Shown here one piece after another: positions 1 through 64,000 of a DNA stretch of 64,000 nucleotides. The DNA is from Geobacteraceae bacterium (GTDB taxonomy: Bacteria > Desulfobacterota > Desulfuromonadia > Geobacterales > Pseudopelobacteraceae): assembly GCA_013336525.1 (NCBI GenBank), contig JAAXTM010000004.1:62001-126000 (forward strand), written 5' to 3'. Positions within the stretch are counted from its first letter, which is position 1. Each line of letters opens with the position of its first letter. A program made the translations under genes and the position numbers. The notes beneath the pieces were generated by a model, which saw nothing but the letters and a program-made list of their open reading frames with translations, was not told where the DNA came from and searched no databases.

Positions 1-1577
1 GAAATCGTTAACACGGCACTATTCGGTTTTAGGGTGAAGCCTGATTCGGGATTCAGCATGTCGAATTTGTTGCCCTCAATTTTTATACCCTGCTGTCTCA
101 TGAGACCCAGGATGTTTACAGAGGCATCCGTCCAGTCAAGGCCGACCAGGGATTTTTCCGGGAAAATCTTTGACAGCATGTATAGGTATCTTCCTGTGCC
201 GCAACCGAACTCGTATATATTGTCGATTGAACCCAGATATTTTTCAAACGCATTAGTCAAGACTATGGAGAATAATTCGTCCACAAAATCAGGGGTTTCA
301 GGAGCTATGAAATCCCCCATATAACTTGTGTATTGAAAAGGTTTTATATATTTTGGTTTCAAGCTTTCCCAGGAAACACCCTCGGACAGGCTACGTTCAT
401 AGTTTTCGTGCCACCCGTTTTGAAAAACAGTCTGATTTTCAGCGGTAGGTCGTTTTTTTAGATCATCCAGTCTTTGGACAATTTGGAGAATGTGTAAATC
501 TCTTTCTTGCTGGCTGATGTGCCTGAATTTGAGTTTTCTGTCGTTAAGCATGCGTATACAGGAGGCGGGAATATCCTTGACACTGCAACCCATCTGGTTG
601 CAGAAGGCATCTTCATCCAGCAATAAAGAGTCCTGAATAACGGTAGATGCAACCTTACTGCCCTTCTGCCAGAGTTCTCTGCACTCCCTTGCTATCCCTT
701 CCGCATCAAATCCCCACCGTTTTCTCAGTTCAGCCTGTTTTAGATTGCCGAGTGCAAACTTGTCAGGGGCCCCCAGTCGGGACAGTTTGCATTTGTTATT
801 GCTGCGCACTTTCCAATCCGCAACAGCCGACCACAAACCACCAGTCGGAATATGTTCCTCAACAATAATCATCGAGTCAAATCTTTGTGACAATGAGTCA
901 AGCGTTGCCGTGTCCAATGGTTTAACAGTATGCATCTGATATACGCACGGATTGATCCCTTCCGTTGCCAGGTCGGCATGAGCCTTCAGTATCTCGTTGG
1001 CTATTTCACCGGTGCCGATTATGACTATCTTCTCTCCTTCGCGCAGAAGTCTGGCCTTGCCAAGAACCGCTGGTTCAAGTGCCTCATAGGATGGCTCTCC
1101 AAATCTGCCGACCGTAAAATAGGAAGGGCCACCCAATGCAAACAGTTGCGGAAGAAGCTGCTCAATCTCGCCGGGATCGCCTGGAGCAACAACGGTCATG
1201 TTGGGAAGCGCGGTCATCAGGGCGAGATCATCGGCGGCGTGGTGGGATACACCGCTGGTGGAGTAGAGGTACCCCCGCCCCGCCCCGACCAGGATGACAG
1301 GCAGATTCGGGTAGGCCACGCAGTAGCGGATCTGCTCGAAGGGACGTGCGGTGGCAAATGATGCAATAGAATATGCAACCGTTTTCCAACCCTCACTGGC
1401 CATGCCGGCAGCTGTATAAATCATCTGTGCTTCCGCCACACCGGCATTGATATAACGGGGCCCAAAACGCTTCTCAAATTCATCAAAAACCTGAAAACCG
1501 AGATCTCCGGTAATAAAAGCGATGTGCGGGTCTTCAACTGCCAAGCGCGTCAACGTTTCAGAAAATGCCTTTCTCAT
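1..1577 (-). CDS. Transketolase C-terminal subunit fused to a SAM methyltransferase (partial, runs off window)
   Basis: One uninterrupted frame from the ATG at 1577 to the window edge, at least 525 residues. Residues 1 to about 308 are a complete transketolase C-terminal subunit (pyrimidine-binding and C-terminal domains), the usual length of the free subunit. It should pair with the TPP-binding half encoded just upstream, whose stop it overlaps by 4 bases (ATGA). After about residue 308 there is no stop. A 140-residue linker leads into a class I SAM methyltransferase with motif I (EFGCGTGRY) at 456-464 and an acidic motif (GLDWTD) after it. I checked the frame at 1577, 674, 596, 470 and 212 and all agree. 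The 3' end is outside the window. The transketolase and methyltransferase identities are clear; the fusion is seen directly, but a base error merging two genes cannot be excluded. Confidence 0.85.
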   Translation of the reverse strand, partial: MRKAFSETLTRLAVEDPHIAFITGDLGFQVFDEFEKRFGPRYINAGVAEAQMIYTAAGMASEGWKTVAYSIASFATARPFEQIRYCVAYPNLPVILVGAGRGYLYSTSGVSHHAADDLALMTALPNMTVVAPGDPGEIEQLLPQLFALGGPSYFTVGRFGEPSYEALEPAVLGKARLLREGEKIVIIGTGEIANEILKAHADLATEGINPCVYQMHTVKPLDTATLDSLSQRFDSMIIVEEHIPTGGLWSAVADWKVRSNNKCKLSRLGAPDKFALGNLKQAELRKRWGFDAEGIARECRELWQKGSKVASTVIQDSLLLDEDAFCNQMGCSVKDIPASCIRMLNDRKLKFRHISQQERDLHILQIVQRLDDLKKRPTAENQTVFQNGWHENYERSLSEGVSWESLKPKYIKPFQYTSYMGDFIAPETPDFVDELFSIVLTNAFEKYLGSIDNIYEFGCGTGRYLYMLSKIFPEKSLVGLDWTDASVNILGLMRQQGIKIEGNKFDMLNPESGFTLKPNSAVLTI

Positions 1578-2413
1578 TGCTGGCCCCTCCTGTGTAATGG
1601 CAATGTTCCAAGCTCTTCAAGCGCATTTTTCAGGTCATCGTCTGAAGGGACACGGTAATGCCATAACACCTGGTCTTCCATGAAACTAATCCCCTTGCCG
1701 GCAGTAGTCTTGGCAATGATTGCAGAGGGCTTTCCTTTTTCAAATGGAACTGCTTGTAGAGCCTGCTGGATTGCAGGAATGCTGTTGCCGTCTATTGTTT
1801 GAACCGCCCAGCCAAAAGCAGTGAACTTCTCCTCAAGGGAAGTGTGTCCCATGAGCTCATCTGCTCGGCCAACAGACTGCACCCCGTTATTGTCAACAAT
1901 AACAAGAACATTGTCGAGACTGTGCGCTTTTGCAAAGGTGGCCGACTCCCAAGTGCTGCCCTCATTACACTCGCCATCACTGATCAGAGCAACCACCTTG
2001 CTGTTGCTCCCATCAAGCCGAAGACTGTATGCTTTGCCAGTTGCTACGCCAAAACCATGCCCCAGGCTTCCTGCAGACCAATCCAGCAAAGGAAGCGCAT
2101 GAATACAGGGATGGCTCGGAAATTGTGAGTCGTCCGTAGCGTAGTTGTTAAGCTCATCTATAGGGAAGAAGCCACGGTCGGCCAATACTGCATACAGAGA
2201 TGCACAGGCATGACCCTTGCTGAAGATAAAACGGTCTCGTTCCGGGAATTTAGGATTTTGCGGGTCGATCTGCAAACCACCGTTAAAAAGGCAGAGTAGC
2301 AACTCAACACAACTTAAAGCCCCATTAAGGTGTCCCTCTTTACCGTCATGTGCCATCTGTATTGTTGTCGCCCTGATTTCCAGGGCTTTATTCTGGAGAG
2401 AATGCATTGTCAT
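1574..2413 (-). CDS. Transketolase N-terminal (TPP-binding) subunit
   Basis: A 279-residue protein matching the TPP-binding half of a split transketolase. The TPP/Mg motif (DGECNEG from residue 146, with N175/N176) and the KGH motif at residues 66-68 are visible. With the following gene it would form a two-subunit enzyme that moves C2 units between sugar phosphates. Both of its junctions are 4-base ATGA overlaps, so it is translationally coupled to the GHMP kinase upstream and to the C-terminal subunit downstream. A split transketolase inside a sugar-nucleotide cluster suggests dedicated supply of a ketose phosphate such as sedoheptulose 7-phosphate; that role is inferred. The ATG at 2413 is chosen because it makes the overlap. 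Confidence 0.9.
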   Translation of the reverse strand: MTMHSLQNKALEIRATTIQMAHDGKEGHLNGALSCVELLLCLFNGGLQIDPQNPKFPERDRFIFSKGHACASLYAVLADRGFFPIDELNNYATDDSQFPSHPCIHALPLLDWSAGSLGHGFGVATGKAYSLRLDGSNSKVVALISDGECNEGSTWESATFAKAHSLDNVLVIVDNNGVQSVGRADELMGHTSLEEKFTAFGWAVQTIDGNSIPAIQQALQAVPFEKGKPSAIIAKTTAGKGISFMEDQVLWHYRVPSDDDLKNALEELGTLPLHRRGQQ

Positions 2414-3498
2414 TTCCTTTGTAGTTCCAGTTTATCTCCAACCATCTGGCTGAGTTCTCTTGCATTATCGATATTCTGGCTCGACATTTCTCGCTCAATA
2501 TCGGAATAATCTTCGTCCAGCGTATAGTAAATTATCTGTGAACCTCCGAAGTCGAATTTGAAGGGAACGTGTATATGGTTACTTAACGCCTGTCTTATGT
2601 CGCTATGTTTCTCCGGAGGAGCAAATATCAGGAAGAACCCACCACCACCGGCGCCTGACAGCTTGCCTCCGATAGCCCCTGCTTCACGGGCACGCTCATA
2701 GATGTTGTCAACATGACTGTTTGAAATGTTGGGACTAATGCTGCGCTTCACCTGCCAGGCTTCATGCAATAACTCGCCAAATCCGTTTATATTTTGATTG
2801 CTGTTTAGAATTGAAATGCTCTCGTCAACCATGTCTTTCATGATGCGCATTTGGCGCTTTTTTTCGCCAAGCTCGTTTACATAGGTACTCGCGACATCAT
2901 TGGCAGTTCTCTTTATTCCGGAATAGAAAAGCATCAGGTGGGAATTAAGTTCATGTATCCTTTCAGCAGTAAGAACTATCGGTCTAACGGCAATCTCGCC
3001 ATTTTTATGAAAAATAATTTGATTTAGGCCACCGTGAGCAGCCAATACCTGGTCTTGAGAACCGACTGTCTCTTTGATCAGGTCCTGCTCAATATGAATG
3101 CTTTCCATTGCCAACTGCTGTTTGGTTGGCATAAATCCTCTGAGGGCATGCAATGCATGTAGGAGCCCAACTGTAAACGATGAGCTTGAGCCCATACCAC
3201 TTCGCGCAGGCAAGTCGCCAACATGATGGATTTCTGCCCCTCTGATAAAACTCAAAAACTTAAGAGTCTCCCGTACGGCGGGATGCTCAATTTCTTCTAT
3301 GCGAAAACAATTCTCAATTTTTGACCAAACAACCCTATATCTATGTTCGAAAAACGGCGGAAGATAGCGGCAGGTGATGTAACAGTATTTGTCAATTGCA
3401 GTGGCCAATACTGAACCACCATGTTTCATATACCAGTTTGGATAGTCGGTACCGCCACCGAAAAACGAGATGCGGAAGGGGGTTCTGCTGATGATCAT
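2410..3498 (-). CDS. GHMP-family sugar kinase, heptose 7-phosphate kinase-like
   Basis: A 362-residue GHMP kinase. It has the N-terminal substrate motif (SFFGGGTDYP at residues 11-20), the glycine/serine-rich ATP loop (LPARSGMGSSSSF from 96) and the C-terminal motif (GGKLSGAGGGGFF). The closest functional type I recognise is D-glycero-D-manno-heptose 7-phosphate kinase (HddA); fucokinase-like or other sugar-1-kinases of this family are alternatives. The neighbouring nucleotidyltransferase fits a kinase-then-nucleotide-activation route. It ends in a 4-base overlap with the transketolase N-subunit. No phosphatase of the GmhB type or isomerase of the GmhA type lies in the window; they could be beyond base 1. 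Confidence 0.85.
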   Translation of the reverse strand: MIISRTPFRISFFGGGTDYPNWYMKHGGSVLATAIDKYCYITCRYLPPFFEHRYRVVWSKIENCFRIEEIEHPAVRETLKFLSFIRGAEIHHVGDLPARSGMGSSSSFTVGLLHALHALRGFMPTKQQLAMESIHIEQDLIKETVGSQDQVLAAHGGLNQIIFHKNGEIAVRPIVLTAERIHELNSHLMLFYSGIKRTANDVASTYVNELGEKKRQMRIMKDMVDESISILNSNQNINGFGELLHEAWQVKRSISPNISNSHVDNIYERAREAGAIGGKLSGAGGGGFFLIFAPPEKHSDIRQALSNHIHVPFKFDFGGSQIIYYTLDEDYSDIEREMSSQNIDNARELSQMVGDKLELQRK

Positions 3499-3522
3499 GG
3501 TTTCTCCCCGTACAGTAATTTG

Positions 3523-4233
3523 CTAATCTACATCAAGGAAGGCAGATACAGCATGGTAGTCAGATGGTATTCCAATGTCAATGAACCTGGATGGATGCAA
3601 AAAGCCGGACAAACCTTCTCCAATCAACCTCGGAAAGACCTCCTGTTCAAGGGAAACAGTCCTGCCAGGGTGAATTGTCTCGATGATCTTCCTGGCAAGA
3701 AGATAGATACCGGCATTGATCACGCCCTTTCCATTTTTGCTCCCCTTTTCCATGAAACTGACAACGCGTCCCGATTCATCAATATCGACAGCTCCATAGC
3801 GGGCAATGTTTTTGACCTGTACCAGCACCAGTGAACCAATTGTGGAGGCAGCAGCATGCTGGCGGGCAAACAGACCGAGATCAACATCGCAAAAAGAGTC
3901 GCCGTTCATCACCAGTACAGGATCTGAATTTATCAAAGGTAGCGCCAGTCGTAGTGCTCCGCCGGTACCGAGCGGTGACTCCTCACGCGAATAGAGCAGG
4001 TCCATGTCGCGGTATCGGTCTCCAAATGTATCATGTACCATTTGTGCCATATGACCGGTGCACAGCACGACGCGCTGAAAATCTTCATCGGCTAGGCGGT
4101 CCAGCAGGAAGGACAGAAAGGGGCGCCCGTTAACCTCGGCCAGCACCTTGGGACGATCGGCAACAACTTCGCGCAGCCTCGTTCCCATACCACCGGCAAG
4201 GATTATTGCCGTCATCTTTTCAGGCCCGGTCAT
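3523..4233 (-). CDS. Sugar-1-phosphate nucleotidyltransferase (HddC-like)
   Basis: A 236-residue nucleotidyltransferase. It has the signature ILAGGMGTRLRE near residue 11, followed by the KVLAEVNGRPF lysine segment, and a metal-binding NGDSF around residue 107. It transfers a nucleoside monophosphate to a sugar 1-phosphate to make an NDP-sugar. HddC-like guanylyltransferases (GDP-heptose pathway) fit the adjacent GHMP kinase, but the nucleotide cannot be read from the sequence. The ATG at 4233 overlaps the upstream epimerase stop as TGATG; a TTG one codon earlier is possible but less likely. A 24-base gap separates it from the kinase. Confidence 0.85.
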   Translation of the reverse strand: MTGPEKMTAIILAGGMGTRLREVVADRPKVLAEVNGRPFLSFLLDRLADEDFQRVVLCTGHMAQMVHDTFGDRYRDMDLLYSREESPLGTGGALRLALPLINSDPVLVMNGDSFCDVDLGLFARQHAAASTIGSLVLVQVKNIARYGAVDIDESGRVVSFMEKGSKNGKGVINAGIYLLARKIIETIHPGRTVSLEQEVFPRLIGEGLSGFLHPSRFIDIGIPSDYHAVSAFLDVD

Positions 4234-5183
4234 CAAATGTTTTTGCCCGGCATACGCCCCAGCAGTCGGTATCCTTTGATCAGTTCACGGATGCCGTCAT
4301 CCAGAGTGCGTTTTGCCTCGAATCCGGCCTCCCGCAGACGCTGATTGGAAACGACGTAGTTACGTTTGTCCGGATCGCTTCCCACCTCGGAAAAGTGGAG
4401 GTAAAACTTCGGGATATGCTCCCTGATCTTTAGTGCCAGTTCTTCCTTGGAAAGGTTGGCGGCATCAAGCCCCACGTTGTAGGGTCGGCCGGCCATCCCT
4501 GCCGGGTTCCGGAGGCAGTGGATAAAGCAGTCGGCAACGTCGCGGATATGGACGTAGTTCCGCTTGAAGTCTTTCTCGAAAATTATCAGGTAACCATCGA
4601 AGTAGGCGGCATAGGTGAAGTGGTTAACCAGCAGGTCCAGCCGGGGGCGGGGCGACATGCCGAAGACCGTGGCCAGCCGGAGGGTGATCGAGTTCCCTGC
4701 AGACAGGACGATCTCTTCCGCTTCGACCTTGGTGCGGCCGTAGAGCGAGATCGGGTCAAGCGATGTCTCTTCGGTGCAGAAGACATCGCCGGTCTTGGTG
4801 CCGTAACCGCTATTGGTTGTCGGGTAGACGATCAGTTGTTCCTTGCTGCGCAGCCTGCAGAGCAGCGAGATGGCATCGCGGTTGGTCGAGGTTGCCATGT
4901 ACGGATCGAGATCGCAGGCCGGAGCACCCACAATGGCAGCCAGGGGGACAATAGCGTCGGCATTCTTGACGAGCGGCCTCAGCACCGATTCGTCGCGGGC
5001 ATCCCCCCTGATGAAATCAAAGTCAGGATTGGCACAGAGGTGGTTCAGGTTCTGTTCGCCGTAGATCAGCGAATCAAGGGCAGTGACGTGATATCCGGCG
5101 GTCAGCAGGTGCTCACACAGAATGGAACCAAGATATCCGGCGGCTCCGGTGACGAGGATATTCTTCAATGTTGCCTCCATCAT
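4233..5183 (-). CDS. NAD-dependent sugar epimerase/dehydratase
   Basis: A 316-residue extended short-chain dehydrogenase/reductase. It has the Rossmann motif GAAGYLG close to the N-terminus, the PTTNSGYG active-site threonine/serine segment and a YGRTK catalytic Tyr-x3-Lys. Such enzymes epimerise, dehydrate or reduce NDP-sugars in the cytoplasm. The start at 5183 is chosen because the upstream methyltransferase stop overlaps it (TAATG); a longer TTG start at 5216 would intrude into that gene. It is coupled downstream to the nucleotidyltransferase by TGATG. The exact substrate is not determined. Confidence 0.88.
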   Translation of the reverse strand: MMEATLKNILVTGAAGYLGSILCEHLLTAGYHVTALDSLIYGEQNLNHLCANPDFDFIRGDARDESVLRPLVKNADAIVPLAAIVGAPACDLDPYMATSTNRDAISLLCRLRSKEQLIVYPTTNSGYGTKTGDVFCTEETSLDPISLYGRTKVEAEEIVLSAGNSITLRLATVFGMSPRPRLDLLVNHFTYAAYFDGYLIIFEKDFKRNYVHIRDVADCFIHCLRNPAGMAGRPYNVGLDAANLSKEELALKIREHIPKFYLHFSEVGSDPDKRNYVVSNQRLREAGFEAKRTLDDGIRELIKGYRLLGRMPGKNI

Positions 5184-5947
5184 TAAGTAGTTTGCGGAAC
5201 AGAAGCCCCGCAGCAAAGATACCAGGTCATGTCATCCGGAGCGGCAGTATCCAGCCAGCGGGTTGAAAAACGATAACGGAAGCCTGCCCCTTCGAGGTAC
5301 CCCAGAATTTCCGGTAAAAACAGGTAGCGCATCCGATGTGTTTCGCGGATATCTTTGACCTCTCCGGTAGATTTATTACTTATGGATACCTGGTAATTGA
5401 CATCCACCACATTATCGTTGGGGTGGAGCACCGGTTCGGCAATGCGGGTGACGCGGATGGCCTCGTCCTCCAGCTCCTTAACCCGTCTCGCCGGACGATC
5501 GCTCAACACCCCTGGACCATACCAACAGTCAAACAGGAACAAGCCACCCGGTTTCAGGTGGGCGCTGGCTGTGACAAATGCGGCCTTCAGGTCGGCATTT
5601 GTCACCTGGTAACTCATGACATGGAAGAGAGATATAACCACATCGAACGTTTTATCTAGTCGAACTGTGCGTGCGTCACCCAATAAATATTCCAGGCTGC
5701 TGTTTCCCGCCGCTTCCGCTCTTGCGGCAATCAGCATTTCCTCGGACATGTCTACGCCGGTGACAGTGTAGCCTAAATCAAGCAGACATCTGTCATGCCT
5801 TCCCGATCCGCAGCCAAGATTGAGAATACTATGAACAGCGGGGACATGGGCCTGGATCAGGCCATGGATGTATTCTGCCTCACCCTGATAATCCTTGTCG
5901 CGATAAAGTAGGTCATAGTAGCGGGCATATTCATTGAATACACTCAT
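5183..5947 (-). CDS. Class I SAM methyltransferase, amino-sugar N-methyltransferase-like
   Basis: A 254-residue SAM methyltransferase. The N-terminus FNEYARYYDLLYRDKDY and motif I NLGCGSGRHD (residues 43-52) resemble sugar N,N-dimethyltransferases of the DesVI/TylM1 type. A product motif (HLKPGGLFLFDCW) and an aromatic C-terminus follow. It lies directly after a PLP aminotransferase, which would create the amino group to be methylated; this pairing is inference. The ATG at 5947 makes an ATGA overlap with the aminotransferase stop; the upstream start at 5956 is less likely. Confidence 0.82.
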   Translation of the reverse strand: MSVFNEYARYYDLLYRDKDYQGEAEYIHGLIQAHVPAVHSILNLGCGSGRHDRCLLDLGYTVTGVDMSEEMLIAARAEAAGNSSLEYLLGDARTVRLDKTFDVVISLFHVMSYQVTNADLKAAFVTASAHLKPGGLFLFDCWYGPGVLSDRPARRVKELEDEAIRVTRIAEPVLHPNDNVVDVNYQVSISNKSTGEVKDIRETHRMRYLFLPEILGYLEGAGFRYRFSTRWLDTAAPDDMTWYLCCGASVPQTT

Positions 5948-7050
5948 GGGAGACACTCCCTGACGGCTTTGACAACATGGATAATCTGTTCATCGGTTAT
6001 GGTCAGTCCGCTGGGTAGGTATATGCCCTGACGTGCCAGTTGTTCGGCAACCGGATAGCTTTCGCCGGTAAACAGGCCCATGCGCTGGAACACAGGCTGC
6101 TGGTGCATGCCGAGGAAGAATGGGCGCGTCTCGACACCCCGCTCTTTGAGCGCCGTCGCCATCCGGACAGCATCCAGCCGGGTAGTCTCTTTAAGCAGTA
6201 TGCCGAAGACCCAGTAAACACTTGTCGCCCATTGTTCTTCAACGGGCAGAACGATTCCGTCCACATCCGCAAGCAGTTCATGATAACGGGCTGCAATGGC
6301 GCGTTTACGAGCAATAATCTCATCCATACGCTCAATCTGGCCGACGCCGAGCGCGGCCTGCAGGTTTGTCAGCCGGAAGTTGAAGCCCAACTCGTCATGC
6401 AGAAAGCGCTGTTTCTTCTGGAAGCAGAGATTGCGCAGCTCCCGTGCACGTTCTGCCAGTTCAGGCGTGCGCACCAACACCATGCCCCCCTCGCCGGTAG
6501 TGACAAGCTTGTTGGCGTAGAAACTGAAGGTGCTGATATCCGCCAGCCCGCCGCAGCGCTGTCCCTTATATGTCGCGCCATGTACTTCCGCAGCGTCTTC
6601 GATGACCACTAGCCCATGCCTTTTGGCAATGTCGAGGATCGGATTCATGTCAGCCGGGTGGCCGTAGACGTGTACCACCTGGATCGCTTTAGTTCTCGGG
6701 GTAATTTTGGCCTCAATCTGGCCGGTGTCCATCTGCCAGGTACGTATATCCGAATCCACCAGCACCGGCACTCCACCTGCCCGCACTACGGACTGAGCCG
6801 GCGAAATTATGGTAAAGGTCGGCATGATTACTTCATCGCCCGGAAGCAAGTTTAATAGCGCTACGGCAACATCCAGGGCAACCGAGCCGTTGCTAACGGC
6901 AATGCCGTACGGCATCCTGCAGTAGGCCGCCCAGCGTTCCTCGAAGAGATCGAGAAACTTCCCGGCGGAGGATATCCAGCCGGACTTCAAGGCCTCGTTG
7001 ACCAACTCTATGTCACGTTCTGTCACAAGAGGTTCGGCTACCGGTATCAT
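5944..7050 (-). CDS. DegT/DnrJ/EryC1 family sugar aminotransferase
   Basis: A 368-residue PLP-dependent aminotransferase. The PLP lysine is K181 in SFYANKLVTTGEGG, and the pyridine-nitrogen aspartate is D152 in IEDAAEVHG. The family aminates NDP-keto sugars with glutamate as donor. The sequence around K181 is similar to GDP-perosamine synthases, which would suit a GDP-sugar, but substrate prediction by eye is weak. It starts at ATG 7050, overlapping the cupin stop as TGATG, and ends in an ATGA overlap with the methyltransferase. Confidence 0.9.
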   Translation of the reverse strand: MIPVAEPLVTERDIELVNEALKSGWISSAGKFLDLFEERWAAYCRMPYGIAVSNGSVALDVAVALLNLLPGDEVIMPTFTIISPAQSVVRAGGVPVLVDSDIRTWQMDTGQIEAKITPRTKAIQVVHVYGHPADMNPILDIAKRHGLVVIEDAAEVHGATYKGQRCGGLADISTFSFYANKLVTTGEGGMVLVRTPELAERARELRNLCFQKKQRFLHDELGFNFRLTNLQAALGVGQIERMDEIIARKRAIAARYHELLADVDGIVLPVEEQWATSVYWVFGILLKETTRLDAVRMATALKERGVETRPFFLGMHQQPVFQRMGLFTGESYPVAEQLARQGIYLPSGLTITDEQIIHVVKAVRECLP

Positions 7051-7472
7051 CAGAAGCGTTCCTTTTCCACCAGACCGGTATACGGCCCCTGCTTGATCTC
7101 AAGAAAAATGGTATCTTCCAGGCACCTGAAACAGTGGCCGCCCGCCACAAGCTGAATCATGTCACCCTCTTCCAGGATCCAGGTCCCCATCGGGCTCTTG
7201 TCCATGGCATACAGCTCAACCTCGGTCCTGCCCTTCCTGATCAGCAGGGTCTCAGGAGTGCCGACCAGATGCCGCTGCAGCGGCAGGTGGGAGTGGCGGA
7301 CAACCTCGCCCCCGGCCGGGTATACGACAAAACCAAGTTGTTGATAGTAACTGTCTGGCGATATGAAGGTCGTCGTTTCCGGCATGTAGTCTTGCCGTAT
7401 GATAGTGGCGATCCGTTGATCGTGCCAGGTGATGTGTTCGACTGAAGAAGTTTTGTGCGGCGGACTGACCAT
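7050..7472 (-). CDS. Cupin-fold protein in sugar cluster
   Basis: A 140-residue single-domain cupin. It shows the histidine-rich first motif (RHSHLPLQRHL, about residues 60-70) and the second motif around LVAGGHCFRC. Cupins in such clusters act as sugar isomerases or epimerases or bind a metal; its reaction is not identifiable here. The ATG at 7472 is preferred over a TTG at 7484 because GGAG lies about 7 bases before it. It is the first gene of the coupled run that ends at base 1 and the last intact gene before the IS element, whose edge is about 45 bases away. Confidence 0.7.
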   Translation of the reverse strand: MVSPPHKTSSVEHITWHDQRIATIIRQDYMPETTTFISPDSYYQQLGFVVYPAGGEVVRHSHLPLQRHLVGTPETLLIRKGRTEVELYAMDKSPMGTWILEEGDMIQLVAGGHCFRCLEDTIFLEIKQGPYTGLVEKERF

Positions 7473-7517
7473 ATTATTCTCCAACGGGATGTAGTATGCA
7501 GATATCTATACAATGGA

Positions 7518-8908
7518 GCCTCTTGCAAAAGTGCATGTAGGAAACCGAATAAATTTGATTTAACAGCAAAAAAGCCGAGCTTTAAAGGTAACCATCTGAT
7601 ATTATTAGGTTGCGAGTCACAATAAATCAGAAGGAGTCCCAATGAAGCTTAAGGAAAGAATATCATGGTTGATGGGAACGGTACAGCAAAGCCTATTCCC
7701 CCACCTTGACGAATGCCTCTCCGCTCCGCTTGCTGAGCAGGAGAAGCACCTGGTCAAGATCCTTGAGCTGATCCAGATTGAGAGGTTCGTCCCTGTCACT
7801 GCCAATCGACAGTGGCTGGGACGACAGATCAAAGAGCGCGAAGCAATTGCCCGGGCCTTTATCGCTAAGGCGGTTTTGAATTATCAGCATACCAGTTCCT
7901 TGAGAAACGAATTACTGAGCACTCCGAATCTGCGGGTGATCTGTGGCTTTGCCAGAAGGATAGACGTTGTCTCTGAAGCCACCTTCTCCCGGGCCTTTGC
8001 TGAATATGCCAAAGCGGGCATGGGTGGAATGGTGAATGATTTCCTGGTTAAAGAGCATCTTGGCAACGAGCTGATCGGTCATATCAGCCGCGATGCCACT
8101 GCTATAGTTGGTCGGGAGAAACCGGCAAAGAAGATCAAGAAGGCAAAAGCCCCCAAGAAGAAAGGCCGACCGGCCAAAGATGAGGTCAGAGAACCTGTTG
8201 AATCAAAGCGCCTTGAGGTGCAGCGAGGCCAAACGGCAGAAGAGGCCATTGCCGGGCTTCCGAGAGTCTGTGACCGCGGCACCAAAAAAAACGCCAAGGG
8301 GTACAAGGAAAGTTGGAACGGATTCAAGCTGCACTTGAACGTGAATGACTTCGGCGTTCCGATCAGCGCTTTGATGACCTCTGCTTCTGTGCATGACATT
8401 CAGGCTGCCAGCCCGCTGATGAAACTGACCAGTGGCAAGGTAACCTACTGCTACGACCTCATGGATGCGGCTTACGATGCGGCACAGATACATGATCAGA
8501 GTAGAGAACGGGGACATGTACCAATTATCGACAAGAACCCACGGGGCAAAGAAGTCATCCCAATGGCTCCCTATGAAGCAGTACGCTACAACGAACGGAC
8601 CGCTGCCGAGCGTTGCAACAGCCGCCTTAAAGAAGATTTGGCGGTCGCAGCGTCATAGTACGGGGAGCTGACAAGTTAATGTTGCACCTGATGTTCGGTG
8701 TCCTTGCCTTGAGTGCCGATCAGTTACTCAAAGTAGCTGGTTGCTGATTGTCAAAGACCGAAAAACTTGAATCCGTGGCAGGAGTGCGCCCTGATTCCGG
8801 ATAAATGCCGACAAAACCGCTCAGAGGGGCTGAGTAGAGCTGCGTACAGTTGGAATTCTCACCGTACGCTCCCTCTGACCGCCAAGATTCAAGACTTTTG
8901 CAAGAGGC
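7518..8908 (+). mobile_element. IS4-like insertion sequence with 15-bp terminal inverted repeats
   Basis: The ends are GCCTCTTGCAAAAGT at 7518-7532 and its exact reverse complement at 8894-8908, enclosing one transposase gene in about 1.39 kb. I see no convincing direct target duplication in the flanks, so the insertion may have been followed by a deletion or rearrangement. It separates the intact sugar cluster from the scarred methyltransferase region and is oriented against the surrounding genes, so any promoter reading outward to the right would oppose them. Confidence 0.88.
7642..8747 (+). pseudogene. IS4-family DDE transposase, frameshifted near its C-terminus
   Basis: The first frame runs 7642-8658 (338 residues). 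It carries a DDE core: SRDATAI, YDLMDAAYDA, and an exact IS4 signature Y-x2-R-x3-E-x6-K in YNERTAAERCNSRLK. Right after it the frame breaks in the short T run at 8636-8639. The expected continuation (FGGRSVIVRGADKL and so on, to a TGA at 8745-8747) is in the -1 frame, consistent with loss of one T. The in-frame stop removes about the last 35 residues. A standard slippery heptamer is not evident, so a mutation or base error is more likely than programmed frameshifting. A Lys-rich segment lies mid-protein (about residues 158-180). Confidence 0.85.
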
Positions 8909-8916
8909 ATCTACTT

Positions 8917-9592
8917 TTAGACTGACAGTAATTTTGAGCTGAACATTTCTCTAACATATTCTTCATCAGCCGGGCCCACGTTGCATACCACCCGCCGCTG
9001 ATCAAAACTTTCCGGGCACCTGAGTGACAGGTAGTACCGGACAATGTCATCATAATTATCGGACAGTACAGTTGACGCCGCGTCCAGATGTGTCACCACT
9101 CCCAGGCCGGACGGCTTGGTCGGGATGGTCATTATCTTCAGATCGGGCCTGAATGTCTTCAGGCAGGGGATAATCCGCCAGACATCACCGGTCCAGAAAC
9201 CGGTGCAGCGCTCCCTCTCAGCGACAATTGGTGCAATCGGCAGACAGTCATGAATTAGTATAACCGAATCCTGACGTGCATAGCGCTCCAGGTTGATATA
9301 ATCCTTCAGAGCCTGCTCGAACAGGTGCAGGCCGTCGATAAATCCCAGATCAAAAGTTTGCCGTTCTATTACTTCACGCAGGTCATATTGCTTGAAGAAG
9401 TCGTCGCTGGTCAGTGGGAAGAGTTTTGTCGGCCCATGCGGGCAGACATAATTACAACCGTTCCCAGAAACCCTGATAAGGATCGATTCCGATCGCCTTT
9501 GTTTCTGTACCGGTCAGAGCCAGTGACCTACAATACCCGAGACGTATCTCCACATACCTCGCTTTTTTTGCCCCCACAAAACCGGGGTCGAG
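8917..9592 (-). pseudogene. Relic 1: Methyltransf_24-type SAM methyltransferase, frameshifted and N-truncated
   Basis: Minus-strand translation gives ARYVEIRLGYCRSLALTG then AIGIDPYQGFWERL and a TAA at about 9447. The reading continues in another frame as GPTKLFPLTSDDFF, FIDGLHLFEQALKDY, ILIHDCLPI and ends at the TAA at 8917. These are the motifs of small Methyltransf_24 enzymes. Two defects are visible: an internal frameshift, and loss of the usual N-terminus, the frame opening right after the TGA of the gene upstream. It is the longest of three related remnants; the others are at 10804-11035 and 11791-12035. A base error could explain the frameshift but not the missing start. Confidence 0.75.
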
Positions 9593-10693
9593 TCAGGCAA
9601 GCGCCGCCAGACGCTGGTTGACAGATTCTTCACGACCGATTTCCTCAATGTATGGCAAAGCGCCCTCTGCTTGCGCTAATTGTTGTTTCAACATTTCAAA
9701 TTCATTCTGCTTGAACACACTGAAACCCAGACGCCGGGCCTCAACATCGATTAACAGCATTCGCGCCAGGCATTCAATCTTGTTTTTTCCATCAGGATTT
9801 TTCAGCCTTTCGAAAATAACATCCAACAATTGCAAAAATTCTTTTTGATCATTATTGATAAATCGATACACCATTGCATGTGAAAAACAGAGCATCGAAG
9901 TATCATCATTTGAGTCCAGCTCATAACTTTTCCTGAACATGTCTATTGCTTCTATAGGCCGAGTCCTGAAGCCGTTCTCATTCCTTTTTTCCCAGAAGTA
10001 GCGGCCTATTTCCAGGTAAATTGGGGCATCCGCTGAACCAAGTTTCTCTGCATGACAGTATAAGCTCCACGATTTAATCTCTGGATTAACATTGTATAGC
10101 CCATAATTGTTATGCATCATCCAGTCATTGAGGCCAGTAACTCTGAATTCGTTTATCATTAGAAATTCTTTGAAATTATCCATTTCGAAAAGCTCGGGAT
10201 AGAATAGTCGCGGCCAATGATAGGTAAAAGTCGATGGAAAACTGCAGATAAAAACCCCGCCAGGCTTCAAAACTCTCCGTATTTCTTCAAGTGCGTGCTG
10301 AGGGCTGGCAAAATGCTCAAACACCTCAAAGGCGAAAACAACATCGAAGAAATTATCTTGAAATGGTATTGAATCACAATCCAGATTTGCCTTAATCACA
10401 TCAATACCGAAACGACGGCAGTTATTAATGGCGGAATCAGACACATCCACACCAAATACATCGTTGCTGTGCATCAATTCAAGGAGGATCCCCCCTTCCC
10501 CGCCAACTCCAATTTCCAGTATTTTTTTACCAGTCAAGCCTTGTGGGAAAAATTTGTCAATAATGGCCCTGTTTTTCAGGGTGGTTTCTTTTCTCACAAT
10601 ACCGGATTCTGACCAATAGTTCCTGTAGAACTCCTCGGCATTACTGCTGACATTTTTCTCAGAATTAAAAATTGTCTGAATTTGATCACTCAT
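9593..10693 (-). CDS. SAM methyltransferase with C-terminal helical/TPR-like extension
   Basis: A 366-residue protein. Its N-terminal half is a Methyltransf_11-type domain (motif I KILEIGVGGEGG, FGVDVSDSAI, FAFEVFEH, and RRVLKPGGVF). The C-terminal half, from about residue 210, is helical with a TPR-like stretch (IEAIDMFRKSYELD). It probably methylates a sugar or a glycan intermediate, judged from the neighbours. ATG 10693 is preferred to a TTG at 10726. The gene looks AT-richer than the aminotransferase region, hinting at separate acquisition. Its stop abuts relic 1 in the same frame. Confidence 0.8.
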   Translation of the reverse strand: MSDQIQTIFNSEKNVSSNAEEFYRNYWSESGIVRKETTLKNRAIIDKFFPQGLTGKKILEIGVGGEGGILLELMHSNDVFGVDVSDSAINNCRRFGIDVIKANLDCDSIPFQDNFFDVVFAFEVFEHFASPQHALEEIRRVLKPGGVFICSFPSTFTYHWPRLFYPELFEMDNFKEFLMINEFRVTGLNDWMMHNNYGLYNVNPEIKSWSLYCHAEKLGSADAPIYLEIGRYFWEKRNENGFRTRPIEAIDMFRKSYELDSNDDTSMLCFSHAMVYRFINNDQKEFLQLLDVIFERLKNPDGKNKIECLARMLLIDVEARRLGFSVFKQNEFEMLKQQLAQAEGALPYIEEIGREESVNQRLAALA

Positions 10694-10803
10694 CGAAACC
10701 ACATCTTTCTTGAAGGCGCTTTTCAAAACAACTGGTAGGTTGCTTGCTTAAGATTTAATATCATACTGATATTGTGCAAAAATTTGTCCTGATGTAATCC
10801 AGG

Positions 10804-11035
10804 TCAGCCGATCCCACGAAGCTGCTCAAAAGTTTCCGGGCACTTCAGTGAAAGATAATAGCGAACAATATCATCATAATTGTCTTTCAGAACAGTTGAC
10901 GCCACATCCAAATTGGTCACCACCCCCAGTCCGGACGGCTTGGCCGGGATGGTCATGATTTTCAGATCCGGCCTAAAGGTCTTCAGACAGGGGATAATCC
11001 TTCAGGCGTCTCCGGTCCGAAAACTGGTACAATGT
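10804..11035 (-). pseudogene. Relic 2: 3' fragment of the same methyltransferase
   Basis: About 75 codons translate to TGDA-stop-RIIPCLKTFRPDLK, then SGLGVVTNLDVASTVL and NYDDIVRYYLSLKCPETFEQ, ending at a TGA at 10804. The alignment with relic 1 is nearly residue for residue. A TGA replaces the tryptophan codon of GDVWRI, there is no start, and the C-terminus is shortened. It is clearly a non-coding remnant lying between two methyltransferase genes. Confidence 0.8.
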
Positions 11036-11097
11036 GCCCACCAGCAGTTATCAGCAAATTCCTATACAGAGAACCGGTATGATAAATCAAACACACG

Positions 11098-11783
11098 CTA
11101 TGGCGATTGACGGTTTCCGATGATGTAATCATGGGGCAACCCCAAAATGTTCTTCTTATAGAGATATTCTTTATATGCTTTCTTGAAATAGTCCATTGAA
11201 GTGACATGCTGTGTTGCCATACGACCAAGCCCGACAAAGTACAAACATCCTACATCCGGAATGAAGGCATAATCAGCAAACCAGTAGTCTAACTGAATAC
11301 AGGACCTAAAATCCTCTTCAACAAGATTCTTGTAGTAATCACTGGTTGAAGCCACGTGTGGCGCCATCACTGAAGCAAAAAGAGACGTCCCGTGCTGTTC
11401 TCTGTCCCAACTGGCACAGGAAAAAAGCAGTATGCCATCACGTTTCATCAGACGAAGCATATTTAACAGAATCAAATCCCAATCTTCGGTATGCTCGAAG
11501 ACTTCAGTAGAAAAAACCACATCGAACTCTTTTGCTGTGCCGGGGAAATTTTCCCCTCCACATACCAGGTCAACCTTTGGCCCCGAACCTATATCGATAC
11601 CAATATAATCACAGTTTTCAAAAAAACCTCGTACGGAACCGTTTATATCCAGCGAGCCTATTTCAAGGACTTTTGACCCTTGGAAGTAGTTTGGGAAAAA
11701 TCGTTTGACATTGTCGAAAAAAAAGAACTGCTATAAGTGTGCCATGCTTCGGCTCTCCATTGGTTCTTACAATAGTCACGCAT
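11098..11783 (-). pseudogene. SAM methyltransferase with a single frameshift in a T8 run
   Basis: From the ATG at 11783 the frame reads CKNQWRAEAWHTYSSSFF, then breaks in the eight-base run at 11717-11724. In the shifted frame it continues cleanly as DNVKRFFPNYFQGSKVLEIGS, IGIDIGSGPKVDLV, FSTEVFEH and on to the TAG at 11098. That is a complete methyltransferase (about 228 residues) with motif I VLEIGSLD. One extra T restores the frame. No usable ATG lies between the break and the GTG at 11520, so an intact product needs frame correction. Either a recent inactivation, a phase-variable homopolymer, or an assembly error. Confidence 0.75.
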
Positions 11784-11790
11784 GAAAATT

Positions 11791-12035
11791 TCAGTTTATC
11801 AACAACTCCGATTTCCCGCAGAACTGCTCATTAACATACTCTTCATCAGCCGGCCCGACACTGCATACGACACGCCGCTGTTCAAAGCTTTCCGGACAGT
11901 TGAGTGTCAGGTAATAGCTAACGATACCGTCATAGTTATCGGACAGTACAGTTGACGCCGCGTCCAGGTTGGTTACCACACACATCGCCAGTCCATATCC
12001 TGGTGCGACGCTCCGTCTCTACAACTATCGACGCA
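11791..12035 (-). pseudogene. Relic 3: 3' fragment of the same methyltransferase with internal deletion
   Basis: The sequence reads IVVETERRTRIWTGDV in one frame, then jumps to VVTNLDAASTVLSDNYDG and CPESFEQRRVVCSVGPADEEYV in another, ending at a TGA at 11791. Compared with relic 1, roughly 26 to 28 codons are missing at the join. Its C-terminal half is close to relic 1. It ends 8 bases before the start of the frameshifted methyltransferase. Confidence 0.78.
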
Positions 12036-12047
12036 AACATTCATAGA

Positions 12048-14024
12048 TCAGACAACTGTCCCTTCCGTTATCGTCATATCCAGTTTTTCAGCCTTACTGG
12101 CCATGACATCTATAAATCTCCGTATCGCAACTATCTCCGCATTCACTTGACAACGCTGCGCCACATTTTCCAGCCATTCACGGGCATCACCAAAGCACCC
12201 TGCATCAACTAGATTTTGAGTGGTATCAGTAATATAGCGGAGAAACCCACTCTCCAGCAGTTGCCGGTTGTTTTCACGGCAGGTAATCCCACGCCACTTG
12301 GTAAGAAACAAGCGCCGGTTGCGCATCATGATTTCACCAGCGGTTTCTGCCTTTTCGTAGAAGTTTATTTCGCGCAGTGCTCTGATGGTGCCGCTCCAAT
12401 GGTGATCATAGGCGGAGGTAGGAACTATGTAATTTTTCAGACCAGCCCGCTTGATCTGCAGCCCCAGATCCCATTCCTCAAAATAGCAGGGAGTGAATCC
12501 ATTCTCGAAACGGATGATTTTTTCATTGAAATGCTGGAGCTTAATGACAAAAAAGAATCCGGAGACGGCATCGACCTCCAATGGCCGGTTGAATGCACCC
12601 TTGTCAAAATGGATATAATCACGGGCCAGAGCATACTCTACAAAACTCCCTTGAGGACCGACGCAGGCTGCTGCAGGGAGTTCATAGAGAGCCTGTTCAA
12701 GAGCGTCAATGGCCTGCCTCTCAACATGAAGATCGGCATTAAGGACGAATACCGTTGGGGTTACCGCGATCTCCAACCCCAGGTTCCAGGCACGGGCAAC
12801 CCCTATGTTCTGCTTCATGATGGCATAACGAGTGATACGGGGATGATCTTTCAAATGCTCGGCCACTTCCTGTCCGTTGAAGACGACAATCACATCCCCC
12901 TCAATATCTTCCAGGTCGGTAAGCAGCGTAAGTATATTATATTCGCTGGCGGGTGACATATCCAGCACCGGGATAACGAAACTGCGCCGGGCACTGCTGA
13001 TGCAGATGCTTGCCGGAATGTCCGCATCGATTGCTGGAACTACAGCCAGTGATCGCTCACGCAACTCTTTTGCCGAGAAGGTATCCGGCTTGCCACCCAG
13101 CGCCACCGCCAGCAGATCCTCCACACGGTGGTCATAGGTATGGGCATTGTGAACAAGGCGTTGTCCACGCGCTGCAATCTGCTCGCGAAGCTCTACATTA
13201 TCCAGGTAAAAGCGGGCAACGTCGCACACGATATTATCACGGTAGACGGCGTAATCCTCACCGTCCTTGAAGAGTTCATCCTGACCGCTGTTACGGGCCA
13301 TATCAGTCAGAAGCAACGTCCCGGTCGACATGGCTTCGAAAACCCGCATATTCAGATCATTCTTGAGCGCTTCGTTGAATACAATCTGCGATTGAGAAAA
13401 GACCCGGGCCATGTCTTCCAGGTAACAGCGCTCATAATGAAGCGGAATTTGGCTGGCCATTTTTGCCAGCAGGGTTTCACGCCGTGAGCCGGACTTGACG
13501 CCGCCAACAAAGCCGACAGGATGGATCTTTGGTACATCAAAGCGGCGATGCACCTCCGGGTCACATCCCAACGGGAGCCAGTGCGCGCGCGTGCCCTGGC
13601 GCCGGAAATCATCCAGATATTCCATTTGGGCAACGAACACCATATCAAACTGTTTGGCCCACTCCAGATGAAAGTCCAGAAAGAGATGTGAATCGATGAG
13701 ATAGCATACTTTGGGGCAGGGCAATGCATCCAGATTCAACGGATAGTAACCACCTCCGGTTTCTACCCAAAGATACAGATCCGGATAGCATGCGGGATCC
13801 GTATCAGCAATAATCTGTTCCATGTTTGGATTTGTGTTGGTGGTGATATCGAGCTCATTCGGTGTCTGCTTCATGTTCAGCTGTTGCAATCTTTCAAGCA
13901 ACTCTGGCGACAGAGAGGGGCCAATGGTGGTCGTTCTACAGCGCTTCCTGAGAGCACTCTCAATATAGACAGCCGCGGTCACAGGATAAGCGATACAAGC
14001 CAGCCAGACATGCAGATTATTCAT
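12048..14024 (-). CDS. Two-domain glycosyltransferase: CgeB-like plus GT2
   Basis: A 658-residue fusion. Residues 1 to about 335 resemble CgeB-type transferases, including the nucleotide-sugar segment RVFEAMSTGTLLLTD. From about 350 a GT2 domain starts (RRSFVIPVLD), with the VLNADLHV metal-site region and EEWDLGLQIKRAG acidic segment. A helical tail follows. Such bifunctional enzymes occur in flagellin, S-layer or O-antigen glycosylation loci. The two domains could add two successive sugars. No signal peptide or membrane segment, so cytoplasmic. The ATG at 14024 begins MNNLHVWLACIAYP. Confidence 0.87.
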   Translation of the reverse strand: MNNLHVWLACIAYPVTAAVYIESALRKRCRTTTIGPSLSPELLERLQQLNMKQTPNELDITTNTNPNMEQIIADTDPACYPDLYLWVETGGGYYPLNLDALPCPKVCYLIDSHLFLDFHLEWAKQFDMVFVAQMEYLDDFRRQGTRAHWLPLGCDPEVHRRFDVPKIHPVGFVGGVKSGSRRETLLAKMASQIPLHYERCYLEDMARVFSQSQIVFNEALKNDLNMRVFEAMSTGTLLLTDMARNSGQDELFKDGEDYAVYRDNIVCDVARFYLDNVELREQIAARGQRLVHNAHTYDHRVEDLLAVALGGKPDTFSAKELRERSLAVVPAIDADIPASICISSARRSFVIPVLDMSPASEYNILTLLTDLEDIEGDVIVVFNGQEVAEHLKDHPRITRYAIMKQNIGVARAWNLGLEIAVTPTVFVLNADLHVERQAIDALEQALYELPAAACVGPQGSFVEYALARDYIHFDKGAFNRPLEVDAVSGFFFVIKLQHFNEKIIRFENGFTPCYFEEWDLGLQIKRAGLKNYIVPTSAYDHHWSGTIRALREINFYEKAETAGEIMMRNRRLFLTKWRGITCRENNRQLLESGFLRYITDTTQNLVDAGCFGDAREWLENVAQRCQVNAEIVAIRRFIDVMASKAEKLDMTITEGTVV

Positions 14025-14245
14025 TGTATTGAGTCCTTACTGTGTGCAGATAATTTCCTGGGTTACGATTTATACATTCTCCAAAAGCCACGCAAAGACA
14101 AAATAAGAAGATTTTGGCACTAAAACGCAAGCAATAAATAGACACATCAAACACCCAAAAGCAGGAAATTCAGCGAATCCTGAATGTTATGTGTTAATGT
14201 GTTTTGCAGGTGCTATCTTAGGTCCAGTTAGATATCACTTAAGTT

Positions 14246-15058
14246 TTATCCATCCTTTCTCACCAAAAAGACATGTGATGTCCAACCATCTCTGCCAGTT
14301 TCAAAAACGAGATCGATAAGCTGGCATCTGCCTTCATTGATTGCTTCCAGCACCTCCCTGATTTCTAAGGAGAACATCTGAACTTTAGGGCCACTCGTGT
14401 CTGCATCCCCCTCCGCAATCACTCGATCATTCCCCATCCGGTTGGATGCAGGAGAATCAGAAGCTTCAGGATTGAACGCGTAAGCAGGGGATGTGGTTGG
14501 AAGTTGAATGAGCATATACCCGCCTGCTTTGAGAAGTGAAGTAAACTGCCGAATGTAGGCTTTGGATAGAATAGGGGGGATGTGCTGCAGAACAAGCCGG
14601 CTGTATATGAAATCGAATGATTCCGGACTGAGTCGATCAAGCAGGTTTGCGCTGCTTTTTATGAAATGAACATTGTTTATACCGAATTGGCATGCGTTGT
14701 CCCGGGCGATTTCCAAGTGCGGTTCGGAAATATCGCACCCTATGACAAAACAGAAAATCTTCGCGAGGGCGAAAGTGAGTCTTCCGACGCCGCAACCGAA
14801 ATCAAGGGCCATTGTCGGGTTTATGTTTATCCCATTATGCTCCAGTATCTCGAAGGCAAAACGGATATCACTCTCTCCTAAACTGTAGAAATGGTCGAGT
14901 GCCTGGTCGCTCATTTTGCCTTGATCTGTCATGTTGTGCAAAAGAAACTTTGACGCTGTAAGAACACAGAAATATGGTTCTCTCTTGCCCCAAAACGAAA
15001 ATGTTTCTTCGAGATCGTCAACGTGATCTTTGAGATTTTTCGAATTCATGTCGACCAT
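14246..15058 (-). CDS. Class I SAM methyltransferase
   Basis: A 270-residue methyltransferase. Motif I is ALDFGCGVGRLTFAL, followed by GCDISEPHLEIA, FDFIYSRLVLQHI and LLKAGGYMLIQLP. The N-terminal 85 residues are helical and probably substrate-specific. It is set apart by about 220 bases from the glycosyltransferase downstream and 75 bases from the methyltransferase upstream. The target is unknown; glycan methylation is suggested only by position. Confidence 0.85.
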   Translation of the reverse strand: MVDMNSKNLKDHVDDLEETFSFWGKREPYFCVLTASKFLLHNMTDQGKMSDQALDHFYSLGESDIRFAFEILEHNGININPTMALDFGCGVGRLTFALAKIFCFVIGCDISEPHLEIARDNACQFGINNVHFIKSSANLLDRLSPESFDFIYSRLVLQHIPPILSKAYIRQFTSLLKAGGYMLIQLPTTSPAYAFNPEASDSPASNRMGNDRVIAEGDADTSGPKVQMFSLEIREVLEAINEGRCQLIDLVFETGRDGWTSHVFLVRKDG

Positions 15059-15133
15059 AAATTTATGCTCCGTACTTTATTGGGTGAATAGACGAACAAA
15101 TTCGAATCAATAAACGTCTGTATTTTTAACTAT

Positions 15134-15769
15134 CTAGCCGGATGCAGCTGATTTCGAGCAGATAAAACCCCAGTATTCATCAGGCCCCATACCGGTAGTG
15201 AAAGAGTACGTGGCCTCATCCTGCACGACAAAACCGCATCTACCGAGGAGCGAGGTCCAGGCGCCTCGGCCAAGGACGCTGTAATGATTGGGGTTTGATT
15301 CATGATGGCAGGATGTCTCCGGGGCCGGCACTTCGAGATAGAGCGTCCCTCCCGGTGACAACACCCTGGCAAATTCCGTCAACGTAAAGTAGGGGAAAAT
15401 ACTATGCTCGATAACATGCCTGGCCCAGACAAAATCAAATGAGCCCTCCGGAAATTCAAGCAACGATTGATCCATCTTGCGCACATCATGCCCCTTTTCC
15501 CGGCAGATGCGGACATCCTCGTCGTTCAGGGTAATACCAATAGCAGACAAATAACCTTTGTCCCTAAATATGTTTAAGGCCGGGCCCTGGCCACAACCAA
15601 TGTCGAGAATTCGCGCATTCTGATTGATGTGATACTTGGGTAAAAGAATATCGAGAACTTTGCCGGTTATTTCGGAATGAATGAAGGATGGCGTTTCCGG
15701 GTAGGTCTCGTTCTCTATCTTAGAGATAAACGAAACAAGGCGGGCAAGCTGGTTAAATGTTATCTCCAT
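15134..15769 (-). CDS. Class I SAM methyltransferase
   Basis: A 211-residue protein with motif I ILDIGCGQGPALNIF, a FDFVWARHVIEHS segment, and RVLSPGGTLYLEVPAPE. It is of normal length for a stand-alone small-molecule methyltransferase. AGGAGA precedes the ATG at a long spacing. It lies 33 bases after the GT4 gene and is likely co-transcribed. It is distinct in sequence from the other methyltransferases here, so the island appears to use several non-redundant methylations. Confidence 0.85.
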   Translation of the reverse strand: MEITFNQLARLVSFISKIENETYPETPSFIHSEITGKVLDILLPKYHINQNARILDIGCGQGPALNIFRDKGYLSAIGITLNDEDVRICREKGHDVRKMDQSLLEFPEGSFDFVWARHVIEHSIFPYFTLTEFARVLSPGGTLYLEVPAPETSCHHESNPNHYSVLGRGAWTSLLGRCGFVVQDEATYSFTTGMGPDEYWGFICSKSAASG

Positions 15770-15802
15770 AGAAAGGGTTGTCTCCTGTGTGATAGTCCTG
15801 AA

Positions 15803-16858
15803 TCAATGCCCTGAGGACATCAGATCCGCAGCGGCAAGCCTCACCCCTATCGCGTGAAATTCCTGCGCGGCCTTGTCCCACGCCAGCTGCTTCATATTTT
15901 CTGCAGCAACACGGCTTTTTTGGGCACAAAAATCACGATTTTGATAGGCGCACTCCAATTTCTCGATGATCTCCTCCACTGCAGCTTCGTGCCAGACCGC
16001 AGATGGCTCACCAGCGGCATCCTTGACAATGAGTGGTGAATAGTTTGACAAAGGAAAGGCATTTTGAGCCGTAATCACGTCGGCGTGCCCCGTGGCATCG
16101 CTTGCAATAACGGTGCGCCCGCATGCCATGTATTCGCACATGACCATGTTGTTGCCCCCCTCACAACGGTTGGGAAAAATGCCTATGTCGGTCTGCTGAT
16201 AAATCTGACGGATAAGGGAATTGTCGACCAGCGGGGCCAGATAAAACCGCTCCGGGGGGATGCCGTTTTCCAGGAGCGTGCGCTGCAGAATGGATGTGCA
16301 ATCTTCGTTTGAAGGATTGAATGTGATATGGGACGATTGGGTCATAGTCGCAAGCGAGAAGGGCCACTGGTTGTTCCATGAGCAGACCAGATAGGCGTCG
16401 TCATGGCGCTGCATGAAAACCCGCATGGCGGCAATGACCAGATCCTGCCCTTTGCGGTATTCAAATTTGCCACCTGAAAAGACAATGAAACGGCCGTCGT
16501 CCGAGCGGAGAGGGACGGGGTAAAAGTTGGCAGGATCAATACCCTGAAGAATAGTTGAGGTATTGTGAACGCCGCCGATTCTCAGTTGGTACTCACACCA
16601 GGATGAACCGGCTACGATGAAGTCCCACTCCCGTGCTGCTCGGCGAGTGTGGTGCAACGCTTCGATATCGTTCTCAAAAAAACAATAGCCAATATTGATC
16701 TTGTTCCAGTCAGCCGGGCTCATCGGTCTAAAATCATGACCACTGATGCAATGGAGAGTAACGCCTTCTACAGGCGAAAGTTTAGCAATCTCCCTTGTCA
16801 AGTATTCGCCGGCAATCCCCCAGCCATGCGCTCTGCCGCTGGGCATAGAAACCTTCAT
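15803..16858 (-). CDS. GT4-type glycosyltransferase
   Basis: A 351-residue retaining glycosyltransferase of the GT-B fold. The N-terminal acceptor domain begins MKVSMPSGRAHGWGIAGEYL. The C-terminal donor domain shows FSGGKFEYRKGQDL and a GT4 E-x7-E motif within CEGGNNMVMCEYMACG. It adds a sugar from an NDP donor in the cytoplasm. It starts two bases after the TPR gene stop, so the two are probably coupled. Confidence 0.88.
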   Translation of the reverse strand: MKVSMPSGRAHGWGIAGEYLTREIAKLSPVEGVTLHCISGHDFRPMSPADWNKINIGYCFFENDIEALHHTRRAAREWDFIVAGSSWCEYQLRIGGVHNTSTILQGIDPANFYPVPLRSDDGRFIVFSGGKFEYRKGQDLVIAAMRVFMQRHDDAYLVCSWNNQWPFSLATMTQSSHITFNPSNEDCTSILQRTLLENGIPPERFYLAPLVDNSLIRQIYQQTDIGIFPNRCEGGNNMVMCEYMACGRTVIASDATGHADVITAQNAFPLSNYSPLIVKDAAGEPSAVWHEAAVEEIIEKLECAYQNRDFCAQKSRVAAENMKQLAWDKAAQEFHAIGVRLAAADLMSSGH

Positions 16859-16860
16859 CT

Positions 16861-17979
16861 CTAGACTCTGTCCTTACCGGCTGCTTCCATTTCCTTTATG
16901 GCCGTTTGGGCATCCCGGTCCCACGGTTGCAGTGCAATTACTCTCTCCAGAAAATAGCGGGCATCGGACTCTTTGCCCATAGTCTGGCAGATTGAAGCAA
17001 TTGCCTTCAGGATTTCGATATCCTGCGGGGCCTTGGCTTGGAGACGGACATAGATGGACAAAGCCTCCTCGAATTCATAGAATTCGATATACAGAAGGTC
17101 AGCAAGATTTTTCTGAAATATTTTATTTGCTGGCTGGAGCCGGACTGCTTCTTCGTGATGCTGACGAGACTTTTGAATTTCTCCACTCTTCTGGTAAAGG
17201 ACTCCCAAGTCGTTGTGTGCAAGGGCATACGTGACATCCTGGGTTACAAGGCGTTCAAGCAGGCTGATCGCATCACTGGTCTTGTCAGCTTTGGCAAGGC
17301 TTACAGCTTCCTTATAAAGCTCGTCTGAGGATTTTGAGACCACCGGCTCTGGGGGGGCCGGAGTTGGCTGTACTGAAGCAAACAGATTTTGAAATGATCG
17401 GACGGCAGATGCGGCGACCGGCGGTTCAGAGACTCGAGCCACAGGTGCAGATACCTGCGGAATAGTGCATGGAGATTCCGGGGCTGCGAGAGCGGCAGGC
17501 ATTTGTTGCAGAGCCTGCTGTGCTTCCTGGTTATTGGCATCAAGCTGGAGGGTTCGCGTGAAAAACTGGCGGGCCTGCTCCTTGCGGCCTATTTGCAGAC
17601 TGATGGTTCCGAGTGCATTCAGCGCTTCTATGTCGAAGGGGTTATCTTTTAGAATGTCAAGATAAGTATGAATGGCATCACTGGTCCATTCCAGCTCTAC
17701 ATAATAAAAATCAGCCAGATTTTTGCGATAGGTGACGTTTGTCTGATCCAGTTTATGGGCTTTCTCGTAATGTGCCAATGCCTTGAGTGCATTTCCGGTT
17801 TGATAATACATAACCGCAAGGTCGTTGTGGGCCCGTGCAAAATCAGGATAGATCTTCAGGAAGTCCTTTATATGACGGAGTCCTTCATCCATCTCAACTT
17901 CACGAACATCTGCCAGAATCCGCTCGTATGTAGCGGCCCCCTCGATAAGAATCAGATTTTGATTGGCCGATAATTTCAT
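16861..17979 (-). CDS. TPR protein with an internal duplication
   Basis: A 372-residue, wholly helical TPR protein without signal peptide. Two homologous blocks are visible, residues about 35-165 and 230-365. Each contains AHNDL(A/G)V, a tyrosine-rich turn, KNLAD and Y(V/I)E at matching spacing. They are joined by an Ala/Pro/Val/Ser linker (about 180-228). TPR proteins at glycan loci often dock enzymes or bind carrier proteins; the role here is not known. It lies just upstream of the GT4 gene, suggesting they act together. GAGGG precedes the ATG. Confidence 0.8.
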   Translation of the reverse strand: MKLSANQNLILIEGAATYERILADVREVEMDEGLRHIKDFLKIYPDFARAHNDLAVMYYQTGNALKALAHYEKAHKLDQTNVTYRKNLADFYYVELEWTSDAIHTYLDILKDNPFDIEALNALGTISLQIGRKEQARQFFTRTLQLDANNQEAQQALQQMPAALAAPESPCTIPQVSAPVARVSEPPVAASAVRSFQNLFASVQPTPAPPEPVVSKSSDELYKEAVSLAKADKTSDAISLLERLVTQDVTYALAHNDLGVLYQKSGEIQKSRQHHEEAVRLQPANKIFQKNLADLLYIEFYEFEEALSIYVRLQAKAPQDIEILKAIASICQTMGKESDARYFLERVIALQPWDRDAQTAIKEMEAAGKDRV

Positions 17980-18048
17980 ATGCCCTCGCTGTTGTAGTAT
18001 TTATATTAGTTTGTATAGAGAAAAAACATCTGAATTTCAATCAAAACA

Positions 18049-19227
18049 TCAGAAAGCCTTTAATGCAGATCCGTCAATTTCGTCACCTGCCGCATCCATC
18101 TGCCTGCCGGCAGCATCAGTGCCGGAAAACTTGAATACCAAATGAGATGGGTCGATGGTAGCGTCCGTTGCCGCATTTTGTTGGACGGTAAAGGTAACGT
18201 TCGCCTGACGGGTTTCAGGATTGTAACTGACAAAGGTAGGGTATGCAGGGATGGCGACTTCACGGCCACCGGCCTGTGGTATGTAATACCCACCTTCCGT
18301 GTTGTTAGCCCGTGAAATAGCCCAGTTTGCCGGATTCATAACCGATGTCGTATCCATTTCGTTGTTAAACTGAATAGCTACTGATATCTGTGTACTGGCA
18401 CTCGGCGTGAGCAACGACGGATCAAGCATCCAGAGGGGTGTCGCCGGGCCGAGAAGCTGATTGAAATTACGGTTGTTGTTTTGGTCCATATATAGCATTT
18501 GCGGTTTTTCAAGAATGAATTGAAGGTCTCGTGATAGTGACGAGCCGGAACTCTGGAGAATTGAAAGTTGTTTCTGGGCATCTTCCCTTCTGCCGAGAGC
18601 GTTATAGGCAACTCCCAACTCGTAGTTTGCATCCGGGAAACTTTTTTTCAATGAGAGAGACTTTTCAAGATTTTTTGCAGCGTCCTCATGTTTGCCCTGT
18701 TTGTTGTACACCGCACCAAGAGCATAGAATATGTTGCCATCATTGGGAGACGTTCTCTGTACTTTTAAAAACTGGTTTTCTGCTTCTACTAATCGGCCGG
18801 TATTGGAATACTGAAGACCAAGCGTGTAGTCAGGCAAGGGATTGCTTGGATCAAGTTTCGCAGCAGCCTTTAGTACCTTTTCAGACGCGGCGTACTGTTT
18901 ATCCTGGATATAGGCGTTAGCAAGACTCATGTGGGCATCAACTGAAGTTGGCTGAGACTGCACCATGGTTTTGAATACCTTAATGGCCTCGTAGGTATCA
19001 CCCTTGGCCAAGCTGAGATTGCCGATATACGTCTGAGCCGTAGTATTTTGCGGATCAAAGGCGAGTGCCTGTTTGAATGCCTTGAGAGCCTCGTCATTTT
19101 TATTGTTCTGAAGGTAGGCAGCGGCTCTCAAGATAGAGTATTGGGCTAGTTGCGAACGTTGGCCACTCACATCTTGACCGATAACCGCAAAAGGATCGCT
19201 ATCTGAGCCTGTCAATAAATCTGCCAT
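18049..19227 (-). CDS. TPR protein with C-terminal SbsA/Ig-like domain
   Basis: A protein of about 392 residues. At least six TPR units fill residues about 25-225 (for example ALKAFKQALAFDPQN and ANAYIQDKQYAASEKVL). Then comes a beta-rich region with an Ig-like pattern (FNNEMDTTSVMNPANWAIS ... NVTFTVQQNAATD) like SbsA domains of surface proteins. No signal peptide is visible. ATG 19227 is favoured over 19233 because AAGGGGAA lies 8 bases before it. First gene of the minus-strand island, divergent from the ROK kinase, so its promoter must lie in 19234-19396. Confidence 0.75.
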   Translation of the reverse strand: MADLLTGSDSDPFAVIGQDVSGQRSQLAQYSILRAAAYLQNNKNDEALKAFKQALAFDPQNTTAQTYIGNLSLAKGDTYEAIKVFKTMVQSQPTSVDAHMSLANAYIQDKQYAASEKVLKAAAKLDPSNPLPDYTLGLQYSNTGRLVEAENQFLKVQRTSPNDGNIFYALGAVYNKQGKHEDAAKNLEKSLSLKKSFPDANYELGVAYNALGRREDAQKQLSILQSSGSSLSRDLQFILEKPQMLYMDQNNNRNFNQLLGPATPLWMLDPSLLTPSASTQISVAIQFNNEMDTTSVMNPANWAISRANNTEGGYYIPQAGGREVAIPAYPTFVSYNPETRQANVTFTVQQNAATDATIDPSHLVFKFSGTDAAGRQMDAAGDEIDGSALKAF

Positions 19228-19396
19228 ATACATTTCCCCTTAAAAGGATACACGATATCTTATGTTTACATTATCGGATACTATCACATATTGTTTAGGT
19301 GCACATGTATGTTTTTAACGATGTCAAATCATATAAAAGATTTCTTTCGTACAACATCTCAACAACATTTAAAATACCATCTATTGAGGAGCCGCC

Positions 19397-20374
19397 ATGC
19401 AGATGAATAATTGTGTGATTGGCATAGATATCGGCGGGACAACCACTTCCCTCGGCTTTGTCGATCGCCACGGCACTCTGACTTGCGAGACGACTTTGGA
19501 CACCTTGGCTGATCAGCCGGCAGAAATTCTGGTTTCCCGGCTTTGCGAATCCATTGATAAGCTTAGTAAGGCACTCCCTCCCCAGGTTGCCATTTCCGGA
19601 ATTGGTATTGGCGCACCAAATGCCAACTACCTTAGGGGAACAGTGGAAAATCCACCCAATCTCAACTGGGGGGCTTCGACTAATTTGGTGGAATTGTTCC
19701 GTGGGCGCTACAATCTGCCGGTAGCGATCACGAATGACGCTAACGCCGCCGCAATCGGAGAGTTGTTGTTCGGCGGTGCACGTGGAATGAAACAGGCCAT
19801 CGTAATTACCCTTGGAACCGGGTTGGGAAGCGGATTTGTCGTTAATGGTGAGCTTTTGTACGGAGCCGACGGGTTTGCCGGCGAACTTGGCCACACGACC
19901 GTCGATCCGGCTGGACGTCACTGCGCCTGCGGGAAACAGGGGTGTCTGGAAACCTACGTTTCTGCCACCGGAATATGTCGCACAGTTTCTGAGCTGCTGG
20001 CGCAGCGGCTTGATCCTAGTTGTTTGCGAGAAGTCAGTTACAGCGAATTAACTTCAAAAAAGATCTATGAAGCGGCTTGTGGAGGGGATTCAATTGCGCT
20101 GGCAGCCTTCGATGCAACAGCACGGATTCTCGGCATGAAGCTTGCCGACGCTGTCGCGCACACCAGCCCTGAAGCAATATTCCTCTCCGGCGGGTTGGCC
20201 GCTGCGGGAGATTTGCTGATTGCCCCGACGCGGCGCTATCTGAATGAGTTTCTCTTTGGCCCGTACAAGGGGAAGGTAAAGCTGCTCCGGTCGGATCTGT
20301 CGGAGTCTAGCGGCGCGATTCTTGGAGCTGCCGCGCTGGCCTGGCATGAAGTGGGCATCGCTACGCGCCCCTGA
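19397..20374 (+). CDS. ROK-family sugar kinase (glucokinase-like)
   Basis: A 325-residue ROK protein. The phosphate motif is IGIDIGGTTTSLG near the N-terminus, the catalytic segment is NDANAAAIGE, and the zinc site is CACGKQGCLE after ELGHTTVD. No N-terminal helix-turn-helix is present, so it is a kinase rather than a repressor. It probably phosphorylates glucose or a related hexose with ATP. Its last 14 bases overlap the convergent molybdopterin gene. ATG 19397 is preceded by GAGGAG. Confidence 0.92.
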   Translation: MQMNNCVIGIDIGGTTTSLGFVDRHGTLTCETTLDTLADQPAEILVSRLCESIDKLSKALPPQVAISGIGIGAPNANYLRGTVENPPNLNWGASTNLVELFRGRYNLPVAITNDANAAAIGELLFGGARGMKQAIVITLGTGLGSGFVVNGELLYGADGFAGELGHTTVDPAGRHCACGKQGCLETYVSATGICRTVSELLAQRLDPSCLREVSYSELTSKKIYEAACGGDSIALAAFDATARILGMKLADAVAHTSPEAIFLSGGLAAAGDLLIAPTRRYLNEFLFGPYKGKVKLLRSDLSESSGAILGAAALAWHEVGIATRP

Positions 20375-22370
20375 CCTCTACCGTCACATCATACAGCGTA
20401 CTTCCCCGCCCACCGTCTGTCAGGCGCTGCGATGTCAGGGCATTGACCCCGCGGTCTCCCGGGATGAACTCCCGCCACCATACACCTTCGGTTACGACTG
20501 TCCCGGTCGGGACACGCTCCGTTATTCTCAGCGTAAAACGTACACTCCCCAGATCATTGAAGGTTGCAACAATCTGCCCGTCAACGAGTCCACGCACATC
20601 GGCATCGAACCGGTTCATCAACAGCTCCATGCATTTCTGTTTTGAGCGGAGATCATCCTGTTCATAAAAACTTGAATTAAGAGCGAACGGAGTGACCGAA
20701 GGCTGCAGACGCAAAGGATATCCGTCCCGCTCGGCATGAGTAGGGAGAAGGCGGGGCAGCGGCTCAACTTCCTTCTTGTTCAGAAATTCAATTTTGCCTG
20801 ACGGGGTCAGCCAATCCTTCTTTGGCTCAGTCAGCGGGGTCAGCATGACCGGCTCCCCCTGACGCAGACGTTCTGTAACTTCTGAGTCCCTCCAGGGATT
20901 CTCTCCTACCAGCAACAGCTCAATCAGTTCCTCTGCCGACAAGCGGAAGAAGGGCTCATTCCACCCCATCCCGGCGGCCAGCAGGCAAAATACTTCCCAG
21001 TTGTTTTTTGCCCCGCCCAGCGGCTGGATCGCAGCGCTGCAGCGCTGGGCATGGTAACTGCCGTAGCAGCGGTACAGATCCGGATGTTCCAGCGAAGATG
21101 TTGCCGGCAGGACGATGTCGGCATAATGGGCGGTGTCGGTCATAAAGCGTTCGTGAACAACAGTGAAAAGATCCTCCCGCTCCAGCCCCCGGATGACGGC
21201 ATTCTGGTCGGGAGCGATGGCGGCCGGATTGGAGTGGTACACATACAGCGACATCACCGGCGGATCGTCCAGTTCGGTAAGCGCCGAACCAAGCTGGTTC
21301 ATGCTGACCAGTCGCGGCAGGGTCGTCATGAAATCCTCGCGTATTACGGACTGTAACGGGAAAGCTCCCCCGGTCGAAGTACCGATGAAAATACCGCCCC
21401 CCGGCTTTGCCCATGCACCGACGGCAGCCGGCATGCAGCTGATTGTACGCACGGTCATGGCACCGTTGCCATAGCGCGTCAGTCCGCTCCCGAGACGGAT
21501 GAATGCGGCTTTTGCCCTGGCATACTCCTGTGCCATCCGCTCGATAACCTCAGCGGGCAGGCCGCAGACTTCCGACATCTGTATTGGGGAACAGCCGGGC
21601 AGAATCTGAGCTGACAGCTCCTCAAATCCGAGCACATTGGCGGCGATGAACTCCCGGTCAAGCAACTCTTCACGTTCAATAACGTGCAGCATCGCCAGCG
21701 CAAGAGCACTGTCACTGCCGGGGCGGATCAAGAATGCTTCATCAACCGCCTCGCAGGTTGGTGTACGGTAGGTATCAATGGCCCACAATCTGGCCCCTTT
21801 ACGATGGGCCGATTGGGCGTCCCGCATGGAGTGAATACTGGTTGCAGCGGCATTAATACCCCAGAGGATGACGAGATCACTCTCTTCAATTTCAGCAGGT
21901 TCCAGCGCCGGGGTATCCCCCATAAGGGCATGCCAACCAGCCTCCTTGGCGGGTGAACAGATTGTCCGCTCCAGTCTCGACGCTCCGAGTTTGTGGAAAA
22001 AGGCATGACCGGCATTGCGTTGCACCAACCCCATCGTGCCGGCGTATGAGTATGGCAGGATTGCTTCCGCTTTGTGATTGGCAATAATGTGCTGCCAACG
22101 GTCGCAGATCGTTGCTACCGCCTCATCCCATGAAATCGGTTCGAATGCTCCGGCACCTTTTATTCCGATCCGCCTGAGTGGCGTCGTCAGCCGCCGGGGA
22201 GAGTGAACCGTCTGCTGGTAATGCACCATCTTCGGGCAGAGCAGACCGCGCGTTACCGGATGCTCCGGGTCGCCACAAACACTGATGGCGCGACCGTTTT
22301 CAACGGTGACCAGAAGTCCACAAGCATCAGGACAGTCAAATGGGCAGACGGAACGGGTTATGACGGGCAT
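20361..22370 (-). CDS. Molybdopterin oxidoreductase with one [4Fe-4S] site, orphan
   Basis: A 669-residue member of the DMSO reductase/formate dehydrogenase superfamily. An N-terminal 4Fe-4S site is formed by C9, C13, C17 and C45. C138 in TICSPAKEAG aligns by eye with the Mo-ligand Sec/Cys of formate dehydrogenases. The C-terminal molydopterin-binding domain is complete. There is no Tat signal and no electron-transfer or membrane subunit nearby, so it is likely cytoplasmic and uses a soluble partner. Substrate unknown; such proteins are often loosely annotated as formate dehydrogenase or anaerobic dehydrogenase. Confidence 0.88.
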   Translation of the reverse strand: MPVITRSVCPFDCPDACGLLVTVENGRAISVCGDPEHPVTRGLLCPKMVHYQQTVHSPRRLTTPLRRIGIKGAGAFEPISWDEAVATICDRWQHIIANHKAEAILPYSYAGTMGLVQRNAGHAFFHKLGASRLERTICSPAKEAGWHALMGDTPALEPAEIEESDLVILWGINAAATSIHSMRDAQSAHRKGARLWAIDTYRTPTCEAVDEAFLIRPGSDSALALAMLHVIEREELLDREFIAANVLGFEELSAQILPGCSPIQMSEVCGLPAEVIERMAQEYARAKAAFIRLGSGLTRYGNGAMTVRTISCMPAAVGAWAKPGGGIFIGTSTGGAFPLQSVIREDFMTTLPRLVSMNQLGSALTELDDPPVMSLYVYHSNPAAIAPDQNAVIRGLEREDLFTVVHERFMTDTAHYADIVLPATSSLEHPDLYRCYGSYHAQRCSAAIQPLGGAKNNWEVFCLLAAGMGWNEPFFRLSAEELIELLLVGENPWRDSEVTERLRQGEPVMLTPLTEPKKDWLTPSGKIEFLNKKEVEPLPRLLPTHAERDGYPLRLQPSVTPFALNSSFYEQDDLRSKQKCMELLMNRFDADVRGLVDGQIVATFNDLGSVRFTLRITERVPTGTVVTEGVWWREFIPGDRGVNALTSQRLTDGGRGSTLYDVTVEVRGA

Positions 22371-22490
22371 GGGGTATATCCTTTCATTCCTGAAATATCT
22401 TCACAACTATAGCCGATTTCAAAAAACATTTGCAGATGAATTAGCTTTGATGCGATAAACAGAAAAGATCTACAACCTGAGAGGTTTACC

Positions 22491-23051
22491 ATGACACCAC
22501 AAGCGGAAATTCTGCATTACGCCGTCTCCGTAGTAGGCAAAGACCGCCCCGGTATCGTTGCGGCCATTACAGAGGGGCTTTTTAACCTTGGTTGCAACAT
22601 CGCCGATTCCAGCTGCACGATGCTGGGTGGTGAATTTGCCATGATCCTGATTATTTCGCTTAAAAAGCCGTTCAGTAAATCGAGGCTGATTGACGAGTTA
22701 AAACCTGTTTGCGACCGGATAGGGATGTCTCTGGGAGTGCGCACGCTGCACCAGGACGAGGTGACCCGTCAGGAGAGCGACGGCGAGATCTGCATGATTT
22801 CGGTTTATGGCGCCGACCAGCCAGGCATTGTCTATCGTGTCACCCGAGAACTGGCAGGCCGTAACATCAACATCACCGATCTCAACACCAAGCTGATCGG
22901 GACGGCAGAGGAACCGGTTTATGTGCTGATGCTGGAGGTGGCACTGCCTGATGGAGAAAGTCCTGAAGGGGTGGAGCAGACGCTGTGCGCCCTGAAAAAA
23001 GAGCTGAACGTGGAGATTGGCGTTCGGGTCATCACGCCGGTGGCTTTCTAA
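22491..23051 (+). CDS. Double-ACT domain regulator (GcvR-like)
   Basis: A 186-residue protein with two ACT domains, residues about 10-85 and 97-180. Each begins with a diagnostic segment (VVGKDRPGIVAAIT and VYGADQPGIVYRVT). The arrangement matches the GcvR family, where ACT domains sense glycine or other amino acids; no DNA-binding domain is seen. It lies three bases before the peptide deformylase, a likely shared transcript. GAGAGG precedes the ATG. Confidence 0.85.
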   Translation: MTPQAEILHYAVSVVGKDRPGIVAAITEGLFNLGCNIADSSCTMLGGEFAMILIISLKKPFSKSRLIDELKPVCDRIGMSLGVRTLHQDEVTRQESDGEICMISVYGADQPGIVYRVTRELAGRNINITDLNTKLIGTAEEPVYVLMLEVALPDGESPEGVEQTLCALKKELNVEIGVRVITPVAF

Positions 23052-23053
23052 TT

Positions 23054-23557
23054 ATGCCGGTTCAGCCAATTTTACGTTATCCGCATCCAGTGTTGAAAAA
23101 GCTTTGCAACCGGGTCGAAAAGATTGACCAGTGCATCCATGACCTGGTCCAGGATCTGGTTGATACGATGCATGATGGACCAGGCTCAGTCGGTGTGGCC
23201 GCCTCGCAGATCGGGGTTACGCTCCGCGTCTGTGTGGTGGATGTTTCCAAGAACCGTCACGGCAAAGAGAACAACCACGGCCTGCTGTGCATGATTAATC
23301 CCGAGATCACTTATCGCAGCGGCTCTGCCACAATGCGTGAGGGGTGTATGAGCGTGCCTGACTACACCGGAGATGTTGATCGGGCTACCGAGATAACGCT
23401 GCAGTTCAGCGAACCGGACGGGACAATTCAGGTCATAAAAGCCAGTGGTTTTGAGGCGGTTGCCATCCAGCACGAAATGGACCATCTGGATGGTGTCCTG
23501 TTTCTGGACCGGGTGACGAGTATTAAGACCGGGCTGTTCCGGCGGAAAAATTATTGA
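23054..23557 (+). CDS. def: Peptide deformylase
   Basis: A 167-residue zinc/iron hydrolase that removes formyl groups from nascent proteins. The three motifs are present: GSVGVAASQIG (motif 1, with Ser in the position often Pro), REGCMSVP (motif 2, metal Cys) and QHEMDHLDG (motif 3, two metal His and catalytic Glu). ATG 23054, three bases after the ACT gene stop, is chosen; a longer upstream frame would overlap that gene without homology. Confidence 0.95.
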   Translation: MPVQPILRYPHPVLKKLCNRVEKIDQCIHDLVQDLVDTMHDGPGSVGVAASQIGVTLRVCVVDVSKNRHGKENNHGLLCMINPEITYRSGSATMREGCMSVPDYTGDVDRATEITLQFSEPDGTIQVIKASGFEAVAIQHEMDHLDGVLFLDRVTSIKTGLFRRKNY

Positions 23558-23584
23558 TTCTATGCGGGACAACCCGAAATAAAT

Positions 23585-23700
23585 CTCACGCTAAGACGCG
23601 GAGACGCGAAGAAAACCAGGATTAAAAGCTTAAAGTCTTTGGGGTTAAACCATAAATCTTTTGTATCTGAGTCGCTTTGCGCCTTTGCGACTTTGCGTGA
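23585..23700. repeat. Interspersed palindromic repeat, copy 1
   Basis: The ends are inverted: ACGCTAAGACGCGGAGACGC on the left and TTGCGCCTTTGCGACTTTGCG on the right. The core is GCTTAAAGTCTTTGGGGTT then AAACCATAAATCTTTTG. The core recurs at 56788-56879 and, more diverged, at 24484-24600. It lies between def and the AMMECR1 gene. It could fold as a long imperfect hairpin. Confidence 0.7.
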
Positions 23701-23756
23701 ACCGGGATTTGAAAGACTTAAATATCTATGCTTTTATGAATTGACGGGGTGAAACC

Positions 23757-24302
23757 ATGTCGGATCTCTTGACCAAAAAAGAACAGAAGGAACTGCTGAA
23801 GATTGCGCGGGACACTATTGTTGACTACGTCACTGACCGGAAGGTTCCCACCGTAACATCCGCATCACCGGGACTGAATCTTCACTCCGGCTGTTTTGTC
23901 ACAATCAAACAGAAAGGTGAATTGCGGGGGTGCATCGGCAACTTCGTGTCCGACCAGCCGCTGTATCAACTGGTGCAGGAGATGGCGGTTTCGGCGGCGA
24001 CCCGTGATCCCCGTTTTTACCCGATGAAAAGTGATGACCTGGCCGATTTTACGCTTGATATTTCGGTGCTTTCGCCGCTGGCAAAAGCTGCTTCGGTCGA
24101 GGAGATCAAAGTCGGTGTCCATGGCATATACATTGTCAAAGGGAGTTATCGCGGAGTGCTGTTGCCTCAGGTGGCGACCGAATACGGCTGGAACCGCGAG
24201 CAGTTCCTGCAACATACCTGCACCAAGGCAGGCCTGCCACAGGACGCCTGGCAGGGAGAATGCGAAATCTACATCTTCAGTGCCCAGGTATTTGGGGAAT
24301 AG
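23757..24302 (+). CDS. AMMECR1 domain protein
   Basis: A 181-residue AMMECR1-family protein, with the family signature ELRGCIGNF near residue 60 and the conserved ATRDPRFYP segment. The family is widespread in archaea, anaerobic bacteria and eukaryotes and its biochemical role is unknown. The N-terminal methionine follows GGGGTG. The gene stands alone between two copies of an interspersed repeat. Confidence 0.9.
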   Translation: MSDLLTKKEQKELLKIARDTIVDYVTDRKVPTVTSASPGLNLHSGCFVTIKQKGELRGCIGNFVSDQPLYQLVQEMAVSAATRDPRFYPMKSDDLADFTLDISVLSPLAKAASVEEIKVGVHGIYIVKGSYRGVLLPQVATEYGWNREQFLQHTCTKAGLPQDAWQGECEIYIFSAQVFGE

Positions 24303-24483
24303 CTCGTTTCTGCCTGAAAAGTCCATACATTTACTAAATGCGGCCTTTCACATCAAAGTATTTGTCATCCTTTCGGAGTTTTTTATCCAAATTCTTCAGC
24401 CCCACCACCGTAATATTTATCAGCATAAATTCCACATGAGTTTTTTCACCAGAAAAACCGAAAATCCTAAAACCTGCAGTCCC

Positions 24484-24600
24484 ATAACACGGAGACACTG
24501 AGAAATCAAAGGCTTAAGGTCTAAAGAAACTTTTTTGGTGAGCCATCAAACTTTTTATTTTATCTGTATATCTTCCGTGTTAGCTCTGTTCTCCGTGTTT
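24484..24600. repeat. Interspersed palindromic repeat, copy 2 (diverged)
   Basis: The left end is AACACGGAGACACTGAGAAA and the right end is CCGTGTTAGCTCTGTTCTCCGTGTT, inverted with respect to each other. The core AAAGGCTTAAGGTCT partly matches copies 1 and 3. The sequence lies in the roughly 410-base gap between the AMMECR1 gene and the first exported heptad protein. Apart from this repeat and the AT palindrome at 24653-24702 I see nothing else in that gap. Confidence 0.65.
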
Positions 24601-24632
24601 CAAATGCTTTTGTATAGGATAATTATCGCTTC

Positions 24633-24702
24633 TTGGGATTGAACGGTTGACGAATATAATAAATTGAATATATTATTATTTATATATTCAATTTATTATA
24701 TT
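24633..24702 (+). promoter_or_regulatory. Putative promoter with 21-bp perfect AT palindrome
   Basis: Bases 24653-24673 are the exact reverse complement of 24682-24702, separated by an 8-base spacer (24674-24681), so a 50-bp nearly all-A/T palindrome. A TATAAT (24655-24660) lies inside the left arm, with TTGGGA at 24633-24638, spacing 16. The next bases are TTGGAGCG, the ribosome-binding region of the gene starting at 24716. The palindrome could be an operator or an RNA hairpin controlling access to that site. The lack of G/C in the stem and lack of a U-tract in a G/C hairpin make a plain terminator unlikely. Confidence 0.6.
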
Positions 24703-24715
24703 TGGAGCGTGATTT

Positions 24716-25876
24716 ATGGCCAAAATTCTTGTAATTCTGTTTTTCACCCTGGTGACGGCCCTTAGCGCCGCGTCAGCTCAGGCAACCATCAGTACAGACC
24801 TGCAAGCTTTAACGATACAAGGCAACAACCTGCGCAATACATTAGCTACGATAAGTGTCAGCAGCGGAGATACCTGCTCTCAGCTTGGCAGTTTGAATAT
24901 TTCTATTGAAAACTACTTGACCAGCATACAAGGGGTTTACAACCAGATTGTTGTGCCAATCAATGTAACCTCTGCCGACCAGACGGCTCTTGAGGAACTT
25001 TCCGGAATCGCGAAAGACCTGGCAAGTGATTCTGTGCGCCTGTCCTTTGAGCTGCGCACTCTTGAGGGAGTTGCTAATCTTTTTGAATATCGAGCCGCAT
25101 TGAGCGCCATGCTGCGACTTTCTGACGATATTGGCACCATGGCCAACCGCATTCTTGAAATGGCGGACAGAATTCTTGCCATGGCCGACAATATTGGAAC
25201 TATGGCTGATCGTATTCTGATTACCCAGCAGATTCAAAACTCCAATATTGCGTTTACCCAGGGTTCTCTGCTTGCAACCCAGCAAAATATCGTTGCACTG
25301 AGTGGTAGTCTCTCTACCATCGGATACAATCTATCCCTCGGATTGTTGCTCAACGATACTAAAAACCAACTTACCGAAATGAATGGTGTAACGCTTGATA
25401 GTTCTAATATAGCAACTCAGTTAAGCTACTTTGAAACCAAGACAGCTCTGCTCATGATTCGTTCTCTGGCCATCTACACTCTAGTAACGAAAGACAGCCA
25501 AAACCTTAGCCATTACATAGATGGAGACACTCTCACACTTTTGGGTGATCTTTCAATTGCACAGAATGAATTCGCAATCGTATTGGAAAAATACGCCGCA
25601 ACGATCAACCAAATTGCCCCACTTATGCAAACACCCTTACTCTCCGATGCGACCGGAAGCATGTTACGCCTGACCACCGATGTTAATATAATGTCGAAAC
25701 GTATTATCGAGATGAACAGCAGAATTACCGTCATGGCAGACAATATCGGCCTTATGACTGATCGGATCGTATTAACACAAAACTTGCAACAGGCTAATAT
25801 TGAGCTGACTCAAAGTTCAATTTTGGCATCTCAGAATATCACTCTTTCAGTGATAAAGAACTTTATTGGTCAATAA
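24716..25876 (+). CDS. Exported methionine-heptad repeat protein A (unknown function)
   Basis: A 386-residue protein I do not recognise functionally. It has a clear signal peptide (about residues 1-23, cleavage near ASAQA), so periplasmic or surface. Two homologous segments of about 58 residues (133-191 and 316-375) contain consecutive heptads with Ile/Val at position 2 and Met at position 5, such as RILEMAD, RILAMAD, NIGTMAD, then RILITQQ and TQGSLLATQ. The protein thus appears to be two tandem modules. One Cys (residue 54) is conserved in position with its neighbour. Predicted helical coiled coil. The paralogue follows after 29 bases. ATG 24716 follows TTGGAG. Confidence 0.85.
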   Translation: MAKILVILFFTLVTALSAASAQATISTDLQALTIQGNNLRNTLATISVSSGDTCSQLGSLNISIENYLTSIQGVYNQIVVPINVTSADQTALEELSGIAKDLASDSVRLSFELRTLEGVANLFEYRAALSAMLRLSDDIGTMANRILEMADRILAMADNIGTMADRILITQQIQNSNIAFTQGSLLATQQNIVALSGSLSTIGYNLSLGLLLNDTKNQLTEMNGVTLDSSNIATQLSYFETKTALLMIRSLAIYTLVTKDSQNLSHYIDGDTLTLLGDLSIAQNEFAIVLEKYAATINQIAPLMQTPLLSDATGSMLRLTTDVNIMSKRIIEMNSRITVMADNIGLMTDRIVLTQNLQQANIELTQSSILASQNITLSVIKNFIGQ

Positions 25877-25905
25877 TTAAAATAGAATCTGAGGAGAATA
25901 CTGGT

Positions 25906-27075
25906 ATGTTAAATATTAAAAATATATTAAAGAGAATGCTGTTCATATCTACCTGTTTGATGTTGCAAACCGGCAATGCCCATGCTGATCTGTTTAATGA
26001 CGTCCAGGGTCTTGTAACGCAAGCCCAGGAGCTTGATGTACAGTTAAAAAACATCACATTGAACCCAAACTCACTTTGCGGCCCTCTCATTGCAGCCAAC
26101 CAGTCAGCGCACAATCTGGCAAACAGCATTACTCAGATAAATGCTAAAATTGCAGCCCCGCTTCAGATAGATTCAGTAACACTCGCTGCAATTGAGACAC
26201 TTTCAAGCACAATGCCAAGCCTGGCTAGCGAAAATCTACGGCTATCACTCGACCTTAAACAGATCACAACGGTAACTAATGCCATTACTTTGAAGGATGG
26301 GATTGTGGCAATGCTTCAGCTTTCTGATGACATTGGCAGCATGGCTGACCGTATTGGTGAAATGTCTGACAAGATTCTTGTAATGTCTGACAATATAGGT
26401 CTTATGGCAGACCGAATTATCGTTACCCAACAATTGCAAAGCCAAAATATTCTGCTCGTTCAGCAAGGCTTGCTACAAACCCAGACAAACACGCTGTCAC
26501 TTGTTTCTGTGGTGGAAACTGCAACTAACGATCTTTCACTGGCAAAATTAAAAGCCGAGGGTGATCTGCTGGTTGCACAACTTTCAGCCATTGTTTTAAA
26601 TCCTTTTACCATGACGACCCAGCTGAAAACCGCTACCTTAAGCGTCCGCACCTATCTCGACAAGGTGAAGTCAGCCCATGCAACCATACTTGATCAGTCA
26701 ATGCACAGTACCAGCTATATAAGCACAGCCTCACTCTTTAACCAGCAAAACATAACCATAATGCTTACAACTTTGGCGACAGTGATCGATGGCTATGCCG
26801 TTGCGATAAATGGTCTGCAGACAATTACTTCGCGTTCGTCCCTGAGTGATTCTTTAAAAAGCATGCTTCAGATGTCAGCAGACATCGGCCTCATGTCAAA
26901 TCGTATTCTGGAGATGGGGGATGTCATCCTGGCAATGTCGGACAACATAGGCATGGTCGCAGACGAGATTTTGGTCACTCAACAAATTCAGAATACCAAT
27001 GTGGCGACGACTCAGGCATCTTTACTTGCGACCCAGATATTCGCCGTAACGCTTATTAAGAATCTTGCGTTGTAA
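25906..27075 (+). CDS. Exported methionine-heptad repeat protein B, paralogue of A
   Basis: A 389-residue paralogue of the preceding protein. It has an N-terminal signal peptide (ending near GNAHA, residue 27), a Cys at a matching place (NPNSLCGPL), and the same duplicated architecture. One heptad block starts LSDDIGSMADRIGEMSDKI; the second starts MSADIGLMSNRILEMGDVI, both ending in TQ-rich tails (TQASLLATQ). Methionine-rich Ile/Met heptads suggest long amphipathic helices in a bundle. A GAGGAG ribosome site precedes the ATG. Likely one operon with A. Function unknown. Confidence 0.85.
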   Translation: MLNIKNILKRMLFISTCLMLQTGNAHADLFNDVQGLVTQAQELDVQLKNITLNPNSLCGPLIAANQSAHNLANSITQINAKIAAPLQIDSVTLAAIETLSSTMPSLASENLRLSLDLKQITTVTNAITLKDGIVAMLQLSDDIGSMADRIGEMSDKILVMSDNIGLMADRIIVTQQLQSQNILLVQQGLLQTQTNTLSLVSVVETATNDLSLAKLKAEGDLLVAQLSAIVLNPFTMTTQLKTATLSVRTYLDKVKSAHATILDQSMHSTSYISTASLFNQQNITIMLTTLATVIDGYAVAINGLQTITSRSSLSDSLKSMLQMSADIGLMSNRILEMGDVILAMSDNIGMVADEILVTQQIQNTNVATTQASLLATQIFAVTLIKNLAL

Positions 27076-27220
27076 CTGTAGAAGCATGATCAGGTGTGTT
27101 GTGCAGAAAACCTGTTGTAAGCGAACAGTGGAGAGGCCTTGCTAGAGAATCAAAAAAAATAACAATGCTAGAGGCAGAGGCGGCCCAGCAACCAAAGTAT
27201 AACATGGACGGTAAAGCCAG

Positions 27221-28105
27221 CTACCATACCGTCTGCGGCAACGTACGAACCATCACTTCAAACTCGCCGCCAAGCGGCGCAGTTGCATTAATTACTACTT
27301 TTTTGGAATTCTGAAACGTCATCGCTGAGCAATGCAGCATCATTCGTCCGTCCGGCTGACCGCCATAGGTTGCATCTCCGAGGATCGGCAGACCGACTGA
27401 TTCAAGATGAACCCTGATCTGATGGGTGCGACCGGTCAGCGGCCTGGCTTCGACCAATGAAATATCACCGGATGACGCCACCGTCCGGAATTCTGTCTGG
27501 GACGGCTTGCCCCCCTCGACGATTCCATAGCGTGCCGAGGCAATCTTCCCGATCGGCGCATCCACAGTCCATCTTTCCTGAACGGGGCGCCCACAGACTA
27601 ATGCAAGATATAGTTTTTCGACCAGCCCTTCCTGAAACTGCTTTGAGAGCCAGGCGGCGGCCTGCCGGTTTTTCGGGAATATCATCGTTCCCGATGTACC
27701 ACGATCAAGACGGTGGACAACCCGGGCCGGCTCACTATTTCCCTGCGCTTTGAAATATTCTGAGACCCAATATTCGAGCGTTCCTTTCAGCTGATAGGGG
27801 GTCCGCTGGCTGTTGATCCCGGCCGGTTTGTTGACGGCAATCAGCTCGGCATCCTCATACAGCAGCGCCTCCGGAGGCAGCTGCAATTCTTGAAACCGCC
27901 CCGCTTCAATGATGCCGATCTCTATGACGTCACCAGTCCTGACACTCCGCGACGCCACCCGTACCAAAGCTACATTCACCGTACAGCCACCCCGGTCGAT
28001 GATGCGACGTGCCTCTGACTTGCTGACCCCGGCACAGAGAGTGTTAATGGCATCGTCCAGCCGGAGACTGTTCTGCTCTTTTCCAACTATTTTTCGTATT
28101 ATCAT
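27221..28105 (-). CDS. RluA-family 23S rRNA/tRNA pseudouridine synthase
   Basis: A 294-residue protein. An S4-like domain lies at the N-terminus (SLRLDDAINTL ... SKSEARRIIDRGGC). The RluA catalytic motif is RVVHRLDRGTSG, with the active-site Asp. Further on are GRTHQIRVHL and LPILGDATYGG. It isomerises specific uridines in rRNA or tRNA; the site cannot be told from sequence alone. ATG 28105 is used instead of an upstream TTG. It diverges from the MnmM-like gene. Confidence 0.9.
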   Translation of the reverse strand: MIIRKIVGKEQNSLRLDDAINTLCAGVSKSEARRIIDRGGCTVNVALVRVASRSVRTGDVIEIGIIEAGRFQELQLPPEALLYEDAELIAVNKPAGINSQRTPYQLKGTLEYWVSEYFKAQGNSEPARVVHRLDRGTSGTMIFPKNRQAAAWLSKQFQEGLVEKLYLALVCGRPVQERWTVDAPIGKIASARYGIVEGGKPSQTEFRTVASSGDISLVEARPLTGRTHQIRVHLESVGLPILGDATYGGQPDGRMMLHCSAMTFQNSKKVVINATAPLGGEFEVMVRTLPQTVW

Positions 28106-28189
28106 GCCCTCGTAGTACCTTTTTTGGCGCCCGAAGGCAAACAAATCCTTTGTGGCAAAAGCCCCCTTATTCTGCTAATCTCCCACGCT

Positions 28190-28780
28190 ATGACTGATTC
28201 TTGCTGCACATCCACGCCGGCTTTGCGCGGACCGGTACCGCTCTCGCACCTGTTTCTGCGCAACTTTCTGTGTGAGGGACATACTGCCGTTGATGCGACC
28301 TGCGGCAATGGGCATGACACCCTTTTATTGTCCCGGCTGGTCGGAGTTAGTGGCCATGTCTGGGGATTTGATATTCAACCGCAAGCGATTGGTGAAACTG
28401 GCCGAAGACTGGCGGAAGCGGGACTGTCGAGCCGAGCGACGCTTCTTCAAACAGGACATGAAGAGTTGGTGCAGCATGTTACCGGACCGGTTCAGGTTGT
28501 GCTGTTCAATCTCGGCTACCGTCCGGGAGGGGACCGCAGCATTATTACCCGCCCGGATACAACCGGTATAGCCTTGGAGCAGTCGCTTGGCCTGCTTGCA
28601 TTGGGCGGTATTGTGCTGGTGACGGTTTACCCTGGGCACACCGGTGGCGATGAGGAGCAGAGTGCCGTTGAAAAATGGGCAACCAATCTTGATCCGCGCA
28701 CTTTTTACTGCTGGCGCATGGGGCAGACCAACGTCAGTCCTGATGCACCTTACCTGCTGCTTGCCCAGAGGGCGCTCTGA
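28190..28780 (+). CDS. MnmM-like tRNA/rRNA SAM methyltransferase
   Basis: A 196-residue rRNA_methylase-family protein. It shows SAM motif I AVDATCGNGHDT, then VVLFNLGYRPGGD and the ITRPDTT segment, and YPGHTGGDEE near the end. This pattern is that of YtqB/MnmM, which methylates the wobble 5-aminomethyl-2-thiouridine of tRNA; the assignment is by family. The GT2 gene starts one base after its stop. ATG 28190 is used; longer upstream readings are not conserved. Confidence 0.82.
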   Translation: MTDSCCTSTPALRGPVPLSHLFLRNFLCEGHTAVDATCGNGHDTLLLSRLVGVSGHVWGFDIQPQAIGETGRRLAEAGLSSRATLLQTGHEELVQHVTGPVQVVLFNLGYRPGGDRSIITRPDTTGIALEQSLGLLALGGIVLVTVYPGHTGGDEEQSAVEKWATNLDPRTFYCWRMGQTNVSPDAPYLLLAQRAL

Positions 28781-28781
28781 C

Positions 28782-29981
28782 ATGTTCCGTTATCTTCTTC
28801 CCTTCATGGTTATCCTGCCATCGCTGACCTACTCGCTGATCTCACTCTGGTGCGCGGCTAAATATTTTAAGGGTATGGGGTGCAGGGTACAGGGTACAGG
28901 TAAAAGCAGGCAAAATGCTTTTGAAGTCCACTGCGCCCTGTCCCCTGCACCCTGCACCCTACCTGTATCCATTCTCAAACCTGTCAAAGGGATGGACGCA
29001 GACAGTTACGATAATTTTGCTTCGTTCTGCTGCCAACTGTATTCAGGGGAGCTGCAGCTCATATTTGCCGCTGCTTCGCCTGATGACGCGGTTATTCCAG
29101 TTATCCGGCAGCTGATGGATGATTTTACCAATCACGACATCAGCCTGGTTATTAATCCGGCACTGCATGGACCAAACTATAAGGTATCCAATCTGATAAA
29201 CGCCTTTCCGCTGGCCAAACATGGAATCATCATCGTCAGTGACAGCGATATCAGCGTCGAGCCGGACTATCTGCAATCAGTAGTCGCCCATTTCATCGAT
29301 CCTCAGGTCGGCCTGGTGACTTCATTGTACCGCACCTCCGACGTACATGGCATTGCCACTGCAGTTGAGGCAATCAGCTTCACAGCCGAAATGATCCCCA
29401 ATGTGCTGGTGGCACAGAAGCTGGAAGGGCTTACCTTTGCCCTGGGTGCTTCGATGGCTGTCAGACGCGAAGCGCTACAGGCGATAGGTGGGTTTGAAGC
29501 ACTGACAAGTTATCTGGCCGATGATTATCAACTTGGCAACAAGATCCGCCTTGCAGGGTGGCGGATAGCTCTTGATTCCTGTTTTGTCGAAAGTGTCATT
29601 AAACCGGAAAGTCTCATGGCGGTGCTGTCACGTCAGTTGCGCTGGGCTCGAACTATGCGGGTCAGCAGGCCTGGAGGTTATCTGGCCTCCGGTATCACTC
29701 TCGCCTTCCCTGCTGCCATGTTTGCGTCGCTGCTGGCTCCGTCACCGGTAGTCGGAGTGGCTGCCGTGGCACTTCTGTATGGAACCCGTCTGAGCGTCGG
29801 AACCATCTTTAGCCGACGGTTTGTCCGGGATGGACTATTCCCTCGTTGGCTCTGGCTGCTTCCCCTGCGGGATATGCTGGCTTTTTTCACCTGGGCGCTT
29901 TCTTTTTTGGGGAACCGGGTTGAATGGCGGGGCAGCAGATTTGTTCTGAAGCCGGGAGGGAAGATCGAAGAGCTGGTCTGA
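28782..29981 (+). CDS. GT2 membrane glycosyltransferase (HpnI/ceramide glucosyltransferase-like)
   Basis: A 399-residue enzyme. An N-terminal membrane helix (about 4-26) precedes a GT2 catalytic domain starting PVSILKPVKGMD. It includes the metal site VSDSDISVEPD, the acceptor region and a QLRWARTMR motif, then several C-terminal membrane segments. It resembles HpnI of hopanoid synthesis and ceramide glucosyltransferases. Residues about 31-60 are encoded by a palindromic repeat that inserts in frame between the membrane helix and the catalytic domain. No other hopanoid gene is near. Confidence 0.83.
   Translation: MFRYLLPFMVILPSLTYSLISLWCAAKYFKGMGCRVQGTGKSRQNAFEVHCALSPAPCTLPVSILKPVKGMDADSYDNFASFCCQLYSGELQLIFAAASPDDAVIPVIRQLMDDFTNHDISLVINPALHGPNYKVSNLINAFPLAKHGIIIVSDSDISVEPDYLQSVVAHFIDPQVGLVTSLYRTSDVHGIATAVEAISFTAEMIPNVLVAQKLEGLTFALGASMAVRREALQAIGGFEALTSYLADDYQLGNKIRLAGWRIALDSCFVESVIKPESLMAVLSRQLRWARTMRVSRPGGYLASGITLAFPAAMFASLLAPSPVVGVAAVALLYGTRLSVGTIFSRRFVRDGLFPRWLWLLPLRDMLAFFTWALSFLGNRVEWRGSRFVLKPGGKIEELV
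28876..28964. repeat. Palindromic repeat inserted in frame in the GT2 coding sequence
   Basis: The left arm (28877-28900) has GGTGCAGGGTACAGGG and the right arm (28935-28962) has its near reverse complement (CCCTGTCCCCTGCACC then CTGCACCC); only about three bases mismatch in 23. It encodes an odd Cys/Gly/Pro-rich peptide. The length is about 87 bases, a multiple of three, so the frame survives. It looks like a mobile palindrome of the type usually found between genes. Confidence 0.75.
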
Positions 29982-29990
29982 TCAATTTTT

Positions 29991-30041
29991 TTGTTGACGA
30001 AGCTTGCTCCTTATAATAAAAAGGAATGAACGTTCATTCCG
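29991..30041 (+). promoter_or_regulatory. Promoter and TetR operator for the RND pump operon
   Basis: TATAAT lies at 30013-30018 and TTGTTG at 29991-29996 (16-base spacer). The perfect 18-bp palindrome GGAATGAACGTTCATTCC occupies 30024-30041, at the expected transcription start and 15 bases before the TetR ATG. This is a typical AcrR/TetR operator, so the regulator likely represses its own operon and the efflux genes. Confidence 0.82.
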
Positions 30042-30055
30042 GAAGGGGGTTTAAT

Positions 30056-30631
30056 ATGGCAAAGCTGGATAAGCGTGATGAAATAGTTCGCGCGGCACTG
30101 GAACTGATAGCCGAACACGGTTTTCATGGTGCGCCGATGGCGATGATCGCCGGGAGGGCCGGAGTTGGGGCCGGAACGATCTACCGCTACTTCGAGAACA
30201 AGGATGTAATGATTACCGAGCTGTTTCGGGAGCTCGAAGAGCGAAGCTACCCGTTAATCAAAGAGGGATATGCTCCCGACAAGCCGCATCGCGAGCGTTT
30301 TATCCATCTCAACACAGCCCTGATGCATTACTTCATTGGAAACCCACTTGATTATCGTTTCATCGAGCAGTTTTTCAATTCTCCCTACGGCGTGGCCCAC
30401 CGCCGCGACAAACTTTTCGGGACAAAAGAAGGGTGTGATGTTTTCAAGGAACTCTTTGAAGAGGGGATTTCCCAACAGGTAATGAAGGACCTTCCCATCG
30501 TTATTCTCTTTGATCTGGCCTTCGGACCGATTTTAGGCGTTGCAAGGGATCATATCCTCGGTTTCATCGTGCTGGACGATGCCTTGATCGCCCGGACGGT
30601 TGAAGCATGCTGGGATGCGATAAAGCGATAA
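30056..30631 (+). CDS. TetR-family repressor of the efflux operon
   Basis: A 191-residue TetR regulator. The N-terminal helix-turn-helix is canonical (KRDEIVRAALELIAEHGFHG ... AGVGAGTIYRYFENKD). The C-terminal ligand domain is unlike any I can name. GAAGGGGG precedes the ATG at 30056; an upstream ATG at 30026 would lie inside the operator and is rejected. It is followed by the MFP gene after 50 bases. Confidence 0.92.
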   Translation: MAKLDKRDEIVRAALELIAEHGFHGAPMAMIAGRAGVGAGTIYRYFENKDVMITELFRELEERSYPLIKEGYAPDKPHRERFIHLNTALMHYFIGNPLDYRFIEQFFNSPYGVAHRRDKLFGTKEGCDVFKELFEEGISQQVMKDLPIVILFDLAFGPILGVARDHILGFIVLDDALIARTVEACWDAIKR

Positions 30632-30681
30632 TCCAAATAGATTTGTTCAGTTGTCATTACTCCAACTTGTCGAGGTATTAC

Positions 30682-31872
30682 ATGCATCAGTCACTCAGTA
30701 GATTTTCTGTTTTCATCGCGGCGACATTGGTCGCCACTCTGCCACTTGCCGGCTGCAGCAAGCCAAAGCAGGCCGCACCTCCGCCAAGCGGTCCGCCCGA
30801 AGTTGGGATCGTCGTGGTCAAGCAAGAGAAGGTCTCTCTGACCACAGAGCTTTCCGGTCGTACTGTTCCTCAACAGATCGCAGAGGTACGTCCTCAGGTG
30901 AGCGGCATTATTCTGAAACGTCTTTTCACGGAGGGGAGCGATGTAAAAGCTGGCCAAACCCTCTACCAGATCGATTCCGCCGCCTTTGAGGCAACTTATG
31001 CCAGTGCCAAGGCTGCCCAGGCGCGAGTGGAAGCGTCACTTGTGTCGCTGCGACTCACAGAAGGGCGCTATCGTGATCTGGTGAAGATCAAGGCGGTCAG
31101 TCAGCAGGATCATGACAACGCTTTCGCTGCCTTAAAGCAGGCTGAAGCCGAGCTTGCCGTCGCCAAGGCAACGGTTGAATCCGCCAGGATCAATGTTGCA
31201 TATGCCAGTGTAAAAGCCCCAATTTCAGGGAGAATCGGTCGCTCTTCGGTAACAAACGGGGCGCTGGTGACGGCCAATCAGGCTGCTGCACTGGCAACAA
31301 TCCAGCAGCTTGGCTCCATGTATGTCGATGTGACCCAATCAACCGCAGACCTGCTCAAGCTAAAGCAGAACCTTGCCAAAGGCGTACTGAAAAAGAACAA
31401 TTCAGCGCAGGTAAAGCTGCTCCTGGAAGACGGCTCCCCATATCCACTTGCCGGGACTCTCAAATTTTCAGAGGTCACCGTGGATCAGAGCACCGGCTCC
31501 GTTACACTGCGGGCAGTCTTTCCCAATCCCAGACAAGCGCTTCTCCCCGGCATGTTTGTGCGTGCCATTCTGGTCGAAGGGGTGAACGATAATGCCATTC
31601 TTGTCCCGCAACGTGGTGTAACCCGTAATCCGAAAGGTGATGCAGTGGTCATGGTTGTTGGAGCTGAAGAGAAGGTCGAGCCGCGTCCTGTCAAGGTTGT
31701 CCGTACGGTTGGCGACAGCTGGCTGGTAGGTGACGGGCTGAAAGCCGGGGATCGCGTAATTCTGGAAGGACTGCAGAAGGCGAGACCGGGAACAGCAGTT
31801 AAAGCGGTCCCGTTTGGCAGCACAACGGCAGCAGCACCCGCCGGCTCACCACAACCAGCAGCCAAAAAATAA
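30682..31872 (+). CDS. RND periplasmic adaptor (membrane fusion lipoprotein, AcrA-like)
   Basis: A 396-residue MFP. It has a lipoprotein signal with lipobox LAGC (Cys near residue 25), a barrel-sandwich lipoyl domain (VRPQVSGIILKRLFTEGSDVKAGQTLYQID ... VKAPISGRIGRS), an alpha-helical hairpin, a beta-barrel and a membrane-proximal domain. It bridges the RND pump and the outer-membrane channel. Ser- and Ala-rich C-terminal tail. Start chosen at ATG 30682 just before the signal peptide. Confidence 0.93.
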   Translation: MHQSLSRFSVFIAATLVATLPLAGCSKPKQAAPPPSGPPEVGIVVVKQEKVSLTTELSGRTVPQQIAEVRPQVSGIILKRLFTEGSDVKAGQTLYQIDSAAFEATYASAKAAQARVEASLVSLRLTEGRYRDLVKIKAVSQQDHDNAFAALKQAEAELAVAKATVESARINVAYASVKAPISGRIGRSSVTNGALVTANQAAALATIQQLGSMYVDVTQSTADLLKLKQNLAKGVLKKNNSAQVKLLLEDGSPYPLAGTLKFSEVTVDQSTGSVTLRAVFPNPRQALLPGMFVRAILVEGVNDNAILVPQRGVTRNPKGDAVVMVVGAEEKVEPRPVKVVRTVGDSWLVGDGLKAGDRVILEGLQKARPGTAVKAVPFGSTTAAAPAGSPQPAAKK

Positions 31873-31884
31873 AGGAGCCGCTCC

Positions 31885-34800
31885 ATGCCTAAATTTTTCA
31901 TTAATCGCCCAATTTTTGCCTGGGTGATCGCCATCCTGGTCATGCTGGCGGGTCTACTGTCAATAAAGACACTGCCGGTCTCCCAGTATCCACCGATCGC
32001 ACCGCCGCAGATCACCATCAATGCCATGTATCCGGGGGCTTCCGCCCAGACCGTGCAGGATACGGTCACCCAGATCGTTGAACAGAAGCTGAACGGTATC
32101 GACAACCTCATTTACATGTCCTCCACCAGCGATTCAGCCGGAGCGATCGCCATCAACCTGACCTTCAAGGCGGGCACCGACCCGAATATCGCCCAGGTGC
32201 AGGTACAGAACAAGCTGCAGCTGGCAACGCCGCTTCTCCCCCAGATTGTACAGCGGCAGGGGATTCAGGTGGTCAAGTCCACCAAGAACTTTCTGCTGAT
32301 AATAGGCCTTATCTCTGAAGACAACTCCATGACCCGCTACGAGTTGACCGATTATGCGGTATCGAACGTTCAGGAGATCGTCAGCCGGGTTGAGGGGGTG
32401 GGCGAACTGCAGATGTTCGGTTCTCAGAATGCCATGCGAATCTGGTTGAACCCGACCAAGCTGAATAACTACCGCTTGACAACCAGTGATGTGACTGCCG
32501 CGCTGCAGGCGCAAAACGCCCAGGTTTCCGCCGGTCAATTCGGTGGTTCGCCGGCAGCGGCGGGGCAGCAGCTGAACGCCACCATTACGGCACGGACCCT
32601 GCTCCAGACCACGGAACAGTTCGATGCCATCATCCTGCGCACCAACAGCGACGGCTCCACCGTGCGGCTGAAGGATGTAGCCGAGTGTAAAATCGGCACC
32701 GAGAATTACGATATAGAGGCCCGCTACAAGGGGAAACCGCTCGGCGGTATGGCAATCCGTCTGGCAGCCGGTGCAAATGCCCTTGATACTGCCAACAGGG
32801 TCAAAGCCAAGATGGTGGAGTTATCAGGATTTTTTCCTGCAGGTATGAAGGTGGTATATCCTTACGACACCACGCCATTTGTTAAAATATCCATTGAAGA
32901 GGTCGTTAAAACCCTGATTGAGGCTGTTTTTCTCGTCTTCGTAATCATGTTCCTCTTTTTGCAGAACATTCGTGCCACCTTGATCCCCACCATCGCCGTG
33001 CCGGTAGTACTGCTCGGCACCATGGGGGTGCTGTCGGCAGCAGGGTTCTCCATCAACACTCTTACCATGTTCGCCCTGGTCATTGTCATCGGTCTGCTGG
33101 TTGACGACGCCATCGTGGTTGTAGAGAACGTGGAACGAATAATGAGTGAAGAAGGCTTGTCCCCCAAGGAAGCAACCATTAAATCCATGGGGCAGATCAC
33201 CAGCGCCCTCTGGGGTATTGCCACCGTACTGACGGCGGTCTTTCTGCCGATGGCCTTTTTCGGCGGTTCTACCGGTGTCATATACCGACAGTTTTCCATC
33301 ACCATCATATCCGCCATGATCCTCTCGGTATTGGTAGCCATGACCCTGACGCCGGCACTCTGCGCCACCCTGCTCAAGCCGGTCGAAAAGGGACATACAC
33401 CGGGCGAGTGCGGCTGGTTCTGCCAGTTCTTCCGCTGGTTCAACAAACTTTTCGATTTCTGCCGCGATAAATATGAAGGGATCGTCGGACGCTCCTTTAA
33501 CAAGCCGGTGCGCTATCTGGTGGTATACGGTGCGATTGTGGCGGGGATGGTGTTCCTCTTCCAGCGGCTTCCCACCTCGTTTTTACCGGATGAGGATCAG
33601 GGTTTCATCATTTGTCAGATTCAGCTCCCGGCCGGTGCAACTCAGGAACGCACCATGAAGGTTGTCGAACAGCTGGAGAAACATTTTTTAGAGAAGGAGC
33701 AGAAAACGGTGGAGGCGGTAATCACGGTTGCCGGCTTCAGCTTTGCCGGTCGTGGTCAGAACATGGGGCTTGCCTTTGTCAGGCTGAAGGACTGGAAGTA
33801 CCGCCAGTCTCCAGATCTTAAGGCACCGGCTGTTGCCGGTCGTGCCATGAGGGCTTTCTCGCAGTTCAGAGATGGTATGGCATTTGCTTTTTCGCCACCG
33901 GCGGTAGTGGAGTTGGGCCAGGCCAACGGTTTTGACTTTATGCTGCAGGATCGAGGCGGTATCGGCCATGAAAAGCTGATGGAAGCACGCAACATGCTAC
34001 TTGGTATGGCGATGAAAAATCCGAAGCTGATTGCGGTTCGCCCCAACGGCCAGGATGACTCTCCACAGTTCAAGCTGGATATCGACGATGTCAGGGCTGG
34101 AGCGCTCGGCGTGCCACTGTCAAGTATCAATGAAGTTCTTGCCACCGCCTGGGGGAGCTCCTACGTTAACGACTTTATCGAAAATGGACGGGTCAAGAAG
34201 GTCTTTCTCCAGGCCGATGCAAAGTATCGCATGCTGCCGGAAGATATCGGCAAATGGTACGTGCGTAACAGCAAGGGTGAAATGGTGCCGTTCTCGGCTT
34301 TTGCCACCCCTCGCTGGCAATATGGTTCGCCCCGTTTGGAACGGTACAACGGCATTCCATCCGTCGAAGTTATGGGACAGGCGGCACCTGGGATAAGTAC
34401 CGGTGAGGCGATGGCAGAAATGGAAAAAATGGCAGCCAAGCTGCCGCCTGGTGTCGGCTATGAATGGACCGGCCTGTCCTATGAAGAGAAGAATGCCGGA
34501 GCGCAGGCGCCGCTCCTTTATGCGATCTCGCTGCTGGTGGTGTTTCTCTCTGTGGCGGCACTGTACGAGAGCTGGACAATCCCGTTTGTCAACCTGTTGA
34601 TGATTCCGCTCGGGCTGGTTGGAGCGATCGCGGCCGTTTCGCTGCGGGTCCTCCCCAACGATGTATATCTTCAGATCGGGCTGTTGACCACCATCGGCCT
34701 CTCAACAAAGAATGCCATTCTGATCATCCAGTTCATCAAGGAGCAGATGCATCAGGGGCATGAACTGGTCGAGGCAACCCTTTCAGCGGTGAAAATTCGT

Positions 34801-35052
34801 CTCCGGCCGGTTATTATGACTTCGCTGGCGTTCTTCTTTGGTACATTGCCGTTGGCACTTACCAAAGGTGCAGGCGCTGCCGCGCAGAACGCCATCGGCA
34901 CTGCCGTCACCGGTGGATTGCTGACGGCGACCTTTATCGACCTGATCTTCATTCCGTTTTTCTTTGTCATGGTCTCACGACTTTTCGGCCGCAAGAAATA
35001 CAAACCCCACGACGAAGAATCGTCTGCGGCAACTGTTTCGGAGGAACGTTAA
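31885..35052 (+). CDS. RND efflux transporter (AcrB/HAE1 type)
   Basis: A 1055-residue inner-membrane drug/proton antiporter of full HAE1 length. The proton-relay residues D407 and D408 ([17 protein letters not shown]) and K942 (STKNAILI) are all present at the positions expected from AcrB. The N-terminus ([17 protein letters not shown]) is typical. It forms the energised part of the tripartite pump with the flanking genes. 12-base gap to the MFP, 1 base to the OMF. Confidence 0.97.
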
Positions 35053-35053
35053 T

Positions 35054-36478
35054 ATGAAACTCAATACATTACCACTTACTGCCCTGGCTCTATGTTTGGC
35101 CGGATGCACCACCATGGCACCAAAATACACCCAACCAGCAGCGCAGGTACCGGCAGAGTGGTCTGGTTCCAAGGGCACTCCAGCAGAAGGTGTACAACCA
35201 TCGCAAAAAACGGTTGCCGACATCCGGTGGCAAGATTTTTTTGTCGATAAGCAATTAGGCACACTGATTGAGTTGGCTCTCAGGAACAATCGTGACCTGC
35301 GGGTTGCATCCCTGAACATCGAACGGCTCCAGGCACTGTACCAGATCAGACGCTCCGATCTGCTGCCAAAGGTTGAAGCATCCGCTTCCGCCAACTTTCA
35401 ACGAATTCCGGAAGACTTTTCCTCCTCGGGAAGCGTCATGACGACGGAACAGTATAACGTCGGACTCGGTCTCATCTCATACGAACTGGATCTGTTCGGC
35501 CGGGTACGAAGCTTGAAGGATCAGGCGCTGGAGCAGTACCTTGCCACCGAGCAGGCGCAGCGCAGTATGCAGATCAGCTTGGTTTCACAGGTTGCCACGG
35601 TCTATCTGACTCTGGCTGCCGATCGCGAGCGGCTACAGCTCGCCAAGGATACTTTGGCGGGACAGCAGGAATCGTACAAGCTAACCAAGAGCCGTTTTGA
35701 TGCCGGAGTTTCTTCCTCACTTGCCCTGAATCAGGCCCGGACCACAGTGGACGCAGCGCGGGTGGATATCGCCCGCTACACAACCCTGGTTGCACAGGAC
35801 GAAAACGCCCTCAATCTCGTGGTCGGCTCCCACGTTTCTGCCGAGCTGCTGCCCCAAGCTCTTTCTGAAAGGGTTACCGCCATGAAGGACATAGCTCCCG
35901 GTCTCCCTTCAGATGTGCTGTTGCGCCGGCCAGACATCCTCCAGGCAGAAAGTCAGCTCAAAAGCCTAAACGCCAATATCGGCGCGGCACGGGCTGCATT
36001 TTTCCCCAGAATCACCCTGGTTTCGTCAGTCGGTTTCGGCAGTACTGAGCTTTCCGGCCTTTTTACAGGCGATTCCTTTGCCTGGAGCATTCTGCCACGG
36101 GTCTCGCTTCCCATATTTGACGGCGGTACCAATAAAGCCAACTTGAAAGTGGCAGAGGTGGATCGCGACATCGCCGTGGCCCAGTATGAGAAAGCCATCC
36201 AGACCGCCTTCCGGGAAGTGTCAGATGTCCTGGCTCAAAAAGCGACAATTGATGAACAGGTTGCCGCCCAGCAGTCGCTGGCTGATGCAACGGCCGAGAG
36301 CTACAAGCTGTCCCAGGCGCGCTTCGATAAGGGGGTAGACAGCTATCTGGCAGTATTGGACTCCCAGCGTTCACTGTACGGAGCCCAGCAGAACCTGATC
36401 AGTACACGTCTTGCCAGACTGGCCAATCTGGTTGCACTCTACAAGGTGCTGGGTGGTGGGGATAGCAACAGCCGATAA
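35054..36478 (+). CDS. Outer-membrane efflux lipoprotein (NodT/OprM type)
   Basis: A 474-residue OMF. It has a lipoprotein signal with lipobox CLAGC at the N-terminus, then a TolC-like repeated domain (for example LPSDVLLRRPDILQAESQL and RFDKGVDSYLAVLDSQRSLY). It is the channel of the RND pump. The ATG at 35054 overlaps nothing but sits one base after the RND stop. The mlaE gene follows after 67 bases with no clear terminator. Confidence 0.93.
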   Translation: MKLNTLPLTALALCLAGCTTMAPKYTQPAAQVPAEWSGSKGTPAEGVQPSQKTVADIRWQDFFVDKQLGTLIELALRNNRDLRVASLNIERLQALYQIRRSDLLPKVEASASANFQRIPEDFSSSGSVMTTEQYNVGLGLISYELDLFGRVRSLKDQALEQYLATEQAQRSMQISLVSQVATVYLTLAADRERLQLAKDTLAGQQESYKLTKSRFDAGVSSSLALNQARTTVDAARVDIARYTTLVAQDENALNLVVGSHVSAELLPQALSERVTAMKDIAPGLPSDVLLRRPDILQAESQLKSLNANIGAARAAFFPRITLVSSVGFGSTELSGLFTGDSFAWSILPRVSLPIFDGGTNKANLKVAEVDRDIAVAQYEKAIQTAFREVSDVLAQKATIDEQVAAQQSLADATAESYKLSQARFDKGVDSYLAVLDSQRSLYGAQQNLISTRLARLANLVALYKVLGGGDSNSR

Positions 36479-36545
36479 CTTCCGTCAAGTTCCACTTTGC
36501 TTTTTTTTAGGCATTAAGGTATATTTTCGCTCTTACTTTTTACGC

Positions 36546-37322
36546 ATGCAAAGGATTGATGTGGTTCAGACACTTGGTCATATAACTATTGGAGTTGTGC
36601 GCGACTTGGGACGAACAGGGTGGTTTCTGCTCTATTCGCTCTACATGATTGTCCGGCGTCCGGGCAGCTTTGTGCATGTTCTCAAACAACTTCGTTTTAT
36701 CGGCACGAAGTCGCTGTTCGTAATTGTGCTGACCGGTGCATTTACCGGCATGGTTCTTGGTTTGCAGGGGTATTACACCCTGACAAAGTTCGGTTCGGAG
36801 GGGATGCTTGGTACTGCGGTGGCACTCTCCCTGATTCGTGAGCTCGGGCCGGTACTCACGGCCCTGATGGTAACCGGAAGGGCCGGCAGCGCAATCACAG
36901 CTGAAATCGGCATCATGAGAATAACCGAGCAGATTGACGCACTTGAAACCATGGCACTGGACCCATTCAAATATCTGGTCACTCCGAAATTCATCGCAGC
37001 AATGATTTCCCTCCCCCTGTTATGCGCCATCTTCGATGTGATCGGGATCTATGGCGGCTGGCTGGTCGGCGTTAAACTGCTGGGTGTCAATCCCGGGGCG
37101 TATTTCTATGAAATGGAAAAATCGGTTGTCTGGCGCGACGTCTACTCCGGTTTTGTCAAATCATTTTCGTTCGGAGTTATCATCGCCTGGATCGCCTGCT
37201 ATAAAGGTTACTATGCCGGTCATGGCGCAGAGGGTGTCTCAAAAGCCACAACCGAGTCGGTTGTGCTGACGTCTGTCATCATACTCATATGGGACTATTT
37301 TCTTACTTCGGTGCTGCTCTGA
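36546..37322 (+). CDS. mlaE: ABC lipid-transport permease (MlaE-like)
   Basis: A 258-residue MlaE permease. It shows the family segment GLQGYYTLTKFGSEGMLGTAVALSLIRELGPVL and MVTGRAGSAITAEIGIMRITEQIDALE, and about five membrane helices. It moves phospholipid between the inner membrane and the periplasm as part of the Mla/Mce complex. ATG 36546 is given; the ribosome site AAAGG fits a GTG at 36561 better, so the start is uncertain by five codons. Its stop overlaps mlaF. Confidence 0.9.
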   Translation: MQRIDVVQTLGHITIGVVRDLGRTGWFLLYSLYMIVRRPGSFVHVLKQLRFIGTKSLFVIVLTGAFTGMVLGLQGYYTLTKFGSEGMLGTAVALSLIRELGPVLTALMVTGRAGSAITAEIGIMRITEQIDALETMALDPFKYLVTPKFIAAMISLPLLCAIFDVIGIYGGWLVGVKLLGVNPGAYFYEMEKSVVWRDVYSGFVKSFSFGVIIAWIACYKGYYAGHGAEGVSKATTESVVLTSVIILIWDYFLTSVLL

Positions 37323-38071
37323 TGATTACTATACGAAATGTGCATAAGTCATTCGGCGCGCAAAAGGTACTTGACGGACTTGATCTTGACATCCCTGATG
37401 GTAAAATCACAGCGATCATCGGTCCCAGTGGAGAAGGGAAGAGTGTCCTTCTCAAACATCTGATCGGCCTGCTTCAACCTGATAGTGGAGCTGTTGAAGT
37501 CGATGGCGAGAGTATTGTTGATGTACGCCGCTCTGAATTGAACCGGATCCGCGATAAGTTCGGCATGCTGTTTCAGAACGTGGCGCTGTTTGACTCGATG
37601 ACGGTTTTTGAGAACGTAGCCTTCCCGTTACAGGAAAAGACCACGCTTTCAAAGGGTGATATCAGGGGCAGGGTTATCTCGGCATTGGAAGATGTCGGGC
37701 TAAACAACATTGAAAACAAATTTCCGGATGAACTCTCCGGAGGCATGAAAAAGCGGGTCGGCCTGGCCCGGGCGATGGTTCTAAATCCTAAGATCATCCT
37801 GTTCGACGAACCGACTACCGGCCTCGACCCGATCATCAAGCGGGCGATCCACCAGCTCATCAAGGACACCCATGCCAAGTTCGGTTTTACCGCGGTGATT
37901 GTCTCGCACGAAATACCTGAGATTTTTGATGTGGCCCAGAATGTAGCGATGCTGTTCCAGGGGAAAATTCTGCAGCACGGTACACCAGATAAAATTATAA
38001 ATTCTGCCGAACCTGCGATCCGCCAGTTTATCAGCGGCACCCTGGACGGACCGATTCAGATGATGAGATAA
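37322..38071 (+). CDS. mlaF: ABC lipid-transport ATPase (MlaF-like)
   Basis: A 249-residue ATPase. It has Walker A (GPSGEGKSVL), the Mla-typical signature loop (DELSGGMKKRVGLARAM) and Walker B (IILFDEPTTGLDP). It energises the MlaE permease. The GEGKS variant of Walker A is common in this family. Its ATG overlaps the mlaE stop as TGATG. Confidence 0.95.
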   Translation: MITIRNVHKSFGAQKVLDGLDLDIPDGKITAIIGPSGEGKSVLLKHLIGLLQPDSGAVEVDGESIVDVRRSELNRIRDKFGMLFQNVALFDSMTVFENVAFPLQEKTTLSKGDIRGRVISALEDVGLNNIENKFPDELSGGMKKRVGLARAMVLNPKIILFDEPTTGLDPIIKRAIHQLIKDTHAKFGFTAVIVSHEIPEIFDVAQNVAMLFQGKILQHGTPDKIINSAEPAIRQFISGTLDGPIQMMR

Positions 38072-38097
38072 TTGATGTACCTATTACGAGGTCAGAT

Positions 38098-38550
38098 ATG
38101 AACATGGTAAAACTGGAAATGATGGTCGGCACCTTTATGCTGATAGGCATCCTCTGCCTGGGATATGTTTCAATAAAACTGGGCAAAATGGAATTTGGCG
38201 GCGGTGATTTTTATTCTGTATCCGCCCGTTTTGATTCGGTTTCAGGCCTGAAGCCGGGAGCACGGGTTGAAGTGGCAGGGGTCGAAGTCGGGAAGGTAGA
38301 CCGCATTGCACTTGATGCAAAAAGCGGTGACCAGGCACTGGCCTACCTTAAAATAAAGAACGGGGTGAAGATCACCGATGACGTTATTGCGTCAGTTCGA
38401 ACGAGCGGGATCATCGGCGATAAATTCATCAAACTCCGCCCGGGCGGCTCAGAAACGATGCTGAAAAACAACGATAAGATCCGTGAGACCGAATCGGCCA
38501 TTGATATAGAAGAGCTGGTCGCCAAATTCATCCACGGCAAGGTTGAATAA
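38098..38550 (+). CDS. mlaD: MCE-domain lipid-binding protein (MlaD-like)
   Basis: A 150-residue protein. One N-terminal membrane anchor (about 10-28) precedes a single MCE domain (DSVSGLKPGARVEVAGVEVGKVDRI, then VRTSGIIGDKFIKL). MlaD forms a hexameric ring on MlaFEB in the periplasm. The length is close to E. coli MlaD (183) but shorter at the C-terminus. Confidence 0.92.
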   Translation: MNMVKLEMMVGTFMLIGILCLGYVSIKLGKMEFGGGDFYSVSARFDSVSGLKPGARVEVAGVEVGKVDRIALDAKSGDQALAYLKIKNGVKITDDVIASVRTSGIIGDKFIKLRPGGSETMLKNNDKIRETESAIDIEELVAKFIHGKVE

Positions 38551-38570
38551 CCAACTAAAGGGATGTAGTG

Positions 38571-39947
38571 ATGAAATCATTTTTTTGTACTGTTATGGCT
38601 GTCTTGGTGCTGCTTGTTATCACCGGAATAAGCAGCGCCGCCGAAAGCCCTGCAGCTCCGAATGTTCTGACACTTGATGACTGTATCCGCATGGCACTGA
38701 AAGCGCCACCGGAGCTTGGCGAAGCGCAGAGCGATATCGATCTGGCGGCCAGCAAGCTGGATGAAGCAAAATCTTACCGTTTTCCTCAGCTGGAAATGAC
38801 TGCACTGTTCGGGCCGGCACCGACTGCCGGCCGGCAGGATCTCGATCCCATCAAGACCGACAAAAAATTCAGCTTCAATGAGCTTACCTGGTTTACCAGC
38901 GCCGATGCGACAATCATCCAGCCGCTATACACCTTCGGCAAGATCTCTGAGAACATGAAGGCCGCCACCCATGGCATTGAGGTTGATCGCTCCCGCAAGG
39001 AGCAGCGTGCCAACGAGATTGTCCTGAAAGTTCATGAATACTATAACGGTCTGTTACTGGCCCGTGAGATGAAAGAACTCGTACTTGAAATTGAGGAGAT
39101 TCTGATCAAATCTCGCGAGAAGGCCCGTAAATTATTGGATCAGGGATCCGATACGGTTGATGAAGTGGATTTGTATAAACTGGATGCATTTTCCGGGATT
39201 GCAACAAAATATCTTGAAGAAGCAAAGAAGGGTGAGGCTCTCGCACTGGCCGCTCTGAGAGCAAGACTTGGCCTGCCGATGAATGCTCAGCTGGAAACCG
39301 CAACTGAGCGTCTTGTGATTGTTGACGTTGAAATTCCCTCCCTGGAGACGTATATAGAAAACGCACGTCTACGCCGCCCCGAGTTCCGTCAGATTGCCGA
39401 AGGGTTAAAGGCCCGCACAGCGCTTGTTGAAGCGGCCAAAGCCAATTATTACCCCGATATATTTCTGGGAGGGCTTTTCTCCTGGGCCTATGCAGACGAG
39501 CGTGAGCGGGTCCAAAATCCCTATATTAACGATCAGTTCAATCACCTCAACGCCGGTGTCGCCATTGGAGCACGCTGGAAACTGGATTTTGGCATTACCG
39601 GTGCCAAGGTAGCCGGAGAGCGTGCCCAGTACAACCGCCTGCTCAGCACTCGCGAGTTTGCAGACACAAACGTTCCTCTTCAGGTGAAAAAATATTACCT
39701 GGATCTGATAGAGGCCAGAAATAGTGCCACTGCAACGCGTAGCGCTTATCTGAATGCCAAGAAATGGACTGTAACGGCAGTTGCAAATTTCGACTTCGGC
39801 TTGGGCCCTGCAAAGGATATCTTTGAGGCGCTGCAGGCGTATTCCACAATGCGGGCCGATTTTTTCAAATCTATCTATAATTATCGGATTGCCGCAGCCA
39901 ATCTGGACTATGCTACTAACGAACCTTTGCACGATCACGCACAATAA
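38571..39947 (+). CDS. TolC-family outer-membrane protein in the mla operon
   Basis: A 458-residue TolC-family protein. A signal peptide (about 1-24) is followed by two OMF repeats (DDCIRMALKAPPELGEAQSDIDLAASKLDEAKSYRF shown only in part; helical region ALVEAAKANYYPDIFLGG). It is placed between mlaD and mlaC, not with the RND genes. A TolC-like partner could link the MCE machinery to the outer membrane. Cys absent at the lipobox, so not lipidated, unlike the RND channel. ATG 38571 rather than a GTG at 38568. Confidence 0.82.
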   Translation: MKSFFCTVMAVLVLLVITGISSAAESPAAPNVLTLDDCIRMALKAPPELGEAQSDIDLAASKLDEAKSYRFPQLEMTALFGPAPTAGRQDLDPIKTDKKFSFNELTWFTSADATIIQPLYTFGKISENMKAATHGIEVDRSRKEQRANEIVLKVHEYYNGLLLAREMKELVLEIEEILIKSREKARKLLDQGSDTVDEVDLYKLDAFSGIATKYLEEAKKGEALALAALRARLGLPMNAQLETATERLVIVDVEIPSLETYIENARLRRPEFRQIAEGLKARTALVEAAKANYYPDIFLGGLFSWAYADERERVQNPYINDQFNHLNAGVAIGARWKLDFGITGAKVAGERAQYNRLLSTREFADTNVPLQVKKYYLDLIEARNSATATRSAYLNAKKWTVTAVANFDFGLGPAKDIFEALQAYSTMRADFFKSIYNYRIAAANLDYATNEPLHDHAQ

Positions 39948-39962
39948 TATGGAGGAAGCAGC

Positions 39963-40553
39963 ATGTTGAAACGAATATTACTGGTTCTGACTGCATCAAT
40001 ATTCATAGCTTCGGTTGCATGCGCAAATCCGACCGAAGATGTTAAAAAGACAGTAGATGAAGTCGTACGTATTGTGGCTGATAAGGAAATGAAGAAAAAC
40101 GAGACGAAACGCCGGCAAGCCTTAAAAAAAACGATCAGCGTCATATTTGACTATCCGGAAATGGCCAAGCGCTCGCTTGGTAAGCACTGGAACGTACGTA
40201 CTGCAGCGGAGAAGAAACAGTTTGCAGACCTTTTTGCAACTCTGCTTGAAAATTCCTATGCCGGTAAGATTGAATCGTACAACAATGAAAAGATTGTCTA
40301 CATCAAAGACATTATAGATGGCGAGTATGCTGAGGTTAAATCCAAAGTTGTTACCGCTGCAAGAGACGAGTTTACGCTTGATTACCGCCTGTTTAAGCTG
40401 AACGATAAATGGATGGTGTATGATGTCGTTATCGAGGGTGTAAGCCTTGTCTCAAACTACCGCAGCCAGTTCAACAAGATTATCACCGCCAACGGCTACG
40501 ACAAGCTTGTAAAAAAACTGCAGAGTAAAAGTGACGAATTGAAGGCGCCATAA
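39963..40553 (+). CDS. mlaC: Periplasmic phospholipid-binding protein (MlaC/Ttg2D-like)
   Basis: A 196-residue exported protein. The signal peptide ends near ACANP. It has the Tol-Tol-Ttg2 family pattern (FDYPEMAKRSLGKHWNVRTAAEKKQFADLF in part, and DDWMVYDVVIEGVSLVSNYRSQF-like ending). It ferries phospholipid between MlaD and the outer membrane. It ends the lipid-transport operon with no clear terminator; a 238-base gap leads to cspA. Confidence 0.92.
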   Translation: MLKRILLVLTASIFIASVACANPTEDVKKTVDEVVRIVADKEMKKNETKRRQALKKTISVIFDYPEMAKRSLGKHWNVRTAAEKKQFADLFATLLENSYAGKIESYNNEKIVYIKDIIDGEYAEVKSKVVTAARDEFTLDYRLFKLNDKWMVYDVVIEGVSLVSNYRSQFNKIITANGYDKLVKKLQSKSDELKAP

Positions 40554-40791
40554 ATTAATGAGTTAGAAGTTGTTTTCTGCGCTTTCCAGTTTCTCGCGGC
40601 TAGATATGAATTGTCTTGACACCCGGTTTATTGCTGTGATAAACGACTCGGGCACCCAGTTTCGGAAGTTTTTGCAGAACGTTGCAAGTAGCACGTTTGA
40701 CCAGGCTTTGCGCTTTTCCTGCATCAGACTCCAGAAACTTAAGCGGTAACCAAAAGTCCAGGCTCAGGTCGGACAAAAAAGGAGGCAGGAA
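40554..40791 (+). other. cspA leader / possible transposase scar
   Basis: A 238-base region before cspA, ending in a very strong AAGGAGG ribosome site. Cold-shock genes often have long leaders, which fits. On the minus strand, 40600-40720 reads like a transposase C-terminus (VKRATCNVLQKLPKLGARVVYHSNK), reminiscent of IS1380/IS4-type ends. I cannot tell leader from scar by eye. Confidence 0.35.
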
Positions 40792-40992
40792 ATGGCACAG
40801 GGTAAAGTAAAATGGTTTAACGACACAAAGGGTTTTGGATTCATTGAGCAGGAAGGCGGCGAAGACGTTTTTGTTCATTTTTCAGCGATTGGCGGCGATG
40901 GTTTTAAATCGCTTGCAGAAGGCGATGCGGTAACTTTTGAAATCACCCAGGGTCCAAAAGGACTGCAGGCTGCTAACGTAATCAAGAAGTAG
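40792..40992 (+). CDS. cspA: Cold-shock protein (CspA family)
   Basis: A 66-residue single cold-shock domain with RNP1 KGFGFIEQ and RNP2 VFVHFSAI. It binds single-stranded RNA/DNA. AAGGAGG precedes the ATG. A strong terminator follows at 41023-41050. Confidence 0.95.
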
Positions 40993-41022
40993 TTGTTAGC
41001 GGACATCTTATGAAATATCTAA

Positions 41023-41050
41023 AGCCTGCTGGTCTCAGCGGGCTTTTTTT
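41023..41050 (+). terminator. Rho-independent terminator of cspA, shared with ygiQ 3' end
   Basis: Stem AGCCTGCTG (41023-41031) with loop GTCT and CAGCGGGCT (41036-41044), one G-T wobble, followed by a T run. The YgiQ stop codon lies inside it (41035-41037). Confidence 0.85.
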
Positions 41051-42855
41051 GTAAATACTTTTCCACGTGGCCGTATTGTCCTTTGAACATTTCCAGCTTC
41101 AGAGCCCCACAGCATCCCTGAATCACTCTCACGTCCCAACTCTCTTAAGGCCTCCATCACCTTCGGCCTTTCAGCTGGCAGGTGCCACAGCAACAGAGAT
41201 TTCTGCAAACCCTTTTCACGGTCACTTGTTGCCGTATATACTCTTTTCCCTGTCATAGGATCAAGCCCGCTATAAAACATGCAGGTAGCAATAGTGCCGG
41301 GAGTAGGGGTGAAGTCCTGAACCTGTTCCACTTTAATCCCGATGTTTTTCAGGAGCAGTGCCAGTTCAAGCATGTCAGCCAACGTGCAACCCGGATGCCC
41401 GGAGATCAGGTACGGTACGATGTACTGACGCTTGTCAAACCGAAGGCTTTCTTCACGGAAACGGGCAAGGAACGTTTCAAAAGTTTTCTTCCCCGGTTTA
41501 CGCATGATTTCCGTTACATGGTCAATCAGATGTTCCGGAGCAATTTTGAGCAGACCGCTGACATGGTGAGCTATTAACTCGCTGAAGTATGCGGGCTGTC
41601 TCTCAAGAAGATCATAGCGCACACCTGATGAGACAGCGGTGTGCTTTACGCCATCCAGAGATCGGACTGCCTGTAGAAGTGACACAGCAGGCTTGTCATC
41701 GGTCCTGAGGTTCCGGCATATGTTGGGGAAGATGCAGCTTTCACGCTGACATTTTTTCATTGCATCAGGGCTGTTACAGCCAAGGCCGTACATATTGGCA
41801 GTCGGCCCGCCGACATCGCTTACAGTGCCCCGAAACCAAGGTTTGCGCGTCATAGCTGATATTTCGGCGAGGATGGAGCTTTTACTGCGCGACTGGATCG
41901 TTTTGCCTTGATGCATGGTGATGGCGCAGAATGCACAGCCGCCGAAACAGCCGCGATGGCTGGTCACGGAGCTTTTAATCTGATCCCATGCCGGGATTGT
42001 TTCGGTATAAGACGGATGCGGACCCTTTTCAAACGGCAGTGCATAGACGGCGTCCATCTCAACCTCTGTCAGAGGGAGAGACGGCGGATTACAGACCAGG
42101 GTTCTGCTGCCATGCTGCTGCACAACAACGAGAGCAGACCATGGATTCTGTTGCTGGTAGGCCAGCCGGAATGCTTCAGCAAACTTTTCCTTGGATGCCG
42201 CTATTTCCTCATATGATGGGATTATCGCATGGTTATTGATGTCAACAACGCCGCAGCCATACGCAGTCCCGCGCACATCACGGATTTCCTTTAATCCTTC
42301 GCCAGCTCTCATTCTCTCAGCTATTTCCAGAACAGCTCGCTCGGCCATGCCGTATATCAGAAGATCTGCTTTGGCGTCGAACAGAATCGAGCGACGCACC
42401 TTGTTTTCCCAAAAGTCGTAGTGGGCAAAGCGGCGCAGCGATGCCTCAATGCCGCCAATAACCACCGGTACGTCCTTGAATGCTTCCTTCAGGCGGGATG
42501 TATAAACCACCGTAGCGCGGTTAGGACGTGCACCGTGGCGATTGCCGGGTGTGTAGGCATCATCATGTCGAAGCTTGCGGGCTGGTGTGTAGTGGGCCAC
42601 CATCGAATCCATGGCGCCTGCTGAAACGGCAAAAAACAATCGAGGGCGGCCAAGCGCCATGAATGGCTCTTTCGAACGCCAGTCTGGTTGGGCGATGATA
42701 CCGACCCGAAAACCGTGGTTCTCAAGCCAGCGGGCCAGCAGTGGGACGCCGAAGGCGGGATGGTCTATATAGGCATCGCCGCTGACGAAGATAATGTCTA
42801 ATTCGCTCCATCCGCGCTGTCGCATCTCTTCTGCTGTTGTAGGGATAAATGGCAT
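41035..42855 (-). CDS. YgiQ family radical SAM protein
   Basis: A 606-residue protein. The radical SAM cluster motif is CFGGCAFC (about residues 300-307). The N-terminal UPF0313 region begins [36 protein letters not shown] in part. Two arginine-rich basic stretches occur at the C-terminus. The family's function is unknown. It precedes argC with a 3-base gap, so they may be co-transcribed. Confidence 0.92.
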
Positions 42856-42858
42856 GGA

Positions 42859-43899
42859 TCAGGGGAACAGCGCGAGGCCTTCAAGCCCCATTGTTTCTGG
42901 AAAACCGCAGAGCAGATTCATATTCTGTACCGCCTGGCCGGAAGCACCTTTTACAAGGTTGTCGATAGCCGATATTACAATAACCCGACCGGTGCGCGCA
43001 TCAACTAGAGGGACAATGTCACAGAAGTTTGAGCCGCGCACAAAAGCTGTGGAAGGGAGGTTGCCGTTCATGAGAACCCTTACAAAGGGCTCCCCAGCGT
43101 AGAACTTCTGATACAGCTGAGCGATTGCTTCGTTGGTGAATGATTTCTTTGGCGACGCATAGACCGTTGAAAGGATTCCTCTGTCCATTGGCACCAGATG
43201 GGGAGTAAAGGTGATTTTCAACTGCTCACCGGCCAGCAGGGATAGTTCCTGTTCAATTTCAGGAATATGACGATGTACACCACCAGCTCCATAAGCCTTA
43301 AATCCTTCATTAACCTCACAATACAGACTATCAACTTTGGCAGCGCGACCGGCGCCTGTAACGCCTGAGGCAGAGTCGGCAATAATGCTTGACAGGTCAA
43401 TTAACCCATTCTTCAGCAGCGGAGCCAGAGCAAGGATGATACTGGTAGGGTAGCAGCCGGGGTTGGCAACCAGTTTTGCCCCTTTAATCCTGGATCTCCT
43501 GATCTCTGGTAGTCCATAGACGGATTTTTTAAGGTTGGCAGGATTGAGGTGTGGTTCGTACCATTGACCGTAGACAGCCGGGTCAGAAAGTCGATAATCG
43601 GCAGACAGATCGATGACCTTTTTACCCAGCTTAAGGAAGGTCGGTACCACCTCCATGGCCGCTTTATGAGGTAATGCGGTAAAAACAATGTCAGCTTTTT
43701 CTGCGATCCGGACCGGCTCCAGGTTTTCAAGTACAATATCGCAGCACCCACGTAAAGTCGGGAACACATCAGATATCTTCTTGCCGGCACTCTGTTCAGA
43801 GGTCAGGCAGGTCACCGAAACCTCCGGGTGGCAATGGAGGATACGTATCAATTCCAATCCGGTGTACCCGCTGGCCCCGACAATGGCAACATTCAACAT
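42859..43899 (-). CDS. argC: N-acetyl-gamma-glutamyl-phosphate reductase
   Basis: A 346-residue NADPH-dependent enzyme of arginine synthesis. It has the Rossmann GASGYTG (residues 8-14), the catalytic-Cys motif NPGCYPTS, and PEIEQEL and GAGRAAKVD elsewhere. ATG 43899 follows AAAGGAG. It reduces N-acetylglutamyl phosphate to the semialdehyde. The rest of the arginine pathway is not in the window. Confidence 0.96.
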
Positions 43900-44085
43900 A
43901 AATAGTACTCCTTTCACTTCTTGGAAAAGTGGAGACATCCGAGGTGTAACCATCTTTTTATATTTAAACCGATATTAGTTTCTATGCCGATTTTACCTTG
44001 AGGTGTACCCCCTCCATTCTAAAAGAAAAGGCCGACTATCAGCGCCGACCTCCAATTAAAGTGCCTTAGATGTGTCTATTCCCTT

Positions 44086-44343
44086 TTATGACTGAGAATC
44101 CAGCAATCGTTTAAGCCTGGCAAGGGCAGATCGTATTTGAATTTCCATTTTGTGGTTTATAATACCTTTCTGCCAATGTTCAAGTTCTGATTGATGGATA
44201 AGTCCACCGACCAACTTACTACCAGAGGCATAGTTGACAAGATGCATATCCCTGCAGCCCAATCTTGAGCCATCTGTAACTGAAATCCTCAATTTATGGA
44301 TTCCCATTTGTGCCGCAAGATCGAAAATAACTTTATCCACCAT
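44086..44343 (-). CDS. Small conserved-looking hypothetical protein
   Basis: An 85-residue protein with an acidic start and a basic helical end (SALARLKRLLDSQS). Two Gly-rich segments (VTDGSRLGCRD, SGSKLVGGL) could form a loop. I recognise no domain. It is bounded by clear intergenic spaces on both sides. Codon structure looks real but function is unknown. Confidence 0.55.
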   Translation of the reverse strand: MVDKVIFDLAAQMGIHKLRISVTDGSRLGCRDMHLVNYASGSKLVGGLIHQSELEHWQKGIINHKMEIQIRSALARLKRLLDSQS

Positions 44344-44441
44344 TAGTTAAGACCCCCCGAAAATGCTGAGGAAAACCATAGCAGGAAGAATTGTAATACA
44401 CAATGGGAAAAACCAGGGGTACATTGGTGCATATGGTGTTT

Positions 44442-44738
44442 TTATCTGCCTTCGATCTGTGTCATTTTATGTACTGCCTTATCTGCGATCAAGCTGCCGA
44501 CTGCATTTACATAACTCTTAAAATGATCGCTGCTCAGATGTTTTTCAAGGCATGTAAGGTTTTCCCAGGTTTCATAGAAGATAAATACAGCAGGATCGTC
44601 ATTGTCCTGGTGAAGATTATACTCGATGCACCCCACCTCTTTTCTGGTCGGCTCTATAAGCTTCAGCAATTCCGTTTTGACATCTTTAACAGAATCCGCT
44701 TTTGCAACTATCGTTGCTACCACCGTCAACTTTGACAT
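44442..44738 (-). CDS. Antibiotic biosynthesis monooxygenase domain protein (YgiN-like)
   Basis: A 98-residue ABM-fold protein. The pattern KTELLKLIEPTRKEVGCIEYNLHQD, then FIFYETWENLTCLEKHL, is that of YgiN-like quinol monooxygenases. The family is a small dimeric ferredoxin-like fold; substrate unknown. ATG 44738 is preceded by AGGTAC. Confidence 0.8.
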   Translation of the reverse strand: MSKLTVVATIVAKADSVKDVKTELLKLIEPTRKEVGCIEYNLHQDNDDPAVFIFYETWENLTCLEKHLSSDHFKSYVNAVGSLIADKAVHKMTQIEGR

Positions 44739-44767
44739 AGGTACCTCACTCTATTTCGTATTTAATA

Positions 44768-44797
44768 CAAAAAAGAGGAAACCCTTGCGGATTTCCC
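44768..44797 (-). terminator. Rho-independent terminator of the rplM-rpsI operon
   Basis: On the minus strand, GGAAATCC, loop GCAA and GGGTTTCC form an 8-base stem (44777-44796), followed by TCTTTTTT. It lies 35-60 bases after the rpsI stop. Confidence 0.85.
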
Positions 44798-44830
44798 CTT
44801 GTAATATACCGGTGCGGCCTATTCCAACTG

Positions 44831-45223
44831 TTAACGCTTGGAGAACTGGAAGCGGGCGCGGGCTGCTTTCCTGCCGTACTTTTTACGTTCTTTTATGCGT
44901 GAATCGCGGGTGATGAAACCGGCTTTCTTGAGGACACCGCGCAGTTCCGGCTCATGTAGAAGCAGAGCTTTGGTGATGCCGTGCTTGATAGCGCCGGCCT
45001 GGCCAGTATCGCCACCACCTGAAACGGTAACGTACACATCAAAAATGCCTACTTTTTCAACCAGTTCAAACGGCTGACGGACAACCATCTTGGATGTTTC
45101 GCGACCGAAGTATTCATCAAGTGTTTTGTGATTAACGGTAAAAGTACCTACACCGGGCTTAAGCCAAACACGAGCAATTGAAGTCTTGCGCTTGCCTGTT
45201 CCATAAAAACTAACTGCTGCCAT
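44831..45223 (-). CDS. rpsI: 30S ribosomal protein S9
   Basis: A 130-residue S9 with the full S9 pattern: [17 protein letters not shown] at the start, [15 protein letters not shown] in the middle and the C-terminal [17 protein letters not shown] tail, which reaches toward the ribosomal P site. It follows rplM by 22 bases. Confidence 0.98.
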
Positions 45224-45245
45224 ATCGTTTTCTCCTTAGTGAATA

Positions 45246-45674
45246 TTAAAGTGCCAGGTTCTTGGGCAGCTGAGCTGCATGCGGATGGCTTGGTCCCGCA
45301 TAAATTTTTAGCTTGCTGAGCATAGCCCTTGCAAGTTTGTTCTTGGGGAGCATCCCTTTAACAGCTTTCTTGATGAGCTCTTCAGGCTTTTTTTCAAGCA
45401 GTTTGCCGGCTGAAATTTCTTTCAATCCACCAACATATCCTGAGTGGCTGTAATAAGTCTTGTCGGCTAACTTGCGACCAGTCAGGGCAATCTTTTCAGC
45501 GTTCACGACAATGACAAAATCACCGGTATCAACACTGGGTGTGTAAAGAGCCTTGTTCTTACCGCGCAGGACATTTGCTATCCGGGTTGAAAGGCGGCCC
45601 AGAACTGCATCCTGTGCATCAACAATATACCAATCACGTTTTACATCTGCTGCTTTAGCTACTTCTGTTTTCAT
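45246..45674 (-). CDS. rplM: 50S ribosomal protein L13
   Basis: A 142-residue L13 ([25 protein letters not shown] in part; [16 protein letters not shown]). It is the first gene of the rplM-rpsI operon. A promoter and a hairpin lie directly upstream. Confidence 0.98.
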
Positions 45675-45697
45675 AAATTCCCCGCCCGCGGTTACAA

Positions 45698-45766
45698 CCT
45701 GTAGAGACTACAGGCCATGATTTTTTTGAAGAGGTGTAACTTACTGAAAGAGTGTGTTCGTGTCAA
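45698..45766 (-). promoter_or_regulatory. rplM promoter and leader hairpin
   Basis: On the minus strand TTGACA (45766-45761), a 17-base spacer and TAAGTT (45743-45738) form a good sigma-70 promoter. In the leader, CCTGTAG and CTACAGG (45698-45714) pair perfectly in 7 bases around a 3-base loop. Such structures upstream of rplM can serve autoregulation by the ribosomal protein; here that is inferred. Confidence 0.75.
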
Positions 45767-45869
45767 GTGAAAAATTATCAGGCCATCCAATTGATCTTAT
45801 CAATGTTGTAACCGGCAGTATTTCATGTTACAAACACGCGGCAATTATCAGATTTTTGGAGTTTGGATT

Positions 45870-46157
45870 ATGAAGATAACCGTTGCTGATGTCGAACATG
45901 TAGCCCGTCTTGCAAGGCTTACGCTCACCGTTGGAGAAAAAGAGCTCTTTGCCGGCCAGATGGATGCAATTCTCGGCTATGTAGAAAAACTGAATGGTGT
46001 AAATACGGAAGGGATTGTGCCGACCTCGCACGCAGTGCCAATGGAAAATGCTTTCCGTGAGGATATCACAAAATCTTCAATCGGTCTGGATAAGGCTTTG
46101 GCCAACGCCCCTGATCGTTCCGGGTCTTTTTTCGCCGTACCAAAAGTTATTGAATAG
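45870..46157 (+). CDS. gatC: Asp-tRNA(Asn)/Glu-tRNA(Gln) amidotransferase subunit C
   Basis: A 95-residue GatC with the usual opening MKITVADVEHVARLARL and the C-terminal tail DKALANAPDRSGSFFAVPKVIE in part. It links GatA and GatB. The ATG at 45870 is chosen; a longer upstream reading is not conserved. Confidence 0.95.
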   Translation: MKITVADVEHVARLARLTLTVGEKELFAGQMDAILGYVEKLNGVNTEGIVPTSHAVPMENAFREDITKSSIGLDKALANAPDRSGSFFAVPKVIE

Positions 46158-46180
46158 CCGAGGGATAGGATACATTAATC

Positions 46181-47635
46181 ATGAATATCTTTGATATGAC
46201 CATACATGAACTGCACACTGCATTGAAGGGGAAGCAGGTTTCCTCAGTGGAAGCAACGGCGGCCATGCTGCAGCGCATTGAATCCGTTGAGCCGCAGGTC
46301 GGATCCTTTATCACGGTTACGCCTGAAAATGCTTTAGCCGCAGCCAGAGCAGCTGACCAGCAGATTGCGCGAGGTGAGTGTCATCTGCTGACCGGCATCC
46401 CTATGGCAGTCAAGGATATCTTTCTGACAGAAGGGGTCCTCACAACCTGTGGTTCGCGCATTCTGAATAACTTTATTCCTCCCTACAGCGCAGCCTCCTG
46501 GGAAAAGCTACAAGATCGCGGGGCGGTACTGCTTGGAAAGCTGAACCAGGATGAGTTTGCTATGGGGTCCTCAAACGAATCAAGCGCCTACGGGACAACC
46601 CGTAACCCCTGGAACCTGGCCCACATTCCGGGCGGATCCTCCGGCGGATCGGCGGCTGCTGTTGCCGCAAGACAGGCTATAGCTACACTCGGTACTGACA
46701 CCGGTGGTTCTATTCGCCAGCCTGCTTCACACTGCGGCTGTGTTGGCCTTAAACCGACTTATGGGCGGGTTTCCCGCTATGGCGTAATTGCCTATGCATC
46801 TTCACTTGACCAGGTTGGACCACTGACCAGAGACGTGTCCGACTGTGCCGTCATGCTGGAGGCGATTGCGGGCCATGACCCCAAAGACTCCACCAGCGTC
46901 GACACACCGGTGCCGAACTATAGCGCTAACCTGAAAAGCGGGGTAAAGGGGTTGAAGATAGGCCTTCCGAAAGAGTACTTCATCGATGGTCTTGACACGG
47001 ATGTGCAGATGGCTATGGATGCCGCCATCGAAACCTATCGTCGTCTTGGAGCCGAATTTGTTGATATTTCTTTGCCTCATACAGATTACGCAGTGGCAAC
47101 CTACTACCTGATCGCCACCGCTGAAGCAAGCTCCAACCTGGCACGCTACGATGGTGTTCGTTTCGGCCACCGCGCCGAGGCCGACGGACTGCTGGATATG
47201 TACACAAAAAGCCGCAGCGAAGGATTCGGAGTTGAAGTCAAACGTCGCATCATGCTCGGCACATATGCCCTTTCATCCGGCTATTATGACGCATATTACG
47301 TCAAGGCCCAGAAGGTGCGCACCCTGATTATGAATGACTTCATCAGTGCGTTTGCAGATGTCGATGTCATGTTGACACCGGTTGCGCCAACACCGGCTTT
47401 CAAGATCGGCGAAAAGATCAACGATCCTTTGCAGATGTACCTGTCAGATATTTTTACAATACCGGTTAATCTGGCAGGCACCTGTGCCATGTCGCTCCCG
47501 GCCGGTTTTTCAGCAAGCGGCCTTCCCATCGGCCTGCAATTAATCGGTAAACCTTTCGGCGAAGAAACCATCCTTCGTGCAGGCTACGCTTTTGAGCAGG
47601 CTACAGAATGGCACACCAGAAAAGCAACGATTTAA
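46181..47635 (+). CDS. gatA: GatA amidase subunit
   Basis: A 484-residue amidase-signature protein. It has the catalytic Lys (PMAVKDIF), the serine loop [13 protein letters not shown] with the cis-Ser and the nucleophile region [13 protein letters not shown]. It releases ammonia from glutamine. 23 bases after gatC, 15 bases before gatB. Confidence 0.98.
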
Positions 47636-47650
47636 CTTCCGGAGCATACC

Positions 47651-49090
47651 ATGAAATACCAACCTGTCATCGGTCTTGAAGTACATGTCCAGCTCCTGAC
47701 CGACACCAAAATATTCTGCGGTTGTTCGACCAAGTTCGGTGCCGAACCGAACTCCCAGACCTGTCCGGTCTGCCTGGGTCTGCCCGGGGCTCTGCCGGTG
47801 CTCAACAAAAAGGTCGTGGAATTTGCCATCAAAGCGGGCCTCTCCACCAACTGTTCCATCACTCCGCGCAGCATTTTCGCTCGGAAGAATTACTTCTATC
47901 CCGATCTGCCCAAGGGGTACCAGATCAGCCAGTTCGAAGACCCTATCTGTCAGTGGGGATGGCTGGATATCAAGGTAGGGGAGGAGACCAAGCGAATCGG
48001 CATCACCCGCATCCATATGGAAGAAGACGCCGGCAAGCTTGTGCATGGCGAGCTGTCCGGCCCTGGTGATGGTTCGGGTGTAGACCTGAACCGTGCCTGC
48101 ACACCTCTGCTGGAAGTTGTTTCCGAGCCGGATCTGCGTTCATCTGACGAGGCGGTAGCCTATCTTAAACAGTTGCACCAGATCGTAACCTGGCTTGGAA
48201 TATGTGACGGCAACATGGAGGAAGGGAGTTTCCGCTGCGACGCCAACGTGTCGGTCATGCCTGTCGGCTCCGACAAATTGGGCACTCGGGCAGAAATCAA
48301 GAACGTCAACTCCTTTAAATTTGTTAAACTTGCCATCGAATATGAAATCCAGCGGCAAATCGACCTGATTGAGGATGGTGGCACTGTTGTGCAGGAAACC
48401 CGGCTTTTTGACCCTAACAGCGGCAAAACACGTTCAATGCGCAGCAAGGAAGAGGCTCACGATTACCGTTATTTCCCGGATCCCGACCTTGTCCCGCTGG
48501 TTATCAGCGAACAGTGGATAGAGCGCTCGCGCGGGGAGCTTCCTGAGCTTCCGGAACAACGGCAGCAACGCTTCATGGCCGAGCTGGGGCTGCCTCCCTA
48601 CGACGCCGAAGTTCTGACCGCGTGCAGGGCGCTGGCTGATTATTTCGAAGCCGGGGTTGCAGCTGGCGGCAATGCCAAGGCGGTAGGCAACTGGGTTATG
48701 GGCGAAATAACGCGGGCCCTGAATGACAGTGGTACATCAATTGAAACATGCCCGGTATCCCCTGAACAATTGGCGGAGTTATTGAAGCTGATCGACAACG
48801 GCACCATTTCGGGCAAGATTGCCAAAACGGTTTTCGATGAGATGTGGCGCAGCGGCAAGGCGCCGCAAGCCATCGTCGAAGAGCAGGGGTTGATACAGGT
48901 ATCCGACAGCGGTGCTATCGAAGGCATAATTGATGAAATAATAGCTGCCAATGCCGGACAGGTAGAAGAGTATCGAGGCGGCAAGGAAAAAGTATTTGGT
49001 TTTTTTGTCGGTCAGGTCATGAAAGCCAGCAAAGGAAAAGCCAACCCTACCGTAGTTAACGAACTGCTGCTTAACAAATTAAAGGGGTAG
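47651..49090 (+). CDS. gatB: GatB amidotransferase subunit
   Basis: A 479-residue GatB. It has the cradle domain with IGLEVHVQL, a zinc-site cluster FCGCSTKFG and CPVCLGLPG, the kinase-like region RADANVSV-type RCDANVSV, and the C-terminal YqeY-like tail. It transamidates misacylated tRNA. Third gene of the complete gatCAB operon. Confidence 0.98.
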
Positions 49091-49100
49091 GAGGTTTGCT

Positions 49101-49463
49101 ATGAGCCGGACCGTGATGATTGTCGACGACTCCCTTTTCATGCGCAAGATTCTGCGCGGGATTCTTGTCGAAAAGGGGTACATCGTGGTGGCCGAGGCGG
49201 CAAGCGGCATAGAAACCATGAAGAACCTGCACACCAAGCATCCGGATATTATAATATTGGACATCATTCTGCCCGATTCTAACGGTCTTGACCTTTTGGA
49301 ATCAATTATCAGTGCTTGTCCCGACTCTAGGATTGTTGTCTGCTCTTCGATAGGGCAGGCACAGGTCATCCAGAAATCGCTTGACCTGGGTGCCAAGGCT
49401 TTTATCCAGAAACCGTTTACCCCCGAGAAGGTTGCCGAAGTGCTCGAAAACCTGGAGTATTGA
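49101..49463 (+). CDS. CheY-like receiver protein
   Basis: A 120-residue single receiver. Acidic pair D9/D10, phospho-acceptor D54 (ILDIILPDSNG), and the conserved lysine in FIQKPF. No output domain. It starts 10 bases after gatB and precedes a CheA-like kinase by 3 bases, so they form a pair. Confidence 0.93.
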   Translation: MSRTVMIVDDSLFMRKILRGILVEKGYIVVAEAASGIETMKNLHTKHPDIIILDIILPDSNGLDLLESIISACPDSRIVVCSSIGQAQVIQKSLDLGAKAFIQKPFTPEKVAEVLENLEY

Positions 49464-49466
49464 CCA

Positions 49467-51089
49467 ATGGACATGTCCCTCTATCGGGATCTGTTCGTTT
49501 CTGAATCCCGCAGCCATCTTTCCGCATTCAGTGAACTGATTGTACACCTCGAAGAATCTCCAGATGACCCCGCTGCGATTGATGAGCTATTCCGCCATGC
49601 CCATTCCATGAAAGGGATGGCTGCGACTATGGGTTATGATCAGATAGTGGGGATAGCACATGCCATGGAGGATCTTCTGGGCCGGATTCGCAGTGGAGAA
49701 TTCCAGCTGTTCCCGGCTCTTACAGACATCCTGCTGGCAGGTAGTGACGCACTTGCACGTCTGGTTTCAGGGATTGAATCGGGGGACGAACTTGAAGATA
49801 CCACAGCGCTGCTCGAACGCATCGTAACATTTGATCCCTCCGATAAAGCGCACACTAATCCTCCGCCCGCCTTGCCACCACAAGGGGCTGATAAAGCTCT
49901 GGTCACACCTGCTGTGCCACATCAATTCAGGCGAACTGATTCCTTCAAGAGTATCCGCATCAAAACCGAAACTCTTGACCAGTTGGTCAATATAACCGGA
50001 GAGTTGATTACCAATCGCTACCGTATGGCTGAATCCATCCGTATGGCCGATGCAGTTGAATGCCGGGAACCTCTCCATCAGCTTACTGCGCTGTTACGAA
50101 CTCTGCGCGATGAGGTCTTTAAAGCGCGCATGCTGCCGTTTTCCTTTATAGCCGATCGGTTTCCGCGTCTGGTACGTGACCTGGCACGTAAACAGGGAAA
50201 AGAGGTTCATTTCCAGCTTGAAGGAAAAGAGATCGAACTGGACCGCGGCATTCTGGAGGAAATCACCGAACCGATTGTCCATATCCTTCGTAATGCTGTC
50301 GATCATGGCCTGGAGACGGCCGATGAAAGAGTGCTGGCGGGCAAACCATTTGGCGGCACGATAACATTGGCAGTCTGCCGTGACAAAGACCATGTTGAAA
50401 TAATAATTAGCGACGACGGTCGTGGCATGGACCCTGAACTTCTTAAGCTAAAGGCTGTAGAAAAGGGGATTATCTCCTCAGAACAGGCTTCTCAGATGGT
50501 TCCGGAAGAAGCTTATCAGCTGATCTGCAAACCGGGATTTTCTACCGCTGCGACCGTTACTGATATTTCCGGGCGTGGTGTTGGCATGGACGCCGTGCGA
50601 GAGGCCGTGCATGCGCTGGCCGGGGTTATAACCATCAAGTCACAGCGCGGCCTGGGGAGTCGTTTTGTCATGCGGCTGCCGATAACGGTTTCGATCATTC
50701 ATGCTCTGATAGTCCAGTGTGGCCCGTTTGAGATCGCGTTTCCGTTGACTGTTGTCAAGAGGACTCTGGAGCTGAAGCGAACAGAAATACGCAAAGAATC
50801 CGGCGGTTCTACGATAATTTCGGAAGATCACTCACTCCGTCTCCGGAGCCTTCGGCATGCGCTGTACCTAACTGAGTTACCAGAAAATGATGACGATCTT
50901 CTGCCGATCGTGATCTGTGATGTAGGCGGCATTTTGCTGGCTTTCAGCGCTGATAGTATATCCGGCCAGCAGGAGATTTTTGTCCGCCCCCTCCGTTCTC
51001 CGCTTTCACACCTGCGGGGGTTCAGCGGGGCAACCGTTACAGGTGACGGACGGGTGCTGTTTGTGGCGGATGCCAGCGCATTGGCCTGA
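49467..51089 (+). CDS. CheA-like histidine kinase without a P2 domain
   Basis: A 540-residue CheA. An Hpt domain has H46 in HAHSMKG, then a Pro-rich linker, dimerisation helices, an HATPase with N-box ILRNAVDHGLE and G-boxes DDGRGMD, FSTAATVTDISGRGVGMD, and a C-terminal CheW-like domain. There is no CheY/CheB-binding P2 domain between Hpt and dimerisation helices. With the small receiver it could be a minimal signalling pair; no receptor, CheW or CheR lies nearby. Confidence 0.88.
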   Translation: MDMSLYRDLFVSESRSHLSAFSELIVHLEESPDDPAAIDELFRHAHSMKGMAATMGYDQIVGIAHAMEDLLGRIRSGEFQLFPALTDILLAGSDALARLVSGIESGDELEDTTALLERIVTFDPSDKAHTNPPPALPPQGADKALVTPAVPHQFRRTDSFKSIRIKTETLDQLVNITGELITNRYRMAESIRMADAVECREPLHQLTALLRTLRDEVFKARMLPFSFIADRFPRLVRDLARKQGKEVHFQLEGKEIELDRGILEEITEPIVHILRNAVDHGLETADERVLAGKPFGGTITLAVCRDKDHVEIIISDDGRGMDPELLKLKAVEKGIISSEQASQMVPEEAYQLICKPGFSTAATVTDISGRGVGMDAVREAVHALAGVITIKSQRGLGSRFVMRLPITVSIIHALIVQCGPFEIAFPLTVVKRTLELKRTEIRKESGGSTIISEDHSLRLRSLRHALYLTELPENDDDLLPIVICDVGGILLAFSADSISGQQEIFVRPLRSPLSHLRGFSGATVTGDGRVLFVADASALA

Positions 51090-51248
51090 TGAAACAGACT
51101 GAACACTGCTATTAGTCGTTGTGGGCGCTGACATTGAACGGTTGCGGCGGACGCTCATATATGTCAGTATCGCACTCATTTTATGCAGCAGTTGTTTTAG
51201 TACCAGAACCATTTATTCAAACTGCAGATATGAGGAAGGTATCAACTA

Positions 51249-51959
51249 ATGTTCAGAATGTTTATGATATGTGTACTGGTATCGCTTTTCACAAATCCGC
51301 TTTCAGCTGCATCAACTCCGGCTTCTCTCAAGGATGTTGTCTCCGCCCTTGAAAAAGGTTATGCCGGCTTGCAGGATGTACAGGCTGATTTTTCACAGAA
51401 GACCACCATTGCTGCTGTCAATCGTGAGCAGAAGGGGAGTGGCGAGGTTTTACTGAAACGCCCGGCGTCGTCAACCGCCATGTTCCGCTTCAACTACTCC
51501 AAGCCGAAACAGCAGATCATCTCCAACGGCAAGCAGGTCTGGTTTTATACACCGGAAAGCAAGCAGGTGCTGGTAAATAGCGTCGCCGCCATGTTCGCCG
51601 GGGGCAACTCCATCGCCATGTCATACCTGACCGGCCTAGGGCATGTCTCACGCGATTTTGAAATAACTTTAGCTGCTGAGAAGCAAGACAAAAGCGGCAA
51701 CTATCAACTTGAATTGGTCCCGAAAAAAGTAAGCCCTGTTCTGACCAGACTCCAGCTGACAGTGTCCTCCGAAGCGGTTGAACAGATGCGGGCGTCCGGA
51801 GAGGTCAGAAACATTTTCCCGATTGTTTCCTCTATTGTTCACGACGCCGGTGGCAACCGGACCCGTATCGACTACAGCCGGGCGCGGGTCAACAAAGGGC
51901 TGTCAGACGGAAAGTTCAACTTTAAGATTCCGGAAGGGGTCGAGGTTATAAAACAATAA
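51249..51959 (+). CDS. lolA: Outer-membrane lipoprotein carrier LolA
   Basis: A 236-residue exported protein (signal peptide to about LSAAS, residue 22). It has the LolA pattern GLQDVQADFSQKT and MFRFNYSKPKQQIISNGKQVWFYTPESKQV in part. It shuttles lipoproteins through the periplasm. Followed 18 bases later by yajQ. Confidence 0.9.
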   Translation: MFRMFMICVLVSLFTNPLSAASTPASLKDVVSALEKGYAGLQDVQADFSQKTTIAAVNREQKGSGEVLLKRPASSTAMFRFNYSKPKQQIISNGKQVWFYTPESKQVLVNSVAAMFAGGNSIAMSYLTGLGHVSRDFEITLAAEKQDKSGNYQLELVPKKVSPVLTRLQLTVSSEAVEQMRASGEVRNIFPIVSSIVHDAGGNRTRIDYSRARVNKGLSDGKFNFKIPEGVEVIKQ

Positions 51960-51977
51960 AAATGTGGAGGTTTAGTT

Positions 51978-52463
51978 ATGCCGTCATTCGACATTGTGTC
52001 AAAAGTAGATATGCAGGAAGTCGACAACGCCGTAAATCAGGCGATCAAAGAGATCAGCCAGCGCTATGATTTCAAGGGTTCCAAATGCCAGATCACGCCG
52101 GAGAAGGACTCAGTCAAGATTCTCGCGGACGATGACTACAAGCTTAAGGCGGTCGTGGACGTACTGCAGTCCAAGTTCATGAAGCGAAATATATCGATCA
52201 AAGCGCTACAGTACGGCAAGGTCGAGCAGGCGTCAGGAGGCATGGTGCGCCAGATCATCACCGTCCAGCAGGGGATTTCCAAGGAGAAAGCCAAGGACAT
52301 CACCAATGCCATCAAAGAGAGCAAACTCAAGGTGCAGGCCCAGATTCAGGACGATCAGGTGCGCGTGACCGGTAAGAACCGTGATGATCTTCAGGATGCG
52401 ATCCAGCTGCTGAAGGGTAAGGATCTGGACGTTGAGATGCAGTTTACTAATTTCAGAGAGTAG
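51978..52463 (+). CDS. yajQ: YajQ-family cyclic di-GMP/nucleotide-binding protein
   Basis: A 161-residue protein beginning [26 protein letters not shown] in part and having the YajQ pattern [10 protein letters not shown] and [14 protein letters not shown] in part. The family has two ferredoxin-like folds and binds c-di-GMP in some members. GGAGG precedes the ATG. Confidence 0.93.
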
Positions 52464-52476
52464 AACGAGGGATATT

Positions 52477-53823
52477 TTGAGCGAAATCATAAAACAAAAA
52501 GTAAGCATGGTCAGCCTCGGCTGCCCGAAAAACCTTGTGGATGCCGAAGTTATGCTGGGTGTGCTCTCGAAGCGGGATTACGAGATTACCATGGACGAGA
52601 AGGATGCCGATGTTATTATCGTCAATACCTGTTCCTTCATAAAAGAGGCTAAACAGGAGAGTATTGACGCGATTCTTGATCTTGCCGAACGCAAGCATGA
52701 CGGGCGCTGCCATACTCTGATCGTATCCGGCTGCTTGCCGCAGCGCTATCAGGAGGAGTTGGCCAAGGAATTGCCGGAGGTCGATATCTTCATCGGCACC
52801 GGTGACTATCCACGCATTGCCGAGATTCTCGCCGAAAAGAGCGGCACGGAAGGTCAGCTCCGCTATATCGGCGATCCAGATTTTATCTATGACGAAACAC
52901 TGCCCCGCCTGAACTCGTCTCCGGCCTGGTTTTCATACCTCAAGATCGGTGAGGGATGCTCCAACTGCTGTTCATACTGCATTATCCCCAAACTGCGCGG
53001 GGCCTACCGCTCGCGGCCGGTTGACGCCCTGGTGGCAGAGGCGGAGCGATTGGTCGCCCGCGGGGTCAAGGAAATAAACGTCATCTCCCAGGACATAACC
53101 CGTTACGGTAGTGACATGAATGACGGCACTACGCTGGAAACGCTCGTCCGGCGTTTGGCCAAGATCGACGGTCTGCGCTGGATACGACTGCTCTACGCAT
53201 ATCCTGACGGAATCACCGATGATCTGATCGCCCTGATTCGCGATGAGCCAAAGGTCTGCAAGTATCTGGACATTCCGATTCAGCATATCTCCGATCCTGT
53301 GTTGAAGGCGATGAAGCGTAGGAGTTCTGAACAGCAGATTCGTGATCTGATCGCCAAGCTGAGGAGTGAAATCCCCGGAATTGCCCTGCGTACATCGCTG
53401 ATCGTCGGTTTTCCGGGCGAAACCATTGAAGACTTCACAACGCTGACCGCCTTTGTCGAGCAGACCCGCTTCGATCGTCTGGGGGTCTTCTGTTATTCGA
53501 GAGAAGAGGGAACTCCGGCCGCTGAATTACCGGATCAGGTTTCTGAGCGGGTTAAACGGGAACGCTATCGTAAACTGATGCGTGCCCAGGCGCGTCTTTC
53601 CTTCCGTCATAACCGCACGCTGATAGGTACAACCGAACAGGTTATTGTTGAAGGGTACAGTGAGGAGACAGAGCTTCTGCTCAAAGGAAGGTCCTCCCGC
53701 CAGGCACCCGACATCGACGGCCAGGTTTATATCACCTCCGGGAATGCTGATATAGGCGACATTGTCACGCTCAAGATAACTGACTCATCGGATTATGACC
53801 TGATCGGCGAAATGGTCGAATAG
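52477..53823 (+). CDS. rimO: Ribosomal protein S12 methylthiotransferase
   Basis: A 448-residue protein. UPF0004 domain with [10 protein letters not shown], a radical SAM motif CSNCCSYC, and a C-terminal TRAM domain. It adds a methylthio group to Asp88/89 of S12. The start is a TTG at 52477, 6 bases after CGAGGG; no ATG exists before the conserved [11 protein letters not shown]. Confidence 0.94.
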
Positions 53824-53833
53824 CCGGTCGCCC

Positions 53834-55246
53834 ATGAGACTTAATGCCAAGCTGATCATCATCATGCTCTCCCTGCTGGTCCTGGCGATGCTGACACTAT
53901 TCATCCTCAACCAGTATGCCCAGACCGCCTTGGTGAAAGAAATTCAGGACAGCTCCCAGGAAATATCCAAGGCTGTCCAGATGAGTATCGAGGATCTCAC
54001 CTCCAGCACCGAGACCTCCCGTTTGACCGATTACCTGATAAAAGCCCGTGAAAAGGGTATCAACGAGATCAATATCATCAATACGGAGGGGGAAATCATC
54101 GACTCCTCCGATCCTGACAAGATCGGCAAGAAGCGCGAACTTAAAAAACTGGAGAAGGGGGTTCACGCGGTGCAGCGTCCGGTCGGCGGCGCGGTGCTCT
54201 CCCAGAAGCCTTATGAAGTGGTAGTGCCGGTCATTGTCGGTGATGAACAGCTCGGGTACGTCCAGATCAACATGCTGCTGGATAATATCAGTGATATACA
54301 GCGGGCCAACTTCATTCGACGCCTGTTTGCAACCGGCATGGTTTTCACCGTCGGCATCGCCCTGATTATCTTTCTCGCCCGTCGCTATACGACCCCGATA
54401 AAAAACATGGTTGAGGACTTCAAGCTGGTCTCGTCCGGCGACCTGTCGGTGACCATTCCGGTCGAGAGCAACGACGAGATTGGCGAGATGGCTGTCGGCT
54501 TCAATAACATGGTTGAAAAACTTCGGGAGCGGGAAGCGCTGGAAAAACGTCTCTATGAAGCAGAACATCTATCGCGTGTCGGCCAGCTGGCCTCCGGTAT
54601 CGCCCATGAGATCAGGAACCCTCTTAACTATATCAGTCTGGCGATTGACCACCTCAAAACCGAGATGCTTCCCTGCTGCGGTGACAAGTACTCCGAACTG
54701 ACAGAATTAACGGAAAAGATCAAGGAAGAGGTTCGCCGCGCTAATTACATGGTGGTGAACTTTATGAACTACGGTCGGCCACTTAAGCTGCGCCGTACTC
54801 AGGTCATCTATCGGGAGCTGCTTGGCAAGGTATTGCCGGTTCTGCAGGACAGATTAACTGAGCAGCATATAACGGTCATTCAGCAGCTTCCTGCTGATCT
54901 TCCACCACTTTGGATCGATGGCGAACTGTTTCGCAACTGTATCCTCAACTTCGTTACTAACGCCTCTCAGGCAATGCCGGAGGGGGGCACTATCACTCTG
55001 GGAGCACTGTTTGATGATGGCCAGATAAAACTTACCTTCAGCGATCAGGGAAGTGGCATATCCCCGGACGATATTAGCAAAATATTTCAGCCATATTTTA
55101 CTACCAAGGATGTTGGTATCGGTCTCGGCTTGGCAATTACGGAACGAATTATCAAGGAGCATGGCGGTTCAATAATTGTTGAAAGCACAGTAGGCGCAGG
55201 AACCACCATTACCGTTTCCTTGCCGCAGCAAGCGACGGAGACTTGA
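53834..55246 (+). CDS. Membrane sensor histidine kinase
   Basis: A 470-residue kinase. Two membrane segments (about 8-28 and 160-182) flank a periplasmic sensor; HAMP follows (TPIKNMVEDFKLVSSGDLSV), then HisKA with IAHEIRNPLNYI and HATPase (N-box NFVTNASQAMPEG, GSGISPDDISKIFQPYFTTK). It feeds the sigma-54 activator encoded 14 bases later. Signal unknown. Confidence 0.93.
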   Translation: MRLNAKLIIIMLSLLVLAMLTLFILNQYAQTALVKEIQDSSQEISKAVQMSIEDLTSSTETSRLTDYLIKAREKGINEINIINTEGEIIDSSDPDKIGKKRELKKLEKGVHAVQRPVGGAVLSQKPYEVVVPVIVGDEQLGYVQINMLLDNISDIQRANFIRRLFATGMVFTVGIALIIFLARRYTTPIKNMVEDFKLVSSGDLSVTIPVESNDEIGEMAVGFNNMVEKLREREALEKRLYEAEHLSRVGQLASGIAHEIRNPLNYISLAIDHLKTEMLPCCGDKYSELTELTEKIKEEVRRANYMVVNFMNYGRPLKLRRTQVIYRELLGKVLPVLQDRLTEQHITVIQQLPADLPPLWIDGELFRNCILNFVTNASQAMPEGGTITLGALFDDGQIKLTFSDQGSGISPDDISKIFQPYFTTKDVGIGLGLAITERIIKEHGGSIIVESTVGAGTTITVSLPQQATET

Positions 55247-55260
55247 AAAATTGAGGAATT

Positions 55261-56646
55261 ATGAAAAGTAGCGGCAGCATACTGATAGTAGATGATGAAA
55301 AAGGACAGCGAGATATTCTTAACCTGATCCTGAAAAAAGAGGGTTACGACGTCGTTGATGTGACCGGCGTACGCGAAGCGCTGGAGCAGCTGGAAAAGCG
55401 CGAGTTTGATCTGATCATGACCGATCTCAAGATGCAGGGACAGAGTGGACTTGACCTGCTGGAAAAAGTGCTTGCCGACGACCCGCAGCAATGCATTGTC
55501 ATGATGACGGCCCACGGCTCTGTTGATTCAGCCGTGGAGGCGATGCGCAAAGGGGCCTTCGATTATCTAGAGAAACCGCTGGAGCGTGACAATCTGGTTT
55601 TGACCCTGCGGCGGGCCTTCGAGCGTATCGATCTGCTGCGAGAAAACCGGGTGCTGCAGAAACGGATCGAAGCAATTGCAACAATACCCAATATGCAGGG
55701 TGATCATCCAAAAATGAAGGAGGTTTTTAGAATTGTTGCCAAGATCGCCCCTTCAAATTCAACCGTCCTGATTGTAGGAGAATCAGGAACCGGTAAAGAG
55801 CTGATTGCCAGGGCCATTCATGAAGGAAGTCCGCGGCGCGATAAGCCTTTTATCGCCATAAACTGCGCCGCCATTCCTGACACCCTGATTGAAAGTGAGC
55901 TGTTCGGCCACGAAAAAGGGAGCTTTACCGGTGCCAATGCACGCGAGATAGGTATTTTCGAGGCGGCCGACGGCGGTACGGTGTTCCTTGATGAGATCGG
56001 TGAGATGAACGTCGCCATGCAGGCCAAGCTGTTACGTGCCATCCAGGAAAAGGAGGTTCGTCGGGTGGGTGGAAAAGTCAATATCGCGCTGGACGTACGC
56101 TTGGTCTCGGCAACCAACAAAGAGCTCGAACAGGAGATAAAAAAAGGGACTTTCCGTGAGGACCTGTTCTACCGGCTGAACGTAATCCGCGTCAATCTTC
56201 CCCCGCTGCGCGAGAGGGGAAGTGATATCAAAACTCTGGCAGAATTTTTTCTTGAAAGATACAGCAAGGCGGCGGGAATTACGATGGACGGTATTTCGAA
56301 ACAAACGCTGAAGCTGTTGATGAACTACAGCTGGCCGGGCAATGTGCGACAATTGGAGTCGGTTATTGAGCGTTCGATCCTGATGGCAGAAAGTAACTAT
56401 ATTGAACCGGGTGACCTTCCGACCGAAATAACCGCCTGCGGTTCACTGGCTGGAGGTATTAATTTTGATCTTCCGGCAGAGGGGATAGATTTCGAAGCGC
56501 TCGAAAAAGGGTTGATCATAAAGGCGATGGAGCGCGCGGAATGGGTTATAGGCAAGGCTGCGCCGCTTCTGGGGATGAGTTACAAAACACTGCAGTACCG
56601 TCTGGACAAGTTCGAAATTGAGCGCCCGGATAAGAAAACAAGATAG
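55261..56646 (+). CDS. Sigma-54-dependent response regulator (NtrC type)
   Basis: A 461-residue regulator. Receiver with D11/D12 and phosphosite D55; AAA+ domain with Walker A GESGTGKE, a GSFTGA loop (GAFTGA variant) and VFLDEIGEM; HTH_8 at the C-terminus. It should drive sigma-54 promoters on phosphorylation by the neighbouring kinase. Target genes not identified here. Confidence 0.95.
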   Translation: MKSSGSILIVDDEKGQRDILNLILKKEGYDVVDVTGVREALEQLEKREFDLIMTDLKMQGQSGLDLLEKVLADDPQQCIVMMTAHGSVDSAVEAMRKGAFDYLEKPLERDNLVLTLRRAFERIDLLRENRVLQKRIEAIATIPNMQGDHPKMKEVFRIVAKIAPSNSTVLIVGESGTGKELIARAIHEGSPRRDKPFIAINCAAIPDTLIESELFGHEKGSFTGANAREIGIFEAADGGTVFLDEIGEMNVAMQAKLLRAIQEKEVRRVGGKVNIALDVRLVSATNKELEQEIKKGTFREDLFYRLNVIRVNLPPLRERGSDIKTLAEFFLERYSKAAGITMDGISKQTLKLLMNYSWPGNVRQLESVIERSILMAESNYIEPGDLPTEITACGSLAGGINFDLPAEGIDFEALEKGLIIKAMERAEWVIGKAAPLLGMSYKTLQYRLDKFEIERPDKKTR

Positions 56647-56663
56647 ACTACAAGGCCTTTTAA

Positions 56664-56786
56664 TTCCAATTCCAGATCAAAACGCCCTCTTCGTTGGCTC
56701 GTCTTCGGCTCCTTAGCATACTGGTTGTATGCCTTCGTCGCCTCAATCCTCGCCGCCTTGACTGCATCTTTGATTTGAAATTGGTA
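56664..56786. repeat. Geobacter-type interspersed repeat (translates as AVKAARIEATKAYNQYAKEP)
   Basis: Inverted ends TTCCAATTCCAGATCAAA (56664-56681) and TTTGATTTGAAATTGGTA (56769-56786) enclose a conserved coding-like core read on the minus strand. It abuts repeat copy 3. No gene. Confidence 0.7.
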
Positions 56787-56787
56787 T

Positions 56788-56879
56788 AACACGGAGAACA
56801 CTGAGAAAGCCAAGACAAAGAGCTTAATGTCATTGGGGTTAAATCATACATCTGTTTGCTTTTGACTCTCTCCGTGTTA
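56788..56879. repeat. Interspersed palindromic repeat, copy 3
   Basis: Core AGAGCTTAATGTCATTGGGG then TTAAATCATACATCTGTTTG closely matches copy 1 (23585-23700). The ends CACGGAGAACACTGAGAAAG and CTCTCCGTGTTATTCAG are inverted. It lies between the response regulator and the BamA-type gene. Confidence 0.75.
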
Positions 56880-56892
56880 TTCAGTTTCAAGT

Positions 56893-58164
56893 TTAAAACG
56901 GATACCCCAAACCAACAAACACCGCCGGCCCATCTTTGCCGACACCCAGATCCAGCCTGCCGACAATATTCGGGCGTACTATCGCGCGGAAACCAATGCC
57001 AGGATTAAACTCAAAGTTGGAGCCACTGACTTTGTCAAGCGACTCCATTACGGCACCCAAGTCTACAAAGGGTGCTACTTCCCAATCTGCAGTCACACCA
57101 AACACCTCCCAGCGGAATAGTCGGATGCGCTCTTCCAGATTGCAGAGCAAAAAACTGTTATCGATAAAGCGATTGCGGCCGTATCCCCGCAGAGTGGATT
57201 CACCTCCAAGGATACTTCGTTCCAGAAACGGGACGTCATTACCGAGGGTTTGATTGTACATAAGGCGGAAAACACTGATGTAGCGGGCATTACTGACCGG
57301 TATAAATCCCTTGGCTTCAACCTCATAATGCCGGTAATTGGCAGCCCCGCCGGTGTCTCTCATTGTCGGCTCAAATGAAATCCTGGTATAGCCGCCAAAT
57401 GTGGGTGTGTCACGATTATCAAGAGTACTGTATACGAGAGAAACGCGTAGTGCATGGGTTGTAAAGCCGTCTATGCCCGGTACGTCTGCTGACGAAAACT
57501 TGTCTTTAATATCAGGTAGTGTACTAAAAGCACCTCTGCGAATTCTGACATCACGGAAGCGATCTCCAAAGGCGGCCTGAAAGTGTTTTCCAATCTTGTA
57601 ACCGGCAGAAACGTTATAACCCAGTTCCTCATTGGCATAATTTGTTTCCATCTGCTGAGGACTTTTGGCATTAAAGCCGAAAAAACGTGAAGAGCCGTCT
57701 GCCAATTTAAAGAAGAAGCCGTTCAGTTCAAGTTTGTTGTCGAGCAGAGAGCTCTCTCTGACACGCAGTTCATAATCATGGTTTACCTTTTCAGACTTTG
57801 AAATGTTGAATTCAAAATTCCGCGCGGCAGTTGGATAATAAGCACCGTAAAATGAACCTGTAACACCAAAATTGTCGTTGTAGGTTATCTGGGGGGCCAG
57901 CAATGTCGTAACTTCTTCCCACTTGTTATGGAACAGAAAAGCCGTCAAAGCGCCGCTTGTGATTCCTTCGTTGGGGCTTGAAGCTATTACCGGCAACGGT
58001 ATTGTCACCAGTTTTACCATGTTCTCGTTGGCATCGTTGACCAAAGGCAGGTATAAACTTTCACGGGGAATGTGGCTGGTACACCCTAGCAACAGCAACG
58101 AGCTTACATAGAGTATGATGTGAAGAGGGCAGAACGTTCTGATGGTTGAAATGATCATATTCAT
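56893..58164 (-). CDS. BamA/D15-type outer-membrane barrel, no POTRA domain
   Basis: A 423-residue protein. Its signal has a lipobox-like LLLGCTS early on, then a beta-barrel with STLRGYGRNRF (D15/Omp85 signature) and the C-terminal aromatic ending LGYPF. No POTRA domain is seen in the short N-terminal region, unlike BamA or TamA. It may be a secretion or surface-antigen barrel. The start (58164) is uncertain; an ATG at 58182 is possible. Confidence 0.75.
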   Translation of the reverse strand: MNMIISTIRTFCPLHIILYVSSLLLLGCTSHIPRESLYLPLVNDANENMVKLVTIPLPVIASSPNEGITSGALTAFLFHNKWEEVTTLLAPQITYNDNFGVTGSFYGAYYPTAARNFEFNISKSEKVNHDYELRVRESSLLDNKLELNGFFFKLADGSSRFFGFNAKSPQQMETNYANEELGYNVSAGYKIGKHFQAAFGDRFRDVRIRRGAFSTLPDIKDKFSSADVPGIDGFTTHALRVSLVYSTLDNRDTPTFGGYTRISFEPTMRDTGGAANYRHYEVEAKGFIPVSNARYISVFRLMYNQTLGNDVPFLERSILGGESTLRGYGRNRFIDNSFLLCNLEERIRLFRWEVFGVTADWEVAPFVDLGAVMESLDKVSGSNFEFNPGIGFRAIVRPNIVGRLDLGVGKDGPAVFVGLGYPF

Positions 58165-58281
58165 GGAGGTTTCTTGTAACATTGAGTACAGATTAGTGTC
58201 AATTGTCTTGCTGGCTGGCCTGTTTTTGCGTAATATTTGCACCTGTTGTCGCATCTAACATTCTCTTTCCGGAGCAAAATC

Positions 58282-59538
58282 GTGAGTATTACAGAAAAAA
58301 TCGTAAAAATTGCCAAGGACGCCCGTACGGCATCGTTGGTCATGGCAAGGACTTCAACGGCTGTCAAAAATGATATGCTGCTGAAGATGGCCATTGCCCT
58401 CGAAAAGGCAACGCCGGTACTGATCTCGGAAAACCAGAAAGACCTTTTAGCCGGGCGTCAGAAGGGGTTGTCAAATTCCATGTTGGATCGCCTGATGCTT
58501 GATGCAGGTCGTATTAGTGTAATTGCCGACGCACTGCGTGAAATTGCCGCCCTGCCCGATCCGGTTGGTGAAGTCACCAAAATGTGGAAACGCCCCAACG
58601 AGTTGATGGTCGGCAAGATGCGCATCCCGCTTGGCACGATCGGGATCATCTACGAGTCGCGTCCTAATGTGACAGCCGACGCAGCAGCTCTCTGTCTCAA
58701 AGCCGGCAATGCGGTGATCCTGCGTGGAGGCTCCGAAGCGATTAACTCCAATCTGGCTATTGCCGCTGTTTTACAGGGTGTGCTGAGAGAGTTGCACATC
58801 CCGGAAGCTGCTCTGTCACTAATCCCTTTCACCGAGCGCGAAGGGGTTCTGGAGATGCTCAAACAGGAAGAGTCTATCGACCTGGTCATACCTCGTGGTG
58901 GCGAAAGCCTGATCCGCTTTGTGGTTGAAAACTCGCGTATCCCGGTCATCAAGCATTATAAAGGGGTATGCCACATTTTTGTTGATCAGACGGCTGATTT
59001 TGAAAAAGCGATACAGATAATAGTCAACAGTAAGACCCAGCGTCCTGGTGTTTGCAATGCGCTGGAGACGCTCCTGATCCACAGGGATGTGGCGGCTGAA
59101 TTCATTCCGAAAATTGCAGCCAGGTTATCTGAATTAGGGGTGGAGCTGCGCGGTGATGATGCTTTTTGCAGCTATGCTCAGATCGCCAAGCCGGCTACGG
59201 AAGAGGATTGGCATGCGGAATATCTTGAATTGATTCTGGCCTGCCGGGTAGTTGACGACATTGATGCCGCCATCGCCCACATAAACCGTTACTGTTCGCT
59301 GCACACGGAATCGATTATCACAAGTGACTATAGTCGCGCCCAGCGCTTCATTCGTGAGGTCAACTCTTCCTGTGTGATGGTCAACGCCTCGACCCGTTTT
59401 GCCGACGGTGGGCAACTCGGCCTGGGGGCCGAAATAGGCATTTCAACCACCAAACTGCACTCCTTCGGCCCGATGGGGTTAGAGGATCTGACCACCACCA
59501 AGTTCATTGTATATGGGGATGGACAGGTTCGGGAATAA
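58282..59538 (+). CDS. proA: Gamma-glutamyl phosphate reductase
   Basis: A 418-residue aldehyde-dehydrogenase-family enzyme of proline synthesis. The catalytic Cys lies in RPGVCNALETLL; MRIPLGTIGIIYESRPNVTADAAALCLKAGNAVILRGG in part is diagnostic of ProA. The start is a GTG at 58282, 7 bases after CGGAG. Confidence 0.96.
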   Translation: MSITEKIVKIAKDARTASLVMARTSTAVKNDMLLKMAIALEKATPVLISENQKDLLAGRQKGLSNSMLDRLMLDAGRISVIADALREIAALPDPVGEVTKMWKRPNELMVGKMRIPLGTIGIIYESRPNVTADAAALCLKAGNAVILRGGSEAINSNLAIAAVLQGVLRELHIPEAALSLIPFTEREGVLEMLKQEESIDLVIPRGGESLIRFVVENSRIPVIKHYKGVCHIFVDQTADFEKAIQIIVNSKTQRPGVCNALETLLIHRDVAAEFIPKIAARLSELGVELRGDDAFCSYAQIAKPATEEDWHAEYLELILACRVVDDIDAAIAHINRYCSLHTESIITSDYSRAQRFIREVNSSCVMVNASTRFADGGQLGLGAEIGISTTKLHSFGPMGLEDLTTTKFIVYGDGQVRE

Positions 59539-59563
59539 CTGTGTGAAAAACAAGGAGCTTGTT

Positions 59564-59968
59564 ATGACTATTCAAGAGCAAATTCAGCAGTTCCTCGTGT
59601 CACCCTCTTTCGGAGTCGTCGGTGCATCAACCAACCGCGAGAAGTACGGCAACAAGGTGCTCCGCTGTTACCTGCAAAACGGCAAAAATGCCGTCCCGGT
59701 AAACCCAAACGAGGCGGAAATCGAGGGGGTCCCCTGCGTGGCTACTCTCAGCGATCTTCCGGCTGAAGCAGTGAGCATATCCATGATCACCCCTCCTGCA
59801 GTCACCGCGAAGCTGGTACCGCTGGCAATAGCAAAAGGGATAAAAAATATCTGGATGCAGCCTGGAGCCGAGCACCCTGAAGCGGTGACACTCTGTGTTG
59901 ACAATGGCATCAACGTCATCGCTGACGGAAGTTGCCTGCTTGTAGTGATGGGGTATCATGAACATTAA
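59564..59968 (+). CDS. CoA-binding domain protein (YccU family)
   Basis: A 134-residue Rossmann-fold CoA-binding protein (FGVVGASTNREKYGNKVLRCYLQ in part, and NIWMQPGAEHPEAV). ATG 59564 follows AAGGAG. The family binds CoA in the cytoplasm; role unknown. 25 bases after proA, likely co-transcribed. Confidence 0.85.
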   Translation: MTIQEQIQQFLVSPSFGVVGASTNREKYGNKVLRCYLQNGKNAVPVNPNEAEIEGVPCVATLSDLPAEAVSISMITPPAVTAKLVPLAIAKGIKNIWMQPGAEHPEAVTLCVDNGINVIADGSCLLVVMGYHEH

Positions 59969-60012
59969 TTTCATGCGGTAAAAGAGTTTTTTCTTGACTA
60001 TCGTATAAACAG

Positions 60013-60080
60013 TTGTCAAATCAACAAAAACCTGACATAGTGTGCAATCTTCGACGGGCAGCAATGCCCGTCGTTTTATT
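60013..60080 (+). promoter_or_regulatory. bipA promoter and terminator-like 5' hairpin
   Basis: TTGTCA (60013-60018) and CATAGT (60036-60041) are spaced by 17 bases, with a start near 60048. The perfect 9-base stem CGACGGGCA (60052-60060) and TGCCCGTCG (60065-60073), loop GCAA, followed by TTTTATTTT, is a classic terminator and lies only 23 bases before the bipA ATG. It either ends the upstream gene or forms the first bases of the bipA message. Confidence 0.6.
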
Positions 60081-60104
60081 TTGCTGAATTGAGGAGTTTT
60101 ACCC

Positions 60105-61910
60105 ATGCAGGAAAGAATCAGAAATATTGCAATTATTGCCCACGTTGACCACGGCAAAACCACACTTGTTGACGCCATGCTTAAACACGCCGGAGTTTAT
60201 CGAGCCAATGAAGCCATTACCGAGCGTGTCATGGATTCTAATGACCTTGAGAAAGAACGCGGCATCACCATCCTGGCCAAGAGCCTTTCGATCCACCACG
60301 GGCAGTACAAGATCAATATCGTAGATACACCCGGTCACGCCGATTTTGGCGGCGAGGTTGAACGCGTACTTAAGATGGTTGACTCCGTACTGCTCCTCGT
60401 CGATGCCCTGGACGGCCCGATGCCACAGACACGCTTCGTACTGAAAAAGTCTCTCGACCTTAATCTTAAGCCGATCGTTGTCATCAACAAGATTGATCGT
60501 CCAGGCAGTCGTCCTGACGAAGTGCTCAACATGGTCTTCGATCTGTTCTGTGAACTGAATGCCTCCGACGATCAGCTCGATTTTCCGGTCGTTTATACCA
60601 GCGCCAAGATGGGGTATGCCAAACTGGATATCAATATCGAGTCAAACAGCATGGAGCCGCTTTTCGCAGTCGTAGAGGCCAATGTCCGTCCCCCCAAGGG
60701 CGATTCAAACGCCCCGTTCCAGATGTTGATTGCAAACATAGATTACAACGACTATATCGGGCGCATGGCAACCGGGCGCATATTCAACGGCAAGGTCAAA
60801 GCCGGTGAAACTGTTGCTATGATCAAAAAGGACGGAACAATATCAAAAGGGCGTATCACCAAACTGCTCGGTTACGAAGGACTGAAACAGGTTGAGATCG
60901 AAGAAGCCGGAACAGGCGATATCGTCACCGTTGCCGGTTTTGAAGAGGTCAGCATTGGCGAAACTCTGGCCTCGGCTGAGAATCCGATTGCAATTCCATA
61001 TGTTTCAATTGACGAGCCGACCCTGTCGATGAACTTCATGGTCAACACATCCCCCTTTGCCGGTCGCGAAGGTAAATGGGTCACTTCTCGCAACATTCGT
61101 GAGCGCCTTACAAAGGAACTGCGTACCAATGTTTCCCTGCGGGTTGATGATACTGACAGCGCTGATACATTCATGGTTTCCGGCCGCGGCGAACTGCACC
61201 TCTCTATTCTGATTGAAACCATGCGCCGTGAAGGTTTTGAGCTTGCGGTTTCAAAGCCTGAGGTTATTGTCAGGATCAAGGATGGCGTCAAGATGGAGCC
61301 TATGGAGTATCTGGTTGTAGACGTTGCTTCCGAGTTTCAGGGGGCCATCATCGAAAAAATGGGCCCACGTAAAGGTGAGATGGTCGCAATGGCACCGATG
61401 GGCGAGATGGTACGCCTCGAATTCATCATTCCTGCCCGCGGCCTGATAGGGCTCCGCGGTGAGGTTTTGACTGATACCCGTGGCACCGCAGTAATGACAC
61501 ACACTTTCCACGAATATGCCCCATACAAGGGTGATATCCCTGGCCGTAAAAACGGCGCTCTGATGGCCATGGACCATGGCGAAACGACTGCCTATTCGCT
61601 TGATGCCCTCCAGCCGCGCGGCACTCTCTTCATCGGGGCTGGCGTTGAAGTATACGGCGGTATGATAATCGGACAGAACAACAAGGATAATGACCTTGAA
61701 GTAAATCCCTGCAAGGGGAAAAAACTGACCAACGTTCGCGCCTCCGGCACGGACGACGCCATCAAGCTCACTCCGCCACGTTTAATGACGCTCGAACAGG
61801 CTCTCGAATTCATCGAGGACGACGAACTGGTGGAAGTCACACCAACCTCGATCCGTCTGCGCAAAAAAGAGCTCGATCCAACCCGTCGTAAACGGTCAGG
61901 TAAAAATTAG
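60105..61910 (+). CDS. typA: Translational GTPase BipA/TypA
   Basis: A 601-residue GTPase. G1 [10 protein letters not shown]3 [14 protein letters not shown]4 NKIDRPG, then EF-G-like domains and the BipA-specific C-terminus ([38 protein letters not shown]). It acts in ribosome assembly, especially at low temperature. Strong terminator follows. Confidence 0.97.
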
Positions 61911-61938
61911 TACTCAAACACTCAAACCAATACGAACC

Positions 61939-61971
61939 AAACGGGCCGAGATTTTTTCGGCCCGTTTTTAT
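61939..61971 (+). terminator. Rho-independent terminator after typA
   Basis: Stem ACGGGCCGA (61941-61949) and TCGGCCCGT (61957-61965), loop 7 bases, followed by TTTTATT. It separates typA from the cobalamin genes. Confidence 0.9.
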
Positions 61972-62065
61972 TGGAATTTTAAGCGGAATAATCTGGTGAT
62001 TTTTAACCGGGTGGATGCTATAGTTCGCCATATAATTCAGATTATTGAGGCGGGGTTTAAAAACT

Positions 62066-63283
62066 ATGGCAGAGCAAATGATCTATCTGATAGGAGCAGG
62101 CTTTACCGGTTGGGATGGCTTTCCTGCCAAGGCACTTGAGATTATAGGTGCAGCTGACATCATGATCGGCCATCCACGGCATCTGGCGATATTTCCTGAT
62201 TTCTCAGGTAAAAAGAGGGAACTGGGGGAGCTCCCGGAACTGATGGAATTCCTCAAACAGACTGACAAGAAAGTGGTTCTACTCGCCTCTGGTGATCCTA
62301 CTTTCTTTGGTATATCACGCTTCCTGCTTCGTAATCTCTCCAAAGAGCGTATCGAGATATTCCCTAATGTGACCAGCATGCAGTACGCTTTTGCCAGAAT
62401 CAAAGAGCCGTGGGACGATGGCATTTTTGTTTCTGTCCATGGGCGCGGTATGCGTCAGGCTGTAGACAAAATAATAGCCGCCGAAAAAGCATGCGTGCTA
62501 ACCGACAAGATAAACACACCTGCTGCCATCGCAGCTGAACTGATTGAACGGGGAGCCGAAGGTTATGAAGCATGGTTATGCGAAGATTTGGGCATGCCGA
62601 CCGAGAAATTCACCAAAACGACAGTGCGCGGACTGCAGAACATTGAGGCGTCAGAGCTGAATATCCTGATTCTGATCCGCATCTACGAGCCGAACCTCGT
62701 TCACTATCCGCTGATCGGCATCGATGATGATGAGTTCCATACCTCAAAAAAACTTATAACCAAGCAGGAAGTTCGTGCCGTCACCCTGGCAAAGCTTCAA
62801 CTGCAGGATGATCTGGTGCTATGGGACATTGGCGCCGGAAGCTGCTCCGTATCTATTGAAGCCTCCAATCTGATGCCGGATGGGCGAATTTTTGCGGTGG
62901 AAAAGAATCAGCAGTGCATCGGTTTTATCAACGAAAACCTGAAAAAATTCTGTGCTCGCAATATAAAATTGATCGAGGCCTACGCACCGGATGGCCTGGA
63001 CAATCTGCCAGACCCGGATCGAGTTTTCATCGGCGGGGCAGGTGGCAAGCTGGACGAAATTATCGACATTATTTCTCTGCGTTTGAGGCCGGAGGGGGTT
63101 GTGGTTATCAACGCTGTGACTCTCGATACCCTCACCAGAGCGGTAGAATTTCTTGAAGACCACGGTTTCACGGTGGAAGCGACCTGCATCAATGTCGCCA
63201 AGACCCGTAACCTGACCGAATACAAGATGTTTGAAGCCCAGAATCCTGTCTATGTAATTTCAGCCCGGAAGGGTGGCGAATAG
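62066..63283 (+). CDS. Precorrin-6Y/cobalt-precorrin-7 C5,15-methyltransferase, CbiE-CbiT fusion
   Basis: A 405-residue fusion. The N-terminal half is CbiE (MIYLIGAGFTGWDGFPAKALEI in part, and an SAM-dependent C5-methyltransferase pattern). The C-terminal half is CbiT (LVLWDIGAGSCSVSIEAS, EKNQQCIGFI, PDRVFIGGAGGKLDEIIDI in part), a C15 methyltransferase/decarboxylase. It acts in the cobalamin corrin ring pathway. ATG 62066; the next gene overlaps its stop by one base. Confidence 0.93.
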   Translation: MAEQMIYLIGAGFTGWDGFPAKALEIIGAADIMIGHPRHLAIFPDFSGKKRELGELPELMEFLKQTDKKVVLLASGDPTFFGISRFLLRNLSKERIEIFPNVTSMQYAFARIKEPWDDGIFVSVHGRGMRQAVDKIIAAEKACVLTDKINTPAAIAAELIERGAEGYEAWLCEDLGMPTEKFTKTTVRGLQNIEASELNILILIRIYEPNLVHYPLIGIDDDEFHTSKKLITKQEVRAVTLAKLQLQDDLVLWDIGAGSCSVSIEASNLMPDGRIFAVEKNQQCIGFINENLKKFCARNIKLIEAYAPDGLDNLPDPDRVFIGGAGGKLDEIIDIISLRLRPEGVVVINAVTLDTLTRAVEFLEDHGFTVEATCINVAKTRNLTEYKMFEAQNPVYVISARKGGE

Positions 63284-63981
63284 TGGCAATTGTGTATGCT
63301 GTCGGGGTTGGTCCCGGTGATCCGGAGCTGTTGACCCGCAAGGCTGAACGGATTCTGCGGAGTGTCGATGTAATTCTGGCTCCGGTCTCAAATCCATCCG
63401 AGGCCAGTGTGGCGCTCGGTACAATCCGTGAATTTATCGATGAGAGTCGTCAGGAGATAATTGTCCGCCAGTTCCCAATGACTTCCGACCGAGCCGTCTT
63501 GATGCCGGCCTGGCAGGGCGCAGCGGATCTGATCGCGGCCCACGCGGAAGCGGGACGCTCAGTAGCTTTCATTACGATCGGCGACCCACTATTTTATTCT
63601 ACTTTTATTTATCTGCTGCGCATTCTGCGCGAACAGTGGCCGCAGCTGCCGATCGAAATAGTCCCCGGTATATCCAGCATCAACGCTGCAGCTGCAGAGG
63701 CGGCTCTACCGCTGGTGGAGGGGGATGAAAAGATGGTTGTGATACCGGCTACAGCGGGGATTGACCAGATAAAAACTGCCCTGGCAACCTACGAAACCGT
63801 TGTGCTTTTGAAGGTGAAGTCAATTTATTCTGAAATAGTAAAACTTCTCCGTGCAGCCGGAAGAGAACAAACAACCATTTTTGTCGAGCGGGTCGGCTCC
63901 CCCCGCCAGAAGGTTTTGACCGATTTTGACGAGATAACCGCCCATTCCCCGGATTACCTGTCGTTGATGATCATCAAGTAG
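63283..63981 (+). CDS. Precorrin-2/cobalt-factor II C20-methyltransferase (CbiL/CobI type)
   Basis: A 232-residue tetrapyrrole methylase. It has the SAM/tetrapyrrole motif GVGPGDPELLTRKAERIL near the N-terminus, and TIGDPLFYSTFIYLL and VPGISSINAAAAEAALPL further in. It starts at a GTG at 63283 that overlaps the TAG of the CbiET gene. It continues the cobalamin cluster, which likely extends beyond the window. Confidence 0.92.
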   Translation: MAIVYAVGVGPGDPELLTRKAERILRSVDVILAPVSNPSEASVALGTIREFIDESRQEIIVRQFPMTSDRAVLMPAWQGAADLIAAHAEAGRSVAFITIGDPLFYSTFIYLLRILREQWPQLPIEIVPGISSINAAAAEAALPLVEGDEKMVVIPATAGIDQIKTALATYETVVLLKVKSIYSEIVKLLRAAGREQTTIFVERVGSPRQKVLTDFDEITAHSPDYLSLMIIK

Positions 63982-64000
63982 TCCAGGCAATTCCAGCTTT

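Follow-up and report, generated by a model that had tools for sequence, protein, structure and literature searches.

Closest described systems

Purple sulfur bacteria store sulfur globules. SgpD of Allochromatium vinosum is described, in the available part of the source, as an exported protein with a predicted helix and a possible coiled coil, with regularly spaced prolines and a distribution almost confined to the Chromatiaceae (PMC10386293). Outer-membrane thiols have been proposed to act on S0, as set out in the accessible portion of PMC8780430. Bundlemers are homotetramers, antiparallel in one design, and give rise to rods upon N-terminal linkage by thiol chemistry, according to the available sections of PMC12584133. 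The gene pair described here, A and B, is a real, conserved and unnamed pair of partners, and among the readings weighed below an exported coiled-coil scaffold is favoured, with roughly an even chance of being correct.

A tandem gene pair in the window

The window, that is, the whole 64,000-nt stretch of Geobacteraceae DNA analysed, carries the pair with the following features.

24303..27220, + strand: inserted region between convergent flanking genes, absent from related genomes
24716-25876, + strand: ORF A, the first gene, 386 aa; ATG start, GGAG ribosome-binding site at 24704-24707
24716..24784, + strand: probable Sec signal peptide of A, residues 1-23, ...SAQA/TIS; hydropathy peak, cleavage site placed by eye
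24875..24877, + strand: Cys54, sole cysteine of mature A, invariant in 94/94 aligned rows
25088..25300, + strand: A module 1, residues 125-195; Ile/Met heptads, then a polar T-Q-N core
25640..25861, + strand: A module 2, residues 309-382
25906-27075, + strand: ORF B, the second gene, 389 aa; ATG start, AGGAG at 25892-25896
25906..25986, + strand: probable Sec signal peptide of B, residues 1-27, ...NAHA/DLF; placed by eye
26077..26079, + strand: Cys58, sole cysteine of mature B, invariant in 76/76 aligned rows, one of them A
26290..26502, + strand: B module 1, residues 129-199
26842..27063, + strand: B module 2, residues 313-386

B starts 29 nt after A. An earlier note, made from the letters of this DNA, had placed two tandem ORFs at 24716..27075; these coordinates were exact, and both ORFs have an ATG with a GGAG-type ribosome-binding site. 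The two proteins aligned almost end to end with 35% identity (135/382, E 5e-68) and, judged by this alignment, are tandem paralogs. Both genes were under purifying selection, with dN/dS values of 0.16 (A) and 0.15 (B), each against the nearest relative, locus L003.

The signal peptides that the note had assigned to both proteins, which we also judged by eye, are probable for A, which has a hydropathy peak, and less firm for B, the hydropathy peak of which was below the script threshold of 1.3. The last residue of the putative signal was at least 90% conserved in both families (A23 in 94 aligned rows, B A27 in 25). Additionally, the conserved cysteines of A and B share one alignment column. Exactly one cysteine after residue 30 was found in 117 of the 120 listed homologs of A (none in two, two in one) and in 117 of the 120 listed homologs of B (more in three), which makes 234/240 together.

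A perfect 21-nt inverted repeat with an 8-nt loop is located at 24653-24702, immediately before the ribosome-binding site of A, and the RNA of 24640-24720 has a folding energy of -26.8 kcal/mol (z -7.4). The repeat may act as an operator or, in the mRNA, as a 5' hairpin; it was not apparent in L003 in an alignment of the upstream DNA.

Homologs and known families

At E<=1e-3, at least 976 homologs of A and at least 764 of B were found, two lists that may overlap, and among the 120 listed for each protein all readable names were 'hypothetical protein'. No family in Pfam or NCBIfam was over the cut-off for A or B, and single-sequence searches of the PDB with either protein gave no chain at E<=0.001 and nothing under E 0.3. 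Within these libraries and thresholds, the earlier note's statement that the proteins match nothing it could name holds true, and the clear known-family match that it had named as counting against its view did not appear over the Pfam or NCBIfam cut-offs. By these searches, A and B are an undescribed conserved family, for which the searched libraries contain no named entry. A literature search with motif strings and topic terms found no paper, an absence as good as that limited search.

The sole recurring weak match was DUF7162 (Pfam PF23721), a family of unknown function. The window proteins scored 15.5 (A) and 12.5 (B) bits, below the 27-bit Pfam cut-off, and a search of the genome with the family likewise gave a best score of 15.5 bits, not over the cut-off. 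At E<=0.01, DUF7162 matched 83 of the 94 A-family rows (best 1.8e-7) and 23 of the 76 rows of the B alignment, and two of ten hand-picked relatives scanned singly exceeded 27 bits (29.1 and 28.0).

Profile searches of the PDB gave a different kind of match. The A profile (residues 25-118) matched designed single-chain helical barrels, the best of five chains at E<=0.001 reaching 4e-7, and the B profile matched one of the same designed barrels at E 0.068. We treat these matches as reflecting a make-up of regular helices, but they do support a predicted helical-bundle N domain.

Repeat units, heptads and tails

A and B each consist of two copies of a unit of ~184 residues, the repeats being spaced 184 residues apart in A (139 to 323) and in B (143 to 327) alike. 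In-phase [ILV]xxM heptad runs numbered 4 and 4 in the two modules of A and 4 and 3 in those of B. None of 20,000 shuffles per protein reached a run of 4 and 12 reached 3. The Met-centred heptads of the earlier note are confirmed. In the rest of the window, no stop-to-stop segment of at least 60 aa (428 including A and B) had a heptad run above 2.

A module profile was built from 30 module segments, including the first copies of A and B and not the second copies. At E<=0.01, it found only four copies in the whole 3.5 Mb genome, all within the pair: the first copies, which are in the profile, at 8e-29 and 1e-28, and the second copies, which are outside it, at 4e-20 and 2e-17. The four copies of the segment that had been seen by eye across the pair were thus recovered independently of the profile's composition for two of them. 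Their tails read TQGSLLATQ (A181), TQSSILASQ (A365), VQQGLLQTQ (B185) and TQASLLATQ (B369).

The heptad columns were strongly conserved over the 94 A rows and the 76 rows of the B alignment: in every module, 89-100% of rows had Ile at a and Met at d, the one exception being d351 of B module 2 (Gln 60%). At position e, Ala was common, less strictly so in the second modules. Position c was the freest in three modules and the second-freest in the fourth, and in the first modules the remaining six positions had a mean entropy of at most 0.81 bits. Past the last Ile, the core is polar at a and d (T, Q, N, T, S, T, N in the first modules), a pattern that the second modules keep less strictly (a362 of B is Met in 56%). 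Among the 30 segments, the in-phase T/S-Q/E tail followed 2 (6 rows), 3 (5) or 4 (17) whole heptads, with 2 unassigned; relatives differ, on this count, by whole heptads.

Conservation as a pair

The locus search covered 84,980 species genomes; 89 loci were confirmed and 78 kept, among them 24 full-size pair loci. A was followed directly by B on one strand in 23 of the 24, the 24th being cut at a contig start, and, with the longest ORFs taken, the intergenic gaps spanned -38 to 138 nt. In a 48-row tree, A and B fell on opposite sides of a 100/100 branch, the origins being labelled Thermodesulfobacteriota, Campylobacterota, Pseudomonadota and Myxococcota (two loci). The A and B distances over the 24 pairs were correlated (r 0.91), and none of 5000 permutations gave as high a value; this fits co-inherited partners, and shared species history alone can give the same result. 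The word 'paired' in the earlier note is therefore justified by the tandem order, the two separate clades and the distances, and on these comparisons the partnership of A and B is well supported.

A conserved neighbourhood of the pair was considered and rejected, because beyond the common genes of close relatives only a broad cluster of signalling genes (10/24 loci) and a rhodanese-like gene (3/24) recurred. This clustering used mechanically picked ORFs of at least 80 aa. The 12 neighbours named were seven genes of the signalling cluster (kinases, regulators and a diguanylate cyclase), a chemoreceptor, an aminotransferase and three rhodanese-like proteins; none of the 12 was a surface-anchoring neighbour. 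A conserved promoter was also rejected (8 invariant columns of 512 in the upstream DNA of seven loci).

Insertion and origin in this genome

The region holding the pair is a discrete insertion between genes that read as AMMECR1-like and pseudouridine-synthase-like. The congener comparison found 37 places in 36 genomes, of which the best 20 of 37 were compared, one being the window's own. The flank matches ended 2-49 nt apart in 16 of the 19 congener loci, versus 2,919 nt in the window, and the other three had no second flank within 1.5 kb. The window's similarity to ten such congener loci stopped at ~24303 and resumed at 27232 or later. The pair was carried by 2/39 genomes in the window's genus and 3/76 in its family, its own genome counted, and by 3/395 genomes in a sample of its phylum, its own included.

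The GC content of the inserted region was 44%, versus 53.5 and 55.1% for the flanks, and the third-position GC was 47% versus 63-67% in three comparison genes. Only 413 and 145 nt lie outside A and B, too little for an insertion enzyme. The window's pair clustered in the tree with Desulfurivibrio-type pairs (support 100/95 for A and 92/87 for B), and this grouping makes horizontal gain as a two-gene cassette likely. A viral or plasmid origin was rejected, since no B relative was found in IMG/VR, phages or plasmids and no module in IMG/VR.

The module beyond the pair

The 45-60 residues of the module recur in many proteins of otherwise dissimilar kinds, most of them from microbes of vents and the sulfur cycle. 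The module of L028 gave at least 436 protein matches at E<=1e-3, and by record titles the module reaches five or more bacterial phyla and a single haloarchaeon, with metagenome-assembled genomes predominating. Specifically, small exported-looking module proteins occur in Campylobacterota (L028, with a single module in 154 aa, and L029; signal judged by eye), Tat-type lipoprotein-like ones in Sulfuricurvum, Thiomicrorhabdus and others (by eye), and short ones with no signal obvious to the eye in Thiomargarita, Marithrix and Halochromatium. Chloroflexota proteins also carry the module. A link with export is opposed by L051, L064 and L060, in which no signal peptide was obvious by eye; since such relatives exist, the module is not tied to export. 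Two Sulfurovaceae ORFs of 2,399 and 2,341 residues (L063 9602-16801; L066 7526-14551) contain several module copies and Met-rich repeats.

Several other arrangements were seen around module genes, in a neighbour clustering from which L039, L043 and L055, although they carry relatives, were left out. Among L069-L076, seven Tat-type lipoprotein-like loci (L071 and L072 incomplete) have a common downstream gene, LolA_like in 5/5 scanned, and in six of this group it is followed by a common convergent gene of ~613-622 aa where complete, for which the one scanned (L073) had no Pfam match. In the Chloroflexota loci L040, L048, L049 and L050, an ECF-type sigma factor gene lies downstream of the module gene (4/4), with a further common gene after it in three of the four, zf-HC2 in the two scanned (L049 and L050); module, ECF sigma factor and zf-HC2 possibly make up an envelope-stress operon. 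A zf-HC2 gene adjoins the module gene in L035. In L078 (8510-9742), repeats of ~11 residues (DDAYxFxxxxx) precede the module, and these resemble the 11-residue amphipathic repeats of lipid-droplet proteins. The Haloferax profundi ORF (L080 7334-7813), whose start is Tat-like and which has two MADRI heptads, is an apparent archaeal occurrence. Other adjacent pairs of module genes were found in L056 and L027, with lengths unlike those of A and B; the second gene of L056 runs off its contig.

Predicted structure and proposed assembly

The AlphaFold models of A and B were helical, save for two isolated bridge residues in B, and of low confidence (mean pLDDT 60 and 61, pTM 0.35 and 0.52). The B model contains helices of 75 and 74 residues (H126-200 and H313-386). 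In the A model the module helix is broken at 156-159 and 343-347 into a hairpin-like form, which disagrees with the straight helix of B. Foldseek gave no match in the PDB at E<=0.001 for either model. The best PDB sequence match of the module profile was 9no8 (E 0.006, 23 residues), a designed peptide of a coiled-coil nanotube whose heptads are of the I/M/A type, followed by a further designed peptide, 9ncj (22 residues, E 0.044).

Each unit of ~184 residues comprises three shorter predicted helices and then a region of ~75 residues running from the heptads to the polar core, and the first unit carries the single conserved cysteine. We propose that the module helices A1, A2, B1 and B2 of one A and one B may pack as an extracytoplasmic four-helix coiled-coil rod; bundlemers are homotetramers, and the four module helices could, by analogy, supply one bundle. 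Points against this reading are the shortness of the designed-peptide match (23 residues), the weak and mutually discordant models, the lack of a surface-anchoring gene among the 12 named neighbours, and the module relatives with no signal peptide obvious to the eye. The lone cysteines would permit an A-B or an end-to-end disulfide, and the assembly might serve as a periplasmic or cell-surface stalk, fibre or scaffold. A structural role in the envelope or at the surface is compatible with the signal-like N termini, the helical predictions and the coiled-coil heptads. Altogether, we infer export, oligomeric state, disulfide and structural role for a hetero-oligomer of A and B in the shape of a four-helix coiled-coil rod or scaffold, a reading that we would accept and doubt in about equal measure.

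Each unit might instead fold compactly into a bundle of five helices and bind hydrophobic ligands or surfaces, like the lipid-binding domains of fungal Mp1 and Afmp4p, with the Ile/Met face lining a pocket and the module helix folding back at the DNIG motif. A structural alignment of the A model may point to this likeness, Mp1 having such a helical domain in tandem; that model is of low confidence, and the Z value lies within the tool's warning range for helical bundles. The remaining VIA structural-alignment rows were helical bundles of many kinds, and a sequence relationship with Mp1/Afmp4p was found neither in Pfam (A and B at E<=1, alignment rows at E<=0.01) nor by profile against PDB chains at E<=1. 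We consider the ligand-binding bundle unlikely.

A possible link with sulfur

Outside the cell, the pair may also act on zero-valent sulfur or polysulfide, with an exported thiol and helices rich in Met that would bind or coat sulfur; this is compatible with, and not exclusive of, the coiled coil. By our own classification, 12 of the 24 pair loci were named as sulfur-metabolism lineages (Sulfurovum, Sulfuricurvum, Desulfocapsa, Desulfurivibrio, Thioalkalivibrio and others), the lineage of the other 12 being named only broadly. In Campylobacterota, soxB was over the cut-off in 8/14 module carriers versus 46/284 others (p 0.0009, kinship and habitat ignored), and in 7/13 carriers with the seed genome removed (p 0.003). 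The proposal of S0-acting outer-membrane thiols, as far as the available part of PMC8780430 describes it, also favours this idea, as does a rhodanese-like gene just upstream of A, on the opposite strand to A, in three of the 24 pair loci:

L004, 8106-8591, opposite strand to A: rhodanese-like gene
L005, 3138-3572, opposite strand to A: rhodanese-like gene
L009, 8410-8868, opposite strand to A: rhodanese-like gene

However, soxB was below the cut-off in 6 of the 14 module-bearing Campylobacterota, and no member of the rhodanese cluster was found near the pair in 21/24 loci, in the stretches compared. The carriage of the pair by 3/395 genomes in the phylum sample means that it does not belong to the core sulfur genes. 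Of the 77 genomes in the family to which the Halochromatium genome belongs, only two had the module, namely the seed (E 7e-25) and a second genome (E 2e-4), and this lowered the case for a general sulfur globule coat, which was set aside. The association of module and pair with sulfur is suggestive only, and a sulfur-handling function seems slightly less probable than ligand binding. More elaborate, and distinctly improbable, is the idea that a new mobile heptad module of sulfur and vent microbes builds extracytoplasmic four-helix rods, the two different proteins of the A:B form giving the four helices and their single thiols both linking the rods and contacting zero-valent sulfur; such a sulfur-binding fibre would be a candidate for the still unknown step with which the use of insoluble sulfur begins. 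If the sulfur link is true, the pair offers a testable component for the contact of cells with insoluble sulfur.

A two-component secreted toxin, or another weapon of long helices, would suit a pair that is tandem, probably exported, helical, sporadic and discretely inserted, but is very improbable, as no recurring small partner gene adjoins the pair (ORFs of at least 80 aa examined), plasmids, phages and viral contigs gave no B relative and viral contigs no module, no toxin family was over the Pfam or NCBIfam cut-off for A or B, and the module occurs also in lipoprotein-like proteins and beside ECF sigma genes.

Comparison with known systems

The favoured exported coiled-coil scaffold can be set beside described systems. 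DUF7162 is like the pair in that its match covers the heptads in 9 of the 10 relatives scanned singly, and differs in that the window proteins match just part of its 80-position profile. With six of seven heptad positions constrained in the first copies and no named family, the strongly conserved module marks an annotation gap.

SgpD, known here by description from the available part of its source, resembles A and B, as predicted, in being an exported protein with a predicted helix and a possible coiled coil, from a sulfur bacterium. Its proline-spaced repeats are a feature that neither A nor B has: proline after position 30 amounted to 0.7% (A) and 1.1% (B) in the 240 listed homologs. The distribution differs too, the module being in 2/77 genomes of the Halochromatium family.

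The designed peptides come closest in their heptads: IxxMAxx in the matched peptide, with Ile, Met and Ala at a, d and e, as in A and B. The available part of PMC12584133 has no mention of 9NO8; the PDB entries are putative bundlemers. The designed peptides are synthetic chains of 30 residues, whereas A and B are natural, hetero-paired proteins of ~390 aa in which half of the module has a polar core; as a natural counterpart of the designed Ile/Met/Ala coiled coil, the pair would be of interest to protein designers.
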